Below are positions 1-64,000 of a stretch of DNA of 64,000 nucleotides, piece after piece. The position numbers and the translations under genes were made by a program. Each line of letters begins with the position of its first letter. Positions within the stretch are counted from its first letter, which is position 1. The stretch lies in contig JAFUOO010000022.1 of NCBI GenBank assembly GCA_017472685.1, positions 1-64,000 of the forward strand, in the 5' to 3' direction. The notes under the pieces were generated by a model. That model did no database searches and had not been told where the DNA came from. It saw nothing but the letters and a program-made list of their open reading frames with translations. The DNA is from Clostridia bacterium (GTDB lineage Bacteria; Bacillota; Clostridia; UMGS1883).

Positions 1-58
1 CAGACAGACAGACAACTGACGCTGTTATTTTTGAGTACAATAAATATCTAAAATTATA

Positions 59-107
59 AACCGTTTGAATAATAGGGATAAGTGTCCCCAAAATTCGAGC
101 GGTTTTT
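59..107 (+). terminator. Rho-independent terminator of an upstream gene outside the window
   Basis: AACCGTTTGAAT at 59-70 pairs with ATTCGAGCGGTT at 93-104 (12 pairs, two G-U). A second small stem, GGGA/TCCC, lies inside the loop, and a T run follows. The gene it ends lies left of the window; bases 1-58 hold no gene and only a short CAGA repeat at the very start. Confidence 0.6.
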
Positions 108-114
108 AATATTG

Positions 115-161
115 CCTTCCCCTCAAGGGGAAGGGGGACCGCGTGAGCGGTGGATGAGGTG
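115..161. repeat. Two-hairpin intergenic repeat
   Basis: CCTTCCCCT (115-123) pairs with AGGGGAAGG (126-134). It is followed by a second small palindrome, ACCGC-gtga-GCGGT, and the tail GGATGAGGTG. The same arrangement, a CCTTCCCC palindrome followed by a GC-rich palindrome and GGATGAGGTG, is one I recall as a dispersed repeat in Clostridia genomes. Only this one copy lies in the window, so the repeat status rests on prior knowledge. Confidence 0.5.
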
Positions 162-186
162 TAAATAAAAAGAAAGGATTGATTTT

Positions 187-3100
187 ATGAAAAAACTATT
201 GGCAATTATTTTAAGCTTGGTAATGGTAATGAGCTTTTTGCCCTCATTGAGCCTTACGGCTTTGGCGGCGGACGATTTGCAGGATACCGTAACAGGTGTT
301 ACCCTTACCGACAGTGACGGCGACGGGTACTACGAAATCAGCTCTGCTGATGAATTGGTTGCCTTTGCAAATCTTGTAAATACTGACTATAATGATATCA
401 ATATCGAATTGACAAAAGATATTGATATGACAGATAAAAAGTGGTCAACCATTATTTATGCGGGAACTATTGAGGGTGCAGGGCATACTATTTCAAACCT
501 TGAGATGATACCTACCGATATAGGATTATATGTAGCCGGATTTATGTATTCCGTGGGGGCAGAGGTAAGAAATATTACATTTGATAGTTGTACTGCAATT
601 ATATCAACAGAATATGACGAATTGTCCAGCGATTTTTATGTGGGCATTATTGCAGCAGCTTCAGAAGAAGGTTTAACATTAACAAACTGTTCGGCAGTAA
701 ACTGTATAGTTGAGCAGAACGCATTGGCAGACGGTCAGTTCAGTTATGCCGGTGGTTTGCTTGGTGCGGCAAATGCACCCCTTGATTTTGATAACTGCTC
801 TTTCCAGGGAGGTTATGTAAGCTCCGTAAATAACAGCCATCCCAGCTATGTTGGCGGTCTCGTAGGCGGTGTATGGGATTTTGGCGACGGACTTGAAATA
901 ACAAACAGCTTTTGTTCAGGCGACTTGGTGGGCAAGGGCACAGGTTATATAGCAGTGGGCGGTCTTGTGGGCTTGGACCAGCAGGAAGAAGGCGATCTGG
1001 TACATATTTATGAAAACTGCTATTTCAGCGGTGATATCACAAGTGACAATATGGCGGCAGGTCTTATCAGTGACTGCTGTACAAAGGCAACTGTTACAAA
1101 CTGTGCGGTGCTTTCCGAAAGTATTTCGGCACTCTACGGAGACCCCTTTATTTATGGTGAAGCGGCAGTTGTTGAATATTCCGATATTACAATCGGTGAA
1201 TATACAGAATCTGTCAACCAGGGCTCTACAGGTCACGAAGATTGGGTGAGCGGTCAGACAGGTACTGCCATAACTAAAGATGCTGCGGCAGCATATCAGA
1301 TAGCAGGCTTTAAGTCAAATCTTTACGGTGCACTGGCAGACGCAAGCGAAAATGTGACAATAACACTTTCACAGAACGAAGCGGTTAAGTATACGGCTGT
1401 TACAGATGTCGACGGCGAGTACAACTTTGGAAAGCAGGTACTTCCGGGAACATATACACTTAGCATTGCCGCAGATGCCGGATACGAGGCATACGAAGCA
1501 TCTGTTACGGTAAATTATGCAACAAACGAAGAACTTGATATCACCAGAGAGGCAGTAGAAGTTACTGCAACTTGGGCAACAATAGGTGCCGCTGCCGTGG
1601 AAGGTACAGACTATGCTGTTGACGCAAGCGGTAATTATACTGTTTACACAGCGGCAGGTCTGGCTAAAATTGCAAACATAGTAAACGGTGGCGACAGCCT
1701 TGAAGGCAAAACCGTAACACTTAATAACGATATTGATTTGCTCCAAGCAAATCTTACAGGTTATGGTGCAGACACTGTTACAGAGACAACAAGCTGGATT
1801 CCCATAACAGGCTTTTTGGGAACATTTGACGGTAACAGCAAGAAGATAGAAAACCTTTATGTTGTAACAGTTGATACAAATGCAGGCCTTTTTGGTACAA
1901 ATTCGGGTACTATTAAGAATCTTGAAATTGCAAGCGGTAAAATCAGCGGTGAGATTAAGAGTACTGACGGCGAAGTTTCCCTTGGTACGATAGCGGCGGT
2001 AAATGCAGGTATTATTGAAAACTGCGTTAACAGAGCAAGCGTTGAATTAAAGTCATCATCAACTACTTCTGTAGCTACAGTTTATGTGGGCGGTATTGTT
2101 GGTTTAACAAATACGGCATTGAATGACCTTGATATTTCAAAGGTAGTAAACTGTACAAATTACGGTGACGTAACAAGTGCGAGCGGCTCAGGTCTTGGTG
2201 TATACGGCGGCGGTATTGCAGGCTATAGCTACGGCGGACGTATTAACAACCAGGGAACACTGATTGAAAGCTGTACAAATAACGGCAACGTTAGCATAAC
2301 AGGTTGCAGAACGGCGCGAGCAGGCGGCATTACAGGTTATGCATACTCGGTGGCAAATATAGGTACTACAATACAGCAGTGTGCAAATAACGGTGATGTA
2401 ACGGGTAACGGCAGCTACTGCATGACAGGCGGTATCGTCGGCTACAATTACACAAGAAGCTATATTTATGATTGTTACAACACAGGGGATGTAACAGGTA
2501 TTAAAAATGTAGGCGGTATTTCCGGTTATTCCAGAGCTACTGTTGATAGCTGTTATAACATAGGTACAGTAACAACAACTGATACAAGTGCACAGATTGG
2601 CGGCGTTATAGGTAACAAGAACGGAGGAACAGTAACAAACTGCTATTATCTTGATGATAATGCCACTGTTTTAGGCGGTATTAAGGGTGCAGATGTGGCA
2701 GATTCTGCAGAGGTAAAGACCACAGCAGAATTTAACTCGGGCGAAGTTACATATTTCTTAAACGAGGGCGTTGCTGACGGCAGCCAGGTTTGGTATCAGA
2801 ATATTGGTACAGACGATTATCCCGTATTTGATGGTGATACTGTTTCTTACAACGAAACTGAAGATGCATACTACAATGTAAAGATATACAGCCTTGATTG
2901 GTCAGGTCCTTGTGATGTGGTAAATAAGCCCGAACTTGAGGTTGGTTATTTATTCCCCGAGGATGCAGAGATAACAAGCTACAGCATAGATATAACAAAT
3001 ATAATAAGCGGATGTGCTGTTACATATATGCAGACAGATGCCTCAGCAACAAAGATTGAATTTACAACAGTTGTAAAGGAAGAGCCTGCAACAGGTAAAT

Positions 3101-5568
3101 TTGCGGTTATTTTCCATACCACTAACTATGGCGATATTACTGTTGTAATCAATATTACTCTTACTGGTCAGTATATTGTTAATATTTCAGGTCTTACTGC
3201 AATGGATTCTCTATATAATGGCGAAGTAAATTACGGTTATACAGGTGCACCCGTGGGTACACTTACAAGCGGTGCAAAATATAGCGGCGGTTGGAATGTT
3301 GTATATACTGACAGCGAGGGTACAGTGCTTGACTCAGCACCTACAGAGGTTGGCTCATATACAGTTACATTCTCCGTATCCGACACAGAAAACTACAAGG
3401 GCAGTGCAAGCTATAAGTTTAGCATAATTGAAGAAGCGGAAGCAGTATACCAGGCAGAAGAAAACGGCGAATGGATAAACGCCGCATTTACAGAAGCCGT
3501 GGCAAAGGTATATGAAGGCGGAACAGTTAAGCTTCTTAAAAATATTAACGTAGAGTCAACAACTGTAATTGGCAAAAACGTGACAATTACAAGTAATGAT
3601 GCAGAAAACCCCGTAAGTATTACAACAGAGGTTGACGCACACAAATATTTATTGAATATAACTGCAGATGTAGTTATGGAAAACATTATTGTTGACGGCG
3701 GAAGTGCAAACGGCATTACAGCAACAAGAGCATTGATTGAAGTTAACAGTTCGGGTAAATTGACACTTAACGAAGGTGCAATTGTAAGAAATAATAACAA
3801 CACAACAACAAATGGCGCAGGTGGCGGTGTTTGCGTAAAACTTGGTGATTTGGTAATCAACGGCGGCTCTGTTACAGGTAACAAGGCATATAGTGGCGGC
3901 GGTGTAGCAGTAATGGCTGCAAGCTGTAAGGTTACATTAAGCGACGGCGAAATTTCAAATAATACTGCTACAAGAACAGCAAACGGTGGCGGTGGCGGTG
4001 TTTATGTTGCTGATGGTACATTTACAATGACAGGCGGTTCTATTAAAGACAACACAGCAACAAAATACGGCGGCGGCTTTTACAGCTATAACAGTGCAAC
4101 CGCAATATTCAATCTTGAAGGCGGCAGCATTACAGGCAACAGCGCAACAACCGGTGGCGGTATTTTCATAAACTCCGTTGCAAAGCTTAATGTTTCCGGC
4201 GGTAGTGTTACAGCTAACAGTGCAACAAACTTTGCAGGCGGTGTTGAATGTTCGCCCTTCTCGGTTATTACAATAACAGGTAATCCCGTAATTTCCGGAA
4301 ATACATCAGGCGAAGAAACAAACGGCGGCTTCTACCCCGATGGTCATGCAAGCTACGGATACCCCTCTATTTATGTGGGTGCTCTTACTGAAGGAGCAGA
4401 TGTTAACTTCTACACATGGCTTGAAGCTGACGGCTTTAAGGTTGCAAGTCCTGTTGAAAATTACACAATCACAGACAGTGATATGGCTAAAATGAGCTAT
4501 GAAAGCAGTACATATTACCTCAAGCTTGATGAAAGCGGAAACGTTGTTCTTGCAACAGGCGTAAATGTTACTGTTGATGGCGAAAGTGTTACAACAGACG
4601 GTTATATCGTACTCGGTATTGACAATGGCGACGGTACATACTCACTTCCTGCTAATGTTGTAGGCTACTACATGAATGACGATTTTGTTGACGCAGGTAA
4701 ATACGCTGTAGTTGGCGGTGAGGTTATCAATACAGTTGGCTTTAACGTGACGATGGTTAATGGTGCACAGGTCAGATACGGTGGTGGACTTGACGAAAAC
4801 GGCAAGGTAAAGGCAGGCAACGGCTTACGCTTCCTGGCTGAAGTAGACAGAAGTAATTTTGATGCAACTGCCTACGGCATGAGGATAACAGCCGAGGGCA
4901 GCAGTGCGGAAACAATTGTTGCTGCCGAAAAGTGGCAGAATGACACAACCTTCTCTGTTGCAATTACCGACATGGCAGAGAGCAACTACATCCGTAAGTT
5001 TACTGCAACACCGTATGTTGTGGTAACATACGATGACGGCACCGAAAAAACCATTTACGGTACAGATACAGTTACCAGAAGCATTTACCAGGTAGCAGCA
5101 GGGCTTCTTAAGGACGAAACACAGCTCGGCTACGGACTTAGCGATGTTTTAAATGCCTATGCAAACCAGAGTGGTATCCGTCTTGTGGTTAAGGATGGCG
5201 AATTAAAGGCTAACACAAGCTACACCGCAAAGGGTGCTTATGAATTAACAGAGAATGAGCTCCACTTTGCAGTGAGCGATGCGGCATATGATGCTGCAGG
5301 TAATAAGTACAGCGTTATTCTTACTGCAGTAGGTAATGCGGAAATTATTACGGATAATAATTACTGGTACGAATATATCCGTATCAACAACAATAATTCC
5401 CTTATAAAGGATAAGGTGACAGTTGAAAAGGTAGAAGACAACGACAAGGCTGTTAAGGTTACATTTGCGGCAGACGGTCTTATTGAAAGACCATCTGATA
5501 GTAACGACAACACAACCCCCGACGATAATGACGATGGCTTTGACGGCGAAACAGAAGGCTTTAACTGA
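187..5568 (+). CDS. Giant secreted GLUG-repeat / beta-helix surface protein
   Basis: Predicted extracellular protein of 1793 residues; its substrate or partner is unknown. A signal peptide covers residues 1-28 (basic start, hydrophobic core, TALAA cleavage region). Residues of about 40-340 and 480-900 carry many GLUG-like motifs (GGLVG, GGIVG, GGITGY, GGISGY), a repeat found in surface adhesins. An Ig-like/MBG-type module lies near 1015-1080, and a glycine-rich right-handed beta-helix near 1120-1390 (repeated GGSIT-GN-A blocks). Residues of about 1516-1768 form a module also present in the GH105 protein at 36294. The C-terminus is a short acidic Asp/Thr/Pro tail with no LPXTG or SLH anchor. 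The start is supported by AGAAAGGAT upstream. An adhesin or glycan-binding role is inference. Confidence 0.85.
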   Translation: MKKLLAIILSLVMVMSFLPSLSLTALAADDLQDTVTGVTLTDSDGDGYYEISSADELVAFANLVNTDYNDINIELTKDIDMTDKKWSTIIYAGTIEGAGHTISNLEMIPTDIGLYVAGFMYSVGAEVRNITFDSCTAIISTEYDELSSDFYVGIIAAASEEGLTLTNCSAVNCIVEQNALADGQFSYAGGLLGAANAPLDFDNCSFQGGYVSSVNNSHPSYVGGLVGGVWDFGDGLEITNSFCSGDLVGKGTGYIAVGGLVGLDQQEEGDLVHIYENCYFSGDITSDNMAAGLISDCCTKATVTNCAVLSESISALYGDPFIYGEAAVVEYSDITIGEYTESVNQGSTGHEDWVSGQTGTAITKDAAAAYQIAGFKSNLYGALADASENVTITLSQNEAVKYTAVTDVDGEYNFGKQVLPGTYTLSIAADAGYEAYEASVTVNYATNEELDITREAVEVTATWATIGAAAVEGTDYAVDASGNYTVYTAAGLAKIANIVNGGDSLEGKTVTLNNDIDLLQANLTGYGADTVTETTSWIPITGFLGTFDGNSKKIENLYVVTVDTNAGLFGTNSGTIKNLEIASGKISGEIKSTDGEVSLGTIAAVNAGIIENCVNRASVELKSSSTTSVATVYVGGIVGLTNTALNDLDISKVVNCTNYGDVTSASGSGLGVYGGGIAGYSYGGRINNQGTLIESCTNNGNVSITGCRTARAGGITGYAYSVANIGTTIQQCANNGDVTGNGSYCMTGGIVGYNYTRSYIYDCYNTGDVTGIKNVGGISGYSRATVDSCYNIGTVTTTDTSAQIGGVIGNKNGGTVTNCYYLDDNATVLGGIKGADVADSAEVKTTAEFNSGEVTYFLNEGVADGSQVWYQNIGTDDYPVFDGDTVSYNETEDAYYNVKIYSLDWSGPCDVVNKPELEVGYLFPEDAEITSYSIDITNIISGCAVTYMQTDASATKIEFTTVVKEEPATGKFAVIFHTTNYGDITVVINITLTGQYIVNISGLTAMDSLYNGEVNYGYTGAPVGTLTSGAKYSGGWNVVYTDSEGTVLDSAPTEVGSYTVTFSVSDTENYKGSASYKFSIIEEAEAVYQAEENGEWINAAFTEAVAKVYEGGTVKLLKNINVESTTVIGKNVTITSNDAENPVSITTEVDAHKYLLNITADVVMENIIVDGGSANGITATRALIEVNSSGKLTLNEGAIVRNNNNTTTNGAGGGVCVKLGDLVINGGSVTGNKAYSGGGVAVMAASCKVTLSDGEISNNTATRTANGGGGGVYVADGTFTMTGGSIKDNTATKYGGGFYSYNSATAIFNLEGGSITGNSATTGGGIFINSVAKLNVSGGSVTANSATNFAGGVECSPFSVITITGNPVISGNTSGEETNGGFYPDGHASYGYPSIYVGALTEGADVNFYTWLEADGFKVASPVENYTITDSDMAKMSYESSTYYLKLDESGNVVLATGVNVTVDGESVTTDGYIVLGIDNGDGTYSLPANVVGYYMNDDFVDAGKYAVVGGEVINTVGFNVTMVNGAQVRYGGGLDENGKVKAGNGLRFLAEVDRSNFDATAYGMRITAEGSSAETIVAAEKWQNDTTFSVAITDMAESNYIRKFTATPYVVVTYDDGTEKTIYGTDTVTRSIYQVAAGLLKDETQLGYGLSDVLNAYANQSGIRLVVKDGELKANTSYTAKGAYELTENELHFAVSDAAYDAAGNKYSVILTAVGNAEIITDNNYWYEYIRINNNNSLIKDKVTVEKVEDNDKAVKVTFAADGLIERPSDSNDNTTPDDNDDGFDGETEGFN

Positions 5569-5596
5569 TTAACCCAAAACTTAATATTTCTCCAAA

Positions 5597-5628
5597 ACAA
5601 AAAGGCAGTCATTGACTGCCTTTTTGTT
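5597..5628 (+). terminator. Rho-independent terminator
   Basis: AAAAAGGCAGTC pairs with GACTGCCTTTTT across a three-base loop and a T run follows. It ends the giant surface-protein gene and separates it from pcrA. Confidence 0.85.
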
Positions 5629-5629
5629 G

Positions 5630-5658
5630 TTGAAAGAATAAATATAATGTGATATAAT
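5630..5658 (+). promoter_or_regulatory. SigA-type promoter of pcrA
   Basis: TTGAAA at 5630-5635 and TATAAT at 5653-5658 are separated by 17 bases. The site lies just after the preceding terminator and 40 bases before the pcrA start. Confidence 0.7.
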
Positions 5659-5698
5659 ACAAAAAGATATGATTGAATGGAGTAATAGGTGAAATTTT

Positions 5699-7903
5699 AT
5701 GAGTTTACTTGACGGATTAAATAATATGCAGCGCGAAGCTGCCGAGCGAACAGAGGGTCCTTTATTGGTCCTTGCAGGTGCGGGAAGCGGTAAAACACGA
5801 GTGCTTACATACCGCATTGCACACATGATTGAAAAGGGCGTACAGCCCTGGAACATACTTGCAATTACCTTCACAAACAAAGCCGCGCGTGAAATGGCAG
5901 AAAGAGTTGAAAAGCTCATCGGCGAAGATGCTAAGGATATGTGGGTCAAAACCTTCCACTCTGCCTGCGTGAGGATTTTAAGGCGTGATATTGATAAATT
6001 AGGCTTTGACAAAAGCTTCAATATTATCGACGCTGACGACCAGAAAACATTGGTTAAGGAATGCCTGAAGGAATTAAACCTTGACGACAAGATTTTCACC
6101 CCCAAGGGTGTTATGGCGGAAATTTCCTCGGCTAAGGATTCCTTAAAGCTGCCCGTGGAATACGCAAAGAGCGTTTCTGGCGACTATCGCTTAGAAAAAA
6201 TCGCCCGTGTGTACGAGCTTTATCAGGAAAAGCTTAAGGTTTCCAACTGCCTTGACTTTGATGATTTAATCATACAGACAGTAAGGCTTTTTATGATAAA
6301 CCGCGATGTTTTAGAGTATTACCAGAACAAGTTCCGCTATATTCTTGTTGACGAGTATCAGGACACAAACAATGCACAGAATATACTTATCATGCTTCTG
6401 GCAAAGAGTCACAGAAACTTATGCGTTGTAGGTGACGACGACCAGAGCATTTACAAGTTCCGCGGCGCCAACATTGAAAACATTCTTAACTTTGAAAAAA
6501 TGTTCCCCGATGCCCACGTTGTACGCTTGGAGCAGAACTATCGCTCCACACAGAACATTCTTGATGCGGCAAACAGCGTTATCAGAAATAACCTGGGCAG
6601 AAAGGGTAAAAACCTTTGGACAGACCAGGGCGAGGGCGAAAAGATACTTATTCATCGTGAGATGAATGAGCAGGAGGAGGCAAGCTACATTTCCTCGGAA
6701 ATAGGCAGGCTTTACCGCGACGGCTACAAGTATTCCGACATTGCAATACTCTACCGCAACAACTCCCTTACCAGAAGCTTAGAAACAATGTTCATGCGTG
6801 ACAACATTCCCTACGAGCTTCTTGCAGGCAGAAAGTTCTACGACCGTATGGAAATAAGGGACATGGTTGCGTACTTGCGCCTTGCTAAAAACCCCGACGA
6901 TGACATGAGCCTCAAGCGCATTATAAACACACCCGGCAGAAAAATAGGCAAAACAACCGTTGACACCATCAGCGAAACTGCCTATCGTGAAGGCACAAGC
7001 GTGTTTAAATCGCTTCAGAGCCATAAGGACGAAATCAAAACAAACCTCAGAGAGTTTGTTGACTTGATGGAAGATATTATCGACAAAAAGAACTCTCTTA
7101 AGGTGGACGAGTTTGTAAACTACGTTTACGAAAAGACAGGCTACCGTGAGCACCTTGAAAAAGACGAAAAGGCAGAGGACAGACAGGCAAACGTGGGCGA
7201 ATTGATTTCAGGTGCAAAAACCTTCCTCGACACCATGGAGAACGCCACCTTTGACGAATACATGGACAACATTGCCCTTGTAAGTGACCTTGACAGCTAT
7301 GACGAAAGCGGCGAAGCAAAGGACAAGTGCACCCTCATGACAATGCACTCTGCAAAGGGATTGGAATTCCCCGTGGTATTTATCTTAGGTGTGGACGAGG
7401 GCATTTTCCCATCCTTTATGAGCATTTACGATGCAAGCGAGCTTGAAGAGGAGCGCCGTCTTTGCTATGTTGGCATAACTCGTGCACGCAAAAAGCTCTA
7501 CATTACAGGCGCGTTTTCACGAACAGTTTACGGAAAAACCTCGCCCTATCAGAAGAGCCGCTTTTTAGAGGAAATACCCGAAACTGTGTATGAATACAGC
7601 GAAAAGTCGCCCTTTACAAGAAATAGTTCCTTCGGCTCTTTTGAGGATGATTTCGGCTTTGCACCCATTGAAAGAAAGCCAAGAATTGAAACTACAACAC
7701 TTCTTCCCAAAAAGGAAAGCAAGATGGAATTAACAGGCAATATAACCTTTAAGGTGGGCGACAGAGTAAAACACAAAAAGTTTGGTGCGGGGCTTATTAC
7801 CGCCGCCGAAAATGTGGGCAACGATGTGCGCTACGAAATTGCCTTCGACAGCGTTGGCACAAAAAATCTTTTAGGCTTATACGCCAAATTAGAAAAGGAG
7901 TAA
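5699..7903 (+). CDS. pcrA: ATP-dependent 3'-5' DNA helicase PcrA/UvrD
   Basis: Superfamily 1A helicase of 734 residues that unwinds DNA in nucleotide-excision repair and clears replication and recombination intermediates in the cytoplasm. Walker A is GAGSGKT (27-33). VDEYQD (about 217-222) is Walker B, GDDDQSIYKFRGA is motif III, QNYRST is motif IV, TMHSAKGLEF (about 547) is motif V and VGITRARKK (about 590) is motif VI. The last 50 residues (FKVGDRVKHKKFGAG) match the PcrA C-terminal Tudor-like RNA-polymerase-binding domain, which favours PcrA over UvrD or Rep. The length is normal for the family. The downstream methyltransferase starts 4 bases after the stop, so the two are probably co-transcribed. 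Confidence 0.96.
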   Translation: MSLLDGLNNMQREAAERTEGPLLVLAGAGSGKTRVLTYRIAHMIEKGVQPWNILAITFTNKAAREMAERVEKLIGEDAKDMWVKTFHSACVRILRRDIDKLGFDKSFNIIDADDQKTLVKECLKELNLDDKIFTPKGVMAEISSAKDSLKLPVEYAKSVSGDYRLEKIARVYELYQEKLKVSNCLDFDDLIIQTVRLFMINRDVLEYYQNKFRYILVDEYQDTNNAQNILIMLLAKSHRNLCVVGDDDQSIYKFRGANIENILNFEKMFPDAHVVRLEQNYRSTQNILDAANSVIRNNLGRKGKNLWTDQGEGEKILIHREMNEQEEASYISSEIGRLYRDGYKYSDIAILYRNNSLTRSLETMFMRDNIPYELLAGRKFYDRMEIRDMVAYLRLAKNPDDDMSLKRIINTPGRKIGKTTVDTISETAYREGTSVFKSLQSHKDEIKTNLREFVDLMEDIIDKKNSLKVDEFVNYVYEKTGYREHLEKDEKAEDRQANVGELISGAKTFLDTMENATFDEYMDNIALVSDLDSYDESGEAKDKCTLMTMHSAKGLEFPVVFILGVDEGIFPSFMSIYDASELEEERRLCYVGITRARKKLYITGAFSRTVYGKTSPYQKSRFLEEIPETVYEYSEKSPFTRNSSFGSFEDDFGFAPIERKPRIETTTLLPKKESKMELTGNITFKVGDRVKHKKFGAGLITAAENVGNDVRYEIAFDSVGTKNLLGLYAKLEKE

Positions 7904-7907
7904 TCCT

Positions 7908-8660
7908 ATGTATCAGGATTTTGCATATTTATACGATGCACTGCAGCAGGATGTGCCCTATGAACAGTTTGTAGAGTATTATGTAAAAATAATTGAAAAA
8001 TTCGGCGGAGAAAAGGGCTTGTGCCTTGACCTTGGCTGCGGCACAGGCAACATGAGCATGCTGCTTGACGCTCTGGGCTTTGATGTAATAGGGGTTGACT
8101 CCTCTGTGGACATGCTTGAGGTTGCACGTGAAAAGGCAATGGAGGAGGAGAGAAGCATTCTCTTCTTAAACCAGGACATGACGCAGTTTGAGCTCTACGG
8201 CACCGTGGCGACTGTTGTTTCAACATTGGACTGCATTAACTATATAACCGACAAGGAGGCACTCCTTAAGGTTTTCAAGCTTGTGAACAACTATCTTGAC
8301 CCAAAAGGCTTATTTATATTTGACATAAATTCCGAGTATAAGCTTGAGCATATCTTAGGCGACAACACCTATGTCAGCGACGACGAGGACATTTTCTATT
8401 CCTGGCAGAACAACTACGACAAGGAAAGTAAAATATGCACCTTTGATTTAACATTTTTTGAAAAGGACGAGGATGTGTATTACCGCTACGACGAAACTCA
8501 CTATGAGAGAGCCTACAGCGTGGATGAAATAACCGAGCTTCTCACTAAAGCAGGGCTGGAGGTTGTTGCGGTTTACGACAACCTCAGTTTTAATGCACCC
8601 AATGAAAAAAGCGAACGCATTTTCTTTGTAGCACGTGAGACTACAAAGAATGCAGAATAA
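7908..8660 (+). CDS. Class I SAM-dependent methyltransferase, substrate unknown
   Basis: Cytoplasmic methyltransferase of 250 residues. The SAM-binding motif I is LDLGCGTGN at residues 40-48, followed by an acidic residue in VDSSVDMLEVA (motif post-I) and a Rossmann-type strand order through residue 150. The C-terminal part resembles the small-molecule methyltransferases that follow repair or housekeeping genes in Clostridia. The substrate cannot be read from the sequence. The ribosome site AAGGAG overlaps the end of pcrA and the gap is 4 bases, so the gene is translated from the pcrA transcript. Its stop lies only 11 bases from a palindrome array, which could act as a 3' processing or termination structure. 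Confidence 0.85.
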   Translation: MYQDFAYLYDALQQDVPYEQFVEYYVKIIEKFGGEKGLCLDLGCGTGNMSMLLDALGFDVIGVDSSVDMLEVAREKAMEEERSILFLNQDMTQFELYGTVATVVSTLDCINYITDKEALLKVFKLVNNYLDPKGLFIFDINSEYKLEHILGDNTYVSDDEDIFYSWQNNYDKESKICTFDLTFFEKDEDVYYRYDETHYERAYSVDEITELLTKAGLEVVAVYDNLSFNAPNEKSERIFFVARETTKNAE

Positions 8661-8671
8661 GTAACAATAAC

Positions 8672-8786
8672 GTCAGGCAATGCCTGACATATCGCATTTG
8701 CCGTAGGCAAATATATCGCACCCGACGGGTATATCGCGTGCGGAGCACATATCACATTGCCACCAAATGCTGAAATTTGTGGCAAT
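8672..8786. repeat. ATATCG-linked palindrome array 1
   Basis: Five consecutive hairpins of unrelated sequence are joined by a constant linker. In order they are GTCAGGC-aat-GCCTGAC, ATTTGCC-gta-GGCAAAT, ACCC-gac-GGGT, GTGC-gga-GCAC and a longer one, ATTGCCAC-cAAAT with ATTTGTGGCAAT. The linkers read CATATCGC, TATATCGC or CATATCAC, all in one orientation. The array fills the gap between the methyltransferase and the BaiN-like gene. It has no T run and no coding potential. The same design recurs at 23020 and 42159. Confidence 0.85.
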
Positions 8787-8832
8787 CAACAAACAATGTT
8801 GAATGAAGCCTGCGAGATGGAGGTTAAGACTT

Positions 8833-10035
8833 ATGGTGGCAATAATAGGCGGCGGTGCCGCAGGCATGATGGCGGCAATAGCTGCGGCAAGGCTCAATAA
8901 AGATGTAACACTCATTGAACACAATACCTACCTTGGCAAAAAAATGGGCATCACGGGAAAGGGCAGATGTAACGTTACAAACGATTGCGAGGTTGAAGAG
9001 CTTTTTTTGAACATTCCCGGAAACCCCAAGTTTTTGTACAGCGCCATATACACCTTTTCAAACTACAACGTAAAGGAATTTTTTGAAGAGCTTGGCGTTA
9101 AATTGAAGGTTGAAAGAGGACAGAGGGTTTTCCCCGTGAGCGACAAAGCCCGTGACATTGTGGATGCAATGAAAAACGAAATGAAGCGCTTGGGGGTAAA
9201 GGTCGTTTTCGACCATGCCTTTGAAATTGACACAAAGGACGGAGTAGTTTGCGGCGTTAAGTGCAAAAAGGGCTATATCAAAGCTGATAGCGTTCTTATT
9301 GCCACAGGCGGAAAGAGCTACCCTCAGACAGGCTCGACAGGTGACGGCTACCGTATGGCACAAAATTTGGGGCATACGGTTACAGAATTGAAGCCAAGCC
9401 TCATTCCATTGGTGGCAAGCAGTGTTAAAAGCCTTATGGGGCTGAGTCTAAAAAATGTTTCGGTAACAGTCCTTGACGAAAAAGGCAAAAAACTGTATAC
9501 TGATTTAGGAGAAATGCTTTTCACACATTACGGCATGTCGGGTCCCATAATACTTTCTGCATCAGGGCATATGCGAAAAAGCGAAAAGTATAAAATCATA
9601 CTTGATTTAAAGCCTGCTCTTGACGAAAAAACACTGGATTTGAGGCTTCTGCGTGATTTTGAAAAATACCAGAACCGCGACTTTGTAAACAGTCTTGACG
9701 ACCTTTTGCCCAAAAAGATGATACCCTTTGTGATTGAAAAAAGCGGTATCGACGAAAGGAAAAAGGTCAACGCCATAACCAAGGAAGAGCGGCAGCAGCT
9801 TATTGATGCCATAAAGAAAATTGAAATTGACATTGAAGGCTTCCGTGGAATAAATGAGGCAATCGTTACGGCAGGCGGCATAAGCGTTAAGGAAATTGAC
9901 CCTTCAACCATGGAAAGCAAAATTGTAAAGGGCTTGTATTTTGCAGGCGAGGTTATTGATGTTGATGCTTACACAGGCGGCTTTAATCTGCAGATAGCGT
10001 TTTCAACGGGCTATATTGCAGGTATGAATATGTAA
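8833..10035 (+). CDS. HI0933/BaiN-family FAD-dependent oxidoreductase
   Basis: Flavoprotein of 400 residues in the HI0933 family. FAD binding is shown by the N-terminal Rossmann motif GGGAAG (6-11), the family signature GKGRCNVTN near residue 45, and the C-terminal GLYFAGEVIDVDAYTGGFN block that closes the FAD site. Family members include BaiN, proposed to act in bile-acid 7-dehydroxylation, but most are uncharacterised, so no substrate is assigned. I place the start at the ATG at 8833, not at an in-frame ATG 30 bases upstream: GGAGG lies at the right spacing before it and the protein then begins directly with the nucleotide-binding strand. cmk follows after 22 bases. Confidence 0.88.
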   Translation: MVAIIGGGAAGMMAAIAAARLNKDVTLIEHNTYLGKKMGITGKGRCNVTNDCEVEELFLNIPGNPKFLYSAIYTFSNYNVKEFFEELGVKLKVERGQRVFPVSDKARDIVDAMKNEMKRLGVKVVFDHAFEIDTKDGVVCGVKCKKGYIKADSVLIATGGKSYPQTGSTGDGYRMAQNLGHTVTELKPSLIPLVASSVKSLMGLSLKNVSVTVLDEKGKKLYTDLGEMLFTHYGMSGPIILSASGHMRKSEKYKIILDLKPALDEKTLDLRLLRDFEKYQNRDFVNSLDDLLPKKMIPFVIEKSGIDERKKVNAITKEERQQLIDAIKKIEIDIEGFRGINEAIVTAGGISVKEIDPSTMESKIVKGLYFAGEVIDVDAYTGGFNLQIAFSTGYIAGMNM

Positions 10036-10057
10036 ATTATAATTTGGAGGATTTTTT

Positions 10058-10723
10058 ATGCAAATCGCAATTGACGGTCCTGCAGGTGCGGGCAAAAGCA
10101 CAATTTCAAAATTTGTAGCGTCGGAAATGGGTTATTTATATATTGATACGGGCGCAATGTACCGCGCGATAGGCTACAAGGTTCTCAAAAATAATATAAG
10201 TCTTGACGAAAACGAAAAGATTGAGCTTCTTGCTAAGGAAAGCGAAATCGAGCTCAAAATTACAGACCACGGACAGAGTATATATCTTGACGGTGTTGAT
10301 GTAACAGGCAAAATCAGAACACCCGAGGTTTCCATGGCGGCGTCACGTGTTTCTGCAATTGGCGGTGTCAGAAGAACACTTGTTGATTTGCAGAGGAAAA
10401 TTGCAGGCAGTAACAACGTTATTATGGACGGCAGAGACATCGGCACTGTTGTGCTCCCTGATGCAGAAATTAAAATTTTCCTCACTGCATCTGCTGAGGA
10501 CAGAGCTATGCGCCGTTACCTGGAATTAAAGGAAAAGGGCGTGGAGACAAGCTATCAGGAGGTTTTGGAGGACATGCAGAAGAGAGATTATCAGGACTCT
10601 CACAGAGCTGAATCGCCTCTTAAGGCTGCTTTGGATGCTACCGTTATCGACACCTCCGGTCAGACACTGGGCGAAAGCGTGAAACTCATTGTTGACTTTA
10701 TAAAAAGCAGGGCAAAAGCATGA
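10058..10723 (+). CDS. cmk: (d)CMP kinase
   Basis: Cytidylate kinase of 221 residues, phosphorylating CMP and dCMP with ATP in pyrimidine nucleotide supply. The P-loop is GPAGAGKST (7-15). YIDTGAMYRA supplies CMP-binding residues, GRDIGTVVLPDA is the second CMP motif, and RRYLELKEKG with RDYQDSHR forms the lid. The ribosome site TTGGAGG precedes the start. The stop overlaps the start of ispH-S1 by four bases (ATGA), indicating translational coupling. The cmk-ispH-S1 order is a known Clostridia arrangement that ties nucleotide supply to isoprenoid synthesis and translation genes. Confidence 0.95.
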   Translation: MQIAIDGPAGAGKSTISKFVASEMGYLYIDTGAMYRAIGYKVLKNNISLDENEKIELLAKESEIELKITDHGQSIYLDGVDVTGKIRTPEVSMAASRVSAIGGVRRTLVDLQRKIAGSNNVIMDGRDIGTVVLPDAEIKIFLTASAEDRAMRRYLELKEKGVETSYQEVLEDMQKRDYQDSHRAESPLKAALDATVIDTSGQTLGESVKLIVDFIKSRAKA

Positions 10724-12693
10724 GTAAGGTAAGAATTGCTGACAGCGCAGGCTTCTGCTTTGGTGTGTCGCGTGCTCTTCAAATGACCGAAACGGGAATA
10801 GGCGAGGGCAAGAGCATTGTAACCTACGGACCCATCATCCACAACGGTCAGGTCGTAAAGGCTCTGGAGGAAAAGGGCGTGCGCATAATTGAAAGCGTGG
10901 AAGAGGCAAAGGGTGGCGACACTGTTGTAATACGCAGTCACGGTGTGCCCAAGGCGACGGAGGATGCCCTTAAGGAAAAGGGCATTGAGTATATTGACGC
11001 AACCTGCCCCTTTGTTAAAAAAATCCACCGCATTGTTTCGGAAAATTATGCCATGGGCAAAACCATTGTCATAATAGGCGATGCCAAGCACCCCGAGGTT
11101 ATGGGGATTAACGGTTGGTGCAATGACGAAGCCGTTATTTTTTCCACTGAAGAGGACGTAAACTGCACTCTTTTGGCAGATAAAGATATTTGTGTAGTAT
11201 CTCAGACTACTTTTGAGAGAAATTTGTGGGAAAAAATAATAAAAATTATAAAAAACACTTGCAATAAGGTAGTGTTTTTTGATACAATATGTAGTGCGAC
11301 TAATGATAGACAAAAAAGCACAGCCACTCTCGCAAAAGAGAGCGATTTGTTTATCGTAATAGGTGGCAAGAACAGCTCTAACACAAAAAAGCTCTATCAG
11401 ATAGCGAGCAGCTTGTGTGACAAAACGCTTCTTGTTGAAGGAGCATGGGAGCTGCCCGAGGGGCTTTATGTCCCGGGGGAACGAATTGGTATAACCGCCG
11501 GTGCCTCAACACCGGATTGGATAATAAAGGAGGTTTTTACAACCATGGTAAATGCAGAAAATTTAAAAGGAGAGCTTACTTTTGCGGAGGCGTTTGAGGA
11601 ATCCCTCGTAACTTTAAATACAGGACAGATAGTTACAGGCACAGTTGTTAAGGTTACACCTACAGAAGTATATGTAGACCTTGGATTCAAGAGTGAGGGT
11701 ATCATCCCTGCTGATGAACTTTCCGAAGACCCCGACGTAAAGCCCGAAGACGTTGTTAAGATGGGCGAAGAAGTTGAAGTATTCGTTGTTCGTGTAAACG
11801 ACGCTGAAGGCTATGTGAAGCTTTCCAAGAAGAAGGTTGACGCTAAGAAGGGTTGGGCTACAATCGAAAACGCAGCTGAAACACAGGAAATCCTTGAAGG
11901 TAAGGTTGTTGAAGCTGTTAACCGCGGTATCGTTGTTGCAGTTAACGGTACAAGAGTGTTTGTTCCCGCTTCTCACGCAACAGAAAGATTCGTTGCAGAC
12001 CTTTCCACAATGGTAGGCGAGACAGTTTCTCTCCGCATCCTTAACATTAAGGACGATAGAAGAGGCAAGAAGGCTATCGGCTCTATTAAGAGCGTTCTTA
12101 TGGAAGAAAAGGCTAAGAAGAGTGAAGCATTCTGGGCAGGCGTTGAAACAGGCAAGAAGTACACAGGTACAGTTAAGACAATCACATCCTTTGGTGCATT
12201 CGTTGATATCGGTGGTGTAGAAGGTCTTGTTCATATCTCTGAGCTTTCCTGGACAAGAATCAAGAACGTTGAAGAAGTTGTTAAGGTTGGCGACGTTGTT
12301 GAAGTATTCATCATCGAAGCAAACGCTGAAACAAAGAAGATTTCTCTTGGTTACAAGAAGACAGAGGACAACCCCTGGGTTATCGCTCAGAATACAATGG
12401 CTGTTGGCGATGTTAGAAATGTTAAGGTAGTAAGACTTCTTCCCTTTGGTGCATTCGTTGAAATCATCCCCGGTGTTGAAGGTCTTATCCACGTTTCTCA
12501 GATCGATACAAAGAGAATCGGCAAGCCCGCAGATGTACTTACAGTTGGTCAGATGGTTGACGCTCAGATCGTTGAAGCTGACTGGGAAGCTAAGAAGATT
12601 GGCCTTTCCATTAAGGTTCTTCTCGCTCCCGCAGTAGAAGAAGCTCCCGCTGCTGAAGAAGTAGCAGAAGAAGCTGTAGCTGACGCTGAATAA
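10720..12693 (+). CDS. ispH: IspH (HMBPP reductase) fused to four S1 RNA-binding domains
   Basis: Residues 1-275 are 4-hydroxy-3-methylbut-2-enyl diphosphate reductase, the last step of the MEP isoprenoid pathway. The three Fe-S cysteines are C13 (GFCFGV), C96 (DATCPF) and C191 (TICSAT), and the substrate motifs RSHGVPK and TAGASTPDW are present. The remainder is a ribosomal-protein-S1-like chain with four S1 domains at about 302-372, 387-462, 475-555 and 565-637, ending in an Ala/Glu-rich tail. Such bifunctional ORFs are known in Clostridia. Codon choice changes sharply near 11600: the S1 part uses GTT/GCT/GAA/CTT-type codons typical of highly expressed genes, unlike the IspH part. An internal ribosome site and ATG at 11545 could yield S1 alone. 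Confidence 0.93.
   Translation: MSKVRIADSAGFCFGVSRALQMTETGIGEGKSIVTYGPIIHNGQVVKALEEKGVRIIESVEEAKGGDTVVIRSHGVPKATEDALKEKGIEYIDATCPFVKKIHRIVSENYAMGKTIVIIGDAKHPEVMGINGWCNDEAVIFSTEEDVNCTLLADKDICVVSQTTFERNLWEKIIKIIKNTCNKVVFFDTICSATNDRQKSTATLAKESDLFIVIGGKNSSNTKKLYQIASSLCDKTLLVEGAWELPEGLYVPGERIGITAGASTPDWIIKEVFTTMVNAENLKGELTFAEAFEESLVTLNTGQIVTGTVVKVTPTEVYVDLGFKSEGIIPADELSEDPDVKPEDVVKMGEEVEVFVVRVNDAEGYVKLSKKKVDAKKGWATIENAAETQEILEGKVVEAVNRGIVVAVNGTRVFVPASHATERFVADLSTMVGETVSLRILNIKDDRRGKKAIGSIKSVLMEEKAKKSEAFWAGVETGKKYTGTVKTITSFGAFVDIGGVEGLVHISELSWTRIKNVEEVVKVGDVVEVFIIEANAETKKISLGYKKTEDNPWVIAQNTMAVGDVRNVKVVRLLPFGAFVEIIPGVEGLIHVSQIDTKRIGKPADVLTVGQMVDAQIVEADWEAKKIGLSIKVLLAPAVEEAPAAEEVAEEAVADAE
11526..11547 (+). 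promoter_or_regulatory. Internal ribosome-binding site and in-frame ATG at the IspH/S1 junction
   Basis: AAAGGAGG at 11526-11533 lies 11 bases before an ATG at 11545 that is in frame with the fusion (codon 276). It sits exactly between the IspH domain and the first S1 domain, where a separate S1 gene would begin. A free S1 protein made in excess over IspH would fit the codon bias. Internal initiation is an inference. Confidence 0.55.
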
Positions 12694-12705
12694 TTAAAAC
12701 AAATA

Positions 12706-12735
12706 AAATCCGCATCATGTGATGCGGATTTTTTG
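12706..12735 (+). terminator. Rho-independent terminator
   Basis: AAATCCGCATCA pairs with TGATGCGGATTT followed by a T run. It closes the pcrA-to-S1 block and lies between convergent genes; the araC stop codon begins at 12738, just beyond the T run. Confidence 0.85.
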
Positions 12736-12737
12736 TT

Positions 12738-13592
12738 TTACAGGAAATATTTTTTGTATTCAAGAGGCTTTTGACCCGTATGCTTTTTAAACTGGCAAAT
12801 AAAATTGCTTGTGTCAGAAAAACCGCATTTTTCAGCTACCTCGGCAATAGAAATATTTTCGCTGCGCAAAAGTATTTTTGCGGCATTAATGCGGTGCGCT
12901 GTAAGGTAGCGATAGGGTGTTATGCCAATATGCTGGTTGAATATTCTTATAAAGTGATATTTTGAGAGAGGAATTTGTTCCATTATGTCTTCAATTGTTA
13001 AAGGCAAATGATATTTTTCGTGAATAATATTTAGCGCAAGATTGATATAGTCTGAATACTGACCGTTTGTTTTTTCGTGGGAGCTGTTAAGCTTTGAATT
13101 AAGCATTATGCTGAATATGCTGTGTATGTGAGAGGAAATTTCAACAGCTGACGCAATGTCGTTTTGTGAGCATGCGCGGATAAATTCATCAGGAGAGTGA
13201 AAAAGCTTGGACGTAATTATGTCAATAGGAGCAATTTTTTCAGGATAAAGGATGTTGTACATACTTTGGATGCTGTTACCCCTCAGGTGAAACCATATAA
13301 ATTCCCAATTGTCCTCCAAGGAATAATAGGCATGGGGAGCATGACAGTCTATCAAAACTGCGGTCTGCGAAGGCAGATTTATGACTGCTTCGCCACTGCG
13401 GACTTTGCCCGAGCCTTTCAATGTGCATAAAAGCAGAAAGCTGTCGTGCTCATTGCGGGAGACATAATAGTCCTCAAAGGCATAGAAATGACCTGCCTCT
13501 GTAATATAGAACGGCAGTAGTGACGCCGCCTGTGACGGAGTTGAAGTTACCCATAGCGAGTTGTCCGATACATTTTCACTGCGTTTATTCAT
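12738..13592 (-). CDS. AraC-family transcriptional regulator
   Basis: Regulator of 284 residues. Residues of about 20-150 form the cupin-like effector-binding domain, with an HAPHAYYSLED segment typical of sugar-sensing AraC proteins. Residues of about 180-284 hold the two helix-turn-helix motifs, ending in the AraC signature ISIAEVAEKCGFSDTSNFICQFKKHTG. GGAG precedes the start. It is transcribed divergently from the DUF5107-GH2 operon, so it is most likely the local activator responding to a sugar released by those enzymes. A direct repeat with 21-base spacing in the shared promoter region (13642-13670) fits an AraC-type site. The inducer is not predictable from sequence. Confidence 0.9.
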   Translation of the reverse strand: MNKRSENVSDNSLWVTSTPSQAASLLPFYITEAGHFYAFEDYYVSRNEHDSFLLLCTLKGSGKVRSGEAVINLPSQTAVLIDCHAPHAYYSLEDNWEFIWFHLRGNSIQSMYNILYPEKIAPIDIITSKLFHSPDEFIRACSQNDIASAVEISSHIHSIFSIMLNSKLNSSHEKTNGQYSDYINLALNIIHEKYHLPLTIEDIMEQIPLSKYHFIRIFNQHIGITPYRYLTAHRINAAKILLRSENISIAEVAEKCGFSDTSNFICQFKKHTGQKPLEYKKYFL

Positions 13593-13641
13593 AAAATCAC
13601 ATCTCCTTCAAGCATTATTTTAGCACTAACCTATGATTAAA

Positions 13642-13704
13642 GCAATAATTTTATATTTTTGTGCAATAATAAATAATGCTATTCTTATATTGAAGTAGTA
13701 TAAT
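13642..13704 (+). promoter_or_regulatory. Putative AraC operator and DUF5107-GH2 operon promoter
   Basis: GCAATAAT occurs at 13642-13649 and again at 13663-13670, exactly 21 bases apart, which is two helical turns and the spacing of AraC half-sites. The -10 box TATAAT is at 13699-13704. The -35 region (about 13676-13681) is a poor match to TTGACA, as expected for an activator-dependent promoter with the regulator bound just upstream. Confidence 0.55.
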
Positions 13705-13729
13705 GAAATAAATTGAAGGAGGTTTCAGT

Positions 13730-16700
13730 ATGAAAAATGTTATTGTCCGTGAAGAAAAAGTTTTAATACCTACATATGAAATTGCCCAATACGATAAGAA
13801 TCCCATGTTTTTAGAAAAGAGAGTATACCAAGGCTCAAGCGGAAAGGTATATCCGCATCCTGTCTGTGAAGGTGTAAGCGATGTGAAGCAGGATAAGGAA
13901 TACAACGCAATAATTTTGGAAAATGATTATATCATGGTCATGATACTGCCTGAAATAGGCGGAAGAATACAGCGCTTTTACGACAAAACAAACGGGTACG
14001 ATGCCGTTTATTATAACGAGGTTATAAAGCCTGCTTTGGTAGGTCTGGCAGGACCCTGGCTTTCGGGCGGTATTGAGTTTAACTGGCCTCAGCATCACAG
14101 ACCTTCCACATTCGATGCGGTTGACTATACCGTTGAAAAAAATCAGGACGGCTCCATAACCGTATGGGTGGGCGAGGTCGAAAAAATGTTCCACACAAAG
14201 GGCATGGCAGGCTTCACTGTGCACCCTGACAAGGCATATCTTGAAATTAAAGGACAGGTTTATAACCCCACAGAAAGAACGCAGACCTTTTTGTGGTGGG
14301 CAAATCCTGCGGTAGCGGTAAACGATTACACACAGTCCATCTTTCCGCCCGATGTTCATGCAGTAATGGACCACGGCAAGAGAGACGTGTCAAAATTCCC
14401 CATAGCAGATGGCGTTTACTACAAATATGACTATGCTCCCGGCACTGATATCTCCAGGTACAAAAACATACCTGTGCCCACATCCTACATGGCGTATCAT
14501 TCCGACTTTGACTTTATAGGCAATTATGACTATGAAAAGAAGGCAGGGCTACTTCATATTGCAGACCATCACGTGTCTCCCGGAAAGAAGCAATGGACCT
14601 GGGGCAACGGTGATTTCGGCAAAGCCTGGGACAGAAACCTGACCGATGAAAACGGACCCTATATTGAGCTTATGACTGGTATGTTTACCGACAATCAGCC
14701 CGACTTTACCTTCTTAAAGCCCTATGAGGAAAAGAGCTTTGTACAGTATTTTATGCCCTATAAATGTGCAGGGGCAGTTAAAAATGCGTCTGTGAATGCT
14801 GTGCTTAATGTTGAAATTGAGAACGGCAGGATAAACATAACCGTGTATGCACCCGAGAAAATTGAAAATGCCATTGTGGAAGTATGTTATAGCGGTGCTC
14901 CTTTACATAACTGCGAGCTTAACGTAAAAACAGCAGAGGTGTTTGCTTGCAGTGTTCCCTTTGAGGGCTGCAGCGAGGATGTAAGCGTAAGCATAAAAAA
15001 AGACGGAAAGACAATCGTTGATTATATTCCCGTAAAAAACAAAGAAGAAATCCCTTCTCCTGCAGAGGCTATACCTGCGCCTGAAAAAATTGAAACAAAC
15101 GAAAAGCTGTTTCTGGCGGCAGTTCATCTGGAGCAGTACCGCCATGCAACTTATTCACCCGAGGCGTACTATCTGGAAGGCTTAAAGCGGGATTGTGAGG
15201 ATATAAGAATTAATAACGGATACGGAAAGTACCTCTACAACAAGGGCAGGTTTAATGAGAGCATTGAATATTTCAGAAGAGCTATAAAAGCATCTACCTG
15301 GAAAAACCCCAATCCTTATGACTGTGAGCCTTATTATAACTTAGGTCTGGCACTCAGAAAGACAGGCGATATGAGCGGTGCATTTGACGCTTTTTATAAA
15401 GCAATATGGGACGGCAATATGCAGGACAAGGCATATTATCAGCTCTCGTGCATAGCCTGCTATAAAAAAGATTATGCCTTGGCGCTCGATTTTGTTGAAA
15501 AGGCATTATCAAGAGGTACACACAATTTAAAGGCGAGAGGGCTTAAGGTTGCACTTTTGCGTATTATGAACAAAACAGAGGAAGCCGTAGCCTTTGCGAA
15601 GGAAACAATAAGGCTTGATGCACTTGACCACCACGGAAGATATGAATTGTACGCTCTTACAGGTGAGGGCTGCGACGAATGGTTAAAAATAATGCGTGGC
15701 GACAACCACAATTTTATTGAGCTGGCACTTACATATATCGAAGCGGGAATTACAAGCGAGGCAGACAAAATTCTTTCCTTCGCTCATTGTGACGAGCCCA
15801 TGGTGCATTATTACAGATTTTTGTGTACAGGAGACGCTCTTGAGTTAAAGAAAGCGGAAGAAAGCAGCTCACTCTATTGCTTCCCCAACAGGATAGAGGA
15901 TATAACAGTATTAAGTCATGCCATGGAAAACGGCGGATATTATGCGGCGTATTATCTGGGCTGCTTATATTATGACAGAGGCGTGTGGGAAAAATCCGTA
16001 GAGCTGTGGGAGGCGTGCAATGATAAAATAACACTTGCCACAGTATACAGAAATCTTTCACTGGCATATTATAATAAGCTTAACAATGCCGATAAAGCAA
16101 AGGAGTATATGGAAAAAGCATTTTTGATGGACCAGACTGATGCAAGAGTATTTTTTGAGCTTGACCAGCTGTATAAAATACTCAATGCTTCACCAAAGAA
16201 AAGGCTTGAAAAAATGCTTGAGTACAGTAGCCTTATCCGAAAGCGTGACGATTTGTTCACTGAATACATAACACTTTTAAATCTGCTGGGAAGGCATAAA
16301 GAGGCTTATGAAAGCATTATGTCACATTCCTTCCATCCCTGGGAGGGCGGCGAAGGCAAGGTGCCTGCACAGTACAGACAATCCCTCATAAACCTGGCAA
16401 AGGAGGATGCCGCATGTGCCGAAGAGCTTCTCAAAAAGGCTCTTATTTACCCGCATAATTTAGGCGAGGGTAAGCTTATAGGCAATCTCGATAACGATAT
16501 TTACTACATGCTGGGTAAGCTCACAGGAGATGAAAACTATTACAGCCTGGCGGCAAGGGGCAATTTCGAACTGTCGAGCGCAATGTATTACAATGACCAG
16601 CCACCTGAGATGATGTATTATGCGGCTCTGGCTATAAAAGCATTGGGTAATGAAAAGAATGCCGAAAAACGCTTTGATGCTTTTATTGAGTATGCAGATA

Positions 16701-16942
16701 TGCATATGGACGATGATATCAAGATTGATTATTTTGCAGTATCATTGCCTGAGTTTTTAATATTTGAAGCAGACCTTAACAAGAAAAACAAGATACACTG
16801 CTTATACATGAAAGCATTGGGCTATTTAGGTAAGGGTAATAAAGAAAAAGCAAAGGAATATGCACAAATGGGGCTTGATATGGAAAAATGCCACGCAGGC
16901 TTTGCTGACATACTGAAAGGAGCAGATAATGAAAGCATTTGA
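13730..16942 (+). CDS. DUF5107 protein with TPR repeats
   Basis: Cytoplasmic protein of 1070 residues with no signal peptide. Residues of about 20-360 match DUF5107, a galactose-mutarotase-like beta-sandwich: GGRIQRFYDK, GLAGPWLSGGIEFNWPQHHRP and FLWWANPAV are the recognisable blocks. From about residue 490 to the end the protein is alpha-helical with TPR-like repeats (YNKGRFNESIEYFRRAI and NKLNNADKAKEYMEKAF). The family is habitually encoded beside glycosidases and is thought to act on carbohydrate, but the reaction is not established to my knowledge. The GH2 gene overlaps the end by 14 bases, and an AraC gene lies divergently upstream. GAAGGAGG precedes the start. Confidence 0.85.
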   Translation: MKNVIVREEKVLIPTYEIAQYDKNPMFLEKRVYQGSSGKVYPHPVCEGVSDVKQDKEYNAIILENDYIMVMILPEIGGRIQRFYDKTNGYDAVYYNEVIKPALVGLAGPWLSGGIEFNWPQHHRPSTFDAVDYTVEKNQDGSITVWVGEVEKMFHTKGMAGFTVHPDKAYLEIKGQVYNPTERTQTFLWWANPAVAVNDYTQSIFPPDVHAVMDHGKRDVSKFPIADGVYYKYDYAPGTDISRYKNIPVPTSYMAYHSDFDFIGNYDYEKKAGLLHIADHHVSPGKKQWTWGNGDFGKAWDRNLTDENGPYIELMTGMFTDNQPDFTFLKPYEEKSFVQYFMPYKCAGAVKNASVNAVLNVEIENGRINITVYAPEKIENAIVEVCYSGAPLHNCELNVKTAEVFACSVPFEGCSEDVSVSIKKDGKTIVDYIPVKNKEEIPSPAEAIPAPEKIETNEKLFLAAVHLEQYRHATYSPEAYYLEGLKRDCEDIRINNGYGKYLYNKGRFNESIEYFRRAIKASTWKNPNPYDCEPYYNLGLALRKTGDMSGAFDAFYKAIWDGNMQDKAYYQLSCIACYKKDYALALDFVEKALSRGTHNLKARGLKVALLRIMNKTEEAVAFAKETIRLDALDHHGRYELYALTGEGCDEWLKIMRGDNHNFIELALTYIEAGITSEADKILSFAHCDEPMVHYYRFLCTGDALELKKAEESSSLYCFPNRIEDITVLSHAMENGGYYAAYYLGCLYYDRGVWEKSVELWEACNDKITLATVYRNLSLAYYNKLNNADKAKEYMEKAFLMDQTDARVFFELDQLYKILNASPKKRLEKMLEYSSLIRKRDDLFTEYITLLNLLGRHKEAYESIMSHSFHPWEGGEGKVPAQYRQSLINLAKEDAACAEELLKKALIYPHNLGEGKLIGNLDNDIYYMLGKLTGDENYYSLAARGNFELSSAMYYNDQPPEMMYYAALAIKALGNEKNAEKRFDAFIEYADMHMDDDIKIDYFAVSLPEFLIFEADLNKKNKIHCLYMKALGYLGKGNKEKAKEYAQMGLDMEKCHAGFADILKGADNESI

Positions 16943-19583
16943 TTTATCGGGCGAATATGAATTAAGGCTGAATAATGAAGTATACACTGTTACTCTGCCC
17001 GGCACGCTGGATGAAAACGGCATAGGAGAACAGGAAAAAAGTGCCGAGAAGTGGCATCCTGATGCAGCAATCGAGGAAAACGACGAAACACAGGTTATAA
17101 CAACCAGGTTTACCAGACGCTTTGCATATGAGGGCGAGTGTGAATTTGTTAAAAGCTTTGCATATGAGCCTAAGGGCAAAAGAGCTTTCATAAAGGTTGA
17201 GCGCACAAGGCAGCTGAAGCTTTTTGTCAACGGGTGTGAGGCAAAGGAATATGTAAAAGGCAGCTTATCCACGCCTTATGTGTTTGAGGTTACGGACCTT
17301 TTGAAGAAGGAAAATGAAATTGTTTTCAAATGCAGCAATCTTTACGACAATCTTCCCAAGGATGCAATCAAGTTTTCATCTGCGGCAACAAATGAAACCC
17401 AGACAAACTGGCTTGGCATATTGGGTGAAATCATCCTTTACGAGGAAGAGGAAAGCTTTATTTCGTCAGTTAAGGTTTACCCGGGCGAAGATGTGCTTAA
17501 TGTAGCAGTTCTCATTGACGCTAATGAAGAAAAAGACATTGAACTGACACTTAAAAGCAATGCAATACAAAAAGCAAGCACACAGACCATCAAGCTTGCA
17601 AAGGGTATTAACAAGGTGCACTTTGACAATGTTCCCATTAATGCAAATGCGGAAAAATGGGACGAATATGAAGGCAACCTCTATGCTCTAACAGTCAGCT
17701 CAGCTTGCCTTGAAGAAAAAAGCGTAAAGTTCGGTATACGCACTTTTTCTGACGACGGGCTTGGACATCTTAGTTTGAACGGCAGAAGAATATTTATAAG
17801 AAGCGAGGCAAACTGCTGTGTGTTTGCAGATACAGGTCATATGCCCCTAAAGAAAGAAGACTGGATTGACAAATTAGCTCTTTATAAAGCATATGGAATA
17901 AATACGGTGAGGTTTCACTCCCACTGTCCGCCCGAGGGTGCCTTTGCGGCGGCAGATGAAATGGGCATGATAATCCAGCCGGAGCTTTCCAACTGGGACC
18001 CTAAGCATGCTTTTGAAAGCGAAGAAAGCGTAAAATATTACGAAGCGGAGCTTTGGGCAATACTTGACTTTTATGCAAACCATCCGTCCTTTTGTATGTT
18101 AACCTTTGGCAATGAGCTTAAATGTAATGAGGTGGGGCTTGCAAGGCTCAGACACCTTGCAGATAAAGCCCGCGAGGCTGACAAAACAAGGCTTTATGCA
18201 ATTGCATCAAATGAATTTTACGGTGCGCACGGAGCCGAGGAGCACAGCGATTTTTATACTGCCTCAAACTATTATGACCACATTATGCGTGGCACAAATT
18301 CGGGTATGCAGGGTCATATAAATAACATTTATCCGAACACAAAAACTGACTACTCTATGGTAATGGCAAAAATACGCGAAAGGTATAAAAAGCCTGTTTT
18401 TTCCTTTGAGGTGGGACAGTACGAGGTACTGCCTGACTTTAAAGAGCTTGACAAATTCAATTCGTTTTTAATAGCGGATAATATACAGCATGTGAAGGAC
18501 AAGGTGGAGGAAAAAGGCCTTCTGCCAAAATGGGAAAAATGGGTTGAGGCATCGGGCGAATTGAGCCTTATTGCTTACCGCGAAGAGGTGGAAGCCTGTA
18601 TGCGTACGGAGGATATGTCAGGAATTTCACTTTTAGGCTTGCAGGATTTCCCCGGGCAGGGCACAGCTTTGGTGGGCATGATAAATTCGCACTTTGAGCC
18701 AAAGGATTACGCCTTTGCAAAGCCTGAAAGATTTAAGTCATTTTTCAGGTCACAGTTACCTCTTGTGAAAATGGACCGTTTTACGTACACGAGGAATGAA
18801 AATCTTTGCTTTGAGGTCCTGTTTGCAAATTACGGCAAAGAGGATGTGTGCGGTATGCTTACATATTCCTTGAAAGGTGTGGAAGAAGTCGCCTGTGGTG
18901 AGGTTTGCTGCAAAAAAAGCGGATTGACGGGGCTTGGTGAGTTTGTTATCCCCCTTAAGGAAATTGATAAATCCGCAAAATATATGCTGACAGTTTCGGT
19001 GGGGAATATTAAAAACGAATATCCTGTGTGGGTATATACTGATGAAGAATACAGCATTGGCAATGTGATTGTTTGCCAAACTTGCGATGAAGCTATAGAA
19101 AAGCTTAAGGAGGGCAAGCGTGTGTTCTTGTCACCACCCTCTGACAAGGAGCATTTTCCCCGGAGCATCAAAACGCATTTCACAACGGATTTCTGGTCAG
19201 TAGGTACATTCCCCTTTCAGGAGGGATATATGGGCTGTTCACTTGACCCCGCTCATGCTATATTCAGGCATTTCCCCACAGAGGGGCATTCCAACTGGCA
19301 GTGGTGGCAGTTGACAAATTCCTATGCAATGATTTTGCCCGATGATACAGACCCCGTTTTTGATGTGCTTGATTCATGCTTAAGGCTTCGCAAGCTTGGT
19401 TTTCTGGTTGAAGCGGAGATTGAAGGGGGTAAGCTGTTGTTATCAAGCATGGGACTTCTGGAAAAAACACACTATCCCGAGGTCAGGGCAATGCTTAAGA
19501 GCATTTTTAGTTATATGAATTCCGACAGCTTTAACCCAAAACAGAAGCTTACTAAAGAACAGCTGAAGAGCTTGACAAAATAA
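16929..19583 (+). CDS. Glycoside hydrolase family 2 beta-glycosidase
   Basis: Intracellular GH2 enzyme of 884 residues without a signal peptide. It shows an N-terminal sugar-binding jelly-roll (about 1-180), an Ig-like domain (to about 270) and a TIM barrel. Catalytic candidates are N395-E396 in TFGNEL (acid/base) and E494 in FSFEVGQYE (nucleophile). The motif GIRTFSDDGLGHLSLNGRRIF is the usual entry into the barrel, where many GH2 members have FGFR. Substrate specificity (galactoside, glucuronide, mannoside or other) cannot be assigned. The start overlaps the DUF5107 gene and has AAAGGAG at good spacing. With the AraC gene these form a sugar-responsive operon whose substrates presumably enter as oligosaccharides. 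Confidence 0.9.
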   Translation: MKAFDLSGEYELRLNNEVYTVTLPGTLDENGIGEQEKSAEKWHPDAAIEENDETQVITTRFTRRFAYEGECEFVKSFAYEPKGKRAFIKVERTRQLKLFVNGCEAKEYVKGSLSTPYVFEVTDLLKKENEIVFKCSNLYDNLPKDAIKFSSAATNETQTNWLGILGEIILYEEEESFISSVKVYPGEDVLNVAVLIDANEEKDIELTLKSNAIQKASTQTIKLAKGINKVHFDNVPINANAEKWDEYEGNLYALTVSSACLEEKSVKFGIRTFSDDGLGHLSLNGRRIFIRSEANCCVFADTGHMPLKKEDWIDKLALYKAYGINTVRFHSHCPPEGAFAAADEMGMIIQPELSNWDPKHAFESEESVKYYEAELWAILDFYANHPSFCMLTFGNELKCNEVGLARLRHLADKAREADKTRLYAIASNEFYGAHGAEEHSDFYTASNYYDHIMRGTNSGMQGHINNIYPNTKTDYSMVMAKIRERYKKPVFSFEVGQYEVLPDFKELDKFNSFLIADNIQHVKDKVEEKGLLPKWEKWVEASGELSLIAYREEVEACMRTEDMSGISLLGLQDFPGQGTALVGMINSHFEPKDYAFAKPERFKSFFRSQLPLVKMDRFTYTRNENLCFEVLFANYGKEDVCGMLTYSLKGVEEVACGEVCCKKSGLTGLGEFVIPLKEIDKSAKYMLTVSVGNIKNEYPVWVYTDEEYSIGNVIVCQTCDEAIEKLKEGKRVFLSPPSDKEHFPRSIKTHFTTDFWSVGTFPFQEGYMGCSLDPAHAIFRHFPTEGHSNWQWWQLTNSYAMILPDDTDPVFDVLDSCLRLRKLGFLVEAEIEGGKLLLSSMGLLEKTHYPEVRAMLKSIFSYMNSDSFNPKQKLTKEQLKSLTK

Positions 19584-19614
19584 AAAGAACGAAGCATACG
19601 CTTCGTTCTTTTTA
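19583..19614 (+). terminator. Rho-independent terminator of the GH2 operon
   Basis: AAAAGAACGAAGC pairs with GCTTCGTTCTTTT across ATAC, followed by T residues. The stem begins within the stop codon region. Confidence 0.85.
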
Positions 19615-19618
19615 TCCC

Positions 19619-19810
19619 TTATAATTTTTTATTAATGAACAATCTTGAAATCAAAGGAAAAACTCTGCTCGAGCCTTTTGCCTTAACTATTACATGCTTG
19701 AATTTCATACATTCTTCGCAAAACTCAAGCTCTTTCGACATAACATACTTGTTTTTCAAATCATTTCTTCCATTGATTTTATTCCAGCATTTTAAGCAGA
19801 ATTCAGCCAT
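19619..19810 (-). CDS. Small zinc-ribbon-like protein
   Basis: Protein of 63 residues with two CxxC pairs (FCLKCWNK at 4-11 and FCEECMKFK near 30-38) separated by about 25 residues, the spacing of a zinc ribbon. Short proteins starting with a very similar FCL-CWNK block occur in many Firmicutes, and no function is known to me. GGTGA precedes the start. It is transcribed divergently from an RHH regulator across a region containing repeated GCAATGCA elements, so the two are probably co-regulated. A toxin-antitoxin reading is possible but not supported by any toxin motif. Confidence 0.75.
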   Translation of the reverse strand: MAEFCLKCWNKINGRNDLKNKYVMSKELEFCEECMKFKHVIVKAKGSSRVFPLISRLFINKKL

Positions 19811-19839
19811 TTAATCACCTCAGATATACAATAACACCA

Positions 19840-19910
19840 TTGCAATGCAAACGCAATGCATATTTTAGAAAAACAGTGAAATATAATTATTGTAATACAA
19901 ATGCATTGCA
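19840..19910. promoter_or_regulatory. Divergent promoter region with repeated operator half-sites
   Basis: GCAATGCAA (19842-19850) and GCAATGCAT (19853-19861) are tandem at 11-base spacing. ATGCATTGC (19901-19909) is the exact reverse complement of the second and is preceded by a degenerate copy, TGTAATACA (19891-19899). A -10 box, TATAAT, lies at 19882-19887, between the two clusters. Pairs of half-sites one helical turn apart are typical operators for ribbon-helix-helix repressors. Confidence 0.6.
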
Positions 19911-19921
19911 GAGGTGACCGT

Positions 19922-20095
19922 ATGGGTAAGTTTAAAATTCCGTCAATTCCGCCGACTACCAACAAAACAATAAGATTTCCAAACGATGTTGTAAAAAATG
20001 TAGAAGAAGCAATCAAAGGGAAAGAATGTACGTTTTCTGCCTTTGTCATTGCAGCGGTAAAAGCGGCATTAGAGGATATGGAAGAAAACAAATAA
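19922..20095 (+). CDS. Ribbon-helix-helix DNA-binding protein (YlcI/YnfO-like)
   Basis: Protein of 57 residues with the Arc/MetJ pattern: a strand TTNKTIRFPNDVV followed by helix VEEAIKGKE and helix TFSAFVIAAVKAALEDM. The alternating pattern in KTIRF would form the DNA-contacting ribbon. I place the start at the ATG at 19922, not at an in-frame ATG 21 bases upstream, because AGGTGA lies at the right distance and the protein then has the usual length. It probably binds the GCAATGCA repeats in its own upstream region and controls itself and the zinc-ribbon gene. Confidence 0.8.
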   Translation: MGKFKIPSIPPTTNKTIRFPNDVVKNVEEAIKGKECTFSAFVIAAVKAALEDMEENK

Positions 20096-20140
20096 GAACG
20101 AGGTGTAAAAAACAAATGTTTTTTGCACCTCGTTCTTTTA
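20094..20140. terminator. Bidirectional terminator
   Basis: AAGAACGAGGTG pairs with CACCTCGTTCTT, with an inner AAAAAAC/GTTTTTT extension, between two convergent genes. T runs are present on both strands. Confidence 0.8.
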
Positions 20141-20143
20141 AGA

Positions 20144-20419
20144 TTATACTAATCTTTTGGTTTTTTCGTCCGTGAATAAGTTTACACCATATTCATTGTT
20201 TACGGCTTTTTTTATTGTTTCAATTTTAACCTCGTTGTCTGCATTATCATGTGTATAATACAAGCATTTAAGGTCTTTATTCCAGTTTACACTCATACCT
20301 GCACGATAAATCATATCAAAGTTGCCTTTTTGAGGTTTTACACACAGAAAATCGTCGTGCATGAAAATTTTGGATATGCGTATGTCTGTTGAAAGCTTCT
20401 TTTTCAAAAGGTTGAACAT
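20144..20419 (-). CDS. Hypothetical protein, 91 residues
   Basis: I do not recognise this family. The protein is soluble, with a basic N-terminus (MFNLLKKKLS), a central strand-rich part containing IYRAGMSVNW, and a C-terminal helix. No cysteine pairs, signal peptide or membrane segment are visible. GGAG lies eight bases before the ATG. The gene starts 12 bases after the stop of the secreted peptidase gene on the same strand, so the two probably form an operon. There is no further evidence for a role in peptidase function or immunity. Confidence 0.7.
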   Translation of the reverse strand: MFNLLKKKLSTDIRISKIFMHDDFLCVKPQKGNFDMIYRAGMSVNWNKDLKCLYYTHDNADNEVKIETIKKAVNNEYGVNLFTDEKTKRLV

Positions 20420-20431
20420 AGCTCAGGCTCC

Positions 20432-22180
20432 TTAATATAATGCTTTCACTCCGATTTTATTAAGTGCACGCTTATAAGAAGCAAATGTGTTGGGGTAGAG
20501 CTGAGCTATACCTATCTGATAGTCACGATTAGAATAGCACAGCCAGTAAAGACGGGCAAACTCTGCAAAGTTTTCGTAAAGGTTTGAATTGCCGTAGCCT
20601 GAGACTGTTACAATATCGTTTGCAATATGACTTTGCCATGCGGCACCCTGGGACCAATGCTGTGTAGAAAGCCCCGGATAACCGTTTGCATGATAGTCAA
20701 GGCTATGACCTAATTCATGTACAAAGCTTTCCACCATTGCTTCAACAGTAGCAGTGCCCTTAAGACGAACGAAAAGCTCATCGCCGTCATAGTCGGGGTT
20801 ATAGCCTAAGTTGTAGGTACTGTCTGTTGAAGAATAGTAAACATACATATTCTTCACGTTTTTGCGGTATTCGTAAGGTATTTTACCAAATGCAGTAATA
20901 GCGTTCTGAACATTTGCAAAACCGGGGTCAACGCAGTAAAGCTTAACTGTCTGAGTTGAGCTTGAAGTTGTGTAGGTAACGTCAATGCAATAACAGTTTA
21001 TGGGAGCACCTGTGTAGGGATGATCGCTACTTGCAGAATAGATAACGCCGTTTTCTTCAACCAAATCCCACATAACGTGCTTGGTTTTTGCAGGAGAAGT
21101 CTGAGTTATAACCGCATCACCGCCGGGGAAGGTAGGAGTTTCAAAGTCGGGAGAAACAATGCCTGTTCCCATAACGGGCTTGGAGATAGCTGTCAAAATA
21201 GCGTCCTTCTTTGCCTCATCGGAAAGATTTTTGTTGTAGTAAACATTTGTAAAAACAGTTTCGCAATCATCAAGGAATGATTTCTCGTTAGCTGCATATG
21301 GAAGCGCATCAGCACCGATAGATGTACATATTTCGATAATTCGCTGCTGCTCTTCTTCGTTAAAGAGCTTGAATGCGTCAGTTGATGTCATCATAGAGAA
21401 GGGTGTTTCACCTGCATATTCAATAGCCCATTCATATTTTTCATCCTGCACTGTAACGGCGCCGTCTTTTATTGCAAGATAACCGCCGTTTGCATTTTTG
21501 AGCGCATAGCCTTGGTTATACTCTTCCATAATCCAACGCTGTTTTGCGCCGCCCGCACTGTAAAAATATGCTCTTACACCGCTACTTTCGGTATATTCAA
21601 GGCGGTACTTTGGTGTTGTATAGTCTTCAAAGGCAACATAGCCTTCTGCCATGTCCTTAAGACGGAAGAGTGTACCTTCATCGGAAACGGAAACTACTTT
21701 TTTTGAAACAGACAAGCTACCCTCGGCAGAGGAAATTGTGTAATAACGCTCACTCATGCCTTCGTAGGCGGTATCAATATCCATAGGTGGCTTTGTGCAG
21801 TAAACTACCATACCGCCGCCTGATATCGGAACAGGTTCAAGTGTATCCTTTTTCATAGCAGTTGCCTTCACGTAGTCACCGGAGGCGACAGAGGCGGGGA
21901 TATCAACAGAAAGTACTCGAAGCTGAGTATCTGTAACAATATAGTCGTTATAATTAACAAGAATATTGTCACTTGTGTAATATCCGACTGTTACCATAAC
22001 AGGGTCAAATGATTGCATATTTGTCTGAATGTAGCAATAGACCTCAAAGGTGCCCTCGGTAACCGTAGCGGACTTTGCAAAAATCCCTGCTACAAGAATA
22101 TCATCAGCAGAAGCAGGGATGCCAACTGTTGATAAGGCAAGCAATAAAATTAAAAATAATGATAAAACACGTTTTTTCAT
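20432..22180 (-). CDS. Secreted zincin-type metallopeptidase
   Basis: Predicted extracellular protein of 582 residues with a signal peptide (1-25, ending PASA). Residues of about 145-255 resemble a beta-trefoil/ricin-like module (repeated Q/Y-W segments). The catalytic region near the C-terminus contains VESFVHELGHSLDYH, with the HExxH motif at about 488-492, and a downstream YENFAEFARLYW segment whose glutamate (about 537-540) is the probable third zinc ligand. This is the layout of lethal-factor-like or anthrolysin-type zincins. The length is typical of secreted clostridial peptidases. The substrate is unknown. It is expressed divergently from the YdcF-like gene across a perfect 30-base palindrome. 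Confidence 0.85.
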   Translation of the reverse strand: MKKRVLSLFLILLLALSTVGIPASADDILVAGIFAKSATVTEGTFEVYCYIQTNMQSFDPVMVTVGYYTSDNILVNYNDYIVTDTQLRVLSVDIPASVASGDYVKATAMKKDTLEPVPISGGGMVVYCTKPPMDIDTAYEGMSERYYTISSAEGSLSVSKKVVSVSDEGTLFRLKDMAEGYVAFEDYTTPKYRLEYTESSGVRAYFYSAGGAKQRWIMEEYNQGYALKNANGGYLAIKDGAVTVQDEKYEWAIEYAGETPFSMMTSTDAFKLFNEEEQQRIIEICTSIGADALPYAANEKSFLDDCETVFTNVYYNKNLSDEAKKDAILTAISKPVMGTGIVSPDFETPTFPGGDAVITQTSPAKTKHVMWDLVEENGVIYSASSDHPYTGAPINCYCIDVTYTTSSSTQTVKLYCVDPGFANVQNAITAFGKIPYEYRKNVKNMYVYYSSTDSTYNLGYNPDYDGDELFVRLKGTATVEAMVESFVHELGHSLDYHANGYPGLSTQHWSQGAAWQSHIANDIVTVSGYGNSNLYENFAEFARLYWLCYSNRDYQIGIAQLYPNTFASYKRALNKIGVKALY

Positions 22181-22200
22181 TTTCTTTCTCCTTTACTATG

Positions 22201-22230
22201 TATCAAATTTATTATATAATAAATTTGATA
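22201..22230. promoter_or_regulatory. Perfect 30-bp palindrome with symmetric -10 boxes
   Basis: TATCAAATTTATTAT is followed directly by its exact reverse complement. TATAAT reads on the plus strand at 22215-22220 and on the minus strand at 22211-22216, so promoters for both divergent genes overlap inside the palindrome. A weak plus-strand -35 (TTTACT, 22192-22197) has 17-base spacing. It could be a shared operator, or simply an AT-rich double promoter. Confidence 0.55.
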
Positions 22231-22278
22231 ATAAATCAATAAATGTGGCGTAAATTACAAAAACAGGGTGTGAATTAT

Positions 22279-23034
22279 ATGATTGTAAAAATAATATTGT
22301 TGTTAGCGGGGCTGTTTCTTTTTCTTAACGGAGCAGTTATGAGCCTGATTTCAAATTTTAATTTAGGTGTTATTTTAACTGTTGCAGCAGGCCTCGGTTT
22401 TCTTTTATGGGGCGTGTTTTATAGAAGGATTAACGAAAAAACAAAGAATGGCTGGCTCAAGTGGGCAAAAAGAGCTGTAATCGCACTTGTTTGTATTGAA
22501 ATTGCGCTTGTGGCATTCCTTGCCTACTATGGTCAGTTCGATAATTGTGACTATACTGAGGACGCAGTTATTGTGCTTGGCGCAGGCATACGCGGTGACC
22601 GTGTTACCGTGCCCTTGGCGTACAGGCTTAACTCCGCAATTGAATACCACAAGAAAAACCCCGACGCAGTTATTGTGGTAACGGGCGGTCAAGGCTACCA
22701 GGAAACAATAACCGAAGCGGAGGCTATGGAAAAGTATCTTCTCAGAAAGGGCGTTGACCCCCATAAAATCATAAAAGAAGAAAAGGCAACCAGCACAAAC
22801 GAAAACATGCGCTTTTCAAAAGAAATATTGGATAAGTATTTTGAGGGCGACTATTCAATTGTTGTTGTAACTAACAATTTCCACGTTTATCGAGGTGTGC
22901 AGATTGCAAAAATAGAAGGCTTTGAAAACGTATACCGCAAGCACGCAGGCTTAAAGTGGTATAACATGGCACCTTGCTATATTAGGGAGAGCTTAGCTGT
23001 GCTTAAGATGTGGGTTTTTGATATGCTTCTTTAG
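22279..23034 (+). CDS. YdcF/ElyC/SanA-family (DUF218) membrane protein
   Basis: Protein of 251 residues with three to four N-terminal hydrophobic segments (about 1-85) and a C-terminal DUF218 domain: AVIVLGAGIRGDRV, VVTGGQGYQETITEAEAMEKYL, ATSTNENMRFSKEIL and VVVTNNFHVYRG are the family blocks. Related proteins (YdcF, ElyC, SanA) are linked to envelope integrity and may bind nucleotides or lipid-linked precursors. Their biochemical role is not firmly known. I prefer the ATG at 22279 (AGGGTG upstream) over an in-frame ATG 36 bases earlier that lacks a ribosome site. The stop codon lies inside the first hairpin of palindrome array 2. Confidence 0.85.
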   Translation: MIVKIILLLAGLFLFLNGAVMSLISNFNLGVILTVAAGLGFLLWGVFYRRINEKTKNGWLKWAKRAVIALVCIEIALVAFLAYYGQFDNCDYTEDAVIVLGAGIRGDRVTVPLAYRLNSAIEYHKKNPDAVIVVTGGQGYQETITEAEAMEKYLLRKGVDPHKIIKEEKATSTNENMRFSKEILDKYFEGDYSIVVVTNNFHVYRGVQIAKIEGFENVYRKHAGLKWYNMAPCYIRESLAVLKMWVFDMLL

Positions 23035-23217
23035 AAGCATATCAGCGATATAAATCCCTGACGGGATTTTCGATATGTGCGGTGCACTCGATATGCCTTT
23101 GGCTCGATATGTCCTGCTGGACGATGGGATTTATATCATATCGAATGTGAGCGCAGTGAACATATATCGAAACGAAGCGTAGCGGAGTTATATCGAACAC
23201 GCAAAACGTGTATATCG
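23020..23217. repeat. ATATCG-linked palindrome array 2
   Basis: A series of hairpins with different stems: GATATGCTTC-ttta-GAAGCATATC (containing the stop codon of the preceding gene), AATCCC-tgac-GGGATT, TGC-ggt-GCA, CC-ttt-GG, TCC-tgct-GGA, imperfect stems at about 23143-23190, and ACACG-caaaa-CGTGT. In the left half the linkers read CGATATG; in the right half they read ATATCGA, its reverse complement. GATATAAATCCC (23047-23058) also pairs with GGGATTTATATC (23126-23137), so a large alternative fold exists. Confidence 0.85.
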
Positions 23218-23234
23218 AAACAAATAAAAGAATG

Positions 23235-23263
23235 TTGACAAATTTTCCTCTATACGATAAAAT
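23235..23263 (+). promoter_or_regulatory. SigA-type promoter of mscL
   Basis: TTGACA at 23235-23240 and TAAAAT at 23258-23263 are separated by 17 bases. The site begins 18 bases after the last linker of array 2 and 33 bases before the gene. Confidence 0.75.
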
Positions 23264-23296
23264 TTAAGTATAAATTTGTAAAAGGAGAAGGAAAAA

Positions 23297-23737
23297 ATGG
23301 GATTTTTGAAAGATTTTAAGGCATTTGCATTAAAGGGTAATGTTATCGACATGGCTGTCGGTGTTGTAATCGGCGGTGCTTTCGGTAAAATCGTAACAAG
23401 CATTGTTAACGATGTTATTATGCCCTTGGTATCGGTTATGACAGGTGGCGTAAACTTTACCGATTGGAAATGGGTGCTTTCTCCCGAAGTTGTTGACGAG
23501 GTTACTCAGGAGGTAGCAAAGGCTGAAGTTGCTCTTACATACGGCAACCTTATTCAGAACGTTGTTGACTTTTTGCTTATTGCTCTTTCTATTTTCGTTG
23601 TTATCCGTGTTGCAACCAAGGCGGGCGAAAAGCTTCGCAAGAAGGAAGAGGAGGCTCCTGCAGTAGAAGAGCCCAAGGGACCCACACAGGAAGAGCTTCT
23701 TACAGAAATCAGAGATTTGCTTAAGGCAAGCAAGTAG
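23297..23737 (+). CDS. mscL: Large-conductance mechanosensitive channel MscL
   Basis: Membrane channel of 146 residues that opens under membrane tension to release solutes after osmotic downshock. The N-terminal amphipathic segment FLKDFKAFALKGNVIDMAVGVVIGGAFGKIVTSIVNDVIMP is the MscL signature with transmembrane helix 1. A periplasm-like loop follows, then helix 2 (LIQNVVDFLLIALSIFVVIR) and a charged C-terminal bundle (about 115-146). AAAGGAG precedes the start. It is a single-gene unit with its own promoter and terminator. The length is normal. Confidence 0.96.
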   Translation: MGFLKDFKAFALKGNVIDMAVGVVIGGAFGKIVTSIVNDVIMPLVSVMTGGVNFTDWKWVLSPEVVDEVTQEVAKAEVALTYGNLIQNVVDFLLIALSIFVVIRVATKAGEKLRKKEEEAPAVEEPKGPTQEELLTEIRDLLKASK

Positions 23738-23753
23738 TAAAAAATAAAAAATA

Positions 23754-23785
23754 AAAAGCGAAGGATTAAATTCCTTCGCTTTTGT
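23754..23785 (+). terminator. Rho-independent terminator
   Basis: AAAAGCGAAGGA pairs with TCCTTCGCTTTT between the convergent mscL and superoxide-reductase genes; it may serve both. Confidence 0.85.
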
Positions 23786-23788
23786 TAT

Positions 23789-24409
23789 TTATCTACTCAT
23801 AGACGCGGATATAATAGCCAGCACTTTGTCATAGCAATCGCCACAGCCTGTGGAGCACTTTGTTGTGTTTTTAACATCCTCAAAAACATTGAGCAAGCTG
23901 TCAATGTTTCCATGCTTGTGCACTGCATCAATTATGTCAAAGTAGCTTACGCTGTTACACTTACAGATAACATAGTTTTCGTTTGTTTCTGTATCCAAAG
24001 GCTTAAGGTCGCACACGAGCTTTTCGGTTTCCTTTTCAGCCTTCCAAAGCCCATGAAGGTTGCAGTAAGCATACACAGCTTCAACCTTTTCGTTGGGGCA
24101 CAATGCGAAGCAAATAGCGGGCTTGTCGCCGGGGGATAAGAACTTTCTCTGGTTACCGCGGTTTGTCTGGATAGAAACCCATTCGATGTGGTGCTCGTCT
24201 GTCATTGGATGTTCAACCTCACCAATTGTTACAACAACTGTGTTGTCCTCAATTGTGAAGCAGGGAACGTGCTTTTCCTCGGATGCGTCAACGCTGCCGG
24301 GAATAATTTCTTCCATTTTTGTGCCGCAACACATTACGGGTACGCCGCTTTCCTTAACAAGAGCAACAATCTTTCCGCAATGAGAGCACTTGTAAAACTT
24401 CTGTTCCAT
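23789..24409 (-). CDS. Desulfoferrodoxin (superoxide reductase) fused to a BFD-like [2Fe-2S] domain
   Basis: Protein of 206 residues that reduces superoxide to hydrogen peroxide in anaerobes. The N-terminal desulforedoxin centre has Cys8, Cys11, Cys27 and Cys28. The neelaredoxin-type active site is shown by His47 (EKHVP), His67 (GEVEHPM), His73 (DEHHIEW), and Cys116 and His119 (CNLHGLW). After about residue 145 there is an extra domain with Cys149, Cys151, Cys185, Cys189 and Cys192 that resembles the bacterioferritin-associated-ferredoxin [2Fe-2S] fold. Ordinary desulfoferrodoxins end near residue 125, so this is a fusion that may carry electrons to the active site. AGGAGG precedes the start, and a promoter lies upstream. 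Confidence 0.9.
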   Translation of the reverse strand: MEQKFYKCSHCGKIVALVKESGVPVMCCGTKMEEIIPGSVDASEEKHVPCFTIEDNTVVVTIGEVEHPMTDEHHIEWVSIQTNRGNQRKFLSPGDKPAICFALCPNEKVEAVYAYCNLHGLWKAEKETEKLVCDLKPLDTETNENYVICKCNSVSYFDIIDAVHKHGNIDSLLNVFEDVKNTTKCSTGCGDCYDKVLAIISASMSR

Positions 24410-24440
24410 TATGTAGCCTCCTTATGATTTCGTTAATAAT

Positions 24441-24469
24441 ATAATAACATTATTTTGTTTATAATTCAA
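24441..24469 (-). promoter_or_regulatory. Promoter of the superoxide reductase gene
   Basis: On the minus strand TTGAAT (24464-24469) and TATTAT (24441-24446) are spaced by 17 bases. The -35 lies within the end of prmC, giving the gene its own transcript. Confidence 0.55.
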
Positions 24470-25277
24470 CATTTTTGTAGCCATAAACCATGCGGTCGTT
24501 ATCTGCATAATCCTTTTTTATTTTTACGTTGTCAAAGTATTCTTCCATAAGCTTTTTCACAGCTTCACCCTGGTCATAGCCTATTTCAAAGGCGAGTATA
24601 CCGCCATCATGCAGGCTGTCAAAGGCTTTGGGTATCATTGTTCTATAAAAGTTAAGCCCGTCTTCTCCGCCCTTTAAGGCTAAGCTCGGCTCAAAGCGCG
24701 AAACCTCTAAGGTGTCGGCAATCTTGTCTGCGATATACGGCGGGTTAGAAACTATTATATCGCTTTTTGGATAAGTGTCTTTTAATACATCGCCCTTTAG
24801 GGCGCATACTCTGCCACTTAAATTATGGCGGAGTATGTTTTTTTGTGCTATTTCTATTGCACCCGGGGAAATATCCCACATTGTAACGGTTGAATTTTTA
24901 ATGTAATGAGCAAGTGAAATGCCTATGCAGCCTGAGCCTGAGCAAAGGTCTGTTATATGTGGCTTTTCAAAGGGGTTTTCTTCTATAAGCGTTTCAACAA
25001 TTGTTTCTGTATCGGGGCGGGGGATGAGGGTATTTTCATTAACATAAAAACTAAGCCCCATAAATTCCTTTTCGCCTGTTATGTAGGCAATGGGCATGCC
25101 CTTTTTGCGCTTTTCAATGCACTCGAGCATTTTTTCCTCTTCATCGGGGGTTAATTCCCGCCAGGAGAGAAGAGGGTCGCTCTGTATTACATATGCTAAA
25201 AGCGCCCTCGCATCCAACGAGGGCGACTCGGAAAAGCCTGATAGCATTTTGTAGTATTTATTGGTTAAACTCACCAC
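24459..25277 (-). CDS. prmC: Release factor glutamine methyltransferase PrmC
   Basis: SAM-dependent enzyme of 272 residues that methylates the glutamine of the GGQ motif in peptide-chain release factors. It has a helical N-terminal domain (about 1-75), SAM motif I as TDLCSGSGCIGISLA, and the catalytic NPPY in IIVSNPPYIADK. The start is a GTG overlapping the end of the upstream DUF1385 gene by seven bases; a second GTG three bases on would give a GTGA overlap, so the exact start is open. The yqhQ-prmC order is conserved in Firmicutes, where prfA often follows. Here the next gene is a superoxide reductase with its own promoter. Confidence 0.93.
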   Translation of the reverse strand: MVSLTNKYYKMLSGFSESPSLDARALLAYVIQSDPLLSWRELTPDEEEKMLECIEKRKKGMPIAYITGEKEFMGLSFYVNENTLIPRPDTETIVETLIEENPFEKPHITDLCSGSGCIGISLAHYIKNSTVTMWDISPGAIEIAQKNILRHNLSGRVCALKGDVLKDTYPKSDIIVSNPPYIADKIADTLEVSRFEPSLALKGGEDGLNFYRTMIPKAFDSLHDGGILAFEIGYDQGEAVKKLMEEYFDNVKIKKDYADNDRMVYGYKNVEL

Positions 25278-26239
25278 TTATCATCCTCTTTGTTATCAGT
25301 AAGAACAGCCTTCATTGCGGCAATTGCAACCTCGAGCTGACTTTCGTCGGGCTCACGTGTTGTAATTTTCTGCATCCACATACCGGGCTTGCTAAGCAAT
25401 GCCACAACAGGGCTTGTGCTTCTGCCTGCCCAACGGATAATCTCGTAGGACAATCCTGCCACAACGGGCAAAAGAAGAATTCTCACACCCAAGCCTGCAA
25501 GTGTGCCCAAAATACGGCCGTAGGTGTCAGCAAAGTTGGGAACAAGAGAGAAGATAATGATGCTTATTATCATAACAAAAACAAGGAAGCTTGTACCGCA
25601 GCGGGGGTGAAGCCTGCTCATTTTAGCCGCATTCTCGGGAGTTAATTCCAGCCCCTGCTCGTAGCAGAAAATTGTTTTGTGCTCAGCACCATGGTACTGG
25701 AACACTCTCTTGATATCCTCCATTTGTGAAACAAGCAGAATGTATACAAGGAAAATTGTTATTCTGATTGCGCCCTCAACTGCGGCAGTAAACCTACCGA
25801 AATTAATCAGCGAGGATACAGCGTGGGGAAGAAGCATGAATAAACCTACCGAGAACAAAATTGCGATAACAACGGAAAAGTAGATAATTACATCCTTCAT
25901 TTTGTCGCCCAGCTTTTCGGTGAGCCATTTTTCAAATTTGCTCATTTCTTCCTCTTCGCCCTCTAAGTCAACAAACTCGGCGCTGTACATAAGAGCCTTC
26001 ATGGAGGAAACCATGGAGTCAAAAAAGCCGAACACACCGCGGACAATGGGGATTTTGTTCACATGATATTTTGTAATAAGACTGCCCACAGGCTTTTTAT
26101 CGATAATAATTTCGCCGTCGGGCTTTCTTACAGCAGTTGCAATTTCCTTGGGACCCTTCATCATAACGCCTTCCATAACGGCGCTACCGCCGATAGAAGT
26201 TATGTGACAGGAGCCTCCGGGGCATTTATCTTTAGACAT
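25271..26239 (-). CDS. DUF1385 (YqhQ-like) membrane protein
   Basis: Integral membrane protein of 322 residues. The family signature is GGSAVMEGVMMKGP near residues 17-30 and YHGAEHKTIFCYE near 195. Hydrophobic segments lie near 120-145, 158-180, 222-245 and 252-275. The function is unknown. In Firmicutes the gene is regularly found next to prmC and rpmE. It is co-transcribed with prmC, with overlapping stop and start. An N-terminal segment with two cysteines (KCPGGSCH) precedes the domain. Confidence 0.88.
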   Translation of the reverse strand: MSKDKCPGGSCHITSIGGSAVMEGVMMKGPKEIATAVRKPDGEIIIDKKPVGSLITKYHVNKIPIVRGVFGFFDSMVSSMKALMYSAEFVDLEGEEEEMSKFEKWLTEKLGDKMKDVIIYFSVVIAILFSVGLFMLLPHAVSSLINFGRFTAAVEGAIRITIFLVYILLVSQMEDIKRVFQYHGAEHKTIFCYEQGLELTPENAAKMSRLHPRCGTSFLVFVMIISIIIFSLVPNFADTYGRILGTLAGLGVRILLLPVVAGLSYEIIRWAGRSTSPVVALLSKPGMWMQKITTREPDESQLEVAIAAMKAVLTDNKEDDKW

Positions 26240-26261
26240 TGAATCATCTCCAATCTACACA

Positions 26262-26290
26262 AGTATAGCAGAAAACATAAAAGTAATCAA
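26262..26290 (-). promoter_or_regulatory. Promoter of the DUF1385-prmC operon
   Basis: On the minus strand TTGATT (26285-26290) and TATACT (26262-26267) are separated by 17 bases, about 23 bases before the DUF1385 start, with GGAG in between. Confidence 0.6.
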
Positions 26291-26317
26291 GGGAAATATA
26301 ATGAATAAAGTATTAAA

Positions 26318-27190
26318 TCACATTCTGAGCTTTTTGAATAAAAGGGGGCAGAGCGCCATTATAACAAACACAACAACCATGTAACGGAGCGCATCTGCAA
26401 CAAGGGAAAGACGAAGCGAATTGAATACCAATAACGCCTTTAAGCCCTCTTTGAACAGGAATGCAAAAATAACGCCAAAAATAACCCTCAAAAGCTTTTT
26501 GTGCAAGGGTACATCGTAGCCGAAGTTAACAAACCTTTCTTCAAAAAGGCAGGCTGCAAAGAGTCCTGCAAGCAAGCCGTAAATCTTGTAAAAGTCGGCA
26601 TATAAGGGGTCAGGGTTTATCAAAAAGAAAACCGCAAAGGGCAAAAGAGCAAGGCTCGCCACGCCGTGAAGTACATGCACGTTTTTTGCTTTGTCGTACA
26701 AAAGGTTTAACAAAAATGCAAAAATAAAACCAAAGAGCATCCCTGCCAAAACATCGCTGGGGTAGTGCACGCCTAAATACATTCTTGAAAAGCCGATAAG
26801 AAATGTGAAGCCTATCGAAAAAGCATAAAGCCAAAGCTTTTTAAAGTATACCGCAAAGGCAAAGCTTCCCGTTGCAAAGGTCTGTGTGTGACCGCTTGGG
26901 AAGGAATAGCCCGTGGCAGTTTCTTTGCGTATGGCGTCAATTTTCCCGCCTGCAAAGGGGCGGGGGCGCTTTACAAGGTTTTTGACTATGCCGTTAAAAG
27001 CCAGAGATACCGCCGTAATAAAAAACATACGCTGTGCAAGGCGCTTATCGTACATGAAGTAAATTGCCGCCACAAGCACAATGAGAATTGTTTCCTCACC
27101 AAGCATTGTCACCGCCTCGAAAAAGTGGGTCAGAAAGTCTGTACGTATGCCTTCAATGTATTTTAAAATGTTCAGCTCGTAACTAAGCAT
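26318..27190 (-). CDS. PAP2-superfamily membrane phosphatase
   Basis: Integral membrane phosphatase of 290 residues, probably acting on undecaprenyl pyrophosphate or a phospholipid phosphate. All three PAP2 motifs are present: K-x6-RP at residues 70-76 (VKNLVKRPRP), PSGH at 98-101 and SRMYLGVHYPSD at 135-146, whose histidines are catalytic. About seven to nine hydrophobic helices are visible; the C-terminal half is an extra membrane region beyond the minimal PAP2 core. I start at the ATG at 27190, which has AAGGAG seven bases upstream; an upstream in-frame TTG would overlap the preceding terminator. Confidence 0.88.
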   Translation of the reverse strand: MLSYELNILKYIEGIRTDFLTHFFEAVTMLGEETILIVLVAAIYFMYDKRLAQRMFFITAVSLAFNGIVKNLVKRPRPFAGGKIDAIRKETATGYSFPSGHTQTFATGSFAFAVYFKKLWLYAFSIGFTFLIGFSRMYLGVHYPSDVLAGMLFGFIFAFLLNLLYDKAKNVHVLHGVASLALLPFAVFFLINPDPLYADFYKIYGLLAGLFAACLFEERFVNFGYDVPLHKKLLRVIFGVIFAFLFKEGLKALLVFNSLRLSLVADALRYMVVVFVIMALCPLLFKKLRM

Positions 27191-27239
27191 GTGATCACTC
27201 CTTGGAAGTATTTTACCACACAGAAGGAAGAAAAGCAAC

Positions 27240-27266
27240 GAAAAAACCCACGCCAATCCGTGGGTT
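27240..27266 (-). terminator. Terminator of the XRE regulator gene
   Basis: On the minus strand AACCCACG pairs with CGTGGGTT, followed by a T run. The stem starts at the stop codon of the XRE gene and lies before the PAP2 ribosome site. Confidence 0.75.
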
Positions 27267-27498
27267 ATAGTATTTCTTCAAGCTTTAAAATAAATACGCT
27301 CATTTTTATGCCCAGAGCATTACATATGCGATAAAGTGTTTCCAATGTTGGCTTTCTCTCGCCGCGTTCAATTGCACTTAAATGGCTTCTGCCAATGTCG
27401 GCAAGCCCGCTTAAAACCTCTTGCGAGATACCCTTCTGATTACGGAAAAATAAAACTGTCTGCCCAACCTTAATTGGGTCAAGTGTGGGGATATACAT
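27265..27498 (-). CDS. XRE-family helix-turn-helix regulator
   Basis: Small Cro/CI-type DNA-binding protein of 77 residues that consists almost entirely of the HTH_3 domain. KVGQTVLFFRNQKGISQEVLSGLADIGRSHLSAIERGERKPTLETLYRICNALG contains the turn and the recognition helix (RSHLSAIERG). I place the start at the ATG at 27498 with AGGTGA upstream; longer in-frame extensions would run through the promoter region. Repeated ATATGTT-like elements between this gene and the plus-strand promoter at 27554 are plausible binding sites, so it probably controls the divergent leader-RNA gene and itself. Confidence 0.88.
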   Translation of the reverse strand: MYIPTLDPIKVGQTVLFFRNQKGISQEVLSGLADIGRSHLSAIERGERKPTLETLYRICNALGIKMSVFILKLEEIL

Positions 27499-27510
27499 AT
27501 TCTCACCTCG

Positions 27511-27582
27511 AGAATAGTATATGTTATTTTGAAATATGTTTTGAACACATATGTTGACAAATGAATACTTATGTGTTAAAAT
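27511..27582 (+). promoter_or_regulatory. Strong promoter P1 with repeated ATATGTT elements
   Basis: TTGACA (27554-27559) and TAAAAT (27577-27582) have 17-base spacing. Four ATATGTT-like words (near 27519, 27534, 27549 and 27570) surround the -35, including the palindrome ACATATGT. A transcript from here would run about 100 bases into the leader RNA. Shortly after it, AGAGGTGG is followed by ATG-TAA, a start directly next to a stop. Confidence 0.6.
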
Positions 27583-27656
27583 TTTTGGAAATAAGAGGTG
27601 GAATAGTTTATGTAACATCTTTATTAATTAACTATTGCAGTTATTTGATTTGTGTA

Positions 27657-27685
27657 TTGATTTTTTTAAACATAAATGGTAGAAT
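27657..27685 (+). promoter_or_regulatory. Promoter P2 of the leader RNA
   Basis: TTGATT (27657-27662) and TAGAAT (27680-27685) have 17-base spacing. The expected transcription start, about 27691, coincides with the first base of the closing stem of the structured RNA. Confidence 0.65.
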
Positions 27686-27690
27686 AATTT

Positions 27691-27838
27691 TGCGACATAG
27701 TTTAATAAATACTCTGCAAGGGCATTATGTTTTGGTAAAAACGTATGCCTTAATTTAGTTTGCCTTTGTGGAGATTAAACTGTGTCGCAACAGAGAGGCT
27801 ACGTTTTTCGTGCGTAGCGTTAAGCTGCGCACTTTTTT
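27691..27838 (+). ncRNA. Structured leader RNA with terminator and competing stems
   Basis: The 5' end TGCGACATAGTTTAAT (27691-27706) pairs with ATTAAACTGTGTCGCA (27774-27789), 15 Watson-Crick pairs plus one G-U. An inner hairpin joins 27719-27733 to 27738-27751. AAAAACGTATGCC (27737-27749) can instead pair with GGCTACGTTTTT (27797-27808). GCTACG (27798-27803) can pair with CGTAGC (27813-27818). GTGCGTAGC (27810-27818) pairs with GCTGCGCAC (27824-27832) before six T residues, an intrinsic terminator. The nested alternatives resemble an attenuator or riboswitch. I do not recognise a known class. It lies 15 bases upstream of the next gene. Confidence 0.65.
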
Positions 27839-27853
27839 AATGGGGGAATAAAT

Positions 27854-28129
27854 GTGAAAAAGACAAACGAATTAACAGTAAACAACATATTGAATGAAAT
27901 TTACGATATAATATATGATGATAATTTATCTGATATAGAAGCTTTAGAGACAATTATATTGGTTTTAAATGAATATAACGCACACAAAGAAAGTGGAATT
28001 ATTGAGAAGAAACAGGTGACCACGAATTACGCTGAAAGAGATGTAATTAAGCAGGAGAAAATGATGCAGAATTGTCAAAACGAACCCGAAGCTGTACGCT
28101 GTACTGCGAGAGGTGAGTTTGGGCGATAG
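27854..28129 (+). CDS. Hypothetical protein, 91 residues, downstream of a leader RNA
   Basis: I do not recognise this protein. It is acidic and probably helical (EIYDIIYDDNLSDIEALETIILVLNEYNAH) with a basic, cysteine-containing C-terminus. No signal peptide or membrane helix is visible. The start is GTG with GGGGGA upstream; an out-of-frame ATG two bases earlier runs directly into TGA. It is the only gene behind two promoters and a terminator-containing leader, so expression probably depends on read-through of the terminator. The function is unknown. Confidence 0.6.
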   Translation: MKKTNELTVNNILNEIYDIIYDDNLSDIEALETIILVLNEYNAHKESGIIEKKQVTTNYAERDVIKQEKMMQNCQNEPEAVRCTARGEFGR

Positions 28130-28146
28130 CATAAAGGCATAAAATA

Positions 28147-28178
28147 AAAACACACCGCTAATTAAAGCGGTGTGTTCA
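28147..28178. terminator. Bidirectional terminator
   Basis: CACACCGCT pairs with AGCGGTGTG between convergent genes, with T-rich sequence on both strands. Confidence 0.75.
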
Positions 28179-28237
28179 TTTGTTAAAAAATTTATATAAC
28201 CAAGCCTTTATGCGGTCTGCGCATTTTAAACGCTTAA

Positions 28238-29995
28238 TTACTTATTAAGTCTTGCTTCAAGAGCAGCCAACTGGTCATAAAGCTCCTTGGGGAATCTTCC
28301 GTCTGTATCAAACTGAGCGTAGAATTCCTTAATAAGCTTAACTTCGTTAAGCCATACTTCCTTGTCAACACTAAGGAGCTCTTCAAGTGTTTCGGGAGCG
28401 ATATCCAATCCTTCAACATTGATATCCTTAGCATAGGGAAGGTAACCAAGCTCTGTTTCCTTAGCGTCTACCTTGCCTTCGCAACGGTCAACAATCCAGT
28501 TAAGAACTCTGAGGTTGTCACCGAAGCCGGGCCACATGAAGTGACCTTCGTCGTCCTTTCTAAACCAGTTAACGTGGAAAATCTTGGGAAGCTTGGAAAC
28601 CTTGCCGCCCATGTCAATCCAGTGCTGGAAGTAGTCGCCTACATTGTAGCCAATGAAGGGTCTCATAGCCATGGGGTCACGACGTACAACGCCTACAGCA
28701 CCTGCAGCAGCAGCTGTTGTTTCAGAAGCCATTGTAGAGCCGATGAATGTACCGTGATTCCAGTCAAATGCTTCGTAGCAAAGGGGAGCAGCCTTTTCAC
28801 GACGACCACCGAAGATGATTGCAGAAATCGGAACACCGCCTGCTGCTTCGAATTCAGAAGAGATGCAGGGGCACTGTGCAGCGGGAGCTGTGAAACGAGA
28901 GTTGGGGTGAGCTGCCTTTGTTCCCATATCAGGAGTCCATTCCTTACCTGTCCAGTCGATGCAGTGAGAGGGAACGTCGCCGTCCATGCCTTCCCACCAA
29001 ACTGTACCGTCGTCACAGAGTGCAACGTTAGTAAAGATAGTGTTGCTCATTGTTGTCATAAGAGCGTTCTTGTTTGTCTTTGTGCTTGTGCCGGGAGCTA
29101 CGCCGAAGAAACCTGCTTCGGGGTTAACTGCCCAAAGACCGCCGTCGGGACCAATCTTCATCCAGGAGATATCGTCACCAACTGTCCATACCTTGTAGCC
29201 GGGGAATGCTTCCGGAGGAATAAGCATAGCAAGGTTTGTCTTACCACATGCAGAGGGGAATGCAGCACATACGTACTTAACTTCACCCTGGGGATTCTCT
29301 AAACCGAGGATAAGCATATGCTCAGCCATCCAGCCTTCCTTCATACCAAGGTAAGAACCGATACGGAGTGCGAAGCACTTCTTACCGAGGAGAACGTTAC
29401 CGCCGTAAGCAGAGTTAACGGACATGATTGTGTTGTCTTCGGGGAAGTGAACGATATATCTTTCATCAGGATTTACATCCTTACAAGCATGTAAGCACTT
29501 TACGAAATCGCCGTCATCACCAAGCTCAGCGAGAACCTTTTCGCCGATACGTGTCATGATAGCCATGTTAAGAACAACGTAGATGCTGTCTGTAAGCTCG
29601 ATACCGATCTTGGAGAAGGGAGAGCCTAAGGGACCCATCATGTAGGGAATAACGTACATTGTCTTGCCTGCATAGCTCTTGTCATAAAGCTTGTAGAGCT
29701 TGTCGTACATTTCGCTAGGCGCCATCCAGTTGTTCATGGGGCCTGCATCTTCCTTCTTTGTTGTGCAGATGAATGTTCTGTCTTCTACACGAGCAACGTC
29801 GTTCTGAGCTGTTCTGTGAAGATAGCAACCGGGAAGCTTTTCCTGGTTGAGCTTGATAAGTTCGCCTGTGGAAACTGCGATAGCGCGGAGTTCTTCAAGC
29901 TGAGCTTCGCTGCCATCAATCCAAACGATCTTTTCGGGTGCAAGGAGCTTAACCATATCGTCAAGCCATGCTTTTACTTTTGCATTGTTTGTCAT
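28238..29995 (-). CDS. pckG: Phosphoenolpyruvate carboxykinase (GTP)
   Basis: GTP-dependent PEP carboxykinase of 585 residues, interconverting oxaloacetate and PEP. In anaerobic fermenters it commonly runs toward oxaloacetate for succinate or propionate formation. The kinase-1a P-loop is AAFPSACGKTNLAMLIPP, the hypervariable cysteine in it is typical of the GTP type, and FGGRRE and GDDISWMKIG are further family blocks. The length fits the GTP family and not the ATP (PckA) family. Codon choice is strongly biased to GTT/CTT/GAA/AAG, which indicates high expression. A -10 box, TATAAT, lies on the minus strand at 30040-30045; the -35 is poor. Confidence 0.96.
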   Translation of the reverse strand: MTNNAKVKAWLDDMVKLLAPEKIVWIDGSEAQLEELRAIAVSTGELIKLNQEKLPGCYLHRTAQNDVARVEDRTFICTTKKEDAGPMNNWMAPSEMYDKLYKLYDKSYAGKTMYVIPYMMGPLGSPFSKIGIELTDSIYVVLNMAIMTRIGEKVLAELGDDGDFVKCLHACKDVNPDERYIVHFPEDNTIMSVNSAYGGNVLLGKKCFALRIGSYLGMKEGWMAEHMLILGLENPQGEVKYVCAAFPSACGKTNLAMLIPPEAFPGYKVWTVGDDISWMKIGPDGGLWAVNPEAGFFGVAPGTSTKTNKNALMTTMSNTIFTNVALCDDGTVWWEGMDGDVPSHCIDWTGKEWTPDMGTKAAHPNSRFTAPAAQCPCISSEFEAAGGVPISAIIFGGRREKAAPLCYEAFDWNHGTFIGSTMASETTAAAAGAVGVVRRDPMAMRPFIGYNVGDYFQHWIDMGGKVSKLPKIFHVNWFRKDDEGHFMWPGFGDNLRVLNWIVDRCEGKVDAKETELGYLPYAKDINVEGLDIAPETLEELLSVDKEVWLNEVKLIKEFYAQFDTDGRFPKELYDQLAALEARLNK

Positions 29996-30159
29996 AATAA
30001 TTGCATCCTTTCTTGTGTAATATTATTCACAATACCTAAATTATACACTATAAAAAAGCTTTTGAAAAGAGTTTTTTGATTATTTTTTTGAAAAAATTAA
30101 GGAATATTTAAAACTTTGTCACAATTAACGAATAAGTCCGCCTGTGGAGGACATTTTTG

Positions 30160-30188
30160 TTGAATTTTTTTAGTGAGTGGTGTAAAAT
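30160..30188 (+). promoter_or_regulatory. Promoter of cca
   Basis: TTGAAT (30160-30165) and TAAAAT (30183-30188) have 17-base spacing, and AAGGAGG follows before the GTG start. Nothing else is evident in the 214-base gap to pckG apart from the minus-strand pckG promoter. Confidence 0.6.
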
Positions 30189-30209
30189 AAGCTTTAAGGA
30201 GGTGAGGCT

Positions 30210-31526
30210 GTGAACATACCGGAATACGCGCAAGCAGTTGCGGATGAATTGAAGAAAAACAATTACGAAGCTTACTTTGTGGGCGGCTGTGTGCGTGACG
30301 CAGTTATGGGCACAACACCTCACGATTTTGACATTACCACAAACGCATCGCCCGATGAAATAAAAGCGGTTTTTGCCTCTTTCCGCACAATCCTCACGGG
30401 CGAAAAGCACGGCACTGTTACCGTTGTCAGTGAGGGCGAAAATGTTGAGGTTACCACCTATCGTATTGACGGGGAATATAAGGATTCGCGCCACCCCGAA
30501 GCGGTGCTTTTTACGAAAAACGTTGAAGAGGACCTTGCAAGGCGTGATTTTACAATGAATGCCATTTGCTATAACGGTAGTTTTGTTGACCCCTACGGCG
30601 GAATGCGTGACATTGAAAACAAGGTTATACGCACCGTGGGCGACGCGGATAAACGCTTTGGCGAGGACGCTTTACGAATTATGCGTGCCATAAGGTTTGC
30701 CGCAACCTTGGGCTTTGAAATAGAAGAGGAAACAAAAAAGAGCATTCATAAGAATGCTGCACTTCTTAAAAATATATCCGTTGAGCGGATTTTCGTTGAG
30801 CTTTCCAAGCTTATAATGGGCAAGCACTGCGAAAAGGTGCTTTTAGAATATGTTGATGTGCTCGGTATTTTTGCGACCTGTCTTATCCCTTGTGTGGGCT
30901 TTGACCAGAAAAACAGGTATCACATATACGATGTGTACACCCATATGGTGAAATCGGTTTCTGTTGCACCCTTTGATTTAAAAATAAGGCTTGCCATGCT
31001 TTTTCACGATGTGGGAAAGCCCGACTGCTTTACAATCGACGAAAAGGGCGGGCACTTTAAGGGGCATCCCGAAAGGTCAGAGGAGCTGGCAAGAGAGGTG
31101 CTCAATCACCTTAAGGTTGACAACGCTACAAAAAACACTGTGCTTAGTTTAATAAAGTACCACCAAAGGGTTATTCTGCCCGGGAAAAAGTATGTAAAAC
31201 GGTTTCTTTCAAAGTTCTCCTTTGAGTTTTTTGATATGTTACTTGAGGTTATGCGTGCCGATACACTGGCACATTCCTCCCTTGCAGAAGGTAATCTTGA
31301 AGACATAAAAAAGCTTGCCGCCCTGAAGGCGGAAATTGTGGCAGAGGGCGAGTGCGTAAGCCTGAAAAGCCTTGCTTTAAACGGCAGGGAGCTTATTGCC
31401 ATGGGCATAACCGACGGCAGAAAAATCGGCGAAATTTTAAACAGGCTTCTTGAAATGGTAATTGACGGAGAAGTGGAAAACGAAAAAGAAAAGCTGATAC
31501 AGCTCATAAAAAAAGATGCTCTGTGA
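30210..31526 (+). CDS. cca: CCA tRNA nucleotidyltransferase with HD domain
   Basis: Enzyme of 438 residues that adds or repairs the 3' CCA end of tRNAs. The nucleotidyltransferase core has GGCVRDAVMG and the metal-binding DFDITTNA, followed by ARRDFTMNAICYN and the RIMRAIRFAATLGFEIEEET block. The HD domain has LFHDVGKP near residue 267, a phosphohydrolase module found in many bacterial CCA enzymes. The start is GTG with AAGGAGG at good spacing. The gene stands alone, bounded downstream by the MITE-like element whose left end begins four bases after the stop. Confidence 0.94.
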   Translation: MNIPEYAQAVADELKKNNYEAYFVGGCVRDAVMGTTPHDFDITTNASPDEIKAVFASFRTILTGEKHGTVTVVSEGENVEVTTYRIDGEYKDSRHPEAVLFTKNVEEDLARRDFTMNAICYNGSFVDPYGGMRDIENKVIRTVGDADKRFGEDALRIMRAIRFAATLGFEIEEETKKSIHKNAALLKNISVERIFVELSKLIMGKHCEKVLLEYVDVLGIFATCLIPCVGFDQKNRYHIYDVYTHMVKSVSVAPFDLKIRLAMLFHDVGKPDCFTIDEKGGHFKGHPERSEELAREVLNHLKVDNATKNTVLSLIKYHQRVILPGKKYVKRFLSKFSFEFFDMLLEVMRADTLAHSSLAEGNLEDIKKLAALKAEIVAEGECVSLKSLALNGRELIAMGITDGRKIGEILNRLLEMVIDGEVENEKEKLIQLIKKDAL

Positions 31527-31529
31527 TTT

Positions 31530-31806
31530 AGGCGGGCTCGCATAGGGATTCACACGCTCCAAATCGGATATTTTCCCGCCATAGTGCGTCAAAAAACTGC
31601 GGTAGGCGTTAGCCTTACCGCAGTTTTTTTCTTCTCTGACGAAAAAATCTCTCGATTTGGAGTGCTTCGCAGTTTTGAACTACAGATTTTTTCTCACGGG
31701 AATTGCTAAAGAGTGCAGGAATACTTGACGTATTTCAAGCTCTTTAACTTTGCTGTGGGGAAAAAGATGCGTTCAAAACCGTATTAATCCCTATGTGAGC
31801 CCGCCT
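31530..31806. mobile_element. MITE-like element with 21-bp terminal inverted repeats
   Basis: The left end, GGCGGGCTCGCATAGGGATT (31531-31550), matches the reverse complement of the right end (31786-31805) at 19 of 20 positions, and one more A/T pair extends it to 21. The interior of about 235 bases has no ORF of note. It holds a terminator-like hairpin (31596-31630) and an internal inverted repeat, CTCCAAATCG (31558-31567) and CGATTTGGAG. Flanking duplications are unclear (at most TT). The size and ends fit a non-autonomous miniature transposable element. No transposase lies in the window. Confidence 0.65.
31596..31630 (+). terminator. Terminator-like hairpin inside the MITE-like element
   Basis: ACTGCGGTA-GGC pairs with GCC-TTACCGCAGT around GTTA and is followed by seven T residues. 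It lies about 70 bases after the cca stop, so the element seems to supply the terminator of cca. Confidence 0.7.
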
Positions 31807-31824
31807 TTCAGAGCCTTTTTCTTA

Positions 31825-32757
31825 TTAATCAGCTGAAACGTAAACTGTTGTTTTTAAGGGAACAGTGTCCCAGAGGTACTGAATATCCTCTTGGTGCATT
31901 CTTACACAGCCTGCCGAAATCCTTACGCCTACACGGTCGTCGTAAGGAGTGCCGTTATAACGAATGAGCGTAGAATGAAGAGCATAGCCGCGGTTGAAAC
32001 GCATTACGGGACCTACATAATAGTTTTCGTATTCCCAGGCAGCAATCTTTTCATAGTATTGGAAGGTGCCTTCGCAGGTGGGAGAAGAGCTCTTGCCTAT
32101 AGCACAGGGATACTCTCTGTCAAAATGCCATTCGCCGCTTTGGTCCTTTGTGAAAAGACGAACGGAATAATCAGCCTTGGAAACCCAGATGAGATAGCTT
32201 GTGTCACTTGTAAGATTTTTGGAAGCTATAATGCTTTCATACTTCTGCGCATCAGGATTGTCGGAAACAGTTTCCTCTACACACTCTCTGAGGTCAACGC
32301 GATACTGACCGTTTTCTTCGCTCACGGTGCATTCAATGTCGAAAAGGGAAGTGAAAATATCGGAAGAGAGATAGAGGATGCCGTTTATAATCTTTGACGG
32401 GTGCTTCATATCCAATGCCTGGGTATTGATAATTGCATAATAGTTGTTATTGAAGAAATAACCCTGGTTTTCACCCTTGGTGAGCACTGTTGCAGGGAAT
32501 GAATAATAGTCGATGATATTGACATTGATCTGGAAAAGATTTGCAGTTGCCGCCGCAGGAAGATAAATAACCTTGTCAAAGGCTACTGCGTTTATCCAGA
32601 GCGAGGGCGTATTTCCGTTGACAAATACTGTAGAAATTGAAACAGCCTCACTTTCTGCAGGCACTGTAGCATGAACTTCTGTTGCTTCTTCAGCACTTAC
32701 GCTTACAATGCTTAAGGCGAGAGTGAAAATCAACAATACTGATAAAAGTTTGCGCAT
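31825..32757 (-). CDS. Secreted L,D-transpeptidase (YkuD domain)
   Basis: Exported cell-wall enzyme of 310 residues with a signal peptide (1-22, ending VSA). Residues of about 30-160 resemble a degenerate copper-amine-oxidase-N-like module of the kind used as a surface stalk. The YkuD domain occupies about 185-310, with HSTL and the catalytic SAGCVRMH (Cys284). Such enzymes form 3-3 peptidoglycan crosslinks or attach proteins to the wall. It has its own near-consensus promoter although it lies 47 bases behind the DUF6056-like gene on the same strand. Confidence 0.9.
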   Translation of the reverse strand: MRKLLSVLLIFTLALSIVSVSAEEATEVHATVPAESEAVSISTVFVNGNTPSLWINAVAFDKVIYLPAAATANLFQINVNIIDYYSFPATVLTKGENQGYFFNNNYYAIINTQALDMKHPSKIINGILYLSSDIFTSLFDIECTVSEENGQYRVDLRECVEETVSDNPDAQKYESIIASKNLTSDTSYLIWVSKADYSVRLFTKDQSGEWHFDREYPCAIGKSSSPTCEGTFQYYEKIAAWEYENYYVGPVMRFNRGYALHSTLIRYNGTPYDDRVGVRISAGCVRMHQEDIQYLWDTVPLKTTVYVSAD

Positions 32758-32789
32758 GATAACACCCTTTCGGAAAAAATAATGTATTT

Positions 32790-32818
32790 ATTATAACCAT
32801 TTTGTCAGGACTTGTCAA
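32790..32818 (-). promoter_or_regulatory. Consensus promoter of the L,D-transpeptidase gene
   Basis: On the minus strand TTGACA (32813-32818) and TATAAT (32790-32795) have 17-base spacing. The -35 lies inside the end of the upstream membrane-protein gene. Confidence 0.8.
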
Positions 32819-34517
32819 TTGTTAAACGGACATCAAACGCTTCGCGTACAACATCGAGTTTAATGTAAAGAGTGTAAAAGTCAAGAATTTTGTTGTGGTC
32901 GGCAATAAGATATTTTACGCTTGTGTCAGGTGCGGTATACGTGAGAATACCGTCGAGATATGTAAGCGTTTTCCCCGAAACGATGAACTGTGTTCCGTTT
33001 TCGCTCACTATACTGCCGCCTGCCTCTTCGGTGAAGGCACGGAGCGGTACATATACCTCGCCCGATTGGCAGAGCGCCTTTGCCTTAAGAGGTCTGCCGT
33101 TAAGATAAAGGGTTTCTGCGTTTTTGCTGTCTATGTATATTGTGCAGTCCTCAAGCTTATACAAATACCTGAATTTGTTGTAAAACGACCCGTCGTTGAA
33201 CATCTGGCGCATAACATAGTTTTTGTCGTAGTCAATGTTATAGTTAAGTATGTTTGTTTCACGGGCTTCTTCTATGGCTTCAAGGTTTTGTCTTTCGAGT
33301 GCATAATTTCTGTAAAAGCCCTTAAAGGACGGGATAAAGGCAACAGCTGCAACCAGAAGCGTAACACATGAAAGTGCAACTAAATGCTGCTTTTTGAAAT
33401 TGAAATCAAAAAGCATACATATCAGTGCAATGGAAATAAGAAGTGCTCCCGAAAATGTTACGCGGTAGTCGAAGGTGTTGGTGGGAAGCATTATGACAAT
33501 TGATACAAGCGCTCCCGACAGCAATGCACTGACAAGGTAGCTTTTGCCCATATAAAACACAACTGTACATAAGAGAAGGTAGCAGACAAAAGCAATCAAA
33601 GCTACCGTGTACGAGGCGTGAAGCGGCAGAAGCATTATAAGAAGCAAGGGGATAATGGCTGTGTATAAAGCGTTGAATATACCTCTTTTGAAAATTGCCG
33701 TAACAATTGACAGCACCAGAAGGCTTATAATGGGTACAACAGGTGAGCTTGGGGCGAAGAACGCCTCACCAAGGCCTTCAAGGTCAAAAAACGAGCCCGT
33801 AAGAGCAGGCGTTGAAGCTGTTTTTATGCGTGAAAGTGTTGCGGGCGAGGCGAAAATTGTGCCGTAACCAAGAAGAGATAAAAACGGGGATATAAATGAG
33901 TGCCAAGGCTTTTTCTCTTTGGCAACCGAAACAGCAGTTACCAAAATGATTGCAAACGAGGCAGCGCCCCATTGCTCGGTTGTTGCACCTGCAAAAAAGC
34001 ACAAAGGGTGTTGCCATCCAGAGCCCCTCTTGTATAAAAACACTGCAAAAAAAGTGATAAAGGCAGGGAACAGGTAGTTAAAAAAGCCCGAGGTCCACAT
34101 TATGGCTTCTTTCCACACTCCTCTGCCCGAAAGGAGCAATAAGCAGTAAAAGAAAATAAGAAAGGCGATGGGGTATTCGCCTTTTTTTTCAAAGGGCGAT
34201 ACTTTCATTGCAAAAAAACCTATGCCGAATACTAAAAAAGACTTTATGATAACAACAAAAATTGAGGGCAACGCAAGGGTTATCTGCAGAAAAAAGTGCA
34301 CAAGTGCTCTGCCGTTAGTTGAAGAGAAATGCTTTAAGGTAAGATTATAAAAGCCTGTAAGCCCCTCACGGAAATATGCACTATAGCCGTAGTCGTCCGA
34401 CTGGAGAACCGAGAAGGAAAACAGCACTGCAAATATAATACAAATAACAGATAAAACCGCTGTTAAAAATACAACCCAAGGCTCTTTTTTTAATTTTTGA
34501 AAAACATGGTCGAACAT
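32805..34517 (-). CDS. Polytopic membrane protein (DUF6056-like) with a C-terminal extracellular beta domain
   Basis: Membrane protein of 570 residues. About ten to twelve hydrophobic segments fill residues 15-405. The N-terminal SDDYGY followed by NGRALVHF is the pattern I associate with the DUF6056 family, which resembles polytopic glycosyltransferases. The last 160 residues are soluble; they include YLNGRPLKAKALCQSGEVYVPLRAFTEEAGG, recognisable as a copper-amine-oxidase-N-like (PF07833) module, presumably outside the cell. That combination is unusual. The gene is divergent from wecB, an enzyme making ManNAc for surface glycans, so a role in surface polysaccharide assembly is plausible but inferred. 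Confidence 0.7.
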   Translation of the reverse strand: MFDHVFQKLKKEPWVVFLTAVLSVICIIFAVLFSFSVLQSDDYGYSAYFREGLTGFYNLTLKHFSSTNGRALVHFFLQITLALPSIFVVIIKSFLVFGIGFFAMKVSPFEKKGEYPIAFLIFFYCLLLLSGRGVWKEAIMWTSGFFNYLFPAFITFFAVFLYKRGSGWQHPLCFFAGATTEQWGAASFAIILVTAVSVAKEKKPWHSFISPFLSLLGYGTIFASPATLSRIKTASTPALTGSFFDLEGLGEAFFAPSSPVVPIISLLVLSIVTAIFKRGIFNALYTAIIPLLLIMLLPLHASYTVALIAFVCYLLLCTVVFYMGKSYLVSALLSGALVSIVIMLPTNTFDYRVTFSGALLISIALICMLFDFNFKKQHLVALSCVTLLVAAVAFIPSFKGFYRNYALERQNLEAIEEARETNILNYNIDYDKNYVMRQMFNDGSFYNKFRYLYKLEDCTIYIDSKNAETLYLNGRPLKAKALCQSGEVYVPLRAFTEEAGGSIVSENGTQFIVSGKTLTYLDGILTYTAPDTSVKYLIADHNKILDFYTLYIKLDVVREAFDVRLTIDKS

Positions 34518-34538
34518 TGAAAAAACACCTCGAGCAGT

Positions 34539-34602
34539 ATTATATCGGTGTGTGATTGTTTTGTCAACTTTGTTGACAAAACAATCGGTGTAATGATATA
34601 CT
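34539..34602. promoter_or_regulatory. Divergent promoters over a 33-bp inverted repeat
   Basis: GATTGTTTTGTCAAC (34554-34568) and its exact reverse complement (34572-34586) are separated by TTT. The plus -35 TTGACA (34573-34578) with TATACT (34597-34602, 18-base gap) serves wecB. The minus -35 (34562-34567) with TATAAT (34539-34544, 17-base gap) serves the DUF6056-like gene. Both -35 boxes lie inside the repeat, so one dimeric regulator could control both. Confidence 0.7.
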
Positions 34603-34631
34603 GTTATTATATGTTATAAGGAAGTGACAGC

Positions 34632-35726
34632 ATGAAGAAAATATTGCTTGTTTTCGGAACAAGACCCGAAGCAATCAAGATGTGTCCGCTCGTAAAGGAG
34701 CTTAAAGAAAGAGATAATGCCGAAACTGTTGTGTGCGTAACAGGTCAGCACCGCCAGATGCTTGATGCAGTGCTTGAAGCCTTCGACGTTGTGCCCGATT
34801 ATGATTTGTCAATCATGAAGGAGAGGCAGACCCTTTTTGACATTACAACTAACATTCTTAACTCCATAAAGGAAGTTCTTGAAAAGGAAAAGCCCGATGT
34901 TGTGCTGGTGCACGGCGACACCTCCACAACCTTTGTTACGGCTTTGGCGTGCTTCTACTTACAGATACCCGTGGGGCACGTTGAGGCAGGGCTTCGTACA
35001 TATAATATCTTTTCGCCTTATCCCGAGGAATTCAACCGTCAGGCGGTAAGTATCATTTCAAAGTACAATTTTGCGCCTACGGAATTAAGTCGCGAAAATC
35101 TTCTTCGGGAGGGCAAGAGCGAGGAAACCATTTACGTTACGGGTAACACCGCAATCGATGCTCTTAAAACCACCGTAAGGGAAGACTACACGCATCCCGA
35201 GCTCGATTGGGCTCAAGGCTCAAGGCTCATTACAATCACGGCCCACAGAAGAGAAAACCTGGGCGAGCCTATGCATCAGATGTTCAGAGCAATAAAGCGC
35301 ATCATTGACGAGCACCCCGATGTGAAGGCGGTTTACCCCATCCACATGAACCCTGTTGTAAGACAGGCTGCGCAGGAGGAGCTGGGCGATTGTGACAGAA
35401 TTCACATTATTGAGCCCTTGGACGTGCTTGACTTCCATAACTTCCTTGCCCGCAGCCACATGATTATTACCGACAGCGGCGGAATACAGGAGGAAGCACC
35501 TTCCTTGGGCAAGCCGGTGCTCGTTATGCGCGACACAACAGAGCGCCCCGAGGGCATAAAGGCAGGCACATTAAAGCTTGTGGGCACCGAAGAGGAAACC
35601 ATCTACAACGCCTTTAAGCTTCTTTTAGAAAATGACGAGGAATACGAAAAAATGAGCAAGGCATCAAACCCCTACGGCGACGGCTTTGCTTCAAAGAGAA
35701 TAGCAGATATATTAACCAAAGAATGA
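34632..35726 (+). CDS. wecB: UDP-N-acetylglucosamine 2-epimerase (non-hydrolysing)
   Basis: Enzyme of 364 residues that converts UDP-GlcNAc to UDP-ManNAc, a precursor of teichoic-acid linkage units and other surface glycans. The family blocks are the N-terminal FGTRPEAIKMCPLVKEL, HGDTSTTF, HVEAGLRTYN, PEEFNRQ, THRREN (here TAHRREN), and SDSGGIQEEAP near the C-terminus. The length is normal. AAGGAAG precedes the start. The following small membrane-protein gene starts 13 bases after the stop and is probably co-transcribed. Confidence 0.95.
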   Translation: MKKILLVFGTRPEAIKMCPLVKELKERDNAETVVCVTGQHRQMLDAVLEAFDVVPDYDLSIMKERQTLFDITTNILNSIKEVLEKEKPDVVLVHGDTSTTFVTALACFYLQIPVGHVEAGLRTYNIFSPYPEEFNRQAVSIISKYNFAPTELSRENLLREGKSEETIYVTGNTAIDALKTTVREDYTHPELDWAQGSRLITITAHRRENLGEPMHQMFRAIKRIIDEHPDVKAVYPIHMNPVVRQAAQEELGDCDRIHIIEPLDVLDFHNFLARSHMIITDSGGIQEEAPSLGKPVLVMRDTTERPEGIKAGTLKLVGTEEETIYNAFKLLLENDEEYEKMSKASNPYGDGFASKRIADILTKE

Positions 35727-35739
35727 GAGGGAAAAGAAA

Positions 35740-36237
35740 ATGGATGAAAGAAATAAGGAATTTGTGGCAAAGAAAAAATGGGACGCATGGCAGGTAGCAC
35801 TTTTTGTGGGCGTTATAGCAGTAATGCTTGTTGCCTTTGTTGTGCTTAACATGCTCGGCATCATGTTTATGGTTGCATTTTTATTTGTGCTTGGCATACT
35901 GAGCCTTTATTACATGAAGAACACCTTTAAGGCTGAATACGCGTACAACGTATCCTCGCGCCTTGTTGTTGAAATCTTAAAAAGCGGCGGAAAGCGCGCT
36001 CCTGTGTGCGATTTCTTCCTTGCTGACATGACACTTTGCGGCAAATATAACGCAGAAAACAAGGCTAAGCTTACCAATATCGGCAAAACTTATGCTGCGG
36101 CAACCGACGTGAAGGACGAAGACGAAACATACTTTGCGCTTTTTGAAAGAGGCGGCAGCAGCAATGTTATATTATTCACACCCAATGACATGATGCTTGA
36201 CGAAATGAGAAAGCATACAAAGTGCGTTATTGAATAA
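35740..36237 (+). CDS. Hypothetical two-helix membrane protein
   Basis: Protein of 165 residues with two adjacent hydrophobic helices (about 16-37 and 40-60) followed by a soluble domain of about 100 residues. I do not recognise the family with confidence. The soluble part contains two cysteines (PVCDFF and TLCGKY) and ends in KHTKCVIE. It lies 13 bases behind wecB with a purine-rich ribosome site (GAGAGGGAA), so it is likely in the same operon. A link to surface-glycan synthesis is inferred from position only. Confidence 0.7.
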   Translation: MDERNKEFVAKKKWDAWQVALFVGVIAVMLVAFVVLNMLGIMFMVAFLFVLGILSLYYMKNTFKAEYAYNVSSRLVVEILKSGGKRAPVCDFFLADMTLCGKYNAENKAKLTNIGKTYAAATDVKDEDETYFALFERGGSSNVILFTPNDMMLDEMRKHTKCVIE

Positions 36238-36240
36238 ATA

Positions 36241-36276
36241 AAACATGGGCCCAAATTGTGTTTGGGTCCTGTTTGG
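36241..36276 (+). terminator. Probable terminator hairpin before the GH105 gene
   Basis: GGGCCCAAA pairs with TTTGGGTCC, extended by AAAC/GTTT after an internal mismatch. The following sequence is GTTTGGTTTG, not a pure T run, so termination efficiency is uncertain. Confidence 0.5.
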
Positions 36277-36293
36277 TTTGTGGAGGAATTTAT

Positions 36294-39200
36294 ATGAAAA
36301 AGTTTACGGCGTTAAGCCTTGCATTGATAATGATTATATCCGTTGTGCCCAGCATCGGCTTTGCCGCATCAACACAAAGCGTCATTGATGCTCTGGGCGG
36401 CACTGTTTTGTGGTATGCACCCGACGGCAATTTTTACGACACAGCTGTAAGTGAAGCCTTTGAGGGTTGGTCAAGTGAAGTGACCTCAGGCTATGCCAAC
36501 GTCAGGACATACACCGAGGGCACAACAATACAGTACTATGTTAACAACACGGAAAATAATACCAGCATTACCTCTCCGGGCTACGGCAGCGCTGACAAGA
36601 AGCTTATTATTGAATGGATAATGAGACGTCAGGATGCCGATGTCTTATGTATGGATTATACATTTAAAGACAAAAACGATAAATTAATAGCAAATTTATA
36701 TTTTGATAACACAATAACAGAGCCCGTAAGCAATGGTTATTATATGGGCTTCCCGGATAACGGAACAAACTGTGCCATTGTTGCATATAACAATGCAGAT
36801 AATTCAACTCATACCGCCGAGTACTATGTTGCGGGAGAAAAGGTGTGGGAAGAAACAGCACTTTCCGGCACAATAGATGGTTTTAAAACGATAGATTCAT
36901 ATTGCGGAAGAGGCAACTCACAATGGGCGCATATTGGCTTTGCAAATCTTACAATAGGTGAGGTGGAAGAGTCCGAAACAAGGATAACAGTTACTGCTAC
37001 ATATACTGTAAACGGTGAAGCTGTTGAAACCCAGACTCTTACCTACGAGTCGGGCGAAAATGGCGCAACCTTCCCCAAACAGAATTTTGCGTACAATGGT
37101 GACATATGGTATTCAAACGAAACAGTGCTTACCGAGAGCGGCAACATTGAGCTTACAAAATACGACCGCTACAAAACAAAAAATATCGGCGACATTTTTG
37201 AAATGGACGGCGTTCAATACAAGGTAACAGGCGACAGCGCCATTGCAAACGGTAACTTTGTAACAGGCGACACAACCCTCTGGACAAACAGAAAGGGCAC
37301 AGCAATAACCGACTACACGGTAAGCTACAGCGATGCTATTGAGGGGAATATGCTTTCCCTGTCTGCAGGCGGCAAGGACGCCACCGACAATATAGGCACG
37401 GCGTGGTCTGTTACGCCTAATCAGACATATTACCTGTCCTTCTGGGCAGGCGGCGATAAGCCCGACAGCAATAACTACACATACAATCAGATTTTTGAAG
37501 CTGATAAGAGCACATCTCTTTTCGCTTTTGGTCAGGCTATGACAGAGGGCGAATGGGTGCACTTTGAAAGAATTATAATTCCTGCAAGTGATGCAGTTTA
37601 TTTCCAGTGCAGCTGGACAGGCGACATTACCTTCGGTAATTTTGAGCTTTTGCCCATTGAGGAATATACAGGCGAAGAGCCTACAGATGAAGCTACAGAA
37701 GAAGCTACGGAAGAAGCTACAGATAATCCTACCGAGGAGCCTACAGAGCCTCCTGTGGAAGAGCCCACAGAAGAGGCTACACGTTACGATGTTGTCGAAG
37801 ATGCATTTGTACAGTCCAACAGGCTCTATGGTATAAACACAACAAATACAAACGGTCTCATGATAGGCTCGTATGGCGATTCCAACCGTGGTCCCCAGTA
37901 TGATGCCAACGGCGAGACAACCTACCTTGACGGTGCAACACCCACAACACTTGGCTCAACAAGAGTAGGGCTTGTAAAATTTCAAGTTCCCGATATTGAA
38001 GACGATGAAAGAGCGACCCTCAAGTTCTATGTGCGTTCATGGCATTCCCAGGGCTTTGACGGCGGCAATACTTTCTTACGTATTGCAGTAACACCACTTG
38101 CCGATTCCTCCTGGGCAGACCAGACTGAAAACAGTAGATTTACGATAGCCTCCGAGCCGTTGCTTGATAGCTGGTCAACACCTGTTTTCTCAGAAAAGTG
38201 CGCAAATAAGGTTGGCTATGTATCAGTTGACGTAACCGAGCTGATGCATGCAGCAAAAAATGCAAACCTTGATTACGTAAGCTTTAAAATGCAGATTTAT
38301 TGGGGCGCGGCATACTGCGTTGAACGCGAAGCGGCAGTAGATGGCGCAACCTACGAGGGCTTGGGCGCATATATCGAACTGGCTGAAGACAAAAACCTCA
38401 AAAAAATAACTACCTCGGGCAATGCAACGCTCACAAAGAACGGCTCAGCCATGAACGGCTTTGCCTACGTGACAGAGAAGGACGATGTAAGACTGCAGCT
38501 TTCGGGTGCACAGGTAATAGGCTCCGATGATGGCTATTATATGCCCAACGAGAGCTTTACTGTCACAAGGAATATGAACATTACAAACACCCTTGCACTG
38601 GGCTTTGGTCTTACAATGGTAAATGGTGCACAGGTACGCTATGGCGCAGGGCTTGACGAAAGCGGAAATGTGGGTGCAGGCAACGGTCTGAGGTTTATAA
38701 CAACTGTTGACCGAAACGATACACTTGCAGGGCTTGACGGTGCGGAGCTGGGTGTGATAATTTCGGCAGAGGACAGCGATGCTACAATAAACATTGAAGC
38801 TGAACACTGGCAGAATGATACCACCTTCACATCGGTAATCACAAACCTTGCTGTTAATAACTATAACCGTATGTTTACGGCAACACCTTATGTTAAGGTT
38901 GGCGGCAAAACATATACCGGTGACTCTGTTACAAGAAGCATGTATCAGGTGGCGGCTGGTTTATTGGTTAACGAAGATACCGATAACACCGAATACAAGG
39001 AAATGAGCCAGCTCTTGTTTGATGTGCTCAATGCATATGTAAACCAGGTTGGTATCCGCCTTACCTTCTCCGACAATGCGGACTTCACCGATTGGGAATT
39101 AAGGGTCCGTGACGACGGCATCGGCTCATATACGGGCAACAGCTTCTTTGAGGTGGGTGAAACAACGGTACAGGACAAGGTTTATTCCGTAACACTCACA

Positions 39201-40583
39201 CCTCTTGGTGAAAACACTGTTATCAAAACCGATTGGAATAATTATATAAGAATAAACAATAACAACAGCCAGGTTAAGCTTTATACAACGCTTACAAGCA
39301 ACGGCGACGGAACATACACACTTTCCTTCGACACAAGCAACCTCATTATGGGCACATACCCCGAGGAAAAATTCGGCAAAATGAAGCCCACCTATGAAAG
39401 CGCTGTTGCGGCAATGGAAAGCGTAAATACCTATTGGCAGACAAACCAAAGCTACATCGACTGGTACGGAAGCACACACCCTGCTTTCTGGGACAAGGCG
39501 GCGTACCATACAGGCAATATTGAAATGTATAAGCTGACAGGCGATGAGAGCTATCTGCAGTATTCAATCGACTGGGCAAACTACAACGAGTGGATGGGTA
39601 ATAACTCCACCTCTGACCCCTCTACATGGACCTGGGGCTACAACCAGACACAAGGCAGTAATGCAGTGCTCTTCGGTGACTGGCAGATATGCTTCCAGAC
39701 CTATATCGACCTTTACGACATGGGCATTGAAGACGCAAATCTTGACAGAGTTTACGAGGTTATCGACTACCAGATAAGTAAGGACGAGGACGGCTTCTGG
39801 TGGTGGGCAGATGCTCTCTACATGGTAATGCCTGTGTTTACAAAGCTCTACAAGCAGACAAACGACGAAAAGTACCTCGACGCACTCTACAAGTACTTCA
39901 AGTATGCAAAGGAGCTTATGTACGACGGACCGGGCGGTATACCCACAGATGCATCGGGTTACACAACCTCTGCTGCATTAAACAGCGGTGCGTATTATTC
40001 CGACCCCGATGATTATAAGTACCTTTTCTTCCGTGATGCAAGCTATGTATATCCGCTTTTGCCTAATGCAGGCTATGAAGATGTTAAAAACTTCTGGGCG
40101 AGAGGCGACGGCTGGGTATTTGCAGGCTTAGCAAAGGTGCTTTCCGACATGCCCGATACCTACGAGCACTATGACGAGTTCTATAATACATATGTGGAAA
40201 TGGCGGCAGCAATCATTGCATGCCAGCAGGTTGACGAGGCAGGCTACGGCTTCTGGACACAGAGCATGCTTCAGGATTATCCCAAGGGCACAAACGGTAA
40301 CGACGAAGGCTACGAGACAAGTGGTACGGCGTTCTTTACCTACGGACTTTTCTGGGGTATCAACAACGGTATACTGACCGACACAGAATACACAACTGCT
40401 GCAATTCGTGCATGGGGCTACCTTGAAAACGTGGCACTCCATGAAGACGGTAAGGTTGGCTATGTTCAGCCCATCGGCTCAAAGGCAACCGAGGCTGTGA
40501 GCTACGACACCACCGCAAACTTTGGTGTGGGTGCGTACTTACTTGCATGCTGCGAAGCGGCACGCTGGGCACAGGCGCAGTAA
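36294..40583 (+). CDS. Secreted multidomain GH105-type unsaturated glucuronyl hydrolase
   Basis: Extracellular protein of 1429 residues with a signal peptide (1-23). The order is: two carbohydrate-binding-like beta domains (about 25-460); a Thr/Glu/Pro linker (about 462-498); a DNRLRE-type beta domain (about 500-700; RVGLVKFQVP, LKFYVRSW); a module shared with the protein at 187 (about 765-1018); and an alpha/alpha-barrel (about 1030-1429). The barrel has TGNIEMYKLTGDESYLQYS, WARGDGWVFAGLAKVL and SGTAFFTYGLFWGI, which match GH105/GH88 enzymes acting on unsaturated uronic-acid ends left by polysaccharide lyases. A secreted GH105 at the end of such a long protein is unusual, because most are compact. 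The start has GGAGG upstream; an in-frame start 36 bases earlier lacks one. Confidence 0.85.
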   Translation: MKKFTALSLALIMIISVVPSIGFAASTQSVIDALGGTVLWYAPDGNFYDTAVSEAFEGWSSEVTSGYANVRTYTEGTTIQYYVNNTENNTSITSPGYGSADKKLIIEWIMRRQDADVLCMDYTFKDKNDKLIANLYFDNTITEPVSNGYYMGFPDNGTNCAIVAYNNADNSTHTAEYYVAGEKVWEETALSGTIDGFKTIDSYCGRGNSQWAHIGFANLTIGEVEESETRITVTATYTVNGEAVETQTLTYESGENGATFPKQNFAYNGDIWYSNETVLTESGNIELTKYDRYKTKNIGDIFEMDGVQYKVTGDSAIANGNFVTGDTTLWTNRKGTAITDYTVSYSDAIEGNMLSLSAGGKDATDNIGTAWSVTPNQTYYLSFWAGGDKPDSNNYTYNQIFEADKSTSLFAFGQAMTEGEWVHFERIIIPASDAVYFQCSWTGDITFGNFELLPIEEYTGEEPTDEATEEATEEATDNPTEEPTEPPVEEPTEEATRYDVVEDAFVQSNRLYGINTTNTNGLMIGSYGDSNRGPQYDANGETTYLDGATPTTLGSTRVGLVKFQVPDIEDDERATLKFYVRSWHSQGFDGGNTFLRIAVTPLADSSWADQTENSRFTIASEPLLDSWSTPVFSEKCANKVGYVSVDVTELMHAAKNANLDYVSFKMQIYWGAAYCVEREAAVDGATYEGLGAYIELAEDKNLKKITTSGNATLTKNGSAMNGFAYVTEKDDVRLQLSGAQVIGSDDGYYMPNESFTVTRNMNITNTLALGFGLTMVNGAQVRYGAGLDESGNVGAGNGLRFITTVDRNDTLAGLDGAELGVIISAEDSDATINIEAEHWQNDTTFTSVITNLAVNNYNRMFTATPYVKVGGKTYTGDSVTRSMYQVAAGLLVNEDTDNTEYKEMSQLLFDVLNAYVNQVGIRLTFSDNADFTDWELRVRDDGIGSYTGNSFFEVGETTVQDKVYSVTLTPLGENTVIKTDWNNYIRINNNNSQVKLYTTLTSNGDGTYTLSFDTSNLIMGTYPEEKFGKMKPTYESAVAAMESVNTYWQTNQSYIDWYGSTHPAFWDKAAYHTGNIEMYKLTGDESYLQYSIDWANYNEWMGNNSTSDPSTWTWGYNQTQGSNAVLFGDWQICFQTYIDLYDMGIEDANLDRVYEVIDYQISKDEDGFWWWADALYMVMPVFTKLYKQTNDEKYLDALYKYFKYAKELMYDGPGGIPTDASGYTTSAALNSGAYYSDPDDYKYLFFRDASYVYPLLPNAGYEDVKNFWARGDGWVFAGLAKVLSDMPDTYEHYDEFYNTYVEMAAAIIACQQVDEAGYGFWTQSMLQDYPKGTNGNDEGYETSGTAFFTYGLFWGINNGILTDTEYTTAAIRAWGYLENVALHEDGKVGYVQPIGSKATEAVSYDTTANFGVGAYLLACCEAARWAQAQ
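37680..37785 (+). repeat. Imperfect tandem repeat encoding a Thr/Glu/Pro linker
   Basis: Units close to GAAGAAGCTACA or GAAGAGCCTACA (12 bases) repeat and encode TEEATEEP-type residues between the carbohydrate-binding region and the DNRLRE-like domain. A shorter related linker occurs in the LRR protein at 55760. Confidence 0.75.
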
Positions 40584-40593
40584 GGCACAGTTT

Positions 40594-40625
40594 AAAAGCT
40601 CTTCCTTCGGGAAGAGCTTTTTTGT
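40594..40625 (+). terminator. Rho-independent terminator
   Basis: AAAAGCTCTTCC pairs with GGAAGAGCTTTT around a stable TTCG tetraloop, followed by T residues, after the GH105 gene. Confidence 0.9.
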
Positions 40626-40678
40626 ATGGACAAAAGGGTGCTATCTGTGGTAAAATTCATTTGTTAGGAGTTGCTCAC

Positions 40679-41422
40679 ATGAAAAACTATAAAATGACAA
40701 TAGCGTATGACGGCACAAGGTATCAAGGCTGGCAGCGCCTTAAGGATACGGACAAATCCATCCAGGGGAAAATTGAAGATGTGCTTTCACGCATGTGCGG
40801 ACATAAGGTTGAAATACACGGCTCAGGCAGAACAGACGGTGGCGTGCACGCAAAAGGGCAGGTGGCGTCCTTTAAAATTCAAACAGATAAAAGCTGTCAG
40901 GAAATCCGTGATTATTTAAACGAATATCTGCCCGAGGACATAGCCGTTACAGCTGTTTGCGAGGCTGATGACAGATTTCATGCACGGCTCACCAGGTGCA
41001 GAAAAACTTACCTTTACCGTATAAATAATTCAAATATTTCAAATGTATTTGAGAGAAAATATGTGTATAACGTGCCTGAGGAGCTCCGGGTTGACAAAAT
41101 GAAAAAAGCCGCCTCGTATTTAAAAGGCGAGCATGATTTTGTGGGCTTTTCATCCTTGAAAAAGGTTAAAAAATCCACCATCAGGACTATTTATGATGTA
41201 AAAATCGAAAGGGAAGGCTCAGAGGTCAGAATTTATATTACAGGTGACGGCTTTCTTTACAACATGGTGAGAATTATTGCAGGCACACTTATTGAAATCG
41301 GCAAGGGTGAAAAAGAGCCTGAATGTATTTTAAAAGTTTTGGAAACGAAAAACCGCGAAAACGCGGGATTTACGGCACCTGCACAAGCTCTTACATTATA
41401 TGAAGTGAGGTATGATTTATGA
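40679..41422 (+). CDS. truA: tRNA pseudouridine(38-40) synthase TruA
   Basis: Enzyme of 247 residues that isomerises uridines 38-40 of the tRNA anticodon stem-loop. The catalytic aspartate is D53 in GSGRTDGGVHAKGQ. FHARLTRCRKTYLYRI and GDGFLYNMVRIIAGTLIEIGKG are further family blocks. I choose the ATG at 40679 with AGGAG eight bases upstream; a longer in-frame reading would run back into the GH105 gene. The stop overlaps the start of the phosphoesterase-like gene by four bases (ATGA). Confidence 0.94.
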   Translation: MKNYKMTIAYDGTRYQGWQRLKDTDKSIQGKIEDVLSRMCGHKVEIHGSGRTDGGVHAKGQVASFKIQTDKSCQEIRDYLNEYLPEDIAVTAVCEADDRFHARLTRCRKTYLYRINNSNISNVFERKYVYNVPEELRVDKMKKAASYLKGEHDFVGFSSLKKVKKSTIRTIYDVKIEREGSEVRIYITGDGFLYNMVRIIAGTLIEIGKGEKEPECILKVLETKNRENAGFTAPAQALTLYEVRYDL

Positions 41423-42117
41423 AATATGTAATTTCAAATTTATACGGCGATTGGGAAAAATACACCGCCATACTTAAAGAGATTGAATTCAAAAAGGAGG
41501 ATATGCTCTTTGTTTTAGGCGACATTGTTGACGGCGGTAACAAGGGGATTGAAATTCTTAAGGACATGATGCTCCGTGACAATGTTTACCCCATACTCGG
41601 CGACCACGACTACATTGCCTACGAGGTTTTGTCGGGCATATGGGACGAAACCATGGAGGATATAACAGCACCCTTAAGTAAGGAGCTTGCCGACAGATGC
41701 CGCCAGTGGTCCTCCCGAGGAGGCGAAGGCACCCTTGACGGCTTTGCAAAATTGTCAGACGAGGACAAGGAAGCTGTTATTGAATATCTGGAGGAGTTTT
41801 CCTTGTACGAAGAGGTTGAAGCAGGCGGAATGGACTATGTGCTTTGTCACAACATGCCCGAATGCTTTTTAACGGACGATGAGCTTGATAACTACAGCGC
41901 AGAGGACATTCTCTCAGGCGGGGTTGATTACGAAAAGGACTATTTCTTCGGCAAGGTGCTTGTGAGCGCAAACGATGTAACGGTTGAGATTGACAGAAAC
42001 ACCCATGGCAGGATATTTAAGAACGAAAGCCATGTGGCAATAAACTGCGGTGGCTATCTGGGCGGTCTGACAGCGGCGTATTGTCTTGACACAGGCGAAG
42101 AGTTTTATGTGGAATAG
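41419..42117 (+). CDS. Metallophosphoesterase-like protein with degenerate metal site
   Basis: Protein of 232 residues resembling the PrpA/ApaH-type calcineurin-like phosphatases. GDIVDGG (34-40), GDHD (61-64, usually GNHE) and CHNMPE are recognisable. However, the first metal motif, normally DxHG in strand 1, reads ISNLYGD here: the aspartate is asparagine and the histidine is tyrosine. The C-terminal GHT motif also appears altered (NTHGRIF). Both metal centres may therefore be weakened, which suggests a changed metal, a binding role, or loss of activity. It is translationally coupled to truA by a four-base overlap. The function is unknown. Confidence 0.75.
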   Translation: MKYVISNLYGDWEKYTAILKEIEFKKEDMLFVLGDIVDGGNKGIEILKDMMLRDNVYPILGDHDYIAYEVLSGIWDETMEDITAPLSKELADRCRQWSSRGGEGTLDGFAKLSDEDKEAVIEYLEEFSLYEEVEAGGMDYVLCHNMPECFLTDDELDNYSAEDILSGGVDYEKDYFFGKVLVSANDVTVEIDRNTHGRIFKNESHVAINCGGYLGGLTAAYCLDTGEEFYVE

Positions 42118-42122
42118 AAAAT

Positions 42123-42156
42123 AATAAAACGTAGGGAAAGTCCCTACGTTTTATTG
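42123..42156 (+). terminator. Rho-independent terminator of the truA operon
   Basis: AATAAAACGTAGGGA pairs perfectly with TCCCTACGTTTTATT around AAG, immediately after the gene. Confidence 0.85.
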
Positions 42157-42158
42157 TT

Positions 42159-42377
42159 ATATAAATCCCTACGGGATTTGTGATATGTTTTCTATAGAAA
42201 ACGCGATATGTGCTTCGCACGCGATATATTTCTCTTCGAGAAATGTTAACGATAGAAAAACGAAATCGTTTTTCTTCTGCCTTTTTCACGTCCCGTAGGG
42301 ACATATCGCATTCGCCTGAAGCGAATATATCGAATTTTGCTTAGCAAAATATATCACATCCGCAGGATATATCACAA
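42159..42377. repeat. ATATCG-linked palindrome array 3
   Basis: About ten hairpins of unrelated sequence occur, including AATCCC-tac-GGGATT, TTTTC-tata-GAAAA, TGC-ttc-GCA, TTTCTC-ttc-GAGAAA, AGAAAAACGA-aa-TCGTTTTTCT, GTCCC-gta-GGGAC, TTCGC-ctgaa-GCGAA, TTTTGC-tta-GCAAAA and TCC-gca-GGA. Left-half linkers read GTGATATG, GCGATATG or GCGATATA; right-half linkers read ACATATCGC, TATATCG or TATATCAC, the reverse complement. It fills the gap between two convergent transcription units, each of which has its own terminator. Confidence 0.88.
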
Positions 42378-42408
42378 TAAAAGGCAGAGCGTTGCTCTGC
42401 CTTTTATT
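42376..42408 (-). terminator. Terminator of leuA
   Basis: AATAAAAGGCAGAGC pairs with GCTCTGCCTTTTATT around GTT. On the minus strand it follows the leuA stop by three bases. Confidence 0.85.
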
Positions 42409-42411
42409 GTT

Positions 42412-44070
42412 TTAATATGCGTTATTAATAGCAGAAACCAAAGCTTCGATAGAAGATGTCATAATATCCTCGTGGATGCCTGCACCCCAGGAAATCTTGC
42501 CGTTTTCGTCAGCCACACTCACATAGCTGATAGCCTTTGCCTGGCTACCCTCGGTGAGAGCGTGCTGTTCGTATTCCATAACAGCGAACTTTCTGCCAAG
42601 GAACTTGCAAAGTGCGTTGGAAACAGAGTCAAGACCACCGTTACCGCGGCTACGGATAATTTCTTCCTCGTTATTTTTAACAAGTGTAACTGTTGCTGTG
42701 TACACATTTCCCTGCTGAGTGAAGAGCGTGTCCGCAACGTTGAATTCCTTGCGGTTTTTAACGTACTTATCAAGGAAAATATCGTGTACCCAATCGGGTG
42801 AAAGCTCCTTATGTGCTTCGTCGGAAACGTGCTTTGCTGTGTAGCCCATATCCTCCTGCATCTTCTTGGGTAACTTCAAGCCAAAATTCTGCTGGAGAAT
42901 GTAGCTTACGCCACCCTTACCTGACTGAGAGTTAATGCGGATAACGTCTGCATCGTAGGTTCTGCCAACGTCCTTAGGGTCGATGGGAAGGTAGGGAACA
43001 GACCACACTGAAAGATTTTTTTCCTCTCTCCATGCCATGCCCTTTGCAATAGCGTCCTGATGTGAGCCCGAGAATGCAGCGAAAACAAGGTTGCCGCAGT
43101 AGGGCGCACGGTCACTTACCTTCATGTTTGTAAACTTTTCATATGCTTCGCAGATGTGAGGCATGTCACTAAAATCAAGCAGGGGGTCAACACCGTGAGA
43201 GAACATGTTCATTGCAAGTGTGATTATATCGCAGTTACCTGTTCTTTCACCGTTGCCGAAAAGTGTGCCCTCGATACGGTCACCGCCTGCAAGAATACCC
43301 AATTCGGCATCTGCAACGCCTGTGCCGCGGTCGTTATGGGGATGAAGGGAAATGATAACGTTTTCACGGTTATGTAAGTTCTTAGACATGTATTCAACCT
43401 GGGATGCATACACATGCGGAAGGCTTGTTTCCACTGTTGCGGGAAGGTTTATGATAACCTTTCTGTCTGCTGTGGGCTGCCATATGTCAATAACGGCGTT
43501 ACAAACCTCTAATGCATACTCAGGCTCTGTGCCTGTAAAGCTTTCGGGGCTGTATTCAAAACGGAAGTTGCCTTCTGTTTCCTTACTGAGCTTGTCAAGC
43601 AGCTTAGCGCCGTCTGTAGCAATTTTCAAAATTTCGTCCTTTTCCTTTTTAAACACCTGTTCACGCTGTGCAACAGATGTGGAATTGTAAAGGTGAACAA
43701 TTGCACTGGGTGCACCCTTAAGTGCGTCGAAGGTTTTTCTTATAATATGTTCTCTTGCCTGTGTTAAAACCTGAACTGTTACATCCTCGGGGATGAGGTT
43801 ACGGTCAATAAGTGCACGCAGGAAGTCATACTCTGTTTCACTTGCGGCAGGGAAGCCCACCTCAATTTCCTTAAAGCCTAACTTAACAAGGAGTGTGAAA
43901 AACTCAAGCTTTTCTTCCAGACTCATGGGCTCTATAAGTGCCTGGTTACCGTCACGTAGGTCAACACTGCACCAGATAGGGGGCTTTGAGATATACTCCT
44001 TTGTTACCCAGTCAAAACAGGGTACAGGGGGCATGAAATAGCTTCTTTGATACTTTTCGCAGTTTTTCAT
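42412..44070 (-). CDS. leuA: 2-isopropylmalate synthase
   Basis: Enzyme of 552 residues that condenses acetyl-CoA with 2-ketoisovalerate as the first committed step of leucine synthesis. WCSVDLRDGNQALIEPMSLEEK is the catalytic N-terminus of the LeuA2 (yeast-type) subgroup, with HPHNDRGTGVADAELGILAGGDRIEGTLFGNGERTGN as the second signature. The C-terminal LeuA regulatory domain, for leucine feedback, is at about 430-552. The start at 44070 has AAAGGAG upstream. It has its own promoter and no T-box-like leader, and no leuBCD genes are nearby. Confidence 0.95.
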   Translation of the reverse strand: MKNCEKYQRSYFMPPVPCFDWVTKEYISKPPIWCSVDLRDGNQALIEPMSLEEKLEFFTLLVKLGFKEIEVGFPAASETEYDFLRALIDRNLIPEDVTVQVLTQAREHIIRKTFDALKGAPSAIVHLYNSTSVAQREQVFKKEKDEILKIATDGAKLLDKLSKETEGNFRFEYSPESFTGTEPEYALEVCNAVIDIWQPTADRKVIINLPATVETSLPHVYASQVEYMSKNLHNRENVIISLHPHNDRGTGVADAELGILAGGDRIEGTLFGNGERTGNCDIITLAMNMFSHGVDPLLDFSDMPHICEAYEKFTNMKVSDRAPYCGNLVFAAFSGSHQDAIAKGMAWREEKNLSVWSVPYLPIDPKDVGRTYDADVIRINSQSGKGGVSYILQQNFGLKLPKKMQEDMGYTAKHVSDEAHKELSPDWVHDIFLDKYVKNRKEFNVADTLFTQQGNVYTATVTLVKNNEEEIIRSRGNGGLDSVSNALCKFLGRKFAVMEYEQHALTEGSQAKAISYVSVADENGKISWGAGIHEDIMTSSIEALVSAINNAY

Positions 44071-44141
44071 AATGACGCTCCTTTCTTTTGTAGATTTTAA
44101 TAGCATTCTGAAGTTTTGCGAAAATACTAATATTGCATAAA

Positions 44142-44170
44142 AGTATAGCACATTTTGCCCCTTAATGCAA
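44142..44170 (-). promoter_or_regulatory. Promoter of leuA
   Basis: On the minus strand TTGCAT (44165-44170) and TATACT (44142-44147) have 17-base spacing, just after the spoIIP stop codon. Confidence 0.65.
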
Positions 44171-44171
44171 G

Positions 44172-45269
44172 CTAATTTTTTAAAAGAGACACAAGGCTTT
44201 GAGCAAAAAGCCGTGCACCTTCCTTGGCTTCGTCAAGGGTGTTTCCGTTGGTGCCCACCTCTAAGATAAAAGCGTATGGCGCAAGATGCTGATTAAACCG
44301 TTCGCGCCTCAGGTTTATAGGGCGCGCAAGGGATGGGTGGAGCGAATTCATTTCGTGCTGAAGCTTTAACGCAAAGGACAAATTTGTCTGCCAGGCGGAA
44401 TGGTCAAGCCCGCTGTCATTTGTGCCCACAACCAGCATTACCTGGGCGCAGGGGGGCTCCGTTGCCGCGAGAGGTCGCATTTTTGTACCCGATTTTGTAA
44501 CAATGGCATCACGGTGCACATCTATCACAATTTTGATGGAGGGGTACTTTTCCATGTAACTCTTTACAAGCTTAAGGCTTTTGGAATAGCTCTGGGAATA
44601 GGAGGGGTAGTCGTTTATTGTTTTGTCGTGCAGGGCATTTATGCCCTGCTCATTGAGGTAATCTGCTATAACCTCGCCCACAGACGCCATGTTGAAGCTT
44701 AAGTCGGTTGTGCGGTCCGTTTCGGTGGGTGTGTAGTTATATTTTTCCGATGGGGTGTAGCTTTCGGTGGTGTGGGTGTGAATAATGAGCACCGAGGGCG
44801 ACGAGGAAAGAGACAGGTCAAGCTCTTTATTTAAAAGTGAGAGAATGTCGAAGCTTTTTTTTGTCTGATTATTTATGTATATTCCGTCAACGCTTTTATA
44901 GCCTTTTTCCTCGGCACTTTTGTATGTAATGCTCTGAGCGGTGTTTTCCGCGGGCGGTGTGGGTGTTGGTTTTTCGGGCGGAGGAGAGCTTAATACAACA
45001 TTCTTAACCGCAGGAGCGGGGTCTGAAAAGGTAAGGCTCGGCACCGAAAAAGACAATACCGCTTTTGCAATGTTTATCTTTTCGGGAGTATAGCGCTTGT
45101 TTGAGCCTGCATGTACTAAAATTTCAACAAGGTCTGCACTCATGCTGTGGCTCATGATAAGAAGAGGAGCTATAACTGCACAAAAAAACAGCACAACTGT
45201 CGTTATGCGGATAAGTATCTGTTTTAGGTTAAGAATGGGAAAAGTAAAAAATTTCTTCTTTTTTTTCAT
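44172..45269 (-). CDS. spoIIP: Stage II sporulation protein P
   Basis: Amidase/endopeptidase of 365 residues that degrades septal peptidoglycan during engulfment with SpoIID and SpoIIM. A basic N-terminus and one transmembrane helix (about 15-40) anchor it. A Pro-rich linker follows at about 90-110. The catalytic SpoIIP domain shows VLIIHTHTTESYTP, IVIDVHRDA, and LEVGTNGNTLDEA near the end, whose His and Glu residues bind zinc. I place the start at the ATG at 45269 behind AAAGGGTG; an in-frame ATG 27 bases upstream is less well placed. It is evidence that the organism belongs to an endospore-forming lineage. Confidence 0.93.
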   Translation of the reverse strand: MKKKKKFFTFPILNLKQILIRITTVVLFFCAVIAPLLIMSHSMSADLVEILVHAGSNKRYTPEKINIAKAVLSFSVPSLTFSDPAPAVKNVVLSSPPPEKPTPTPPAENTAQSITYKSAEEKGYKSVDGIYINNQTKKSFDILSLLNKELDLSLSSSPSVLIIHTHTTESYTPSEKYNYTPTETDRTTDLSFNMASVGEVIADYLNEQGINALHDKTINDYPSYSQSYSKSLKLVKSYMEKYPSIKIVIDVHRDAIVTKSGTKMRPLAATEPPCAQVMLVVGTNDSGLDHSAWQTNLSFALKLQHEMNSLHPSLARPINLRRERFNQHLAPYAFILEVGTNGNTLDEAKEGARLFAQSLVSLLKN

Positions 45270-45297
45270 TGGCGACACCCTTTCTTGAAATAACATA

Positions 45298-45326
45298 TTG
45301 ACTAAAACACAAAAATATGATAAAAA
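45298..45326 (+). promoter_or_regulatory. Probable promoter of fba
   Basis: TTGACT (45298-45303) is followed 17 bases later by an AT-rich TAAAAA (45321-45326). The -10 is imperfect, but the spacing and position 40 bases before the gene fit. Confidence 0.4.
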
Positions 45327-45365
45327 TATAGGGTACAGAAGAATTAATAAATGGAGGTATTCACT

Positions 45366-46229
45366 ATGTTAGTTTCTGCAACAGAAATGCTCAAAAAAGC
45401 AGTTGAAGGCCACTATGCAGTTGGTCAGTTCAACATCAACAACCTTGAATGGACAAAGGCTATCCTTCTCACAGCTCAGGAAAACAACTCTCCCGTTATC
45501 CTTGGTGTAAGCGAAGGCGCAGGTAAGTACATGACAGGTTACAAGACAGTTTCCGCTATGGTTAATGCTATGATCGAAGAACTTAACATCACAGTTCCCG
45601 TAGCTCTTCACCTTGACCACGGCTCCTACGCTGGTTGCTACAAGTGCGTTAAGGCAGGCTTCTCTTCTATCATGTTTGATGGTTCCCATTTCCCCATTGA
45701 AGAAAACGTTGAAAAGACAACAGAACTCGTTCACGTTGCTCACAACCTCGGTCTCTCCATCGAAGCTGAAGTTGGCTCCATCGGCGGCGAAGAAGACGGC
45801 GTTGTAGGCGCAGGCGAAATTGCTGACCCCGCAGAATGTAAAAGAATTGCTGAACTTGGCGTTGACTTCCTTGCTGCAGGCATCGGTAACATTCACGGTA
45901 AGTACCCCGAAAACTGGAAGGGTCTTGACTTTGACGCTCTTGCTAAGATTAAGGAGCTCGTTGGTGACCTTCCCCTTGTTCTTCACGGTGGTACAGGCAT
46001 CCCCGAGGATATGATCAAGAAGGCAATTAGCCTCGGCGTTGCTAAAATCAACGTTAACACAGAATGCCAGCTCTACTTCCAGGAAGCTACAAGAAAGTAC
46101 ATTGAAGAGGGTAAGGACCTTCAGGGTAAGGGCTTCGACCCCAGAAAGCTTCTTGCTCCCGGCTTCGAAGGCATCAAGACAATTGTAAAGGAAAAGATGG
46201 AGTTGTTTGGATCTGTAGGCAAGGCTTGA
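45366..46229 (+). CDS. fba: Class II fructose-bisphosphate aldolase
   Basis: Glycolytic enzyme of 287 residues that cleaves fructose 1,6-bisphosphate to two triose phosphates with a zinc ion. The family blocks are AVGQFNINNLEW, the zinc ligands in VALHLDHG and LHGGTGIPEDMI, and KINVNTECQ. GGAGG precedes the chosen ATG; an in-frame ATG 15 bases upstream overlaps that ribosome site. Codon use is strongly biased toward GTT/CTT/GCT/AAG, matching a highly expressed gene, and this produces a long open antisense frame that is not a gene. Confidence 0.95.
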   Translation: MLVSATEMLKKAVEGHYAVGQFNINNLEWTKAILLTAQENNSPVILGVSEGAGKYMTGYKTVSAMVNAMIEELNITVPVALHLDHGSYAGCYKCVKAGFSSIMFDGSHFPIEENVEKTTELVHVAHNLGLSIEAEVGSIGGEEDGVVGAGEIADPAECKRIAELGVDFLAAGIGNIHGKYPENWKGLDFDALAKIKELVGDLPLVLHGGTGIPEDMIKKAISLGVAKINVNTECQLYFQEATRKYIEEGKDLQGKGFDPRKLLAPGFEGIKTIVKEKMELFGSVGKA

Positions 46230-46250
46230 TTTTAATAGCAATTTAAGTAA

Positions 46251-46282
46251 AACGGACGGTCATAGACCGTCCGTTCTTGATT
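46251..46282 (+). terminator. Terminator of fba
   Basis: AACGGACGGTC pairs with GACCGTCCGTT around ATA, followed by CTTGATTTT. Confidence 0.8.
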
Positions 46283-46305
46283 TTACAAAGCGTTTATTGT
46301 ATAAT
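46277..46305 (+). promoter_or_regulatory. Promoter of the small membrane protein-hydF operon
   Basis: TTGATT (46277-46282) and TATAAT (46300-46305) have 17-base spacing. The -35 overlaps the tail of the fba terminator. Confidence 0.7.
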
Positions 46306-46336
46306 AAGCTTATATTATAAAAGCAGAGGGGATAAT

Positions 46337-46552
46337 ATGCAGGAGACACTGAAAGACATAATAGATTTTCTGTTTATCGAAGCAATAGGCGTGCTGTTTG
46401 TATTGGCAGGGGTTTTCCGTTGGCAGTATCCCCAGATATTCCGCGGGGAATCCTGGAAATACAGCTGCAAAACCTGGGTCAGAGCTATAAAAATTATCGT
46501 TGGCGCAGGTTTGATTGCAGTAGGAATTTATGGCGGAATACGCAGATTATGA
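46337..46552 (+). CDS. Small membrane protein, 71 residues
   Basis: Protein of 71 residues with two hydrophobic segments, IEAIGVLFVLAGVFRW (about 13-28) and IKIIVGAGLIAVGIYGGI (about 50-68), separated by a basic, aromatic loop. I do not recognise a family. I choose the ATG at 46337 behind AGAGGGGA; upstream in-frame codons overlap the promoter. hydF starts nine bases after its stop, so the two are co-transcribed, but no functional link is evident. Confidence 0.7.
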   Translation: MQETLKDIIDFLFIEAIGVLFVLAGVFRWQYPQIFRGESWKYSCKTWVRAIKIIVGAGLIAVGIYGGIRRL

Positions 46553-46561
46553 GGTGATACT

Positions 46562-47722
46562 ATGAGCTTGAACAACACACCCAAGGGTGAAAGACTCCAT
46601 ATAGGTATTTTCGGCAGGCGTAATGCAGGCAAATCAAGCATTATAAATGCCATCACAAACCAGGACATTGCTATTGTGAGTGATGTTTTAGGCACCACCA
46701 CTGACCCTGTTTATAAGGCAATGGAGCTACTTCCCATAGGGCCTGTTATGATTGTTGACACCCCCGGTATCGACGACGAGGGCGATTTGGGCGAGCAGAG
46801 GGTAAAGGCAAGCTACCGCGTTTTAAATAAGTGCGACATTGCACTTGTGGTTGTGGATGGATGCGAAAAATCAAAAGAGGATTTAACTCTTATTGACACA
46901 ATTAAGGCGAAAAGCATTCCCTTTGTTGTTGCCTACAATAAGTGCGATGAGGGCGGCAATAAAGAGGGCGGCATATGTGTGTCCGCAAAAAACAGAATAA
47001 ACATTGACCTTTTAAAGGAAGAGATAGTTAAAGCAGCGGCAATTGAAAAACCCGACAAAAAAATTGTGGGCGACCTTATAAATGCGGGCGATACAGTTTT
47101 ACTTGTTGTGCCCATTGATTCTGCTGCACCAAAGGGCAGGCTCATACTGCCTCAGCAGCAGACCATCCGCGACATACTCGACAGCGATTGCATTGCTGTT
47201 GTTGTGAAGGAAGATAAGGTTAAAGAGACTGTAGAAAAATACAACCCCAACCTTGTTGTGTGCGACTCCCAGATTTTCGGCAAGGTTAAAGGTGATGTGC
47301 CAGAAAGTGTGCCGTTAACATCCTTTTCAATCCTTTTTGCACGCTATAAGGGCGATTTGGATGCAAACTTAGAAGGCATTGAAAAATTGGATAGCCTTAA
47401 TGACGGCGACATTGTGCTCATAAGCGAGGGCTGTACCCATCACAGGCAGTGCGGCGACATAGGCACCGTGAAAATGCCCATGTGGATAAAAAAGCACACA
47501 GGCAAGGCGGTAACCTTTGAATTTACCCAGGGCGGCGAGTTCCCCGAGGATTTAACGAGATATGCTCTGGTTGTGCATTGCGGCGGCTGTATGCTCAACG
47601 AAAAGGAAATGCACTACCGTATAGCCTCAAGCCGTGATTGTGGTGTTCCTGTTGTAAACTACGGCATGGCAATTGCGCACATGAACGGGATACTGGAAAG
47701 AAGCCTTAAGCCTTTGAAATAA
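46562..47722 (+). CDS. hydF: [FeFe]-hydrogenase H-cluster maturation GTPase HydF
   Basis: Scaffold GTPase of 386 residues on which the di-iron subcluster of [FeFe]-hydrogenase is assembled before transfer to HydA. The G-domain shows the P-loop GRRNAGKSS (18-26), switch motif GTTTDPV, DTPGIDDEG and NKCD. The C-terminal Fe-S binding part carries CTHHRQCGD and VVHCGGCMLNEKEM, which supply the cluster ligands. The presence of hydF implies an [FeFe]-hydrogenase and hydrogen-evolving fermentation, although hydE, hydG and hydA are not in this window. Confidence 0.94.
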   Translation: MSLNNTPKGERLHIGIFGRRNAGKSSIINAITNQDIAIVSDVLGTTTDPVYKAMELLPIGPVMIVDTPGIDDEGDLGEQRVKASYRVLNKCDIALVVVDGCEKSKEDLTLIDTIKAKSIPFVVAYNKCDEGGNKEGGICVSAKNRINIDLLKEEIVKAAAIEKPDKKIVGDLINAGDTVLLVVPIDSAAPKGRLILPQQQTIRDILDSDCIAVVVKEDKVKETVEKYNPNLVVCDSQIFGKVKGDVPESVPLTSFSILFARYKGDLDANLEGIEKLDSLNDGDIVLISEGCTHHRQCGDIGTVKMPMWIKKHTGKAVTFEFTQGGEFPEDLTRYALVVHCGGCMLNEKEMHYRIASSRDCGVPVVNYGMAIAHMNGILERSLKPLK

Positions 47723-47750
47723 AGTAATATTATCCTTTGGGGCGAATATA

Positions 47751-47891
47751 ATGAGCCTGAAAGGGGATAGTAATTTGAAACGTATTTTAGCTATTTTGTG
47801 TATACTTGCAATATCGGTGGGATGCATGTGCGGTTGCATGGCAACCGATACAGAGACACCCACGGATACAGTGGAAATGACCATGGAATAA
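47751..47891 (+). CDS. Small exported peptide with a lipoprotein-like signal
   Basis: Reading from the ATG at 47751 gives 46 residues: a basic start (LKRI), a hydrophobic core (LAILCILAISVG) and a cysteine cluster (CMCGC) at the end of the core, followed by a Thr/Asp/Glu-rich tail of about 18 residues. This is the layout of a tiny lipoprotein, although the lipobox is not canonical. A TTG at 47775 behind AAAGGGG would give a more compact signal peptide of 38 residues. It lies 28 bases after hydF and is followed directly by a terminator, so it is the last gene of that operon. No family is recognised. Confidence 0.5.
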   Translation: MSLKGDSNLKRILAILCILAISVGCMCGCMATDTETPTDTVEMTME

Positions 47892-47913
47892 AAAGGAGCA
47901 TGAGCTCCTTTTT
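47890..47913 (+). terminator. Rho-independent terminator
   Basis: AAAAGGAGC pairs with GCTCCTTTT around ATGA, followed by T; it overlaps the stop of the small exported peptide. Confidence 0.8.
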
Positions 47914-47962
47914 ATTTGCAAAAAACTTTAATATATGGTATACTGCATACAGGTGATTAAAA

Positions 47963-48166
47963 ATGATTGAAAAAGGCGTTTATAAGCATTTTAAAGGCAA
48001 TATGTACGAGGTTATCGGCATTGCAAAGCATTCCGAAACCCTGGAGGAAATGGTTGTGTACCGCGCTCTTTACGGCGAGGGCGGACTTTGGGTGCGCCCG
48101 CTTAATATGTGGAACGAAGAGGTTGAACACAATGGAGAAAGGGTTAAGCGGTTTACAAAGGTATGA
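47963..48166 (+). CDS. DUF1653 domain protein
   Basis: Protein of 67 residues that is essentially one DUF1653 domain: GVYKHFKGNMYEVIGIAKHSETLEEMVVYRALYGEGGLWVRPLNMW. The fold is a small SH3-like beta barrel, and the function is unknown. GGTGATT precedes the start. The stop overlaps the sfsA start by four bases (ATGA), so the two are translated together. Confidence 0.88.
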   Translation: MIEKGVYKHFKGNMYEVIGIAKHSETLEEMVVYRALYGEGGLWVRPLNMWNEEVEHNGERVKRFTKV

Positions 48167-48837
48167 AATATGAAAGAGTAAAAGAGGGCGTGTTTTTGTC
48201 ACGACCCAACCGTTTTATTGCAAAGGTTTTAACAGGCGGCAGGGAAGAGGTCGTTCACGTTAAAAACACAGGCAGGTGTCGCGAGCTTTTAACAGAGGGC
48301 GTAAAGGTTTTTTTACAGGAGAGTGACAACCCCTCCCGAAAAACAAAATTTGACCTCATATCGGTTTGCAAGGGTCCGTGTTTGTATAATATCGATTCTC
48401 TTGCACCCAACAAGGTTTTCGGTGAATATATCGGAAAGCTTTTTGGCGATGTGAAATTAATTAAGCCCGAGTGTAAATACAACAATTCCAGGTTTGACTT
48501 TTATGTGGAATATGAAAATAAAAAAGCCTTTATTGAGGTAAAGGGCGTGACGCTTGAAGAGGATGGAGTAATGCTTTTCCCCGATGCACCCACAGAGCGG
48601 GGCGTAAAGCATATAAATGAGCTTTGCGACTGTATCAAGGAGGGCTACGAGGCATATGCCGTTTTTGTGATTTGCGCAGATGCCGGGTTATACTTTACGC
48701 CGAATGTGGAAAGGCACAAGGAATTTGCCGAGTGTCTTAAAAGGGCACAGCAAAGCGGTGTTAAGATAATTGCCTTTAATTGCACTGTTGATAGGGACAG
48801 CATTAATATCAAGGATAATATCGAAGTGAGGCTATAG
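48163..48837 (+). CDS. sfsA: SfsA family DNA/RNA nuclease-like protein
   Basis: Protein of 224 residues matching SfsA (sugar fermentation stimulation protein A). Blocks are FLSRPNRFIAKV, VHVKNTGRCRELL, FDLISV and the core RFDFYVEYENKKAFIEVKGVTLEEDGVMLFPDAPTERG, whose D-(x)n-E-x-K arrangement is nuclease-like. An N-terminal OB-like part binds nucleic acid in the family. The physiological role is not settled. It is coupled to the DUF1653 gene, and its stop lies inside the terminator stem. Confidence 0.92.
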   Translation: MKYERVKEGVFLSRPNRFIAKVLTGGREEVVHVKNTGRCRELLTEGVKVFLQESDNPSRKTKFDLISVCKGPCLYNIDSLAPNKVFGEYIGKLFGDVKLIKPECKYNNSRFDFYVEYENKKAFIEVKGVTLEEDGVMLFPDAPTERGVKHINELCDCIKEGYEAYAVFVICADAGLYFTPNVERHKEFAECLKRAQQSGVKIIAFNCTVDRDSINIKDNIEVRL

Positions 48838-48866
48838 AAAAATTGTTTTTTTCTATAGCCTTTTTG
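48830..48866 (+). terminator. Terminator of sfsA
   Basis: GGCTATAGAAAAA pairs with TTTTTCTATAGCC, followed by five T residues. The stem includes the stop codon. Confidence 0.88.
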
Positions 48867-48961
48867 CGTGCAAAACGGGATGTTTTAAATCAATTTAGGT
48901 GTTGAAAAATAATGCGGTTAAGGTATAATTTAAAGTAGATACATAATTGGAGGAAAATGCT

Positions 48962-51900
48962 ATGAAAAAGGTTACAGCGTTAGTTCTGACAGTCAGCATG
49001 CTCGCATCATTTTTGCCTTACAGCTTTTTAACTCTTGCAGCTGACAGCGAAAGCATGGAACAATACATTATTGCAAAATACGAATTTGAAGATGCAAGCT
49101 TTGGCTTGAATGCATCACTTTCCGACAGCTCACAAAGCGGGTATGACGCCACTGTTGCAGGGGGCGATTTAGCATCAGTTGACGGTGTGTTCGGCAACGG
49201 CGTTAACTTAAACGGCAACGGCTATATTGAGCTTCCCCAAGCACTTCTTTCGGCAATGAAGGAGTGCAGCGCTGTTACGTTGAATGCTTTTGTTAAAAAA
49301 AATGAACTCAAGCATCAGTTTTTGTTTTCCGCATCAAGCGGACATATGAGCGCAAAAAGCGACAGCCTGGGCATTATAGATGCATTTAACTACCGTTACG
49401 AAGCAGGCGGCAGTGACACTGTCACAACAGGCAAGAGAACAGCTGTGGACACTTCCTTTTCTGCACTTACTGCAGTATTGGACTTTGAAAACAGCACTGC
49501 AACTCTTTACGTTGACGGTGTAAGCGTGGGCAGCGGAACAATAAGCGTAAGCTTTGACACCTTCAGCGTAATGGGCATAGGCGTTTCTCCTTGGGAGGAC
49601 GGTTACTACAACGGATATATTGACAATTTTACAATTTTCAGTAAGGCGCTTACAGCAGAGGAGGTTAGCAGCCTTGCGGGCAAAATGACCGTTACCCCCG
49701 TGTACCGTGACACGGAAAACAGCCGTGAATACCGTGGCGAAGCGGTCAGCCTTTATGCAGGCGAGAGCCATGTGTTTGAATCTTTTGTCAAGGATAGTGT
49801 GAGCTTTTATAACTACACCGCAAAAAATACTGCCGATTGCACACTTGTGGCGGAATACACTCAAGATGGTGCTTACGATTACGTAATTGAATGTGCCTCC
49901 GAAAAGAATGCGGCATATGCCATTGCAGATAGCCTTGAAATAGGCGGCGATTGCTCCGCGGATGAAATAACCCTGCCGTCTTCCGTGCCCGGTTACAGCA
50001 CAAGTACTGTTACATGGACAAAGGAGGGCAATGCTGAAATCAGCGGCAACACAATCACTTTTGAAAAAACAGATGCACTGCAGCAGGTAACACTTACTGC
50101 AAAAATTGACTATAATGGCGAAAGCTGCACCAAGAGCTTTGGCTTTTCCATCCACGCAAATGACTCAACACCCCAAAAGGGCGAGCGAGCACTGGACATA
50201 AACGGCTTGGGCTACATTGCACAATCAGGTGAAAACCTTATTGATATTACAGCGTTTGACTATACCTGCAGTACATACACAGGCTGGAGCAGCGGCAACG
50301 CGTCGCTTTCCGACAACTTCTCCGTAAAAGAAGGCTATGACGACTGCAAAGGCATTTTTGCCGCATCCTTGTCGTCCAGCACGGCAGAGGGCAGCATAAA
50401 CCCCTACATTCCCATCCCTGAGCACACAGGCGAGGAGACCTTTATCATAACCTTTGCAGCATACGGCGAAGCCGAGGCAACCATCCAGTGGTCAAACGCA
50501 TTCTTGTGTGACGAGAGTAAAAACAACACAGGCTATGTGCTCGGCAATTACGACGGAACAAACTGCACCTATGGCATTAAGGTTTCTCCCTCCTGGAGTG
50601 TAAATTCCTTTGCTTTTACACCAAAGGCAAGCGATAAGTATATCCGCCTTTGCATAGGCTGGGCAAGCAACATCGGCATTGATAACATTTCCATAGTAAA
50701 AGCAGAAAAGCTTAATGTAGAGATTAATGAAAGATACGTTACAAACAAAACAGCATACGATGCCGAGCCCTTGGTTTTAGCAAACAACCAAAAAACAGCA
50801 ACTCTTCAGTACGGATTGCAGTATGTATCGGACAAAGCGCCCGAAAGCATAACTTACGAGGGCGAAAGGTACATTCTTGTGACAGACGTAACAGAAAAAT
50901 ACATTACAAAAGACATGGGCGAAGAGAGCGGCAGTATTGTTTTTGACTACAGATATGTAAAAGAAAGCGAAATGTTTATTCACCCGGGTGTTCTCAACAC
51001 CGAGGCAGATTTGCAGTTCATTGCCCAAAAGGTAGCAGCAGGGGAGGAGCCGTATCTTTCGGCATATAACGCCCTTTGTGAAAACAGCTATGCGCAGTTT
51101 GGCACAAATAGAGCAACGGCAACTATTGTGCGTGGCGGCACAGGGCAGAACTATGCCCAGCTTTACCAGGATGTGCACCGTGCCTACCTTTGTGCAATAA
51201 GGTGGAAAATATCGGGCGATACAGCATATGCCGACTGCGCCCGCGACATTCTGAACGCATGGAGCAAAACCCTTAAAACAGTAACAGGCAATGCAGACAG
51301 GTATCTTGCAGCAGGTCTTTACGGCTACGAGCTGGTTGCAGCGGCGGAAATTATGCGCAATTACGAGGGCTTCGAGCTTGAGAGAATGCAGGACATGCTC
51401 ATGAATGTGTTCTACAAGCCTCTTACAGAAAGATTTTTATATGGAAATGAATACGGCGGCGACCATAACGGCGCACATATCATGAACTACTGGGCAAACT
51501 GGGATTTATGCAACATGGCGTTTGCAACCGCCCTTGGCGTATTCTGTGACCGCCGCGACATTTATGAAAGAGCGCAGGAATACTACAAGTACGGAACGGG
51601 CAACGGCTCAATTTTCAATGCCATTCCAAAGCTTTACGAGGCAAGTGAAAGCGCGCTTAACATTCCCACAGGTCAGTGGCAGGAAGCAGGGCGCGACTTC
51701 GGACACACAGAAATGGGCGTAGGCTTAATGGCTGTTGTGTGCGAAATTTCATGGAACCAGGGCGACGACTTGTACTCCTGGGCAGAAAGCCGCTTTATGT
51801 ACGGTGCCGAATACGTTGCACAGTACGAAATGAATTACGAGGTGCCCTTCACAACCTATAACTGGTATTCGGGCACAAACGGCACCTGGTCCTCACAGAC

Positions 51901-52792
51901 AGTAATATCGGCACGTGGCAGCTTACGCCCCGTATGGGAAATGATATATAACCACTATGCAATAAGAAAAGGCTACGATGTGCCGGGCATAAAGGCAGCG
52001 GCAGAAGCTCTCCGTCCCGAGGGCGGTGCAGGCGGACACGCATCAAGCTTTGACCAGTTCGGCTTCGGCACGCTTCTGTACACAAACGCAGGGCTGAACA
52101 CAAAAGCAAAGCTTCCCGAAAGTAATGTGAAGGAGGGCATTTACCGCATCACAAACCGAGGCACAGGCAGCGCACTTACAGTAAATGACGAAGGCTATGT
52201 CAAGCAGTATGCCGTAAACGAAGAGGACACCGCTCAGCAATGGGAGCTTGACGACATCGGCGGCGGTATCTATATTCTCACAAATGTAAAAACAGGCAAG
52301 GTAATGAGCGTTGAAAACGATTCCTACTCAAACGGAGCTCTTATCAATACAAGCGACTATACTGGTAAGTTCTCACAGCAGTTTGCCCTTCTTTCCTTTG
52401 AGGACGAAATGGATAACTACTATGACGGCTACTATCGTATTGCGCCTGTTGGCAGCGGTCTTTCAATCGATGTGTTGAACGGAAAGAGTGATGACGGAAC
52501 AGACATTCTGCAGTATACCTATGAAGGAGCGGCAACAAACCAGCAATGGGAGCTTCATGCAATAGACACAAGCTTTGTAAAGGTAAATGTAACCGTTCCC
52601 GAGGGCGAGGAGGAAGCCGTTGTGTATGTTGCCACATACGACAAAAAAGGCATCATAATTGACCTTATCAAGGAAGTCCTTGACCTTTCAGGCGGAACAA
52701 GGGATTTTTCCTTCAAAGCAAATTGCAACAGCGAAGCGGGCGAATATGTCCGCACCTTTATCTGGGATGACGGCATGAAGCCGATTAACTAA
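48962..52792 (+). CDS. Secreted alginate-lyase-family polysaccharide lyase with LamG and ricin-type domains
   Basis: Extracellular protein of 1276 residues with a signal peptide (1-27). The order is: a concanavalin-like LamG module (about 35-240; YEFEDAS, GNGYIELP, YIDNFTIF); an Ig-like stretch (about 320-395); a carbohydrate-binding-like beta domain (about 430-580); an alpha/alpha-toroid domain resembling the alginate lyase family (about 670-1035), with WANWDLCNMAFATALGVF and the conserved DHNGAHIMNYW and GRDFGHTEMG segments that supply His, Asn and Tyr; and a ricin-type beta-trefoil (about 1045-1205) with repeated QQWEL. It probably cleaves a uronic-acid polysaccharide, and the GH105 enzyme at 36294 could process the unsaturated products. 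GGAGG precedes the start. Confidence 0.82.
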   Translation: MKKVTALVLTVSMLASFLPYSFLTLAADSESMEQYIIAKYEFEDASFGLNASLSDSSQSGYDATVAGGDLASVDGVFGNGVNLNGNGYIELPQALLSAMKECSAVTLNAFVKKNELKHQFLFSASSGHMSAKSDSLGIIDAFNYRYEAGGSDTVTTGKRTAVDTSFSALTAVLDFENSTATLYVDGVSVGSGTISVSFDTFSVMGIGVSPWEDGYYNGYIDNFTIFSKALTAEEVSSLAGKMTVTPVYRDTENSREYRGEAVSLYAGESHVFESFVKDSVSFYNYTAKNTADCTLVAEYTQDGAYDYVIECASEKNAAYAIADSLEIGGDCSADEITLPSSVPGYSTSTVTWTKEGNAEISGNTITFEKTDALQQVTLTAKIDYNGESCTKSFGFSIHANDSTPQKGERALDINGLGYIAQSGENLIDITAFDYTCSTYTGWSSGNASLSDNFSVKEGYDDCKGIFAASLSSSTAEGSINPYIPIPEHTGEETFIITFAAYGEAEATIQWSNAFLCDESKNNTGYVLGNYDGTNCTYGIKVSPSWSVNSFAFTPKASDKYIRLCIGWASNIGIDNISIVKAEKLNVEINERYVTNKTAYDAEPLVLANNQKTATLQYGLQYVSDKAPESITYEGERYILVTDVTEKYITKDMGEESGSIVFDYRYVKESEMFIHPGVLNTEADLQFIAQKVAAGEEPYLSAYNALCENSYAQFGTNRATATIVRGGTGQNYAQLYQDVHRAYLCAIRWKISGDTAYADCARDILNAWSKTLKTVTGNADRYLAAGLYGYELVAAAEIMRNYEGFELERMQDMLMNVFYKPLTERFLYGNEYGGDHNGAHIMNYWANWDLCNMAFATALGVFCDRRDIYERAQEYYKYGTGNGSIFNAIPKLYEASESALNIPTGQWQEAGRDFGHTEMGVGLMAVVCEISWNQGDDLYSWAESRFMYGAEYVAQYEMNYEVPFTTYNWYSGTNGTWSSQTVISARGSLRPVWEMIYNHYAIRKGYDVPGIKAAAEALRPEGGAGGHASSFDQFGFGTLLYTNAGLNTKAKLPESNVKEGIYRITNRGTGSALTVNDEGYVKQYAVNEEDTAQQWELDDIGGGIYILTNVKTGKVMSVENDSYSNGALINTSDYTGKFSQQFALLSFEDEMDNYYDGYYRIAPVGSGLSIDVLNGKSDDGTDILQYTYEGAATNQQWELHAIDTSFVKVNVTVPEGEEEAVVYVATYDKKGIIIDLIKEVLDLSGGTRDFSFKANCNSEAGEYVRTFIWDDGMKPIN

Positions 52793-52797
52793 AAATG

Positions 52798-52835
52798 ACC
52801 GTATGTAATTAATTGATTGCATACGGTTATTTTTA
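52798..52835 (+). terminator. Terminator of the alginate-lyase-like gene
   Basis: ACCGTATG (52798-52805) pairs with CATACGGT (52820-52827), followed by a T-rich run. Its right arm also carries the -35 of the retron promoter. Confidence 0.75.
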
Positions 52836-52844
52836 TGCTATAAT
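52817..52844 (+). promoter_or_regulatory. Retron promoter
   Basis: TTGCAT (52817-52822) and an extended -10, TGCTATAAT (TATAAT at 52839-52844), have 16-base spacing. The expected start is about 52851, giving a short leader before the msr/msd RNA and a transcript that continues into the reverse transcriptase gene. Confidence 0.65.
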
Positions 52845-52904
52845 GAAATTGGAAATAGTATATGTGATGTGCTTTTTTTGGTACATAAACACTGATATTA
52901 TTTA

Positions 52905-53082
52905 ACTAACGGAGCATTAGTGTAAGCCTATTGGCACCGACAGCGAGTCGTTGTCGGGACAAGGTTAGTAAAAGTATTCACGAGTTCAGCTGAAACAGCT
53001 GTGGCAGTATAAAAAGGCCCACTTCATGGGCTCATATACAGCCACATCAGCTTCATGATTCGCATTGTTTTGCTCCGTAAAG
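52905..53082 (+). ncRNA. Retron msr-msd RNA
   Basis: The a1/a2 pair is ACGGAGCA (52909-52916) with TGCTCCGT (53071-53078), eight perfect pairs that enclose the RNA. TTAG directly follows a1, as in Ec86, so G52920 is the candidate branching guanosine. The msr part has a small stem GCC-TATT-GGC and a nine-pair stem, CCGACAGCG (52937-52945) with CGTTGTCGG (52949-52957). The msd part has a long interrupted stem (52997-53052): AGCTG/CAGCT, TGGC/GCCA, GTATA/TATAC and GCCCA/TGGGC around CTTCA. The RT gene starts 25 bases after a2. The exact ends and the msr/msd boundary are inferred. Confidence 0.72.
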
Positions 53083-53102
53083 GAAAGGGGGAGGGCTTAA
53101 TA

Positions 53103-54032
53103 ATGATTACAATTACATACAAGGAGCTTTCCTCCTTAACTTGTGATTTAGGCTTTTCGGCAAGGGCGCTCTATAGCCTGAGCAACCATGCCTCAAAGCA
53201 TTATCATAAAACGGTAATACCAAAGGGTAGCGGCGGTGAAAGAGTTCTCCATGTTCCCGACAATTTTTTAAAAGCGGTACAGCGGAGCATTGTCAGAAAC
53301 ATTCTCTCACACGAGGAGGTTTCGCCCTATGCAAGGGCATACCGCTACGGAGCATCAACCCTTAAGAATGCCATGCCTCATAAGGGGCATAAGGTTATTT
53401 TAAAGCTCGACATTAAAAATTTTTTCGACAGCATCATTTACCCCTTGGTGAAGAAAAAGGTTTTTCCAAGTGAGCGCTTTTCTGAAAGCAACCGTGTGCT
53501 GCTCACACTCCTTTGCATGTATAAGGATGCGCTTCCCCAGGGTGCGCCAACATCCCCCTGTATTTCGAACATAATCATGAAGGATTTTGACAACACCGTA
53601 GGCACCTGGTGCAAAGAGAGAAACATTACCTATACGCGCTACTGTGACGACTTAACCTTTTCGGGTGATTTTAACGTGGATGAAGCAAAAGCATTTGTCG
53701 AAGCTGAGCTTAAGAAAATGGGCTTTTTTCTGAACGCTAAAAAGACAACTGTTCTGCGTGACGGGCAGAAAAAGTGTGTAACGGGCATTTTGGTGAACGA
53801 TAAAATAAATGCCCCTTTGGAATACCGCAAGAGCATACGGCAGGCTGTTTACTACTGCAAAAAGTTCGGAATTGATGAGCATTTAAAGAGAAACGGCATT
53901 GAAAAGGCGGCAGAGGGCTACCTTAAAAGCCTTCTGGGCAGGATTAATTATGTGTTGTCAATAGATAACACTAACGAAGAAATGAAAGGCTACAAAGCCT
54001 GGGCTGTAAAGCAGTTAAAGAAATTGAAATAG
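53103..54032 (+). CDS. Retron reverse transcriptase
   Basis: Reverse transcriptase of 309 residues that would make msDNA from the adjacent RNA. Retron-specific marks are NAMPH at 89-93 (the NAXXH motif of region X) and VTG at 226-228 (region Y). The catalytic motifs are LDIKNFFDS (D103), QGAPTSPCISN (146-156) and RYCDDLTFS with the YxDD aspartates at 182-183; the family usually has YADD, so Cys replaces Ala. Length and motif order fit a stand-alone retron RT with no fused domain. I start at 53103 behind an AAAGGAAAGGGGG tract; an upstream in-frame ATG would extend the protein by 16 residues into the msd. No effector gene is adjacent. Confidence 0.93.
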   Translation: MITITYKELSSLTCDLGFSARALYSLSNHASKHYHKTVIPKGSGGERVLHVPDNFLKAVQRSIVRNILSHEEVSPYARAYRYGASTLKNAMPHKGHKVILKLDIKNFFDSIIYPLVKKKVFPSERFSESNRVLLTLLCMYKDALPQGAPTSPCISNIIMKDFDNTVGTWCKERNITYTRYCDDLTFSGDFNVDEAKAFVEAELKKMGFFLNAKKTTVLRDGQKKCVTGILVNDKINAPLEYRKSIRQAVYYCKKFGIDEHLKRNGIEKAAEGYLKSLLGRINYVLSIDNTNEEMKGYKAWAVKQLKKLK

Positions 54033-54042
54033 TGCGAATTTC

Positions 54043-54078
54043 AAAAGACGACACAGAAATTACTTGTGTCGTCTTTTT
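54043..54078 (+). terminator. Terminator of the retron operon
   Basis: AAAAGACGACACA pairs with TGTGTCGTCTTTT, followed by T. It closes the transcript 10 bases after the RT stop, leaving no room for a downstream effector. Confidence 0.85.
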
Positions 54079-54197
54079 GTGTATGATAAAATATAAGTGG
54101 AGAAATGCAACTTTTTAAGAGTGTGAAAAGTATTATAAATAGAAAGATTAACAAAAAATGGCTCTTTACCGTTTATATATAATGAGGAGGAGTAAAA

Positions 54198-55706
54198 ATG
54201 AAAAAAGTTATAAGCTTAATAATTGTGATATGTATTGTGTTTTCTTCTGTAGCGGTATTGGCAGAGGAAGAAACCGAAGTTAAAAAATATGATGATTTTG
54301 TTTACATAACAGAAGGCGATAGAAATGTAATTATAGGCACGGACGCTTTTGGAGAAACATTAATTTCAAATACAAAAGATAACAGCAAATCTCAATCGGA
54401 CTATTTTACTTATGACGAGGCAGATGACAATGTAACCATAACAGGACTTGGTGATAATGCACCCATGGATATTGTTATCCCCGGTGAGATAAACGGCAAA
54501 AAGGTGATTTTGGAGACAGATGCTTTTGAATATGAAAAAATTGAAAGTGTAATTATTGAAGAAGGCATAACCGAAATACCCCAGAAGTGTTTTTATAACT
54601 GCAAAAACTTAAAAAGTGTAATACTGCCTGACAGCGTTACAGTTCTGGGTTATTTAGCTTTTGCAAATTCGGGCATTGAAGAAATCGCGTTGCCCGAATT
54701 TGTAGAAAACTCAGGCTATAGTACGTTTTTTGAATGCTCAAGCCTTAAAAGAGTTGACCTTAACAACGCAAAGAGCGTGGGGCTTTTCTCGTTCAGATAC
54801 TGTGACTCCCTTGAAACTGTAACACATTCGGGAAACCTTACAGGCATTGCAGACTTTGCCTTTGCAGGTTGCTCAGGTCTTAGAAATATTGACCTTTCGA
54901 CGGTTGAGAGCTTTGGAAAAAATGTATTCCAAGGGTGCGGAAGTCTCAGTTTTGTAAATTTGCAGAGTTTAAAAGAATGGGAAGGCTTTTATAGTGAAGA
55001 TGTAGACGACGAAAGCATGATGCTTAAATCGCAGGGCTTTTATTCCCATCATACATATTCCGACCCTGCAGAGTACAAAGCATTATTATTGGGCACAAGC
55101 ATCGATACCGTGCGGATAAGATTCCCCGAAACAGAAGATGAGGAGTTAGGCGTTATATTTATAAATTCAACTGTCAAAAACATTGTTTTTGACAATTTCC
55201 CCGAAAACATCAATAGGTGGGAATTTTACAGCGCAAAATCAATAGATACCTCCATGAACAGAAAAGTAAAACTGGAAAAGAAGCATAAAGGCTTTACAAT
55301 TTACGGAAAAGATGACGGAGTGCGGGAATATGCCGAAATGGTAGGAGCAGAATACAGAGAGCTGATTGATATTACAGTGGATGGCAAAACGCTGTATTCA
55401 GACGTATTGCCATATATAAAAAACGACAGAACTTTAGTTCCCATGCGTGCAATTTTTGAAGCACTTGGGGCAGAAGTGAGTTGGGACGATGCAACAAAAA
55501 CTGCAATCGGCAAAAAGGGCGGTGTAGAAGTTAAAATCACCATAGGTGAAAACGTTCTTTACAAAAGCGGCGAGGCGATTGAACTTGATGCTGCAGCGGA
55601 GATAACCAACGACCGCACAATGGTGCCTGTAAGGGCAATCAGTGAAGCGTTTGGCTCGACGGTAGAGTGGGATAATGACACGAAAACGGCTGTGATAACA
55701 AATTAA
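54198..55706 (+). CDS. Secreted BspA-type LRR protein with PF07833 C-terminus
   Basis: Extracellular protein of 502 residues with a signal peptide (1-22, ending LAEE). Residues of about 85-270 are LRR_5/BspA-type repeats with the pattern I-x-x-x-AF-x-x-C-x-x-L (IPQKCFYNCKNLKSVILPDSV and FAGCSGLRNIDLS). The C-terminal 110 residues form a copper-amine-oxidase-N-like (PF07833) domain with the paired NDRTLVPMRAIFEALGAEVSW and NDRTMVPVRAISEAFGSTVEW. LRR_5 proteins are common adhesins in gut bacteria, and PF07833 here may hold the protein at the wall. The next gene encodes a longer LRR paralogue with a near-identical signal peptide. Confidence 0.85.
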   Translation: MKKVISLIIVICIVFSSVAVLAEEETEVKKYDDFVYITEGDRNVIIGTDAFGETLISNTKDNSKSQSDYFTYDEADDNVTITGLGDNAPMDIVIPGEINGKKVILETDAFEYEKIESVIIEEGITEIPQKCFYNCKNLKSVILPDSVTVLGYLAFANSGIEEIALPEFVENSGYSTFFECSSLKRVDLNNAKSVGLFSFRYCDSLETVTHSGNLTGIADFAFAGCSGLRNIDLSTVESFGKNVFQGCGSLSFVNLQSLKEWEGFYSEDVDDESMMLKSQGFYSHHTYSDPAEYKALLLGTSIDTVRIRFPETEDEELGVIFINSTVKNIVFDNFPENINRWEFYSAKSIDTSMNRKVKLEKKHKGFTIYGKDDGVREYAEMVGAEYRELIDITVDGKTLYSDVLPYIKNDRTLVPMRAIFEALGAEVSWDDATKTAIGKKGGVEVKITIGENVLYKSGEAIELDAAAEITNDRTMVPVRAISEAFGSTVEWDNDTKTAVITN

Positions 55707-55718
55707 AGGCAGTTTTGT

Positions 55719-55743
55719 AGGGGATGCTGCCCACAGCATCCCG
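55719..55743. repeat. GC-rich intergenic hairpin
   Basis: GGGATGCTG (55721-55729) pairs with CAGCATCCC (55734-55742) around CCCA and is preceded by GTAG. It is not followed by T, so it is not a standard terminator. It resembles the small GTAGGGG-type palindromes seen between genes in Clostridia, and it may fix or separate expression of the two LRR genes. Confidence 0.5.
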
Positions 55744-55759
55744 ATAAAGGAGTGATAAA

Positions 55760-58700
55760 ATGAAAAAGGTTATAAGCTTGAGTTTAGCAATAGTAATGTT
55801 ATTTGCCTTTGTACCCATATTAGCAGAAGAACAAGTTAATGTTACTGATTGTACAACCGAAGGTGGATTGAATTTTCAAGAGAGAACCGAGGCATATATG
55901 GAGGCTATGGAATACTATGACCGCATGGGTGCCTATGGTTTAAATCACAAGACCGAAACAGATTACGGAACGTTAGTGGAGTATTCTGTTTCGAGTGTAA
56001 CTCATCTTACTGTTAATCATATTAATTACATACGTTATGACGGAGAACAAATCAGCGTTTCGCAATATGCACCCAACCGAGACGAAGAAAATAAAATGAA
56101 GTATGAAAAGCTGGAAATAAGTCAGGACGGAAAGTGGGCTACCATTACATACCCCGAACTGAAAAATACAGGTACATTTGTAATAACCGTAGATCTCGTG
56201 AACTGCACTGCAAAAAGGGACATAATCCCCTACGAAGAACCCGTTGAAGAAACAACCGAAGAACCTACGGAAGACGTAACAGGAGTAACTGCAGGTGGCT
56301 TGTGCGAGGGGTATTTCTGGGTGGATGAAGATATCCGTCCCGAAGCTGCTGTAGCATGGGAATACAAAAACGGTACTCTCACTATTTCAGGCACGGGTGA
56401 TATGCACGACTTTTACTTTACATGGGGAGGCAGGGTTCAACACACAACCACCATCGGCAAACCCTGGAAGGAATATTACGACAAGATTAAAAAGGTTGTT
56501 ATAGAGGAAGGGGTAAATTCTGTTTCCCGTTATGCATTTATTGATTGTACAAACCTTGAAGAATTAGTTATTGGTGATAATGTTACCATAGGAACAGAAG
56601 CCTTTAAAAACCTTAGAAATATTGAAAAGATTACCCTTGGTGAAAACTGCACGTTAGGCGAAAGAGCATTTATAAACTGCACAGCTTTAATGGAGGTAAC
56701 ACTAACAGAAGGAACAGAACTTGATTATGGAGTGTTTGCCGACTGTTATGCCCTGTCTGAGATAAACTTTGACGGAAGCGGTATAAGTGTACATAACTCT
56801 TCCTTTAAAGGCACACCATTCTACGACAAAACTGACATGGTATATGTCAATAACGAGCTTTTGTGGATGAAAGATGCTCTCGAGCTTGAAAGCTATACAA
56901 TCCCCGAAGGAACTGTACGAATAGGCGGCTTTTTATTCCAGCATGGAAAAATTAAAGAGATCAGCCTTCCCGAAAGCATGGTCGAAATCGGCGAAAGTGC
57001 TTTTCAATCAAGTAAGCTGACAAGTATTTCTTTAGATGAAGGATTAAAGAAAATTGATGCGGGAGCATTTTCCTCCAGTCAATTAACCTCGGTTTCTTTA
57101 CCAAAAAGCCTGGAGTATGTTGGAAAAAAAGCATTCAGATACACAAACATAACAGAGGTTACAATAAGAAAAACCCTTACCGTAGAAGATGGTGACAAGT
57201 ATGACGGCGGTGCTTTTTCCGACTGTGACAACCTTAAGTATGTTACAATCGAAGATGGAACCGAAAAAATAGCAGATGGTATGTTTGCCGACTGCCCTAT
57301 GATTGAAAGCATAATTTTGCCCGACAGCGTAAAGGTTATCGGTAATCGGGCTTTTGCGGGTTGCTATAAGCTTTCGGGCAGCCCTATCGGTAAAGGCGTT
57401 GAAAAAATCGGGAATTATGCATTTGAATCATGTAACAACATTCTGATTGCCGACATAAGCCATGTTGAAAACGTGGGCGAGGGTGTTTTTGAATACTGCA
57501 AAAAACTTTATAAGGTTATTTTAAATAAAAACATGACAAAGATACCTCATAACTTTTTCAACGGCTGCATTAAGCTCCGTGAGGTTATTTTGCCCGAGAA
57601 TATTACGTCTATCGAAAACTATGCCTTTAAGGACACAGAAAGCCTTACGGGTGAATTTAAAATACCTGAGACTGTTGCAGCGGTTGGCGAATGGGCGTTT
57701 CAGGGAAGCGGTTATTCAAGCATAACTGTACCCGAGGGTGTAACAGAGATAGGCATAGGTGTTTTCAAAAACATGAAAAACCTTACAAAGTTGTCACTTC
57801 CCGAGGGTATTGCAAAAATACCCCCTAAAGCATTTGAAGGGTGCAATAGTCTTACTGATATAACAATTCCGTCAACTGTAACTGAGATTGGTTATGAGGC
57901 ATTTAATAGCTGCGAAAGCCTTTTGGCAATAATCCTTCCTGAGGGCATTTCACAAATAGGTCATAGTGCGTTTGCAGGTTGCAGTAAACTTGAAAGCATC
58001 ACACTGCCCAAAAATATTACGTATATCCCGGAAGGCTTGTTTGAAAACTGTGTGAGCTTAAAGAATGTAGAGGTAGCTTCCGAAAACATTACAAGCATAG
58101 GTCAGGCAGCCTTTTACGGCTGCAGCAGCCTTACTGAAATAAACCTTCCCGACACTGTATTGGAGGTTGGCGCAAGCATATTTACAAACAGCGGTGTATT
58201 AAATAATCCCATTTATTGGGACGGATGCGTGATGTATATTTCAAATTGTGTTGTGGCAACAAGCGGAGCAAGTGAATGTGTTAAAATAAGGAACGGCACA
58301 AGAGCCATTGCCCGAAGTGCCTTTGCAGAACGTGATATTTATGAAATTCACATCCCGGGCAGTGTTAAGACCATATCAAGCTATGCCTTTGAACACAGTA
58401 AAACAAAAAAGTTTGTTTTGGAGGAGGGCATTGAAACTATAGAAGGCAATGCTTTCTACTTTGCCGATGTTGAACAGATTAATTTCCCCGACAGTCTTCT
58501 TTTTATCGGAAGCTCTGCTTTCAGTGGCTGTGATAACCTGAAAGAGGTTGTAATACCTTGTAAGGTTCACATTAAAGGCGACGCGTTTGATATGGAGCTT
58601 GAAAAAGTTACTTTCAAAGAAGGTAGAGAAGAACTTGATATGCCAAATGCTTTCGGATACCTCGTAAATGTGAAAGAGGTTGTTTTGCCCGATGGCTTAA

Positions 58701-58960
58701 AGAAAATTGGTGATATGTCATTTTACAACTGGCAAAACCTTGAAAAGATAACGATTCCCGATACTGTTGAAGAAATTGGTGAAGAGGCATTTTATAACTG
58801 TGACAGATTAATAAGCATCAGTATTCCCAATGTGAAAACAATAGGCAAAGAAGCCTTTAAAGGCTGTGACAGGCTTGAAAAAGTAACCATTGGGTTAAAC
58901 GCAGAGGTTGCTGAAGACGCATTTGTTGAATGTCCCATGCTTGTCAGTCCTATAGCATAA
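55760..58960 (+). CDS. Secreted BspA-type LRR_5 protein, 1066 residues
   Basis: Extracellular protein with a signal peptide (1-22, ending LAEE). A short N-terminal domain (about 25-155) is followed by a PEET linker (EEPVEETTEEPTEDVTG) and then some 30 LRR_5 repeats of about 23 residues to the C-terminus, with the recurrent pattern IG-x-x-AFxxCxxLxxIxLPxxV. It has no PF07833 domain, LPXTG or SLH, unlike its upstream neighbour. The shared signal peptide and repeat type suggest duplication and divergence of the pair. A role in adhesion or ligand capture is inferred from the family. AAAGGAGTG precedes the start. Confidence 0.85.
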   Translation: MKKVISLSLAIVMLFAFVPILAEEQVNVTDCTTEGGLNFQERTEAYMEAMEYYDRMGAYGLNHKTETDYGTLVEYSVSSVTHLTVNHINYIRYDGEQISVSQYAPNRDEENKMKYEKLEISQDGKWATITYPELKNTGTFVITVDLVNCTAKRDIIPYEEPVEETTEEPTEDVTGVTAGGLCEGYFWVDEDIRPEAAVAWEYKNGTLTISGTGDMHDFYFTWGGRVQHTTTIGKPWKEYYDKIKKVVIEEGVNSVSRYAFIDCTNLEELVIGDNVTIGTEAFKNLRNIEKITLGENCTLGERAFINCTALMEVTLTEGTELDYGVFADCYALSEINFDGSGISVHNSSFKGTPFYDKTDMVYVNNELLWMKDALELESYTIPEGTVRIGGFLFQHGKIKEISLPESMVEIGESAFQSSKLTSISLDEGLKKIDAGAFSSSQLTSVSLPKSLEYVGKKAFRYTNITEVTIRKTLTVEDGDKYDGGAFSDCDNLKYVTIEDGTEKIADGMFADCPMIESIILPDSVKVIGNRAFAGCYKLSGSPIGKGVEKIGNYAFESCNNILIADISHVENVGEGVFEYCKKLYKVILNKNMTKIPHNFFNGCIKLREVILPENITSIENYAFKDTESLTGEFKIPETVAAVGEWAFQGSGYSSITVPEGVTEIGIGVFKNMKNLTKLSLPEGIAKIPPKAFEGCNSLTDITIPSTVTEIGYEAFNSCESLLAIILPEGISQIGHSAFAGCSKLESITLPKNITYIPEGLFENCVSLKNVEVASENITSIGQAAFYGCSSLTEINLPDTVLEVGASIFTNSGVLNNPIYWDGCVMYISNCVVATSGASECVKIRNGTRAIARSAFAERDIYEIHIPGSVKTISSYAFEHSKTKKFVLEEGIETIEGNAFYFADVEQINFPDSLLFIGSSAFSGCDNLKEVVIPCKVHIKGDAFDMELEKVTFKEGREELDMPNAFGYLVNVKEVVLPDGLKKIGDMSFYNWQNLEKITIPDTVEEIGEEAFYNCDRLISISIPNVKTIGKEAFKGCDRLEKVTIGLNAEVAEDAFVECPMLVSPIA

Positions 58961-58969
58961 CAATTAAAC

Positions 58970-59000
58970 AAAAAAAGTGCACATTCTTGCACTTTTTTTG
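58970..59000 (+). terminator. Rho-independent terminator
   Basis: AAAAAAAGTGCA pairs with TGCACTTTTTTT across a six-base loop, after the LRR protein gene. Confidence 0.88.
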
Positions 59001-59071
59001 TTGCTTTTAGCACAAAAAAATGTTAAAATTATATGTAACTAATAAATTTCCAAAAAAGAGGAGGAAAATTA

Positions 59072-62000
59072 ATGAAAATAAGTAAACTCGTGTCTCTCGT
59101 AGTTGTAATTGCTATGGTGCTTTCAATGGTTCCTGCAGTAGTTTCAGCTGAGGATGCCCTTACAGTGGCATTTGACACAAAGTCTCTCACCATTACAGGT
59201 GAAAAAGAGCTTGCAGGCACAGGCTGGCTTGCAACGGAACAAAATGCCCGCGTCCGCTGGAATCAGAACTGGACGGCAGACGGCAAATGGGCTTCCGGAA
59301 CAAACGGCACCTACGGACTTATGTTCTTTGCATCACAGGCACGTGACACTGCCGACGGAAATGTTCAGGCAAATCTTGCCGACTCCGCTAAATCCTTAAA
59401 GAGCGAAAAAGTTGTAATTTCCTTTAACTTCGCTTGTCAGGAAAAGGAAAATCTTTATCAGAGATGGAACTTTAAAGATAACGACAACAATGTTTTTGCA
59501 ACATTCTACTTTGACAAAAACGCCAAGGTAAGTGTTGGCTTAAACGAAAAGGTTGTTGTAGAAGGACAGGACAAAGCCTACGAAATCCGCGGTCAGGAAG
59601 TTGTTATAACAGCCGAAAAGAATAAGGGCGGAAAGTATACTGTTACATATACTCTTAACGGTAAAAGCATAGCCTCCGAAGAGGTTGACAGTGTAAACGG
59701 CTTTAAGGGAATTGAAGCTAAAATCCCCAGATATAACGACCAGTGGGGTGCAGCTGCACTTTTAAACCTTAAGGTGAGCTACCTTAAGAACAGCACTGTT
59801 TCTGACGAGGAAATCCAGGAATATACGCTTGTTAACACACCTCCGACTATGAATGCACAGGGTGGTAGCGAAGCATATCTTATAGATATATTTGAGCCCA
59901 TAACAATTTCACACCCCGCAGGAAATGAATTCATTTACTATACTCTTGACGGTACAGACCCCACACTGGAAAGCAACAAGTACGAAGGTCCTTTCTATGT
60001 TGGCGATGTAGGTCATGTTAAGGCAAGAGCAATTTCAAAGAACGGAACAAAGGGCGAAATGGTTGAAGCGTGGGTTTACAACCGTCCCTGGGCAGGTACA
60101 GCAGCTGAATTCCGTATTGACGGCGAAAACACAGTTAACAACGTAAAGGTTGCTTGGCCCTTATATCCCAACGCAACAAAGTACGAGGTTTACCGTGACG
60201 GCAAGCTCGTTGGCACAACAATCGGCGACGCTGTTGACGAATACAACCTCCCCGTAAACGTAAATGTAAATTACACAATCAAGGCATATAAGGGTGACGT
60301 ACAGATTGCAGAAGGTACAACAAATACAGTTACAACCTTTGCAATCGATGTTACAGAAACTACAGGCTACGACGATAATAGAAGACGCGGTTGGGTGCCC
60401 ACCGATGAAAACGGTGACGATGCTTTGGCAGAGCCCCAGCCTTCCGGTTATGAAATCAACGGCAAGTACTACAAGGTTAAGAACGAAGGCGTTTCCCGTG
60501 AACTCTTTGAATCCCTTGGTCTTGACCCCACAATCTGGGACAACAAATGTACTTGCGTAGCTTTCTATTATCAGGAAAGTGAAGACGGCTTCAACTGGCC
60601 TACTGAATGGACACCCATTTATCCTGTATTTATCGACCTTCGTTTCGAGGGTAAGCAGACAGGTATGCACTACGATGGCGAATCCATTATCTGGTCTGCT
60701 CACGCAGAAGGTACAAACGGCTACGATGTTGCTAAATTGTTCTTTGCATCCTTCCAGCCCGGCAAGGGTACAGAAGAGGTTGAGCCCTATGCTTACATAG
60801 TTTCCGGTAACGTTATAAAGAAGCAGGACGATCCCTGGGAACAGTACGAAAACTACGGTGATGAAGTAGGCAGCAACCAGCTCTCCTCCTTCTATATTGG
60901 TCGTCCCTTCGGTTACGACTCTCGTGACATGGTTAAGTTTACAGAAGGCGACACAATGTACACCTTCTCGTCCACAAACATGAACCAGGATAAGCTTGTT
61001 ATCAAGCTTGACGAAAACTGGACAAAGCCCGTTGAAGTAACAAACGTTATCCTCAAGGGTCAGAGAAGAGAAGCTCCCAGTGTATTTAAAATGGGAGACA
61101 GATACTACATCTACACTTCTATAGCAAACGGTTGGTTTGCATCTCAGGCTAAATATTCATCTGCAACAAGTATCGATGGTATATGGTCACCCGGCAGACC
61201 CATTGCAAATGCAGGCACCTTCGGCTCTCAGGCAAACGGTGTATGGGGCTACGGCAGTGAAGCAGGCCGTTGGGTACAGCGTGGTCACGGCTACAACTGG
61301 GGCCAGAGTGGTGGCTGGAGAAAGAGTAACTATCAGATATTCTTCCACATGGCAGTTAATGATGGTATAGCTACAGGTAACTGGTGCTACAAGATGGAAT
61401 ACCATCCCTATTGGGGTGCTATCGCAGTTCAGTCAGGTGAAACAGTTTCTCTTGGCAAGAAGGCTTATATCGACGGTAAGGTATGTCCTCAGTTGACAGA
61501 CAACGTTCAGCTTGAAAGAACAGGCGTTACAGAGGTAGGTCATCTTCCTTACCAGATTATTGTTGATTTGGAAGTTCCCACAGTAGTAAGCGAAGTTAAC
61601 CTCACAAACGATATCTACAACGGCTCCAACTGTGCAAGCTACTTTAAGGTATACGGCAGTAACGATGAGAATAACTGGGAATTCTTGGCTGATGCAACAA
61701 GCAAGGACGACGATGACCCCGCATTCCGTTCCTGCTGGGTAGACACAGACAAGGCATTCCGTTACATTAAGGTTGATGTTCTGGAAGTTAACAACATCCA
61801 GGGCGGTAACCAGTCTGCTCTTTGGGGCGGTAAGCCTCTCGAGGTTGCTATCTACGGTAAGCCCGAAGGCTGGGTAGCTGAAAACTATGACCTTAATGCT
61901 CAGGAAGAAATCTTGGTTGGTTACGGTCAGAACAATATCGACTTCACACCCTATGGTCAGAAGCCCGTTATCGTAAACGACAGAACTCTCGTTCCTCTCC

Positions 62001-62263
62001 GTGCAATCTTCGAAGCTATGGGCGCAGAAGTAGATTGGAACGACGACACAAAGACAGTTACAGCTACAAGAGGCGACGTTGCAATTTCTCTTGCAATCGG
62101 CTCCGACCAGCTTATTGTTAACGGCGAAGCTGTTACAATCGATGTTCCTGCTCAGATTATTAATGACAGAACAATGATTCCTGTTCGTGCTGTTGCAGAA
62201 AGCTTCGGCTGCGAAGTTAACTGGAACCAGAAGGCGAAGAGAGTAGCTATTACCGAGGAATAA
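59072..62263 (+). CDS. Secreted GH43-like protein with FN3, discoidin-like and PF07833 domains
   Basis: Extracellular protein of 1063 residues with a signal peptide (1-26). The order is: a beta-sandwich binding-like domain (about 30-240); a chitobiase-type FN3 motif (YYTLDGTDPTLES, about 290-335); an FN3 domain (about 345-425); a five-bladed propeller-like region (about 520-800; IIWSAHAEG, REAPSVFKMGDRYYIYTSI, DGIWSPGRP) resembling GH43; an F5/8 type C-like domain (about 815-940; VVSEVNLTNDIY, YIKVDV); and two PF07833 repeats (NDRTLVPLRAIFEAMGAEVDW, NDRTMIPVRAVAESFGCEVNW). Catalytic residues cannot be placed with certainty. Codon choice matches the most highly expressed genes in the window, so it may be an abundant surface protein. 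Confidence 0.78.
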   Translation: MKISKLVSLVVVIAMVLSMVPAVVSAEDALTVAFDTKSLTITGEKELAGTGWLATEQNARVRWNQNWTADGKWASGTNGTYGLMFFASQARDTADGNVQANLADSAKSLKSEKVVISFNFACQEKENLYQRWNFKDNDNNVFATFYFDKNAKVSVGLNEKVVVEGQDKAYEIRGQEVVITAEKNKGGKYTVTYTLNGKSIASEEVDSVNGFKGIEAKIPRYNDQWGAAALLNLKVSYLKNSTVSDEEIQEYTLVNTPPTMNAQGGSEAYLIDIFEPITISHPAGNEFIYYTLDGTDPTLESNKYEGPFYVGDVGHVKARAISKNGTKGEMVEAWVYNRPWAGTAAEFRIDGENTVNNVKVAWPLYPNATKYEVYRDGKLVGTTIGDAVDEYNLPVNVNVNYTIKAYKGDVQIAEGTTNTVTTFAIDVTETTGYDDNRRRGWVPTDENGDDALAEPQPSGYEINGKYYKVKNEGVSRELFESLGLDPTIWDNKCTCVAFYYQESEDGFNWPTEWTPIYPVFIDLRFEGKQTGMHYDGESIIWSAHAEGTNGYDVAKLFFASFQPGKGTEEVEPYAYIVSGNVIKKQDDPWEQYENYGDEVGSNQLSSFYIGRPFGYDSRDMVKFTEGDTMYTFSSTNMNQDKLVIKLDENWTKPVEVTNVILKGQRREAPSVFKMGDRYYIYTSIANGWFASQAKYSSATSIDGIWSPGRPIANAGTFGSQANGVWGYGSEAGRWVQRGHGYNWGQSGGWRKSNYQIFFHMAVNDGIATGNWCYKMEYHPYWGAIAVQSGETVSLGKKAYIDGKVCPQLTDNVQLERTGVTEVGHLPYQIIVDLEVPTVVSEVNLTNDIYNGSNCASYFKVYGSNDENNWEFLADATSKDDDDPAFRSCWVDTDKAFRYIKVDVLEVNNIQGGNQSALWGGKPLEVAIYGKPEGWVAENYDLNAQEEILVGYGQNNIDFTPYGQKPVIVNDRTLVPLRAIFEAMGAEVDWNDDTKTVTATRGDVAISLAIGSDQLIVNGEAVTIDVPAQIINDRTMIPVRAVAESFGCEVNWNQKAKRVAITEE

Positions 62264-62270
62264 ACAAATT

Positions 62271-62299
62271 AACGAGGCGGATGTTCCGCCTCGTTTTTG
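62271..62299 (+). terminator. Rho-independent terminator
   Basis: AACGAGGCGGA pairs with TCCGCCTCGTT, followed by a T run. The next 160 bases up to the aldo/keto reductase show no gene. Confidence 0.88.
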
Positions 62300-62465
62300 T
62301 TTATTCCTCGATAGTGCAGAGTGCAAAGGTAATGAAAACCCTCACACCTGCTCCTACCAAAAACTACGATAAAATTGCCGAATTTAAATGTAGTGATAAC
62401 TAAGGCTTGAAACTCCCTTAAATATGTGATAAACTTAACGTATCTTTGATTAAGGAGTTGTGAAA

Positions 62466-63569
62466 ATGAAAAAATTTGGCTTTGGTTTAATGAGACTTCC
62501 CCTTTTAAACAGGGAGGACCAGACAAGTATTGATATAGCGCACGTTACAAAAATGGCTGATAAATTCCTTGGTAAGGGCTTTACATATTTTGACACAGCC
62601 GCTTGTTACCATAACGGCGCAAGTGAAACAGCTTTTTGTGAGGCAGTAGCCAAGCGCTACCCCAGGGAAGCCTACTCCATCACAGATAAGCTCTCTCTCT
62701 GGATGGTACAGGACGGTAAATTTGAAGAATTCTTCCAAGGTCAGCTTGAAAGGCTCGGCGTTGACTACTTGGACTACTACCTTCTCCACGCCGTTAACAA
62801 AAACGGCTATAAGGAAGCTTTGGAAAAGGGCGCAATCGAATTCATGAAAAAGCTCAAGGCAGAGGGCAGGGTAAAGCACATAGGCTTTTCCTTCCATGAC
62901 AGTGCCGAAGTTCTTGATATGATACTTTCAAACGAGCCCGAAATGGAAATTGTTCAGCTGCAGATAAACTATCTCGACTGGGAGGATGGTGGCGTTCAGT
63001 CCCGCCTTTGCTACGAGGTAGCCGAAAAGCACAACAAGCCCGTTATCGTTATGGAGCCTGTAAAAGGCGGCTCTCTGGCAAACGTGCGCGGCGAAATCCG
63101 CCGTATGTTCAAGGACGCAAACTTGGGCATGAGCATTGCTTCCTGGGCTATCCGTTTTGCGGCAAGCCTTGAGAGGGTTGTTATGGTGCTTTCAGGCATG
63201 AGCAACGAAGAACAGGTTAACGACAACCTTGGTTACATGGAAAATTTCATCCCTCTTACAAAGGCAGAAAACGATATGGTTATGAAGGCTGCTGACATGA
63301 TAAGAGCCGACGTGCTAATTGGTTGTACTGCATGCCGTTACTGTGTGCCCGAATGCCCCATGGGCATTGAAATACCCGAGTATTTTAAGGCATATAACAT
63401 GATTAAAACAGACGGACGCGACAAGGCAATTGAAGAGTTCAGAGCTGTTGCCGAAAAGGGCAGTAAGCCTTCTGACTGCGTAAAGTGCGGTGCATGTGAG
63501 GCTGTTTGTCCCCAGAAAATTAGCATTCGTGACTTCCTTTGCGACATTACAGAAGAGTTGGATAAATAA
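62466..63569 (+). CDS. Aldo/keto reductase with C-terminal 4Fe-4S ferredoxin domain
   Basis: Oxidoreductase of 367 residues. The TIM-barrel part shows the AKR residues in GFGLMRLP, TYFDTAACYHNG (Asp and Tyr), TDKLS (Lys) and YYLLHAV (His). The C-terminal part (about 280-367) has CTACRYCVPECPMGIEIPEY and DCVKCGACEAVCPQKISI, two CxxCxxC-x3-CP clusters for two 4Fe-4S centres. This combination is a common clostridial family that may couple NAD(P)H or ferredoxin to an aldehyde or sugar; the substrate is unknown. I choose the ATG at 62466 behind AAGGAG over the in-frame GTG six bases earlier. The following gene starts directly at its stop. Confidence 0.9.
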   Translation: MKKFGFGLMRLPLLNREDQTSIDIAHVTKMADKFLGKGFTYFDTAACYHNGASETAFCEAVAKRYPREAYSITDKLSLWMVQDGKFEEFFQGQLERLGVDYLDYYLLHAVNKNGYKEALEKGAIEFMKKLKAEGRVKHIGFSFHDSAEVLDMILSNEPEMEIVQLQINYLDWEDGGVQSRLCYEVAEKHNKPVIVMEPVKGGSLANVRGEIRRMFKDANLGMSIASWAIRFAASLERVVMVLSGMSNEEQVNDNLGYMENFIPLTKAENDMVMKAADMIRADVLIGCTACRYCVPECPMGIEIPEYFKAYNMIKTDGRDKAIEEFRAVAEKGSKPSDCVKCGACEAVCPQKISIRDFLCDITEELDK

Positions 63570-64000
63570 ATGACAGTTAAGAAAAATCAAAAGGCGTTCA
63601 CCTTATGCCACTTTAAATTTTTAATAAGGCTTGCCCTTTTGCTGTGTGCAATAGCCATCCACTTTATAACGGGGGATTTGCTCAGTCATAGCAGCTTTGT
63701 GGCAATTGTGTGGATTACATTTGCTTTCGATGCCGTGCTCAAGCTTTTTCCCTTAAGGTACGAATCCATGGGAAGTCAGAAGCAGTTTGGGCGTAATTTT
63801 GCCCCTGCAAAGGCTGCGGCAAAAGTAAAATTGGCAAGTGGCAAAAAACTGATAATTGTTGCAGTTTTGTGGGTTGTGCTCAACGCGGTTATTGCACATT
63901 TGTATTTCAAAAGCATTATTGATGCGGGTGTAATGGTTATCATCAGCCTGTTTTACGCAGTGTGCGACATGATATGCATTCTATTCTATTGTCCCTTTCA
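63570..64000 (+). CDS. Membrane protein, cut by the window edge
   Basis: An open frame runs from the ATG at 63570, immediately after the aldo/keto reductase stop, to the end of the window without a stop (143 residues seen). Hydrophobic segments lie at about 16-33, 41-57, 92-110 and 115-140, separated by a basic loop (KQFGRNFAPAKAAAKVKLASGKK). It is probably a polytopic membrane protein co-transcribed with the reductase. I cannot name a family from the visible part. Confidence 0.75.
   Translation, partial: MTVKKNQKAFTLCHFKFLIRLALLLCAIAIHFITGDLLSHSSFVAIVWITFAFDAVLKLFPLRYESMGSQKQFGRNFAPAKAAAKVKLASGKKLIIVAVLWVVLNAVIAHLYFKSIIDAGVMVIISLFYAVCDMICILFYCPF

Follow-up and report, generated by a model that had tools for sequence, protein, structure and literature searches.

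Hairpin ladders in gut Clostridia: dispersed palindrome arrays with linkers that may be read by cognate four-helix-bundle proteins

Three intergenic stretches in the genome of a Clostridia bacterium raise the question of what kind of element keeps a short linker word constant while the palindromes joined by that word are free to vary. They lie in a stretch of 64,000 nucleotides, hereafter the window (G000:C15:1-64000), of an assembly (G000) of 2.30 Mb in 29 contigs that is 89% complete. In each, perfect short palindromes are joined by near-constant ATATCG or ATATCAC linkers or by their reverse complements, CGATAT and GTGATAT (Table 1). The initial annotation had named the same three places, and a de novo scan with a linker-free detector, which accepts any hexamer with hairpins between its successive copies, recovered at least two linker-hairpin units at these and nowhere else in the 64 kb.

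Arrays in the window

All three arrays are situated between protein genes and not in rRNA. Array 1 reads GTGATAT-HP-GCGATAT-HP-..-GTTA on the minus strand, and the hairpin next to it is, judging from its sequence, probably an outer stem-loop or a terminator-like flank. Array 2 is preceded by a further hairpin, HP0, within which falls the stop codon (23032-23034) of a DUF218 gene (22243-23034); the HP0 stem is also found in the related genomes G002 and G003, with both of its arms altered there. The interval between array 2 and mscL includes a stretch that looks promoter-like by eye. Arrays 2 and 3 are inverted structures, as the CGATAT linkers occupy the left half and the ATATCG linkers the right. 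The centre of array 2 could serve as an alternative partner for the 5' arm of its first hairpin, HP1. The centre of array 3 (42245-42289) is non-canonical in having no HP1 complement, which counts against the mechanism proposed below; array 3 accordingly resembles two ATATCGC half-arrays placed head to head.

Table 1. Arrays, their parts and their neighbours in the window
Feature	Position	Strand	Remarks
Array 1	8672..8755	-	half-array, ATATCGC type
Array 1 hairpins	8672-8688, 8696-8712, 8720-8730, 8738-8748		each followed by a linker
Array 1 linkers	8689-8695, 8713-8719, 8731-8737, 8749-8755		
Hairpin ATTGCCAC..GTGGCAAT	8756..8787		immediately past array 1
HP0 of array 2, GATATGCTTCTTTAGAAGCATATC	23020..23043	+	
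Array 2	23046..23217	+	full element, ATATCGA type; same site in G003 and G002
Array 2 left linkers L1-L4 (CGATAT)	start 23046, 23071, 23089, 23105		
Array 2 HP1-HP4	23052-23069, 23077-23087, 23095-23103, 23111-23122		
Array 2 centre GGGATTTATATC	23126..23137	+	reverse complement of left end GATATAAATCCC (23047-23058)
Array 2 right linkers R1-R4 (ATATCG)	start 23138, 23164, 23190, 23212		
Array 2 HP5-HP7	23145-23163, 23171-23189, 23197-23211		
mscL	23297..23737	+	downstream of array 2; Pfam MscL 3.6e-44
Terminator-like palindrome AATAAAACGTAGGGA..TCCCTACGTTTTATT	42123..42155		left flank of array 3
Array 3	42156..42375		four left and four right linkers
Array 3 left linkers	42156-42162, 42180-42186, 42203-42209, 42221-42227		
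Array 3 hairpins, left part	42163-42179, 42187-42202, 42210-42220, 42228-42244		
Array 3 hairpins, right part	42290-42302, 42310-42326, 42334-42350, 42358-42368		
Array 3 right linkers	42303-42309, 42327-42333, 42351-42357, 42369-42375		
Terminator-like palindrome CAATAAAAGGCAGAGC..GCTCTGCCTTTTATTG	42376..42410		right flank of array 3

Genomic distribution and placement

The dispersal proposed in the initial annotation is borne out across the genome: the pattern ATATCG-N8-38-ATATCG-N8-38-ATATC has 46 matches in the 2.30 Mb as against none for the reversed pattern, and these reduce to about 25 loci once a single coding match (window 48358) is removed, the counts being drawn from pattern searches and the inspection of individual sequence stretches. 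Half-copies exist besides full elements, and many copies are solitary, near genes unrelated to one another. None of 40 arrays lies within a divergent gene gap. For most, a stop codon is only tens of bases away, and an A/T-tract palindrome, apparently a part of some of the copies, is often found just beyond the left end. This placement would suit host gene-end structures such as tandem terminators or mRNA stabilisers. However, the array hairpins have no T-tracts, the arrays are missing from orthologous gene ends, and carriers of the ATATCG class are patchy across the Clostridia, leaving this explanation very unlikely.

Two further associations were seen in the flanks. Ladders, as we call the arrays for the fold described below, are often directly past a tRNA gene, with a AGAAAAAAGC..GCTTTTTTC palindrome in between (L034, L070, L139, L141, L157 and L169). 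A 24-base motif, GCATCTAAACCTTATGCCTCGCAA, occurs in 17 copies in G069 and in eight each in G104 and G011, with none in the reversed control; it is positioned beside small ORFs, often beside ladders (L068, L069, L071 and L341), and resembles a cassette or recombination site.

Architecture and fold of the full element

In the full element, four CGATAT linkers on the left and four ATATCG linkers on the right enclose a centre that is complementary to the left end, and there are seven hairpins in all. The count of four left and four right linkers recurs in the CGATAT, CTAAAT and GAAAT classes, and a complement of 9-14 nt between the left end and the centre is present in most elements tested, a tally that leaves out L138, L148, L157, L158 and L133 (wrong start). 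The initial annotation had held that the hairpins have no sequence in common; this does not stand, given the fixed architecture, the loop code described below and stems that are specific to their position, as with HP1, which takes the form AAATYCC..GGRATTT. In HP1, three bases of the 5' arm are variable, and they co-vary with their counterparts in the 3' arm and in the centre, as CTC/GAG/GAG (n=10), TCC/GGA/GGA (n=8) and CCC/GGG/GGG (n=1). Their complementarity is 0.97 and 0.90 as opposed to 0.62 and 0.61 upon shuffling, with 0 of 10,000 shuffles as high in each case, although the HP1/centre shuffle figure is not a strict probability because the copies are related.

The minimum-energy fold of L144 is the ladder expected from pairing L1 with R4, L2 with R3, L3 with R2 and L4 with R1, with hairpins at each step; the folds of arrays 2 and 3 differ from it in detail. 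The outer linkers, CGATAT and ATATCG, form terminal inverted repeats, a feature shared with MITEs, and the copies L199 and L202 agree until about 5 bases past them. One hairpin of the right half (e.g., window 23171-23189) displays GA-GC-nnn-GC-GA, with possible tandem G.A pairs, in several linker classes; this is the sole interior motif common to different classes.

Stems and loops as DNA or RNA

The stems are mostly of 4-8 bp and the loops of 3 or 4 nt. In the ATATCG class, the stems of 268 distinct hairpins comprise 1547 Watson-Crick pairs, 6 GT and 11 AC, and the oriented full elements give 894, 2 and 3, respectively. Terminator-like hairpins treated similarly have 143 GT versus 99 AC in 8,635 pairs. 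Hence, G-U is tolerated no more than A-C in the array stems.

The loops are likewise constrained on the strand that reads ATATCG: GNA makes up 70 of 133 triloops, with TNC at 2, and GNNA makes up 47 of 81 tetraloops, with no TNNC. A C-G pair closes the loop in 195 of 232 cases, yielding a C(GNA)G/C(GNNA)G code that is the same in other linker classes. An RNA-type preference for GNRA was not found in these loops, GTCA, GACA and GTTA being as common as GCAA, GTAA and GAAA. DNA mini-hairpins that have a GNA or GNNA loop and a closing G-C pair are extraordinarily stable (PMC4686876). Together, the stem pairing and the loop code favour hairpin DNA as the selected form, albeit not decisively: a TNC triloop with C-G closing is also UNCG-like when read as RNA from the other strand, which weakens the case for DNA. 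Since the left and right halves carry their GNA loops on opposite strands, no single strand has all the favoured loops, a point against the mechanism proposed below.

Conservation, turnover and empty sites

Array 2 occupies the site between the DUF218 gene and mscL in G000, G003 and G002. Between G000 and G003, whose flanking genes are only about 75-79% identical, the 48 linker bases are unchanged, and there is a single change each in the stems (64 bases) and in the centre (12 bases). The loops and spacers differ at 9 of 48 positions (p = 2e-4 against linker, stem and centre combined). These figures uphold the suggestion of the initial annotation that the arrays are under selection; its statement that the linker is fixed while the hairpins vary also stands. 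At the same site in G002, the linkers and the plan are kept, and HP2 and HP3 are replaced by other hairpins.

The latter replacement and the alteration of both HP0 arms fit a process of local palindrome correction, i.e., template switching at quasi-palindromes, which would perfect stems and replace hairpins with no dedicated protein; the near-perfect Watson-Crick stems, with no tolerance of G-U, fit it as well. Such turnover had been suggested in the initial annotation. As the main cause, it is quite improbable, in that it leaves unexplained the fixed linkers, the four-plus-four plan, the centre complement, the loop code and the link between linker and protein described below; the arrays keep their architecture at sites and in genomes that are unrelated, and they track a cognate protein gene. 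What survives of the suggestion is that palindrome correction may make new hairpins inside a ladder.

Whether an orthologous site holds an array differs between genomes, and gain and loss look alike there. Array 3 is missing from its orthologous site in G002 (85 bp versus 408 bp), and unrelated sequence replaces array 1 in the same genome. One orthologous gap holds an ATATCG array in G000 (L067) and a TGAATT array together with a four-helix-bundle gene in G002 (L138). The flanks of the empty sites are 75-87% identical, too diverged for reading a target-site duplication or a junction. In G001, the gap orthologous to that of array 3 (G001:C8 and G001:C47) has a different inverted repeat, which ends both contigs.

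Partner genes and linker classes

Some arrays are directly followed by a gene of the PF05635 family (23S rRNA IVP; NCBIfam TIGR02436, "four helix bundle protein"). The ATATCGA-linked protein matches PF05635 and TIGR02436 with 5.7e-21 and 1.9e-23, and its relative in the PDB is 2rld (4.1e-22). As 2rld has five chains, the four-helix-bundle protein is probably a pentamer.

A PF05635 search over 118 relatives, after which the flanks were read, revealed that most of the genes found adjoin an array of the same plan with another linker word, the full ladders being located in the 5' region of the four-helix-bundle gene. The words are CGATAT (sub-classes ATATCGA and ATATCGC), GTGATAT, TGATAT, GTTATAT, GTGAAAT/TGAAAT and ATGAAATC, and further GCTAAAT, TGAATT, GTGAAG, ATGAAGC and GTGATG. 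At least two units were detected at 27 of 51 PF05635 loci versus 0 of 368 random places in the window. Named genomes, scanned with an alignment of 11 array-linked proteins as the query, had at least two flank units at 67 of 80 loci versus 19 of 626 control places (3%) elsewhere within those loci; nearly all the carriers are MAGs of Clostridia and Oscillospiraceae, most of them from the gut of ruminants and deer. As a negative control, more distant PF05635 genes of the phylum were scanned, and arrays of at least two units are present at 2 of 29 loci, the minus-strand loci having been left unturned, with their upstream flank thereby limited to 350 bases. The link is therefore a property of one subfamily. 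Among viral contigs, the scan yielded 12 relatives, of which two have at least two units.

The linker word follows the protein phylogeny. When labels assigned by reading the flanks are placed on the tree of the four-helix-bundle proteins (n=45), 15 changes are needed, the minimum being 14; shuffled labels need 33.5 on average, and none of 200 shuffles needs as few. Even the proteins of the ATATCGA and ATATCGC sub-classes fall into distinct groups, the second of which includes a close ATATAAC relative. Genomes of four families, on short branches, make up the ATATCGA clade. In G001 and G104, two genomes of different families, one element retains 91.6% identity over 202 bp; both observations fit a horizontal spread of protein and linker together. 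The pairing is incomplete in places: G003, G017 and G034, all incomplete MAGs, have ATATCG arrays and no PF05635 match, and in G000 an ATATCGC-type protein was not detected, the nearest, L137, being located in an ATATAAC array.

Two loci stand apart as observations. At L128 (G075), CACTAGC-like words join hairpins downstream of a PF05635 gene; the place is negative with our detector and is possibly another linker class. A contig labelled Akkermansia sp. (L260) contains an ATATCG ladder and its four-helix-bundle gene, either by transfer or as a misbinned contig.

Relation to known systems

The initial annotation knew of no named class for these arrays. This holds for the ATATCG class, as array 2 scores just 14 bits with the Gut-1 RNA model of Rfam (RF01706, cut-off 50) and an Rfam scan of the window returned nothing at the gathering score; it fails for a sister class, since the same covariance model gives 73.9 bits for L157 and 66.2 and 52.7 bits for L139, all in the GTGAAAT class. 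The 77-nt Gut-1 consensus is L1-HP1-L2-HP2-L3-HP3-L4 with UGAAAU linkers, i.e., the left half of the GTGAAAT-class elements. Half of one sister class has thus already been recorded as an orphan RNA, and the right half, the other linker words and the ATATCG class are outside Rfam. A search of the open-access literature under Gut-1, IVP, PF05635, TIGR02436 or four helix bundle protein recovered no prior description.

The filing of Gut-1 as an sRNA raises the alternative of an RNA-level element, in which the ladder would bind the four-helix-bundle protein as a small RNA or a structured leader, for instance in autoregulation or protection, and would have spread with the gene. The position of full ladders 5' of that gene, the tendency of half-arrays toward the sense orientation in gene strings and the action of the IVS and Avd relatives with RNA (PMC4990558, PMC10053308) are all in keeping with it. 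The stems argue otherwise, with G-U no commoner than A-C where terminator-like hairpins show an excess, as do the GNYA loops, which are as common as GNRA, the many solitary copies near unrelated genes and the left halves of different classes, which share no common sequence. On balance, we regard an RNA-level element as unlikely.

The closest parallel is the REPIN-RAYT system, in which the tag adjoins the gene and the protein and repeat co-evolve (PMC3116915). The ladders, too, have many non-autonomous inverted palindromic copies with one master gene per tag class and, like REP and REPIN sequences, are dispersed, intergenic and in inverted pairs. They differ in that the linker is kept while the palindrome varies, both within and between copies, in having seven hairpins in a four-plus-four ladder and in the want of a Y1 transposase. 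The view that they are REPs or REPINs mobilised by a known transposase, be it a RAYT (Y1) or some other, and that the four-helix-bundle gene is only a passenger, gains something from the single tag word of each class and from the Y1 transposases of some carriers. Yet, in genome-wide enzyme searches that covered Y1 and RT, the Y1 transposase (PF01797) has no match in G000 (89% complete) or G011, and the RT (PF00078) none in G002 or G011, two array-rich genomes; hence, neither is a general partner. Given also that the stem sequence is unconserved, that the GTAG/CGTC tag is missing and that the linkers co-segregate with the four-helix-bundle protein, we consider this rival largely refuted and its being correct extremely improbable. 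A retro-element with its own RT is ruled out by the several carriers that have no RT. The only RT match of G000 is an ORF in the window (RVT_1, 4.8e-22; 53055-54032, plus strand), which adjoins a BspA-type leucine-rich-repeat gene (54198-55706).

With the 23S rRNA intervening sequences and their S23/IVP proteins, the ladders share the PF05635 family, a stem-forming element and an optional gene. Unlike them, the ladders are intergenic, multi-copy and multi-hairpin, and an Rfam scan of 12 array loci found tRNAs and Gut-1 and no rRNA. The intervening sequences have been proposed to be mobile, and the function of their protein is unknown (PMC4990558). PF05635 also resembles Avd, the accessory protein of diversity-generating retroelements (PMC10053308), but the array-linked genes have no adjacent RT, template or variable repeat. 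An Avd-like gene does occur beside repeats typical of such a retroelement at L170 (G024:C9), with an RT match at the same place.

BIMEs, BOX elements and other bacterial mosaic repeats are modular, intergenic and built from conserved modules. The ladders are likewise modular intergenic mosaic arrays, differing from these in that the interior of the module is free to vary.

A proposed mechanism and its implications

Computation shows the elements to be dispersed, built to one plan, conserved, present at some orthologous sites and absent from others, and found across families, with linker and protein co-segregating. We think it reasonably probable that these observations reflect a dispersed, REPIN-RAYT-like miniature element, a "hairpin ladder," whose linker is read, as hairpin DNA, by a cognate four-helix-bundle protein. 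By pairing, the left and right linkers would fold a single strand into a ladder of four-way junctions, every step of which bears two hairpins. Recognition would fall to the linker word. The hairpins would need no more than a loop of the C(GNA)G or C(GNNA)G type, leaving their stems to change freely. Each linker class would have its own PF05635 protein, encoded directly beside a ladder with the same linker, and the majority of the copies, being gene-less, would rely on that protein in trans, as REPINs do on a RAYT; we infer mobility in trans on this basis. The protein, a homolog of the pentameric IVP and of Avd, would bind linker and hairpin, the bound form being hairpin DNA that is exposed during replication or extruded as a cruciform, and binding would spread copies to the neighbourhood of gene ends and of stem-loops already in place. 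To our knowledge, PF05635 has no nuclease activity, which counts against this reading; the enzyme that cuts and joins the DNA may be the host's.

More tentatively, and with somewhat less than even confidence, we suggest that the ladders make up a new class of element, selfish or domesticated. Its ultra-stable DNA hairpins would be free to vary within a ladder of four-way junctions, and the class-specific linker that joins them would be read by a pentameric four-helix-bundle protein; at least eight linker classes would exist in gut Clostridia, with the Gut-1 RNA as half of one. No named class in the open-access literature combines these features, the known pieces being one Rfam fragment and a protein family.

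Proteins of the PF05635 "four helix bundle" family are common, and their function has been unclear ever since they were noted in 23S rRNA intervening sequences; one subfamily now has a visible nucleic-acid partner. Because nature offers a series of matched linker-protein pairs, their specificity can be tested by simple swaps. An orphan protein family and the orphan RNA record Gut-1 thereby gain one common, testable explanation, which would place a second system of one master gene and many copies beside REPIN-RAYT and points to GNA and GNNA hairpin loops in DNA as a feature selected in nature.
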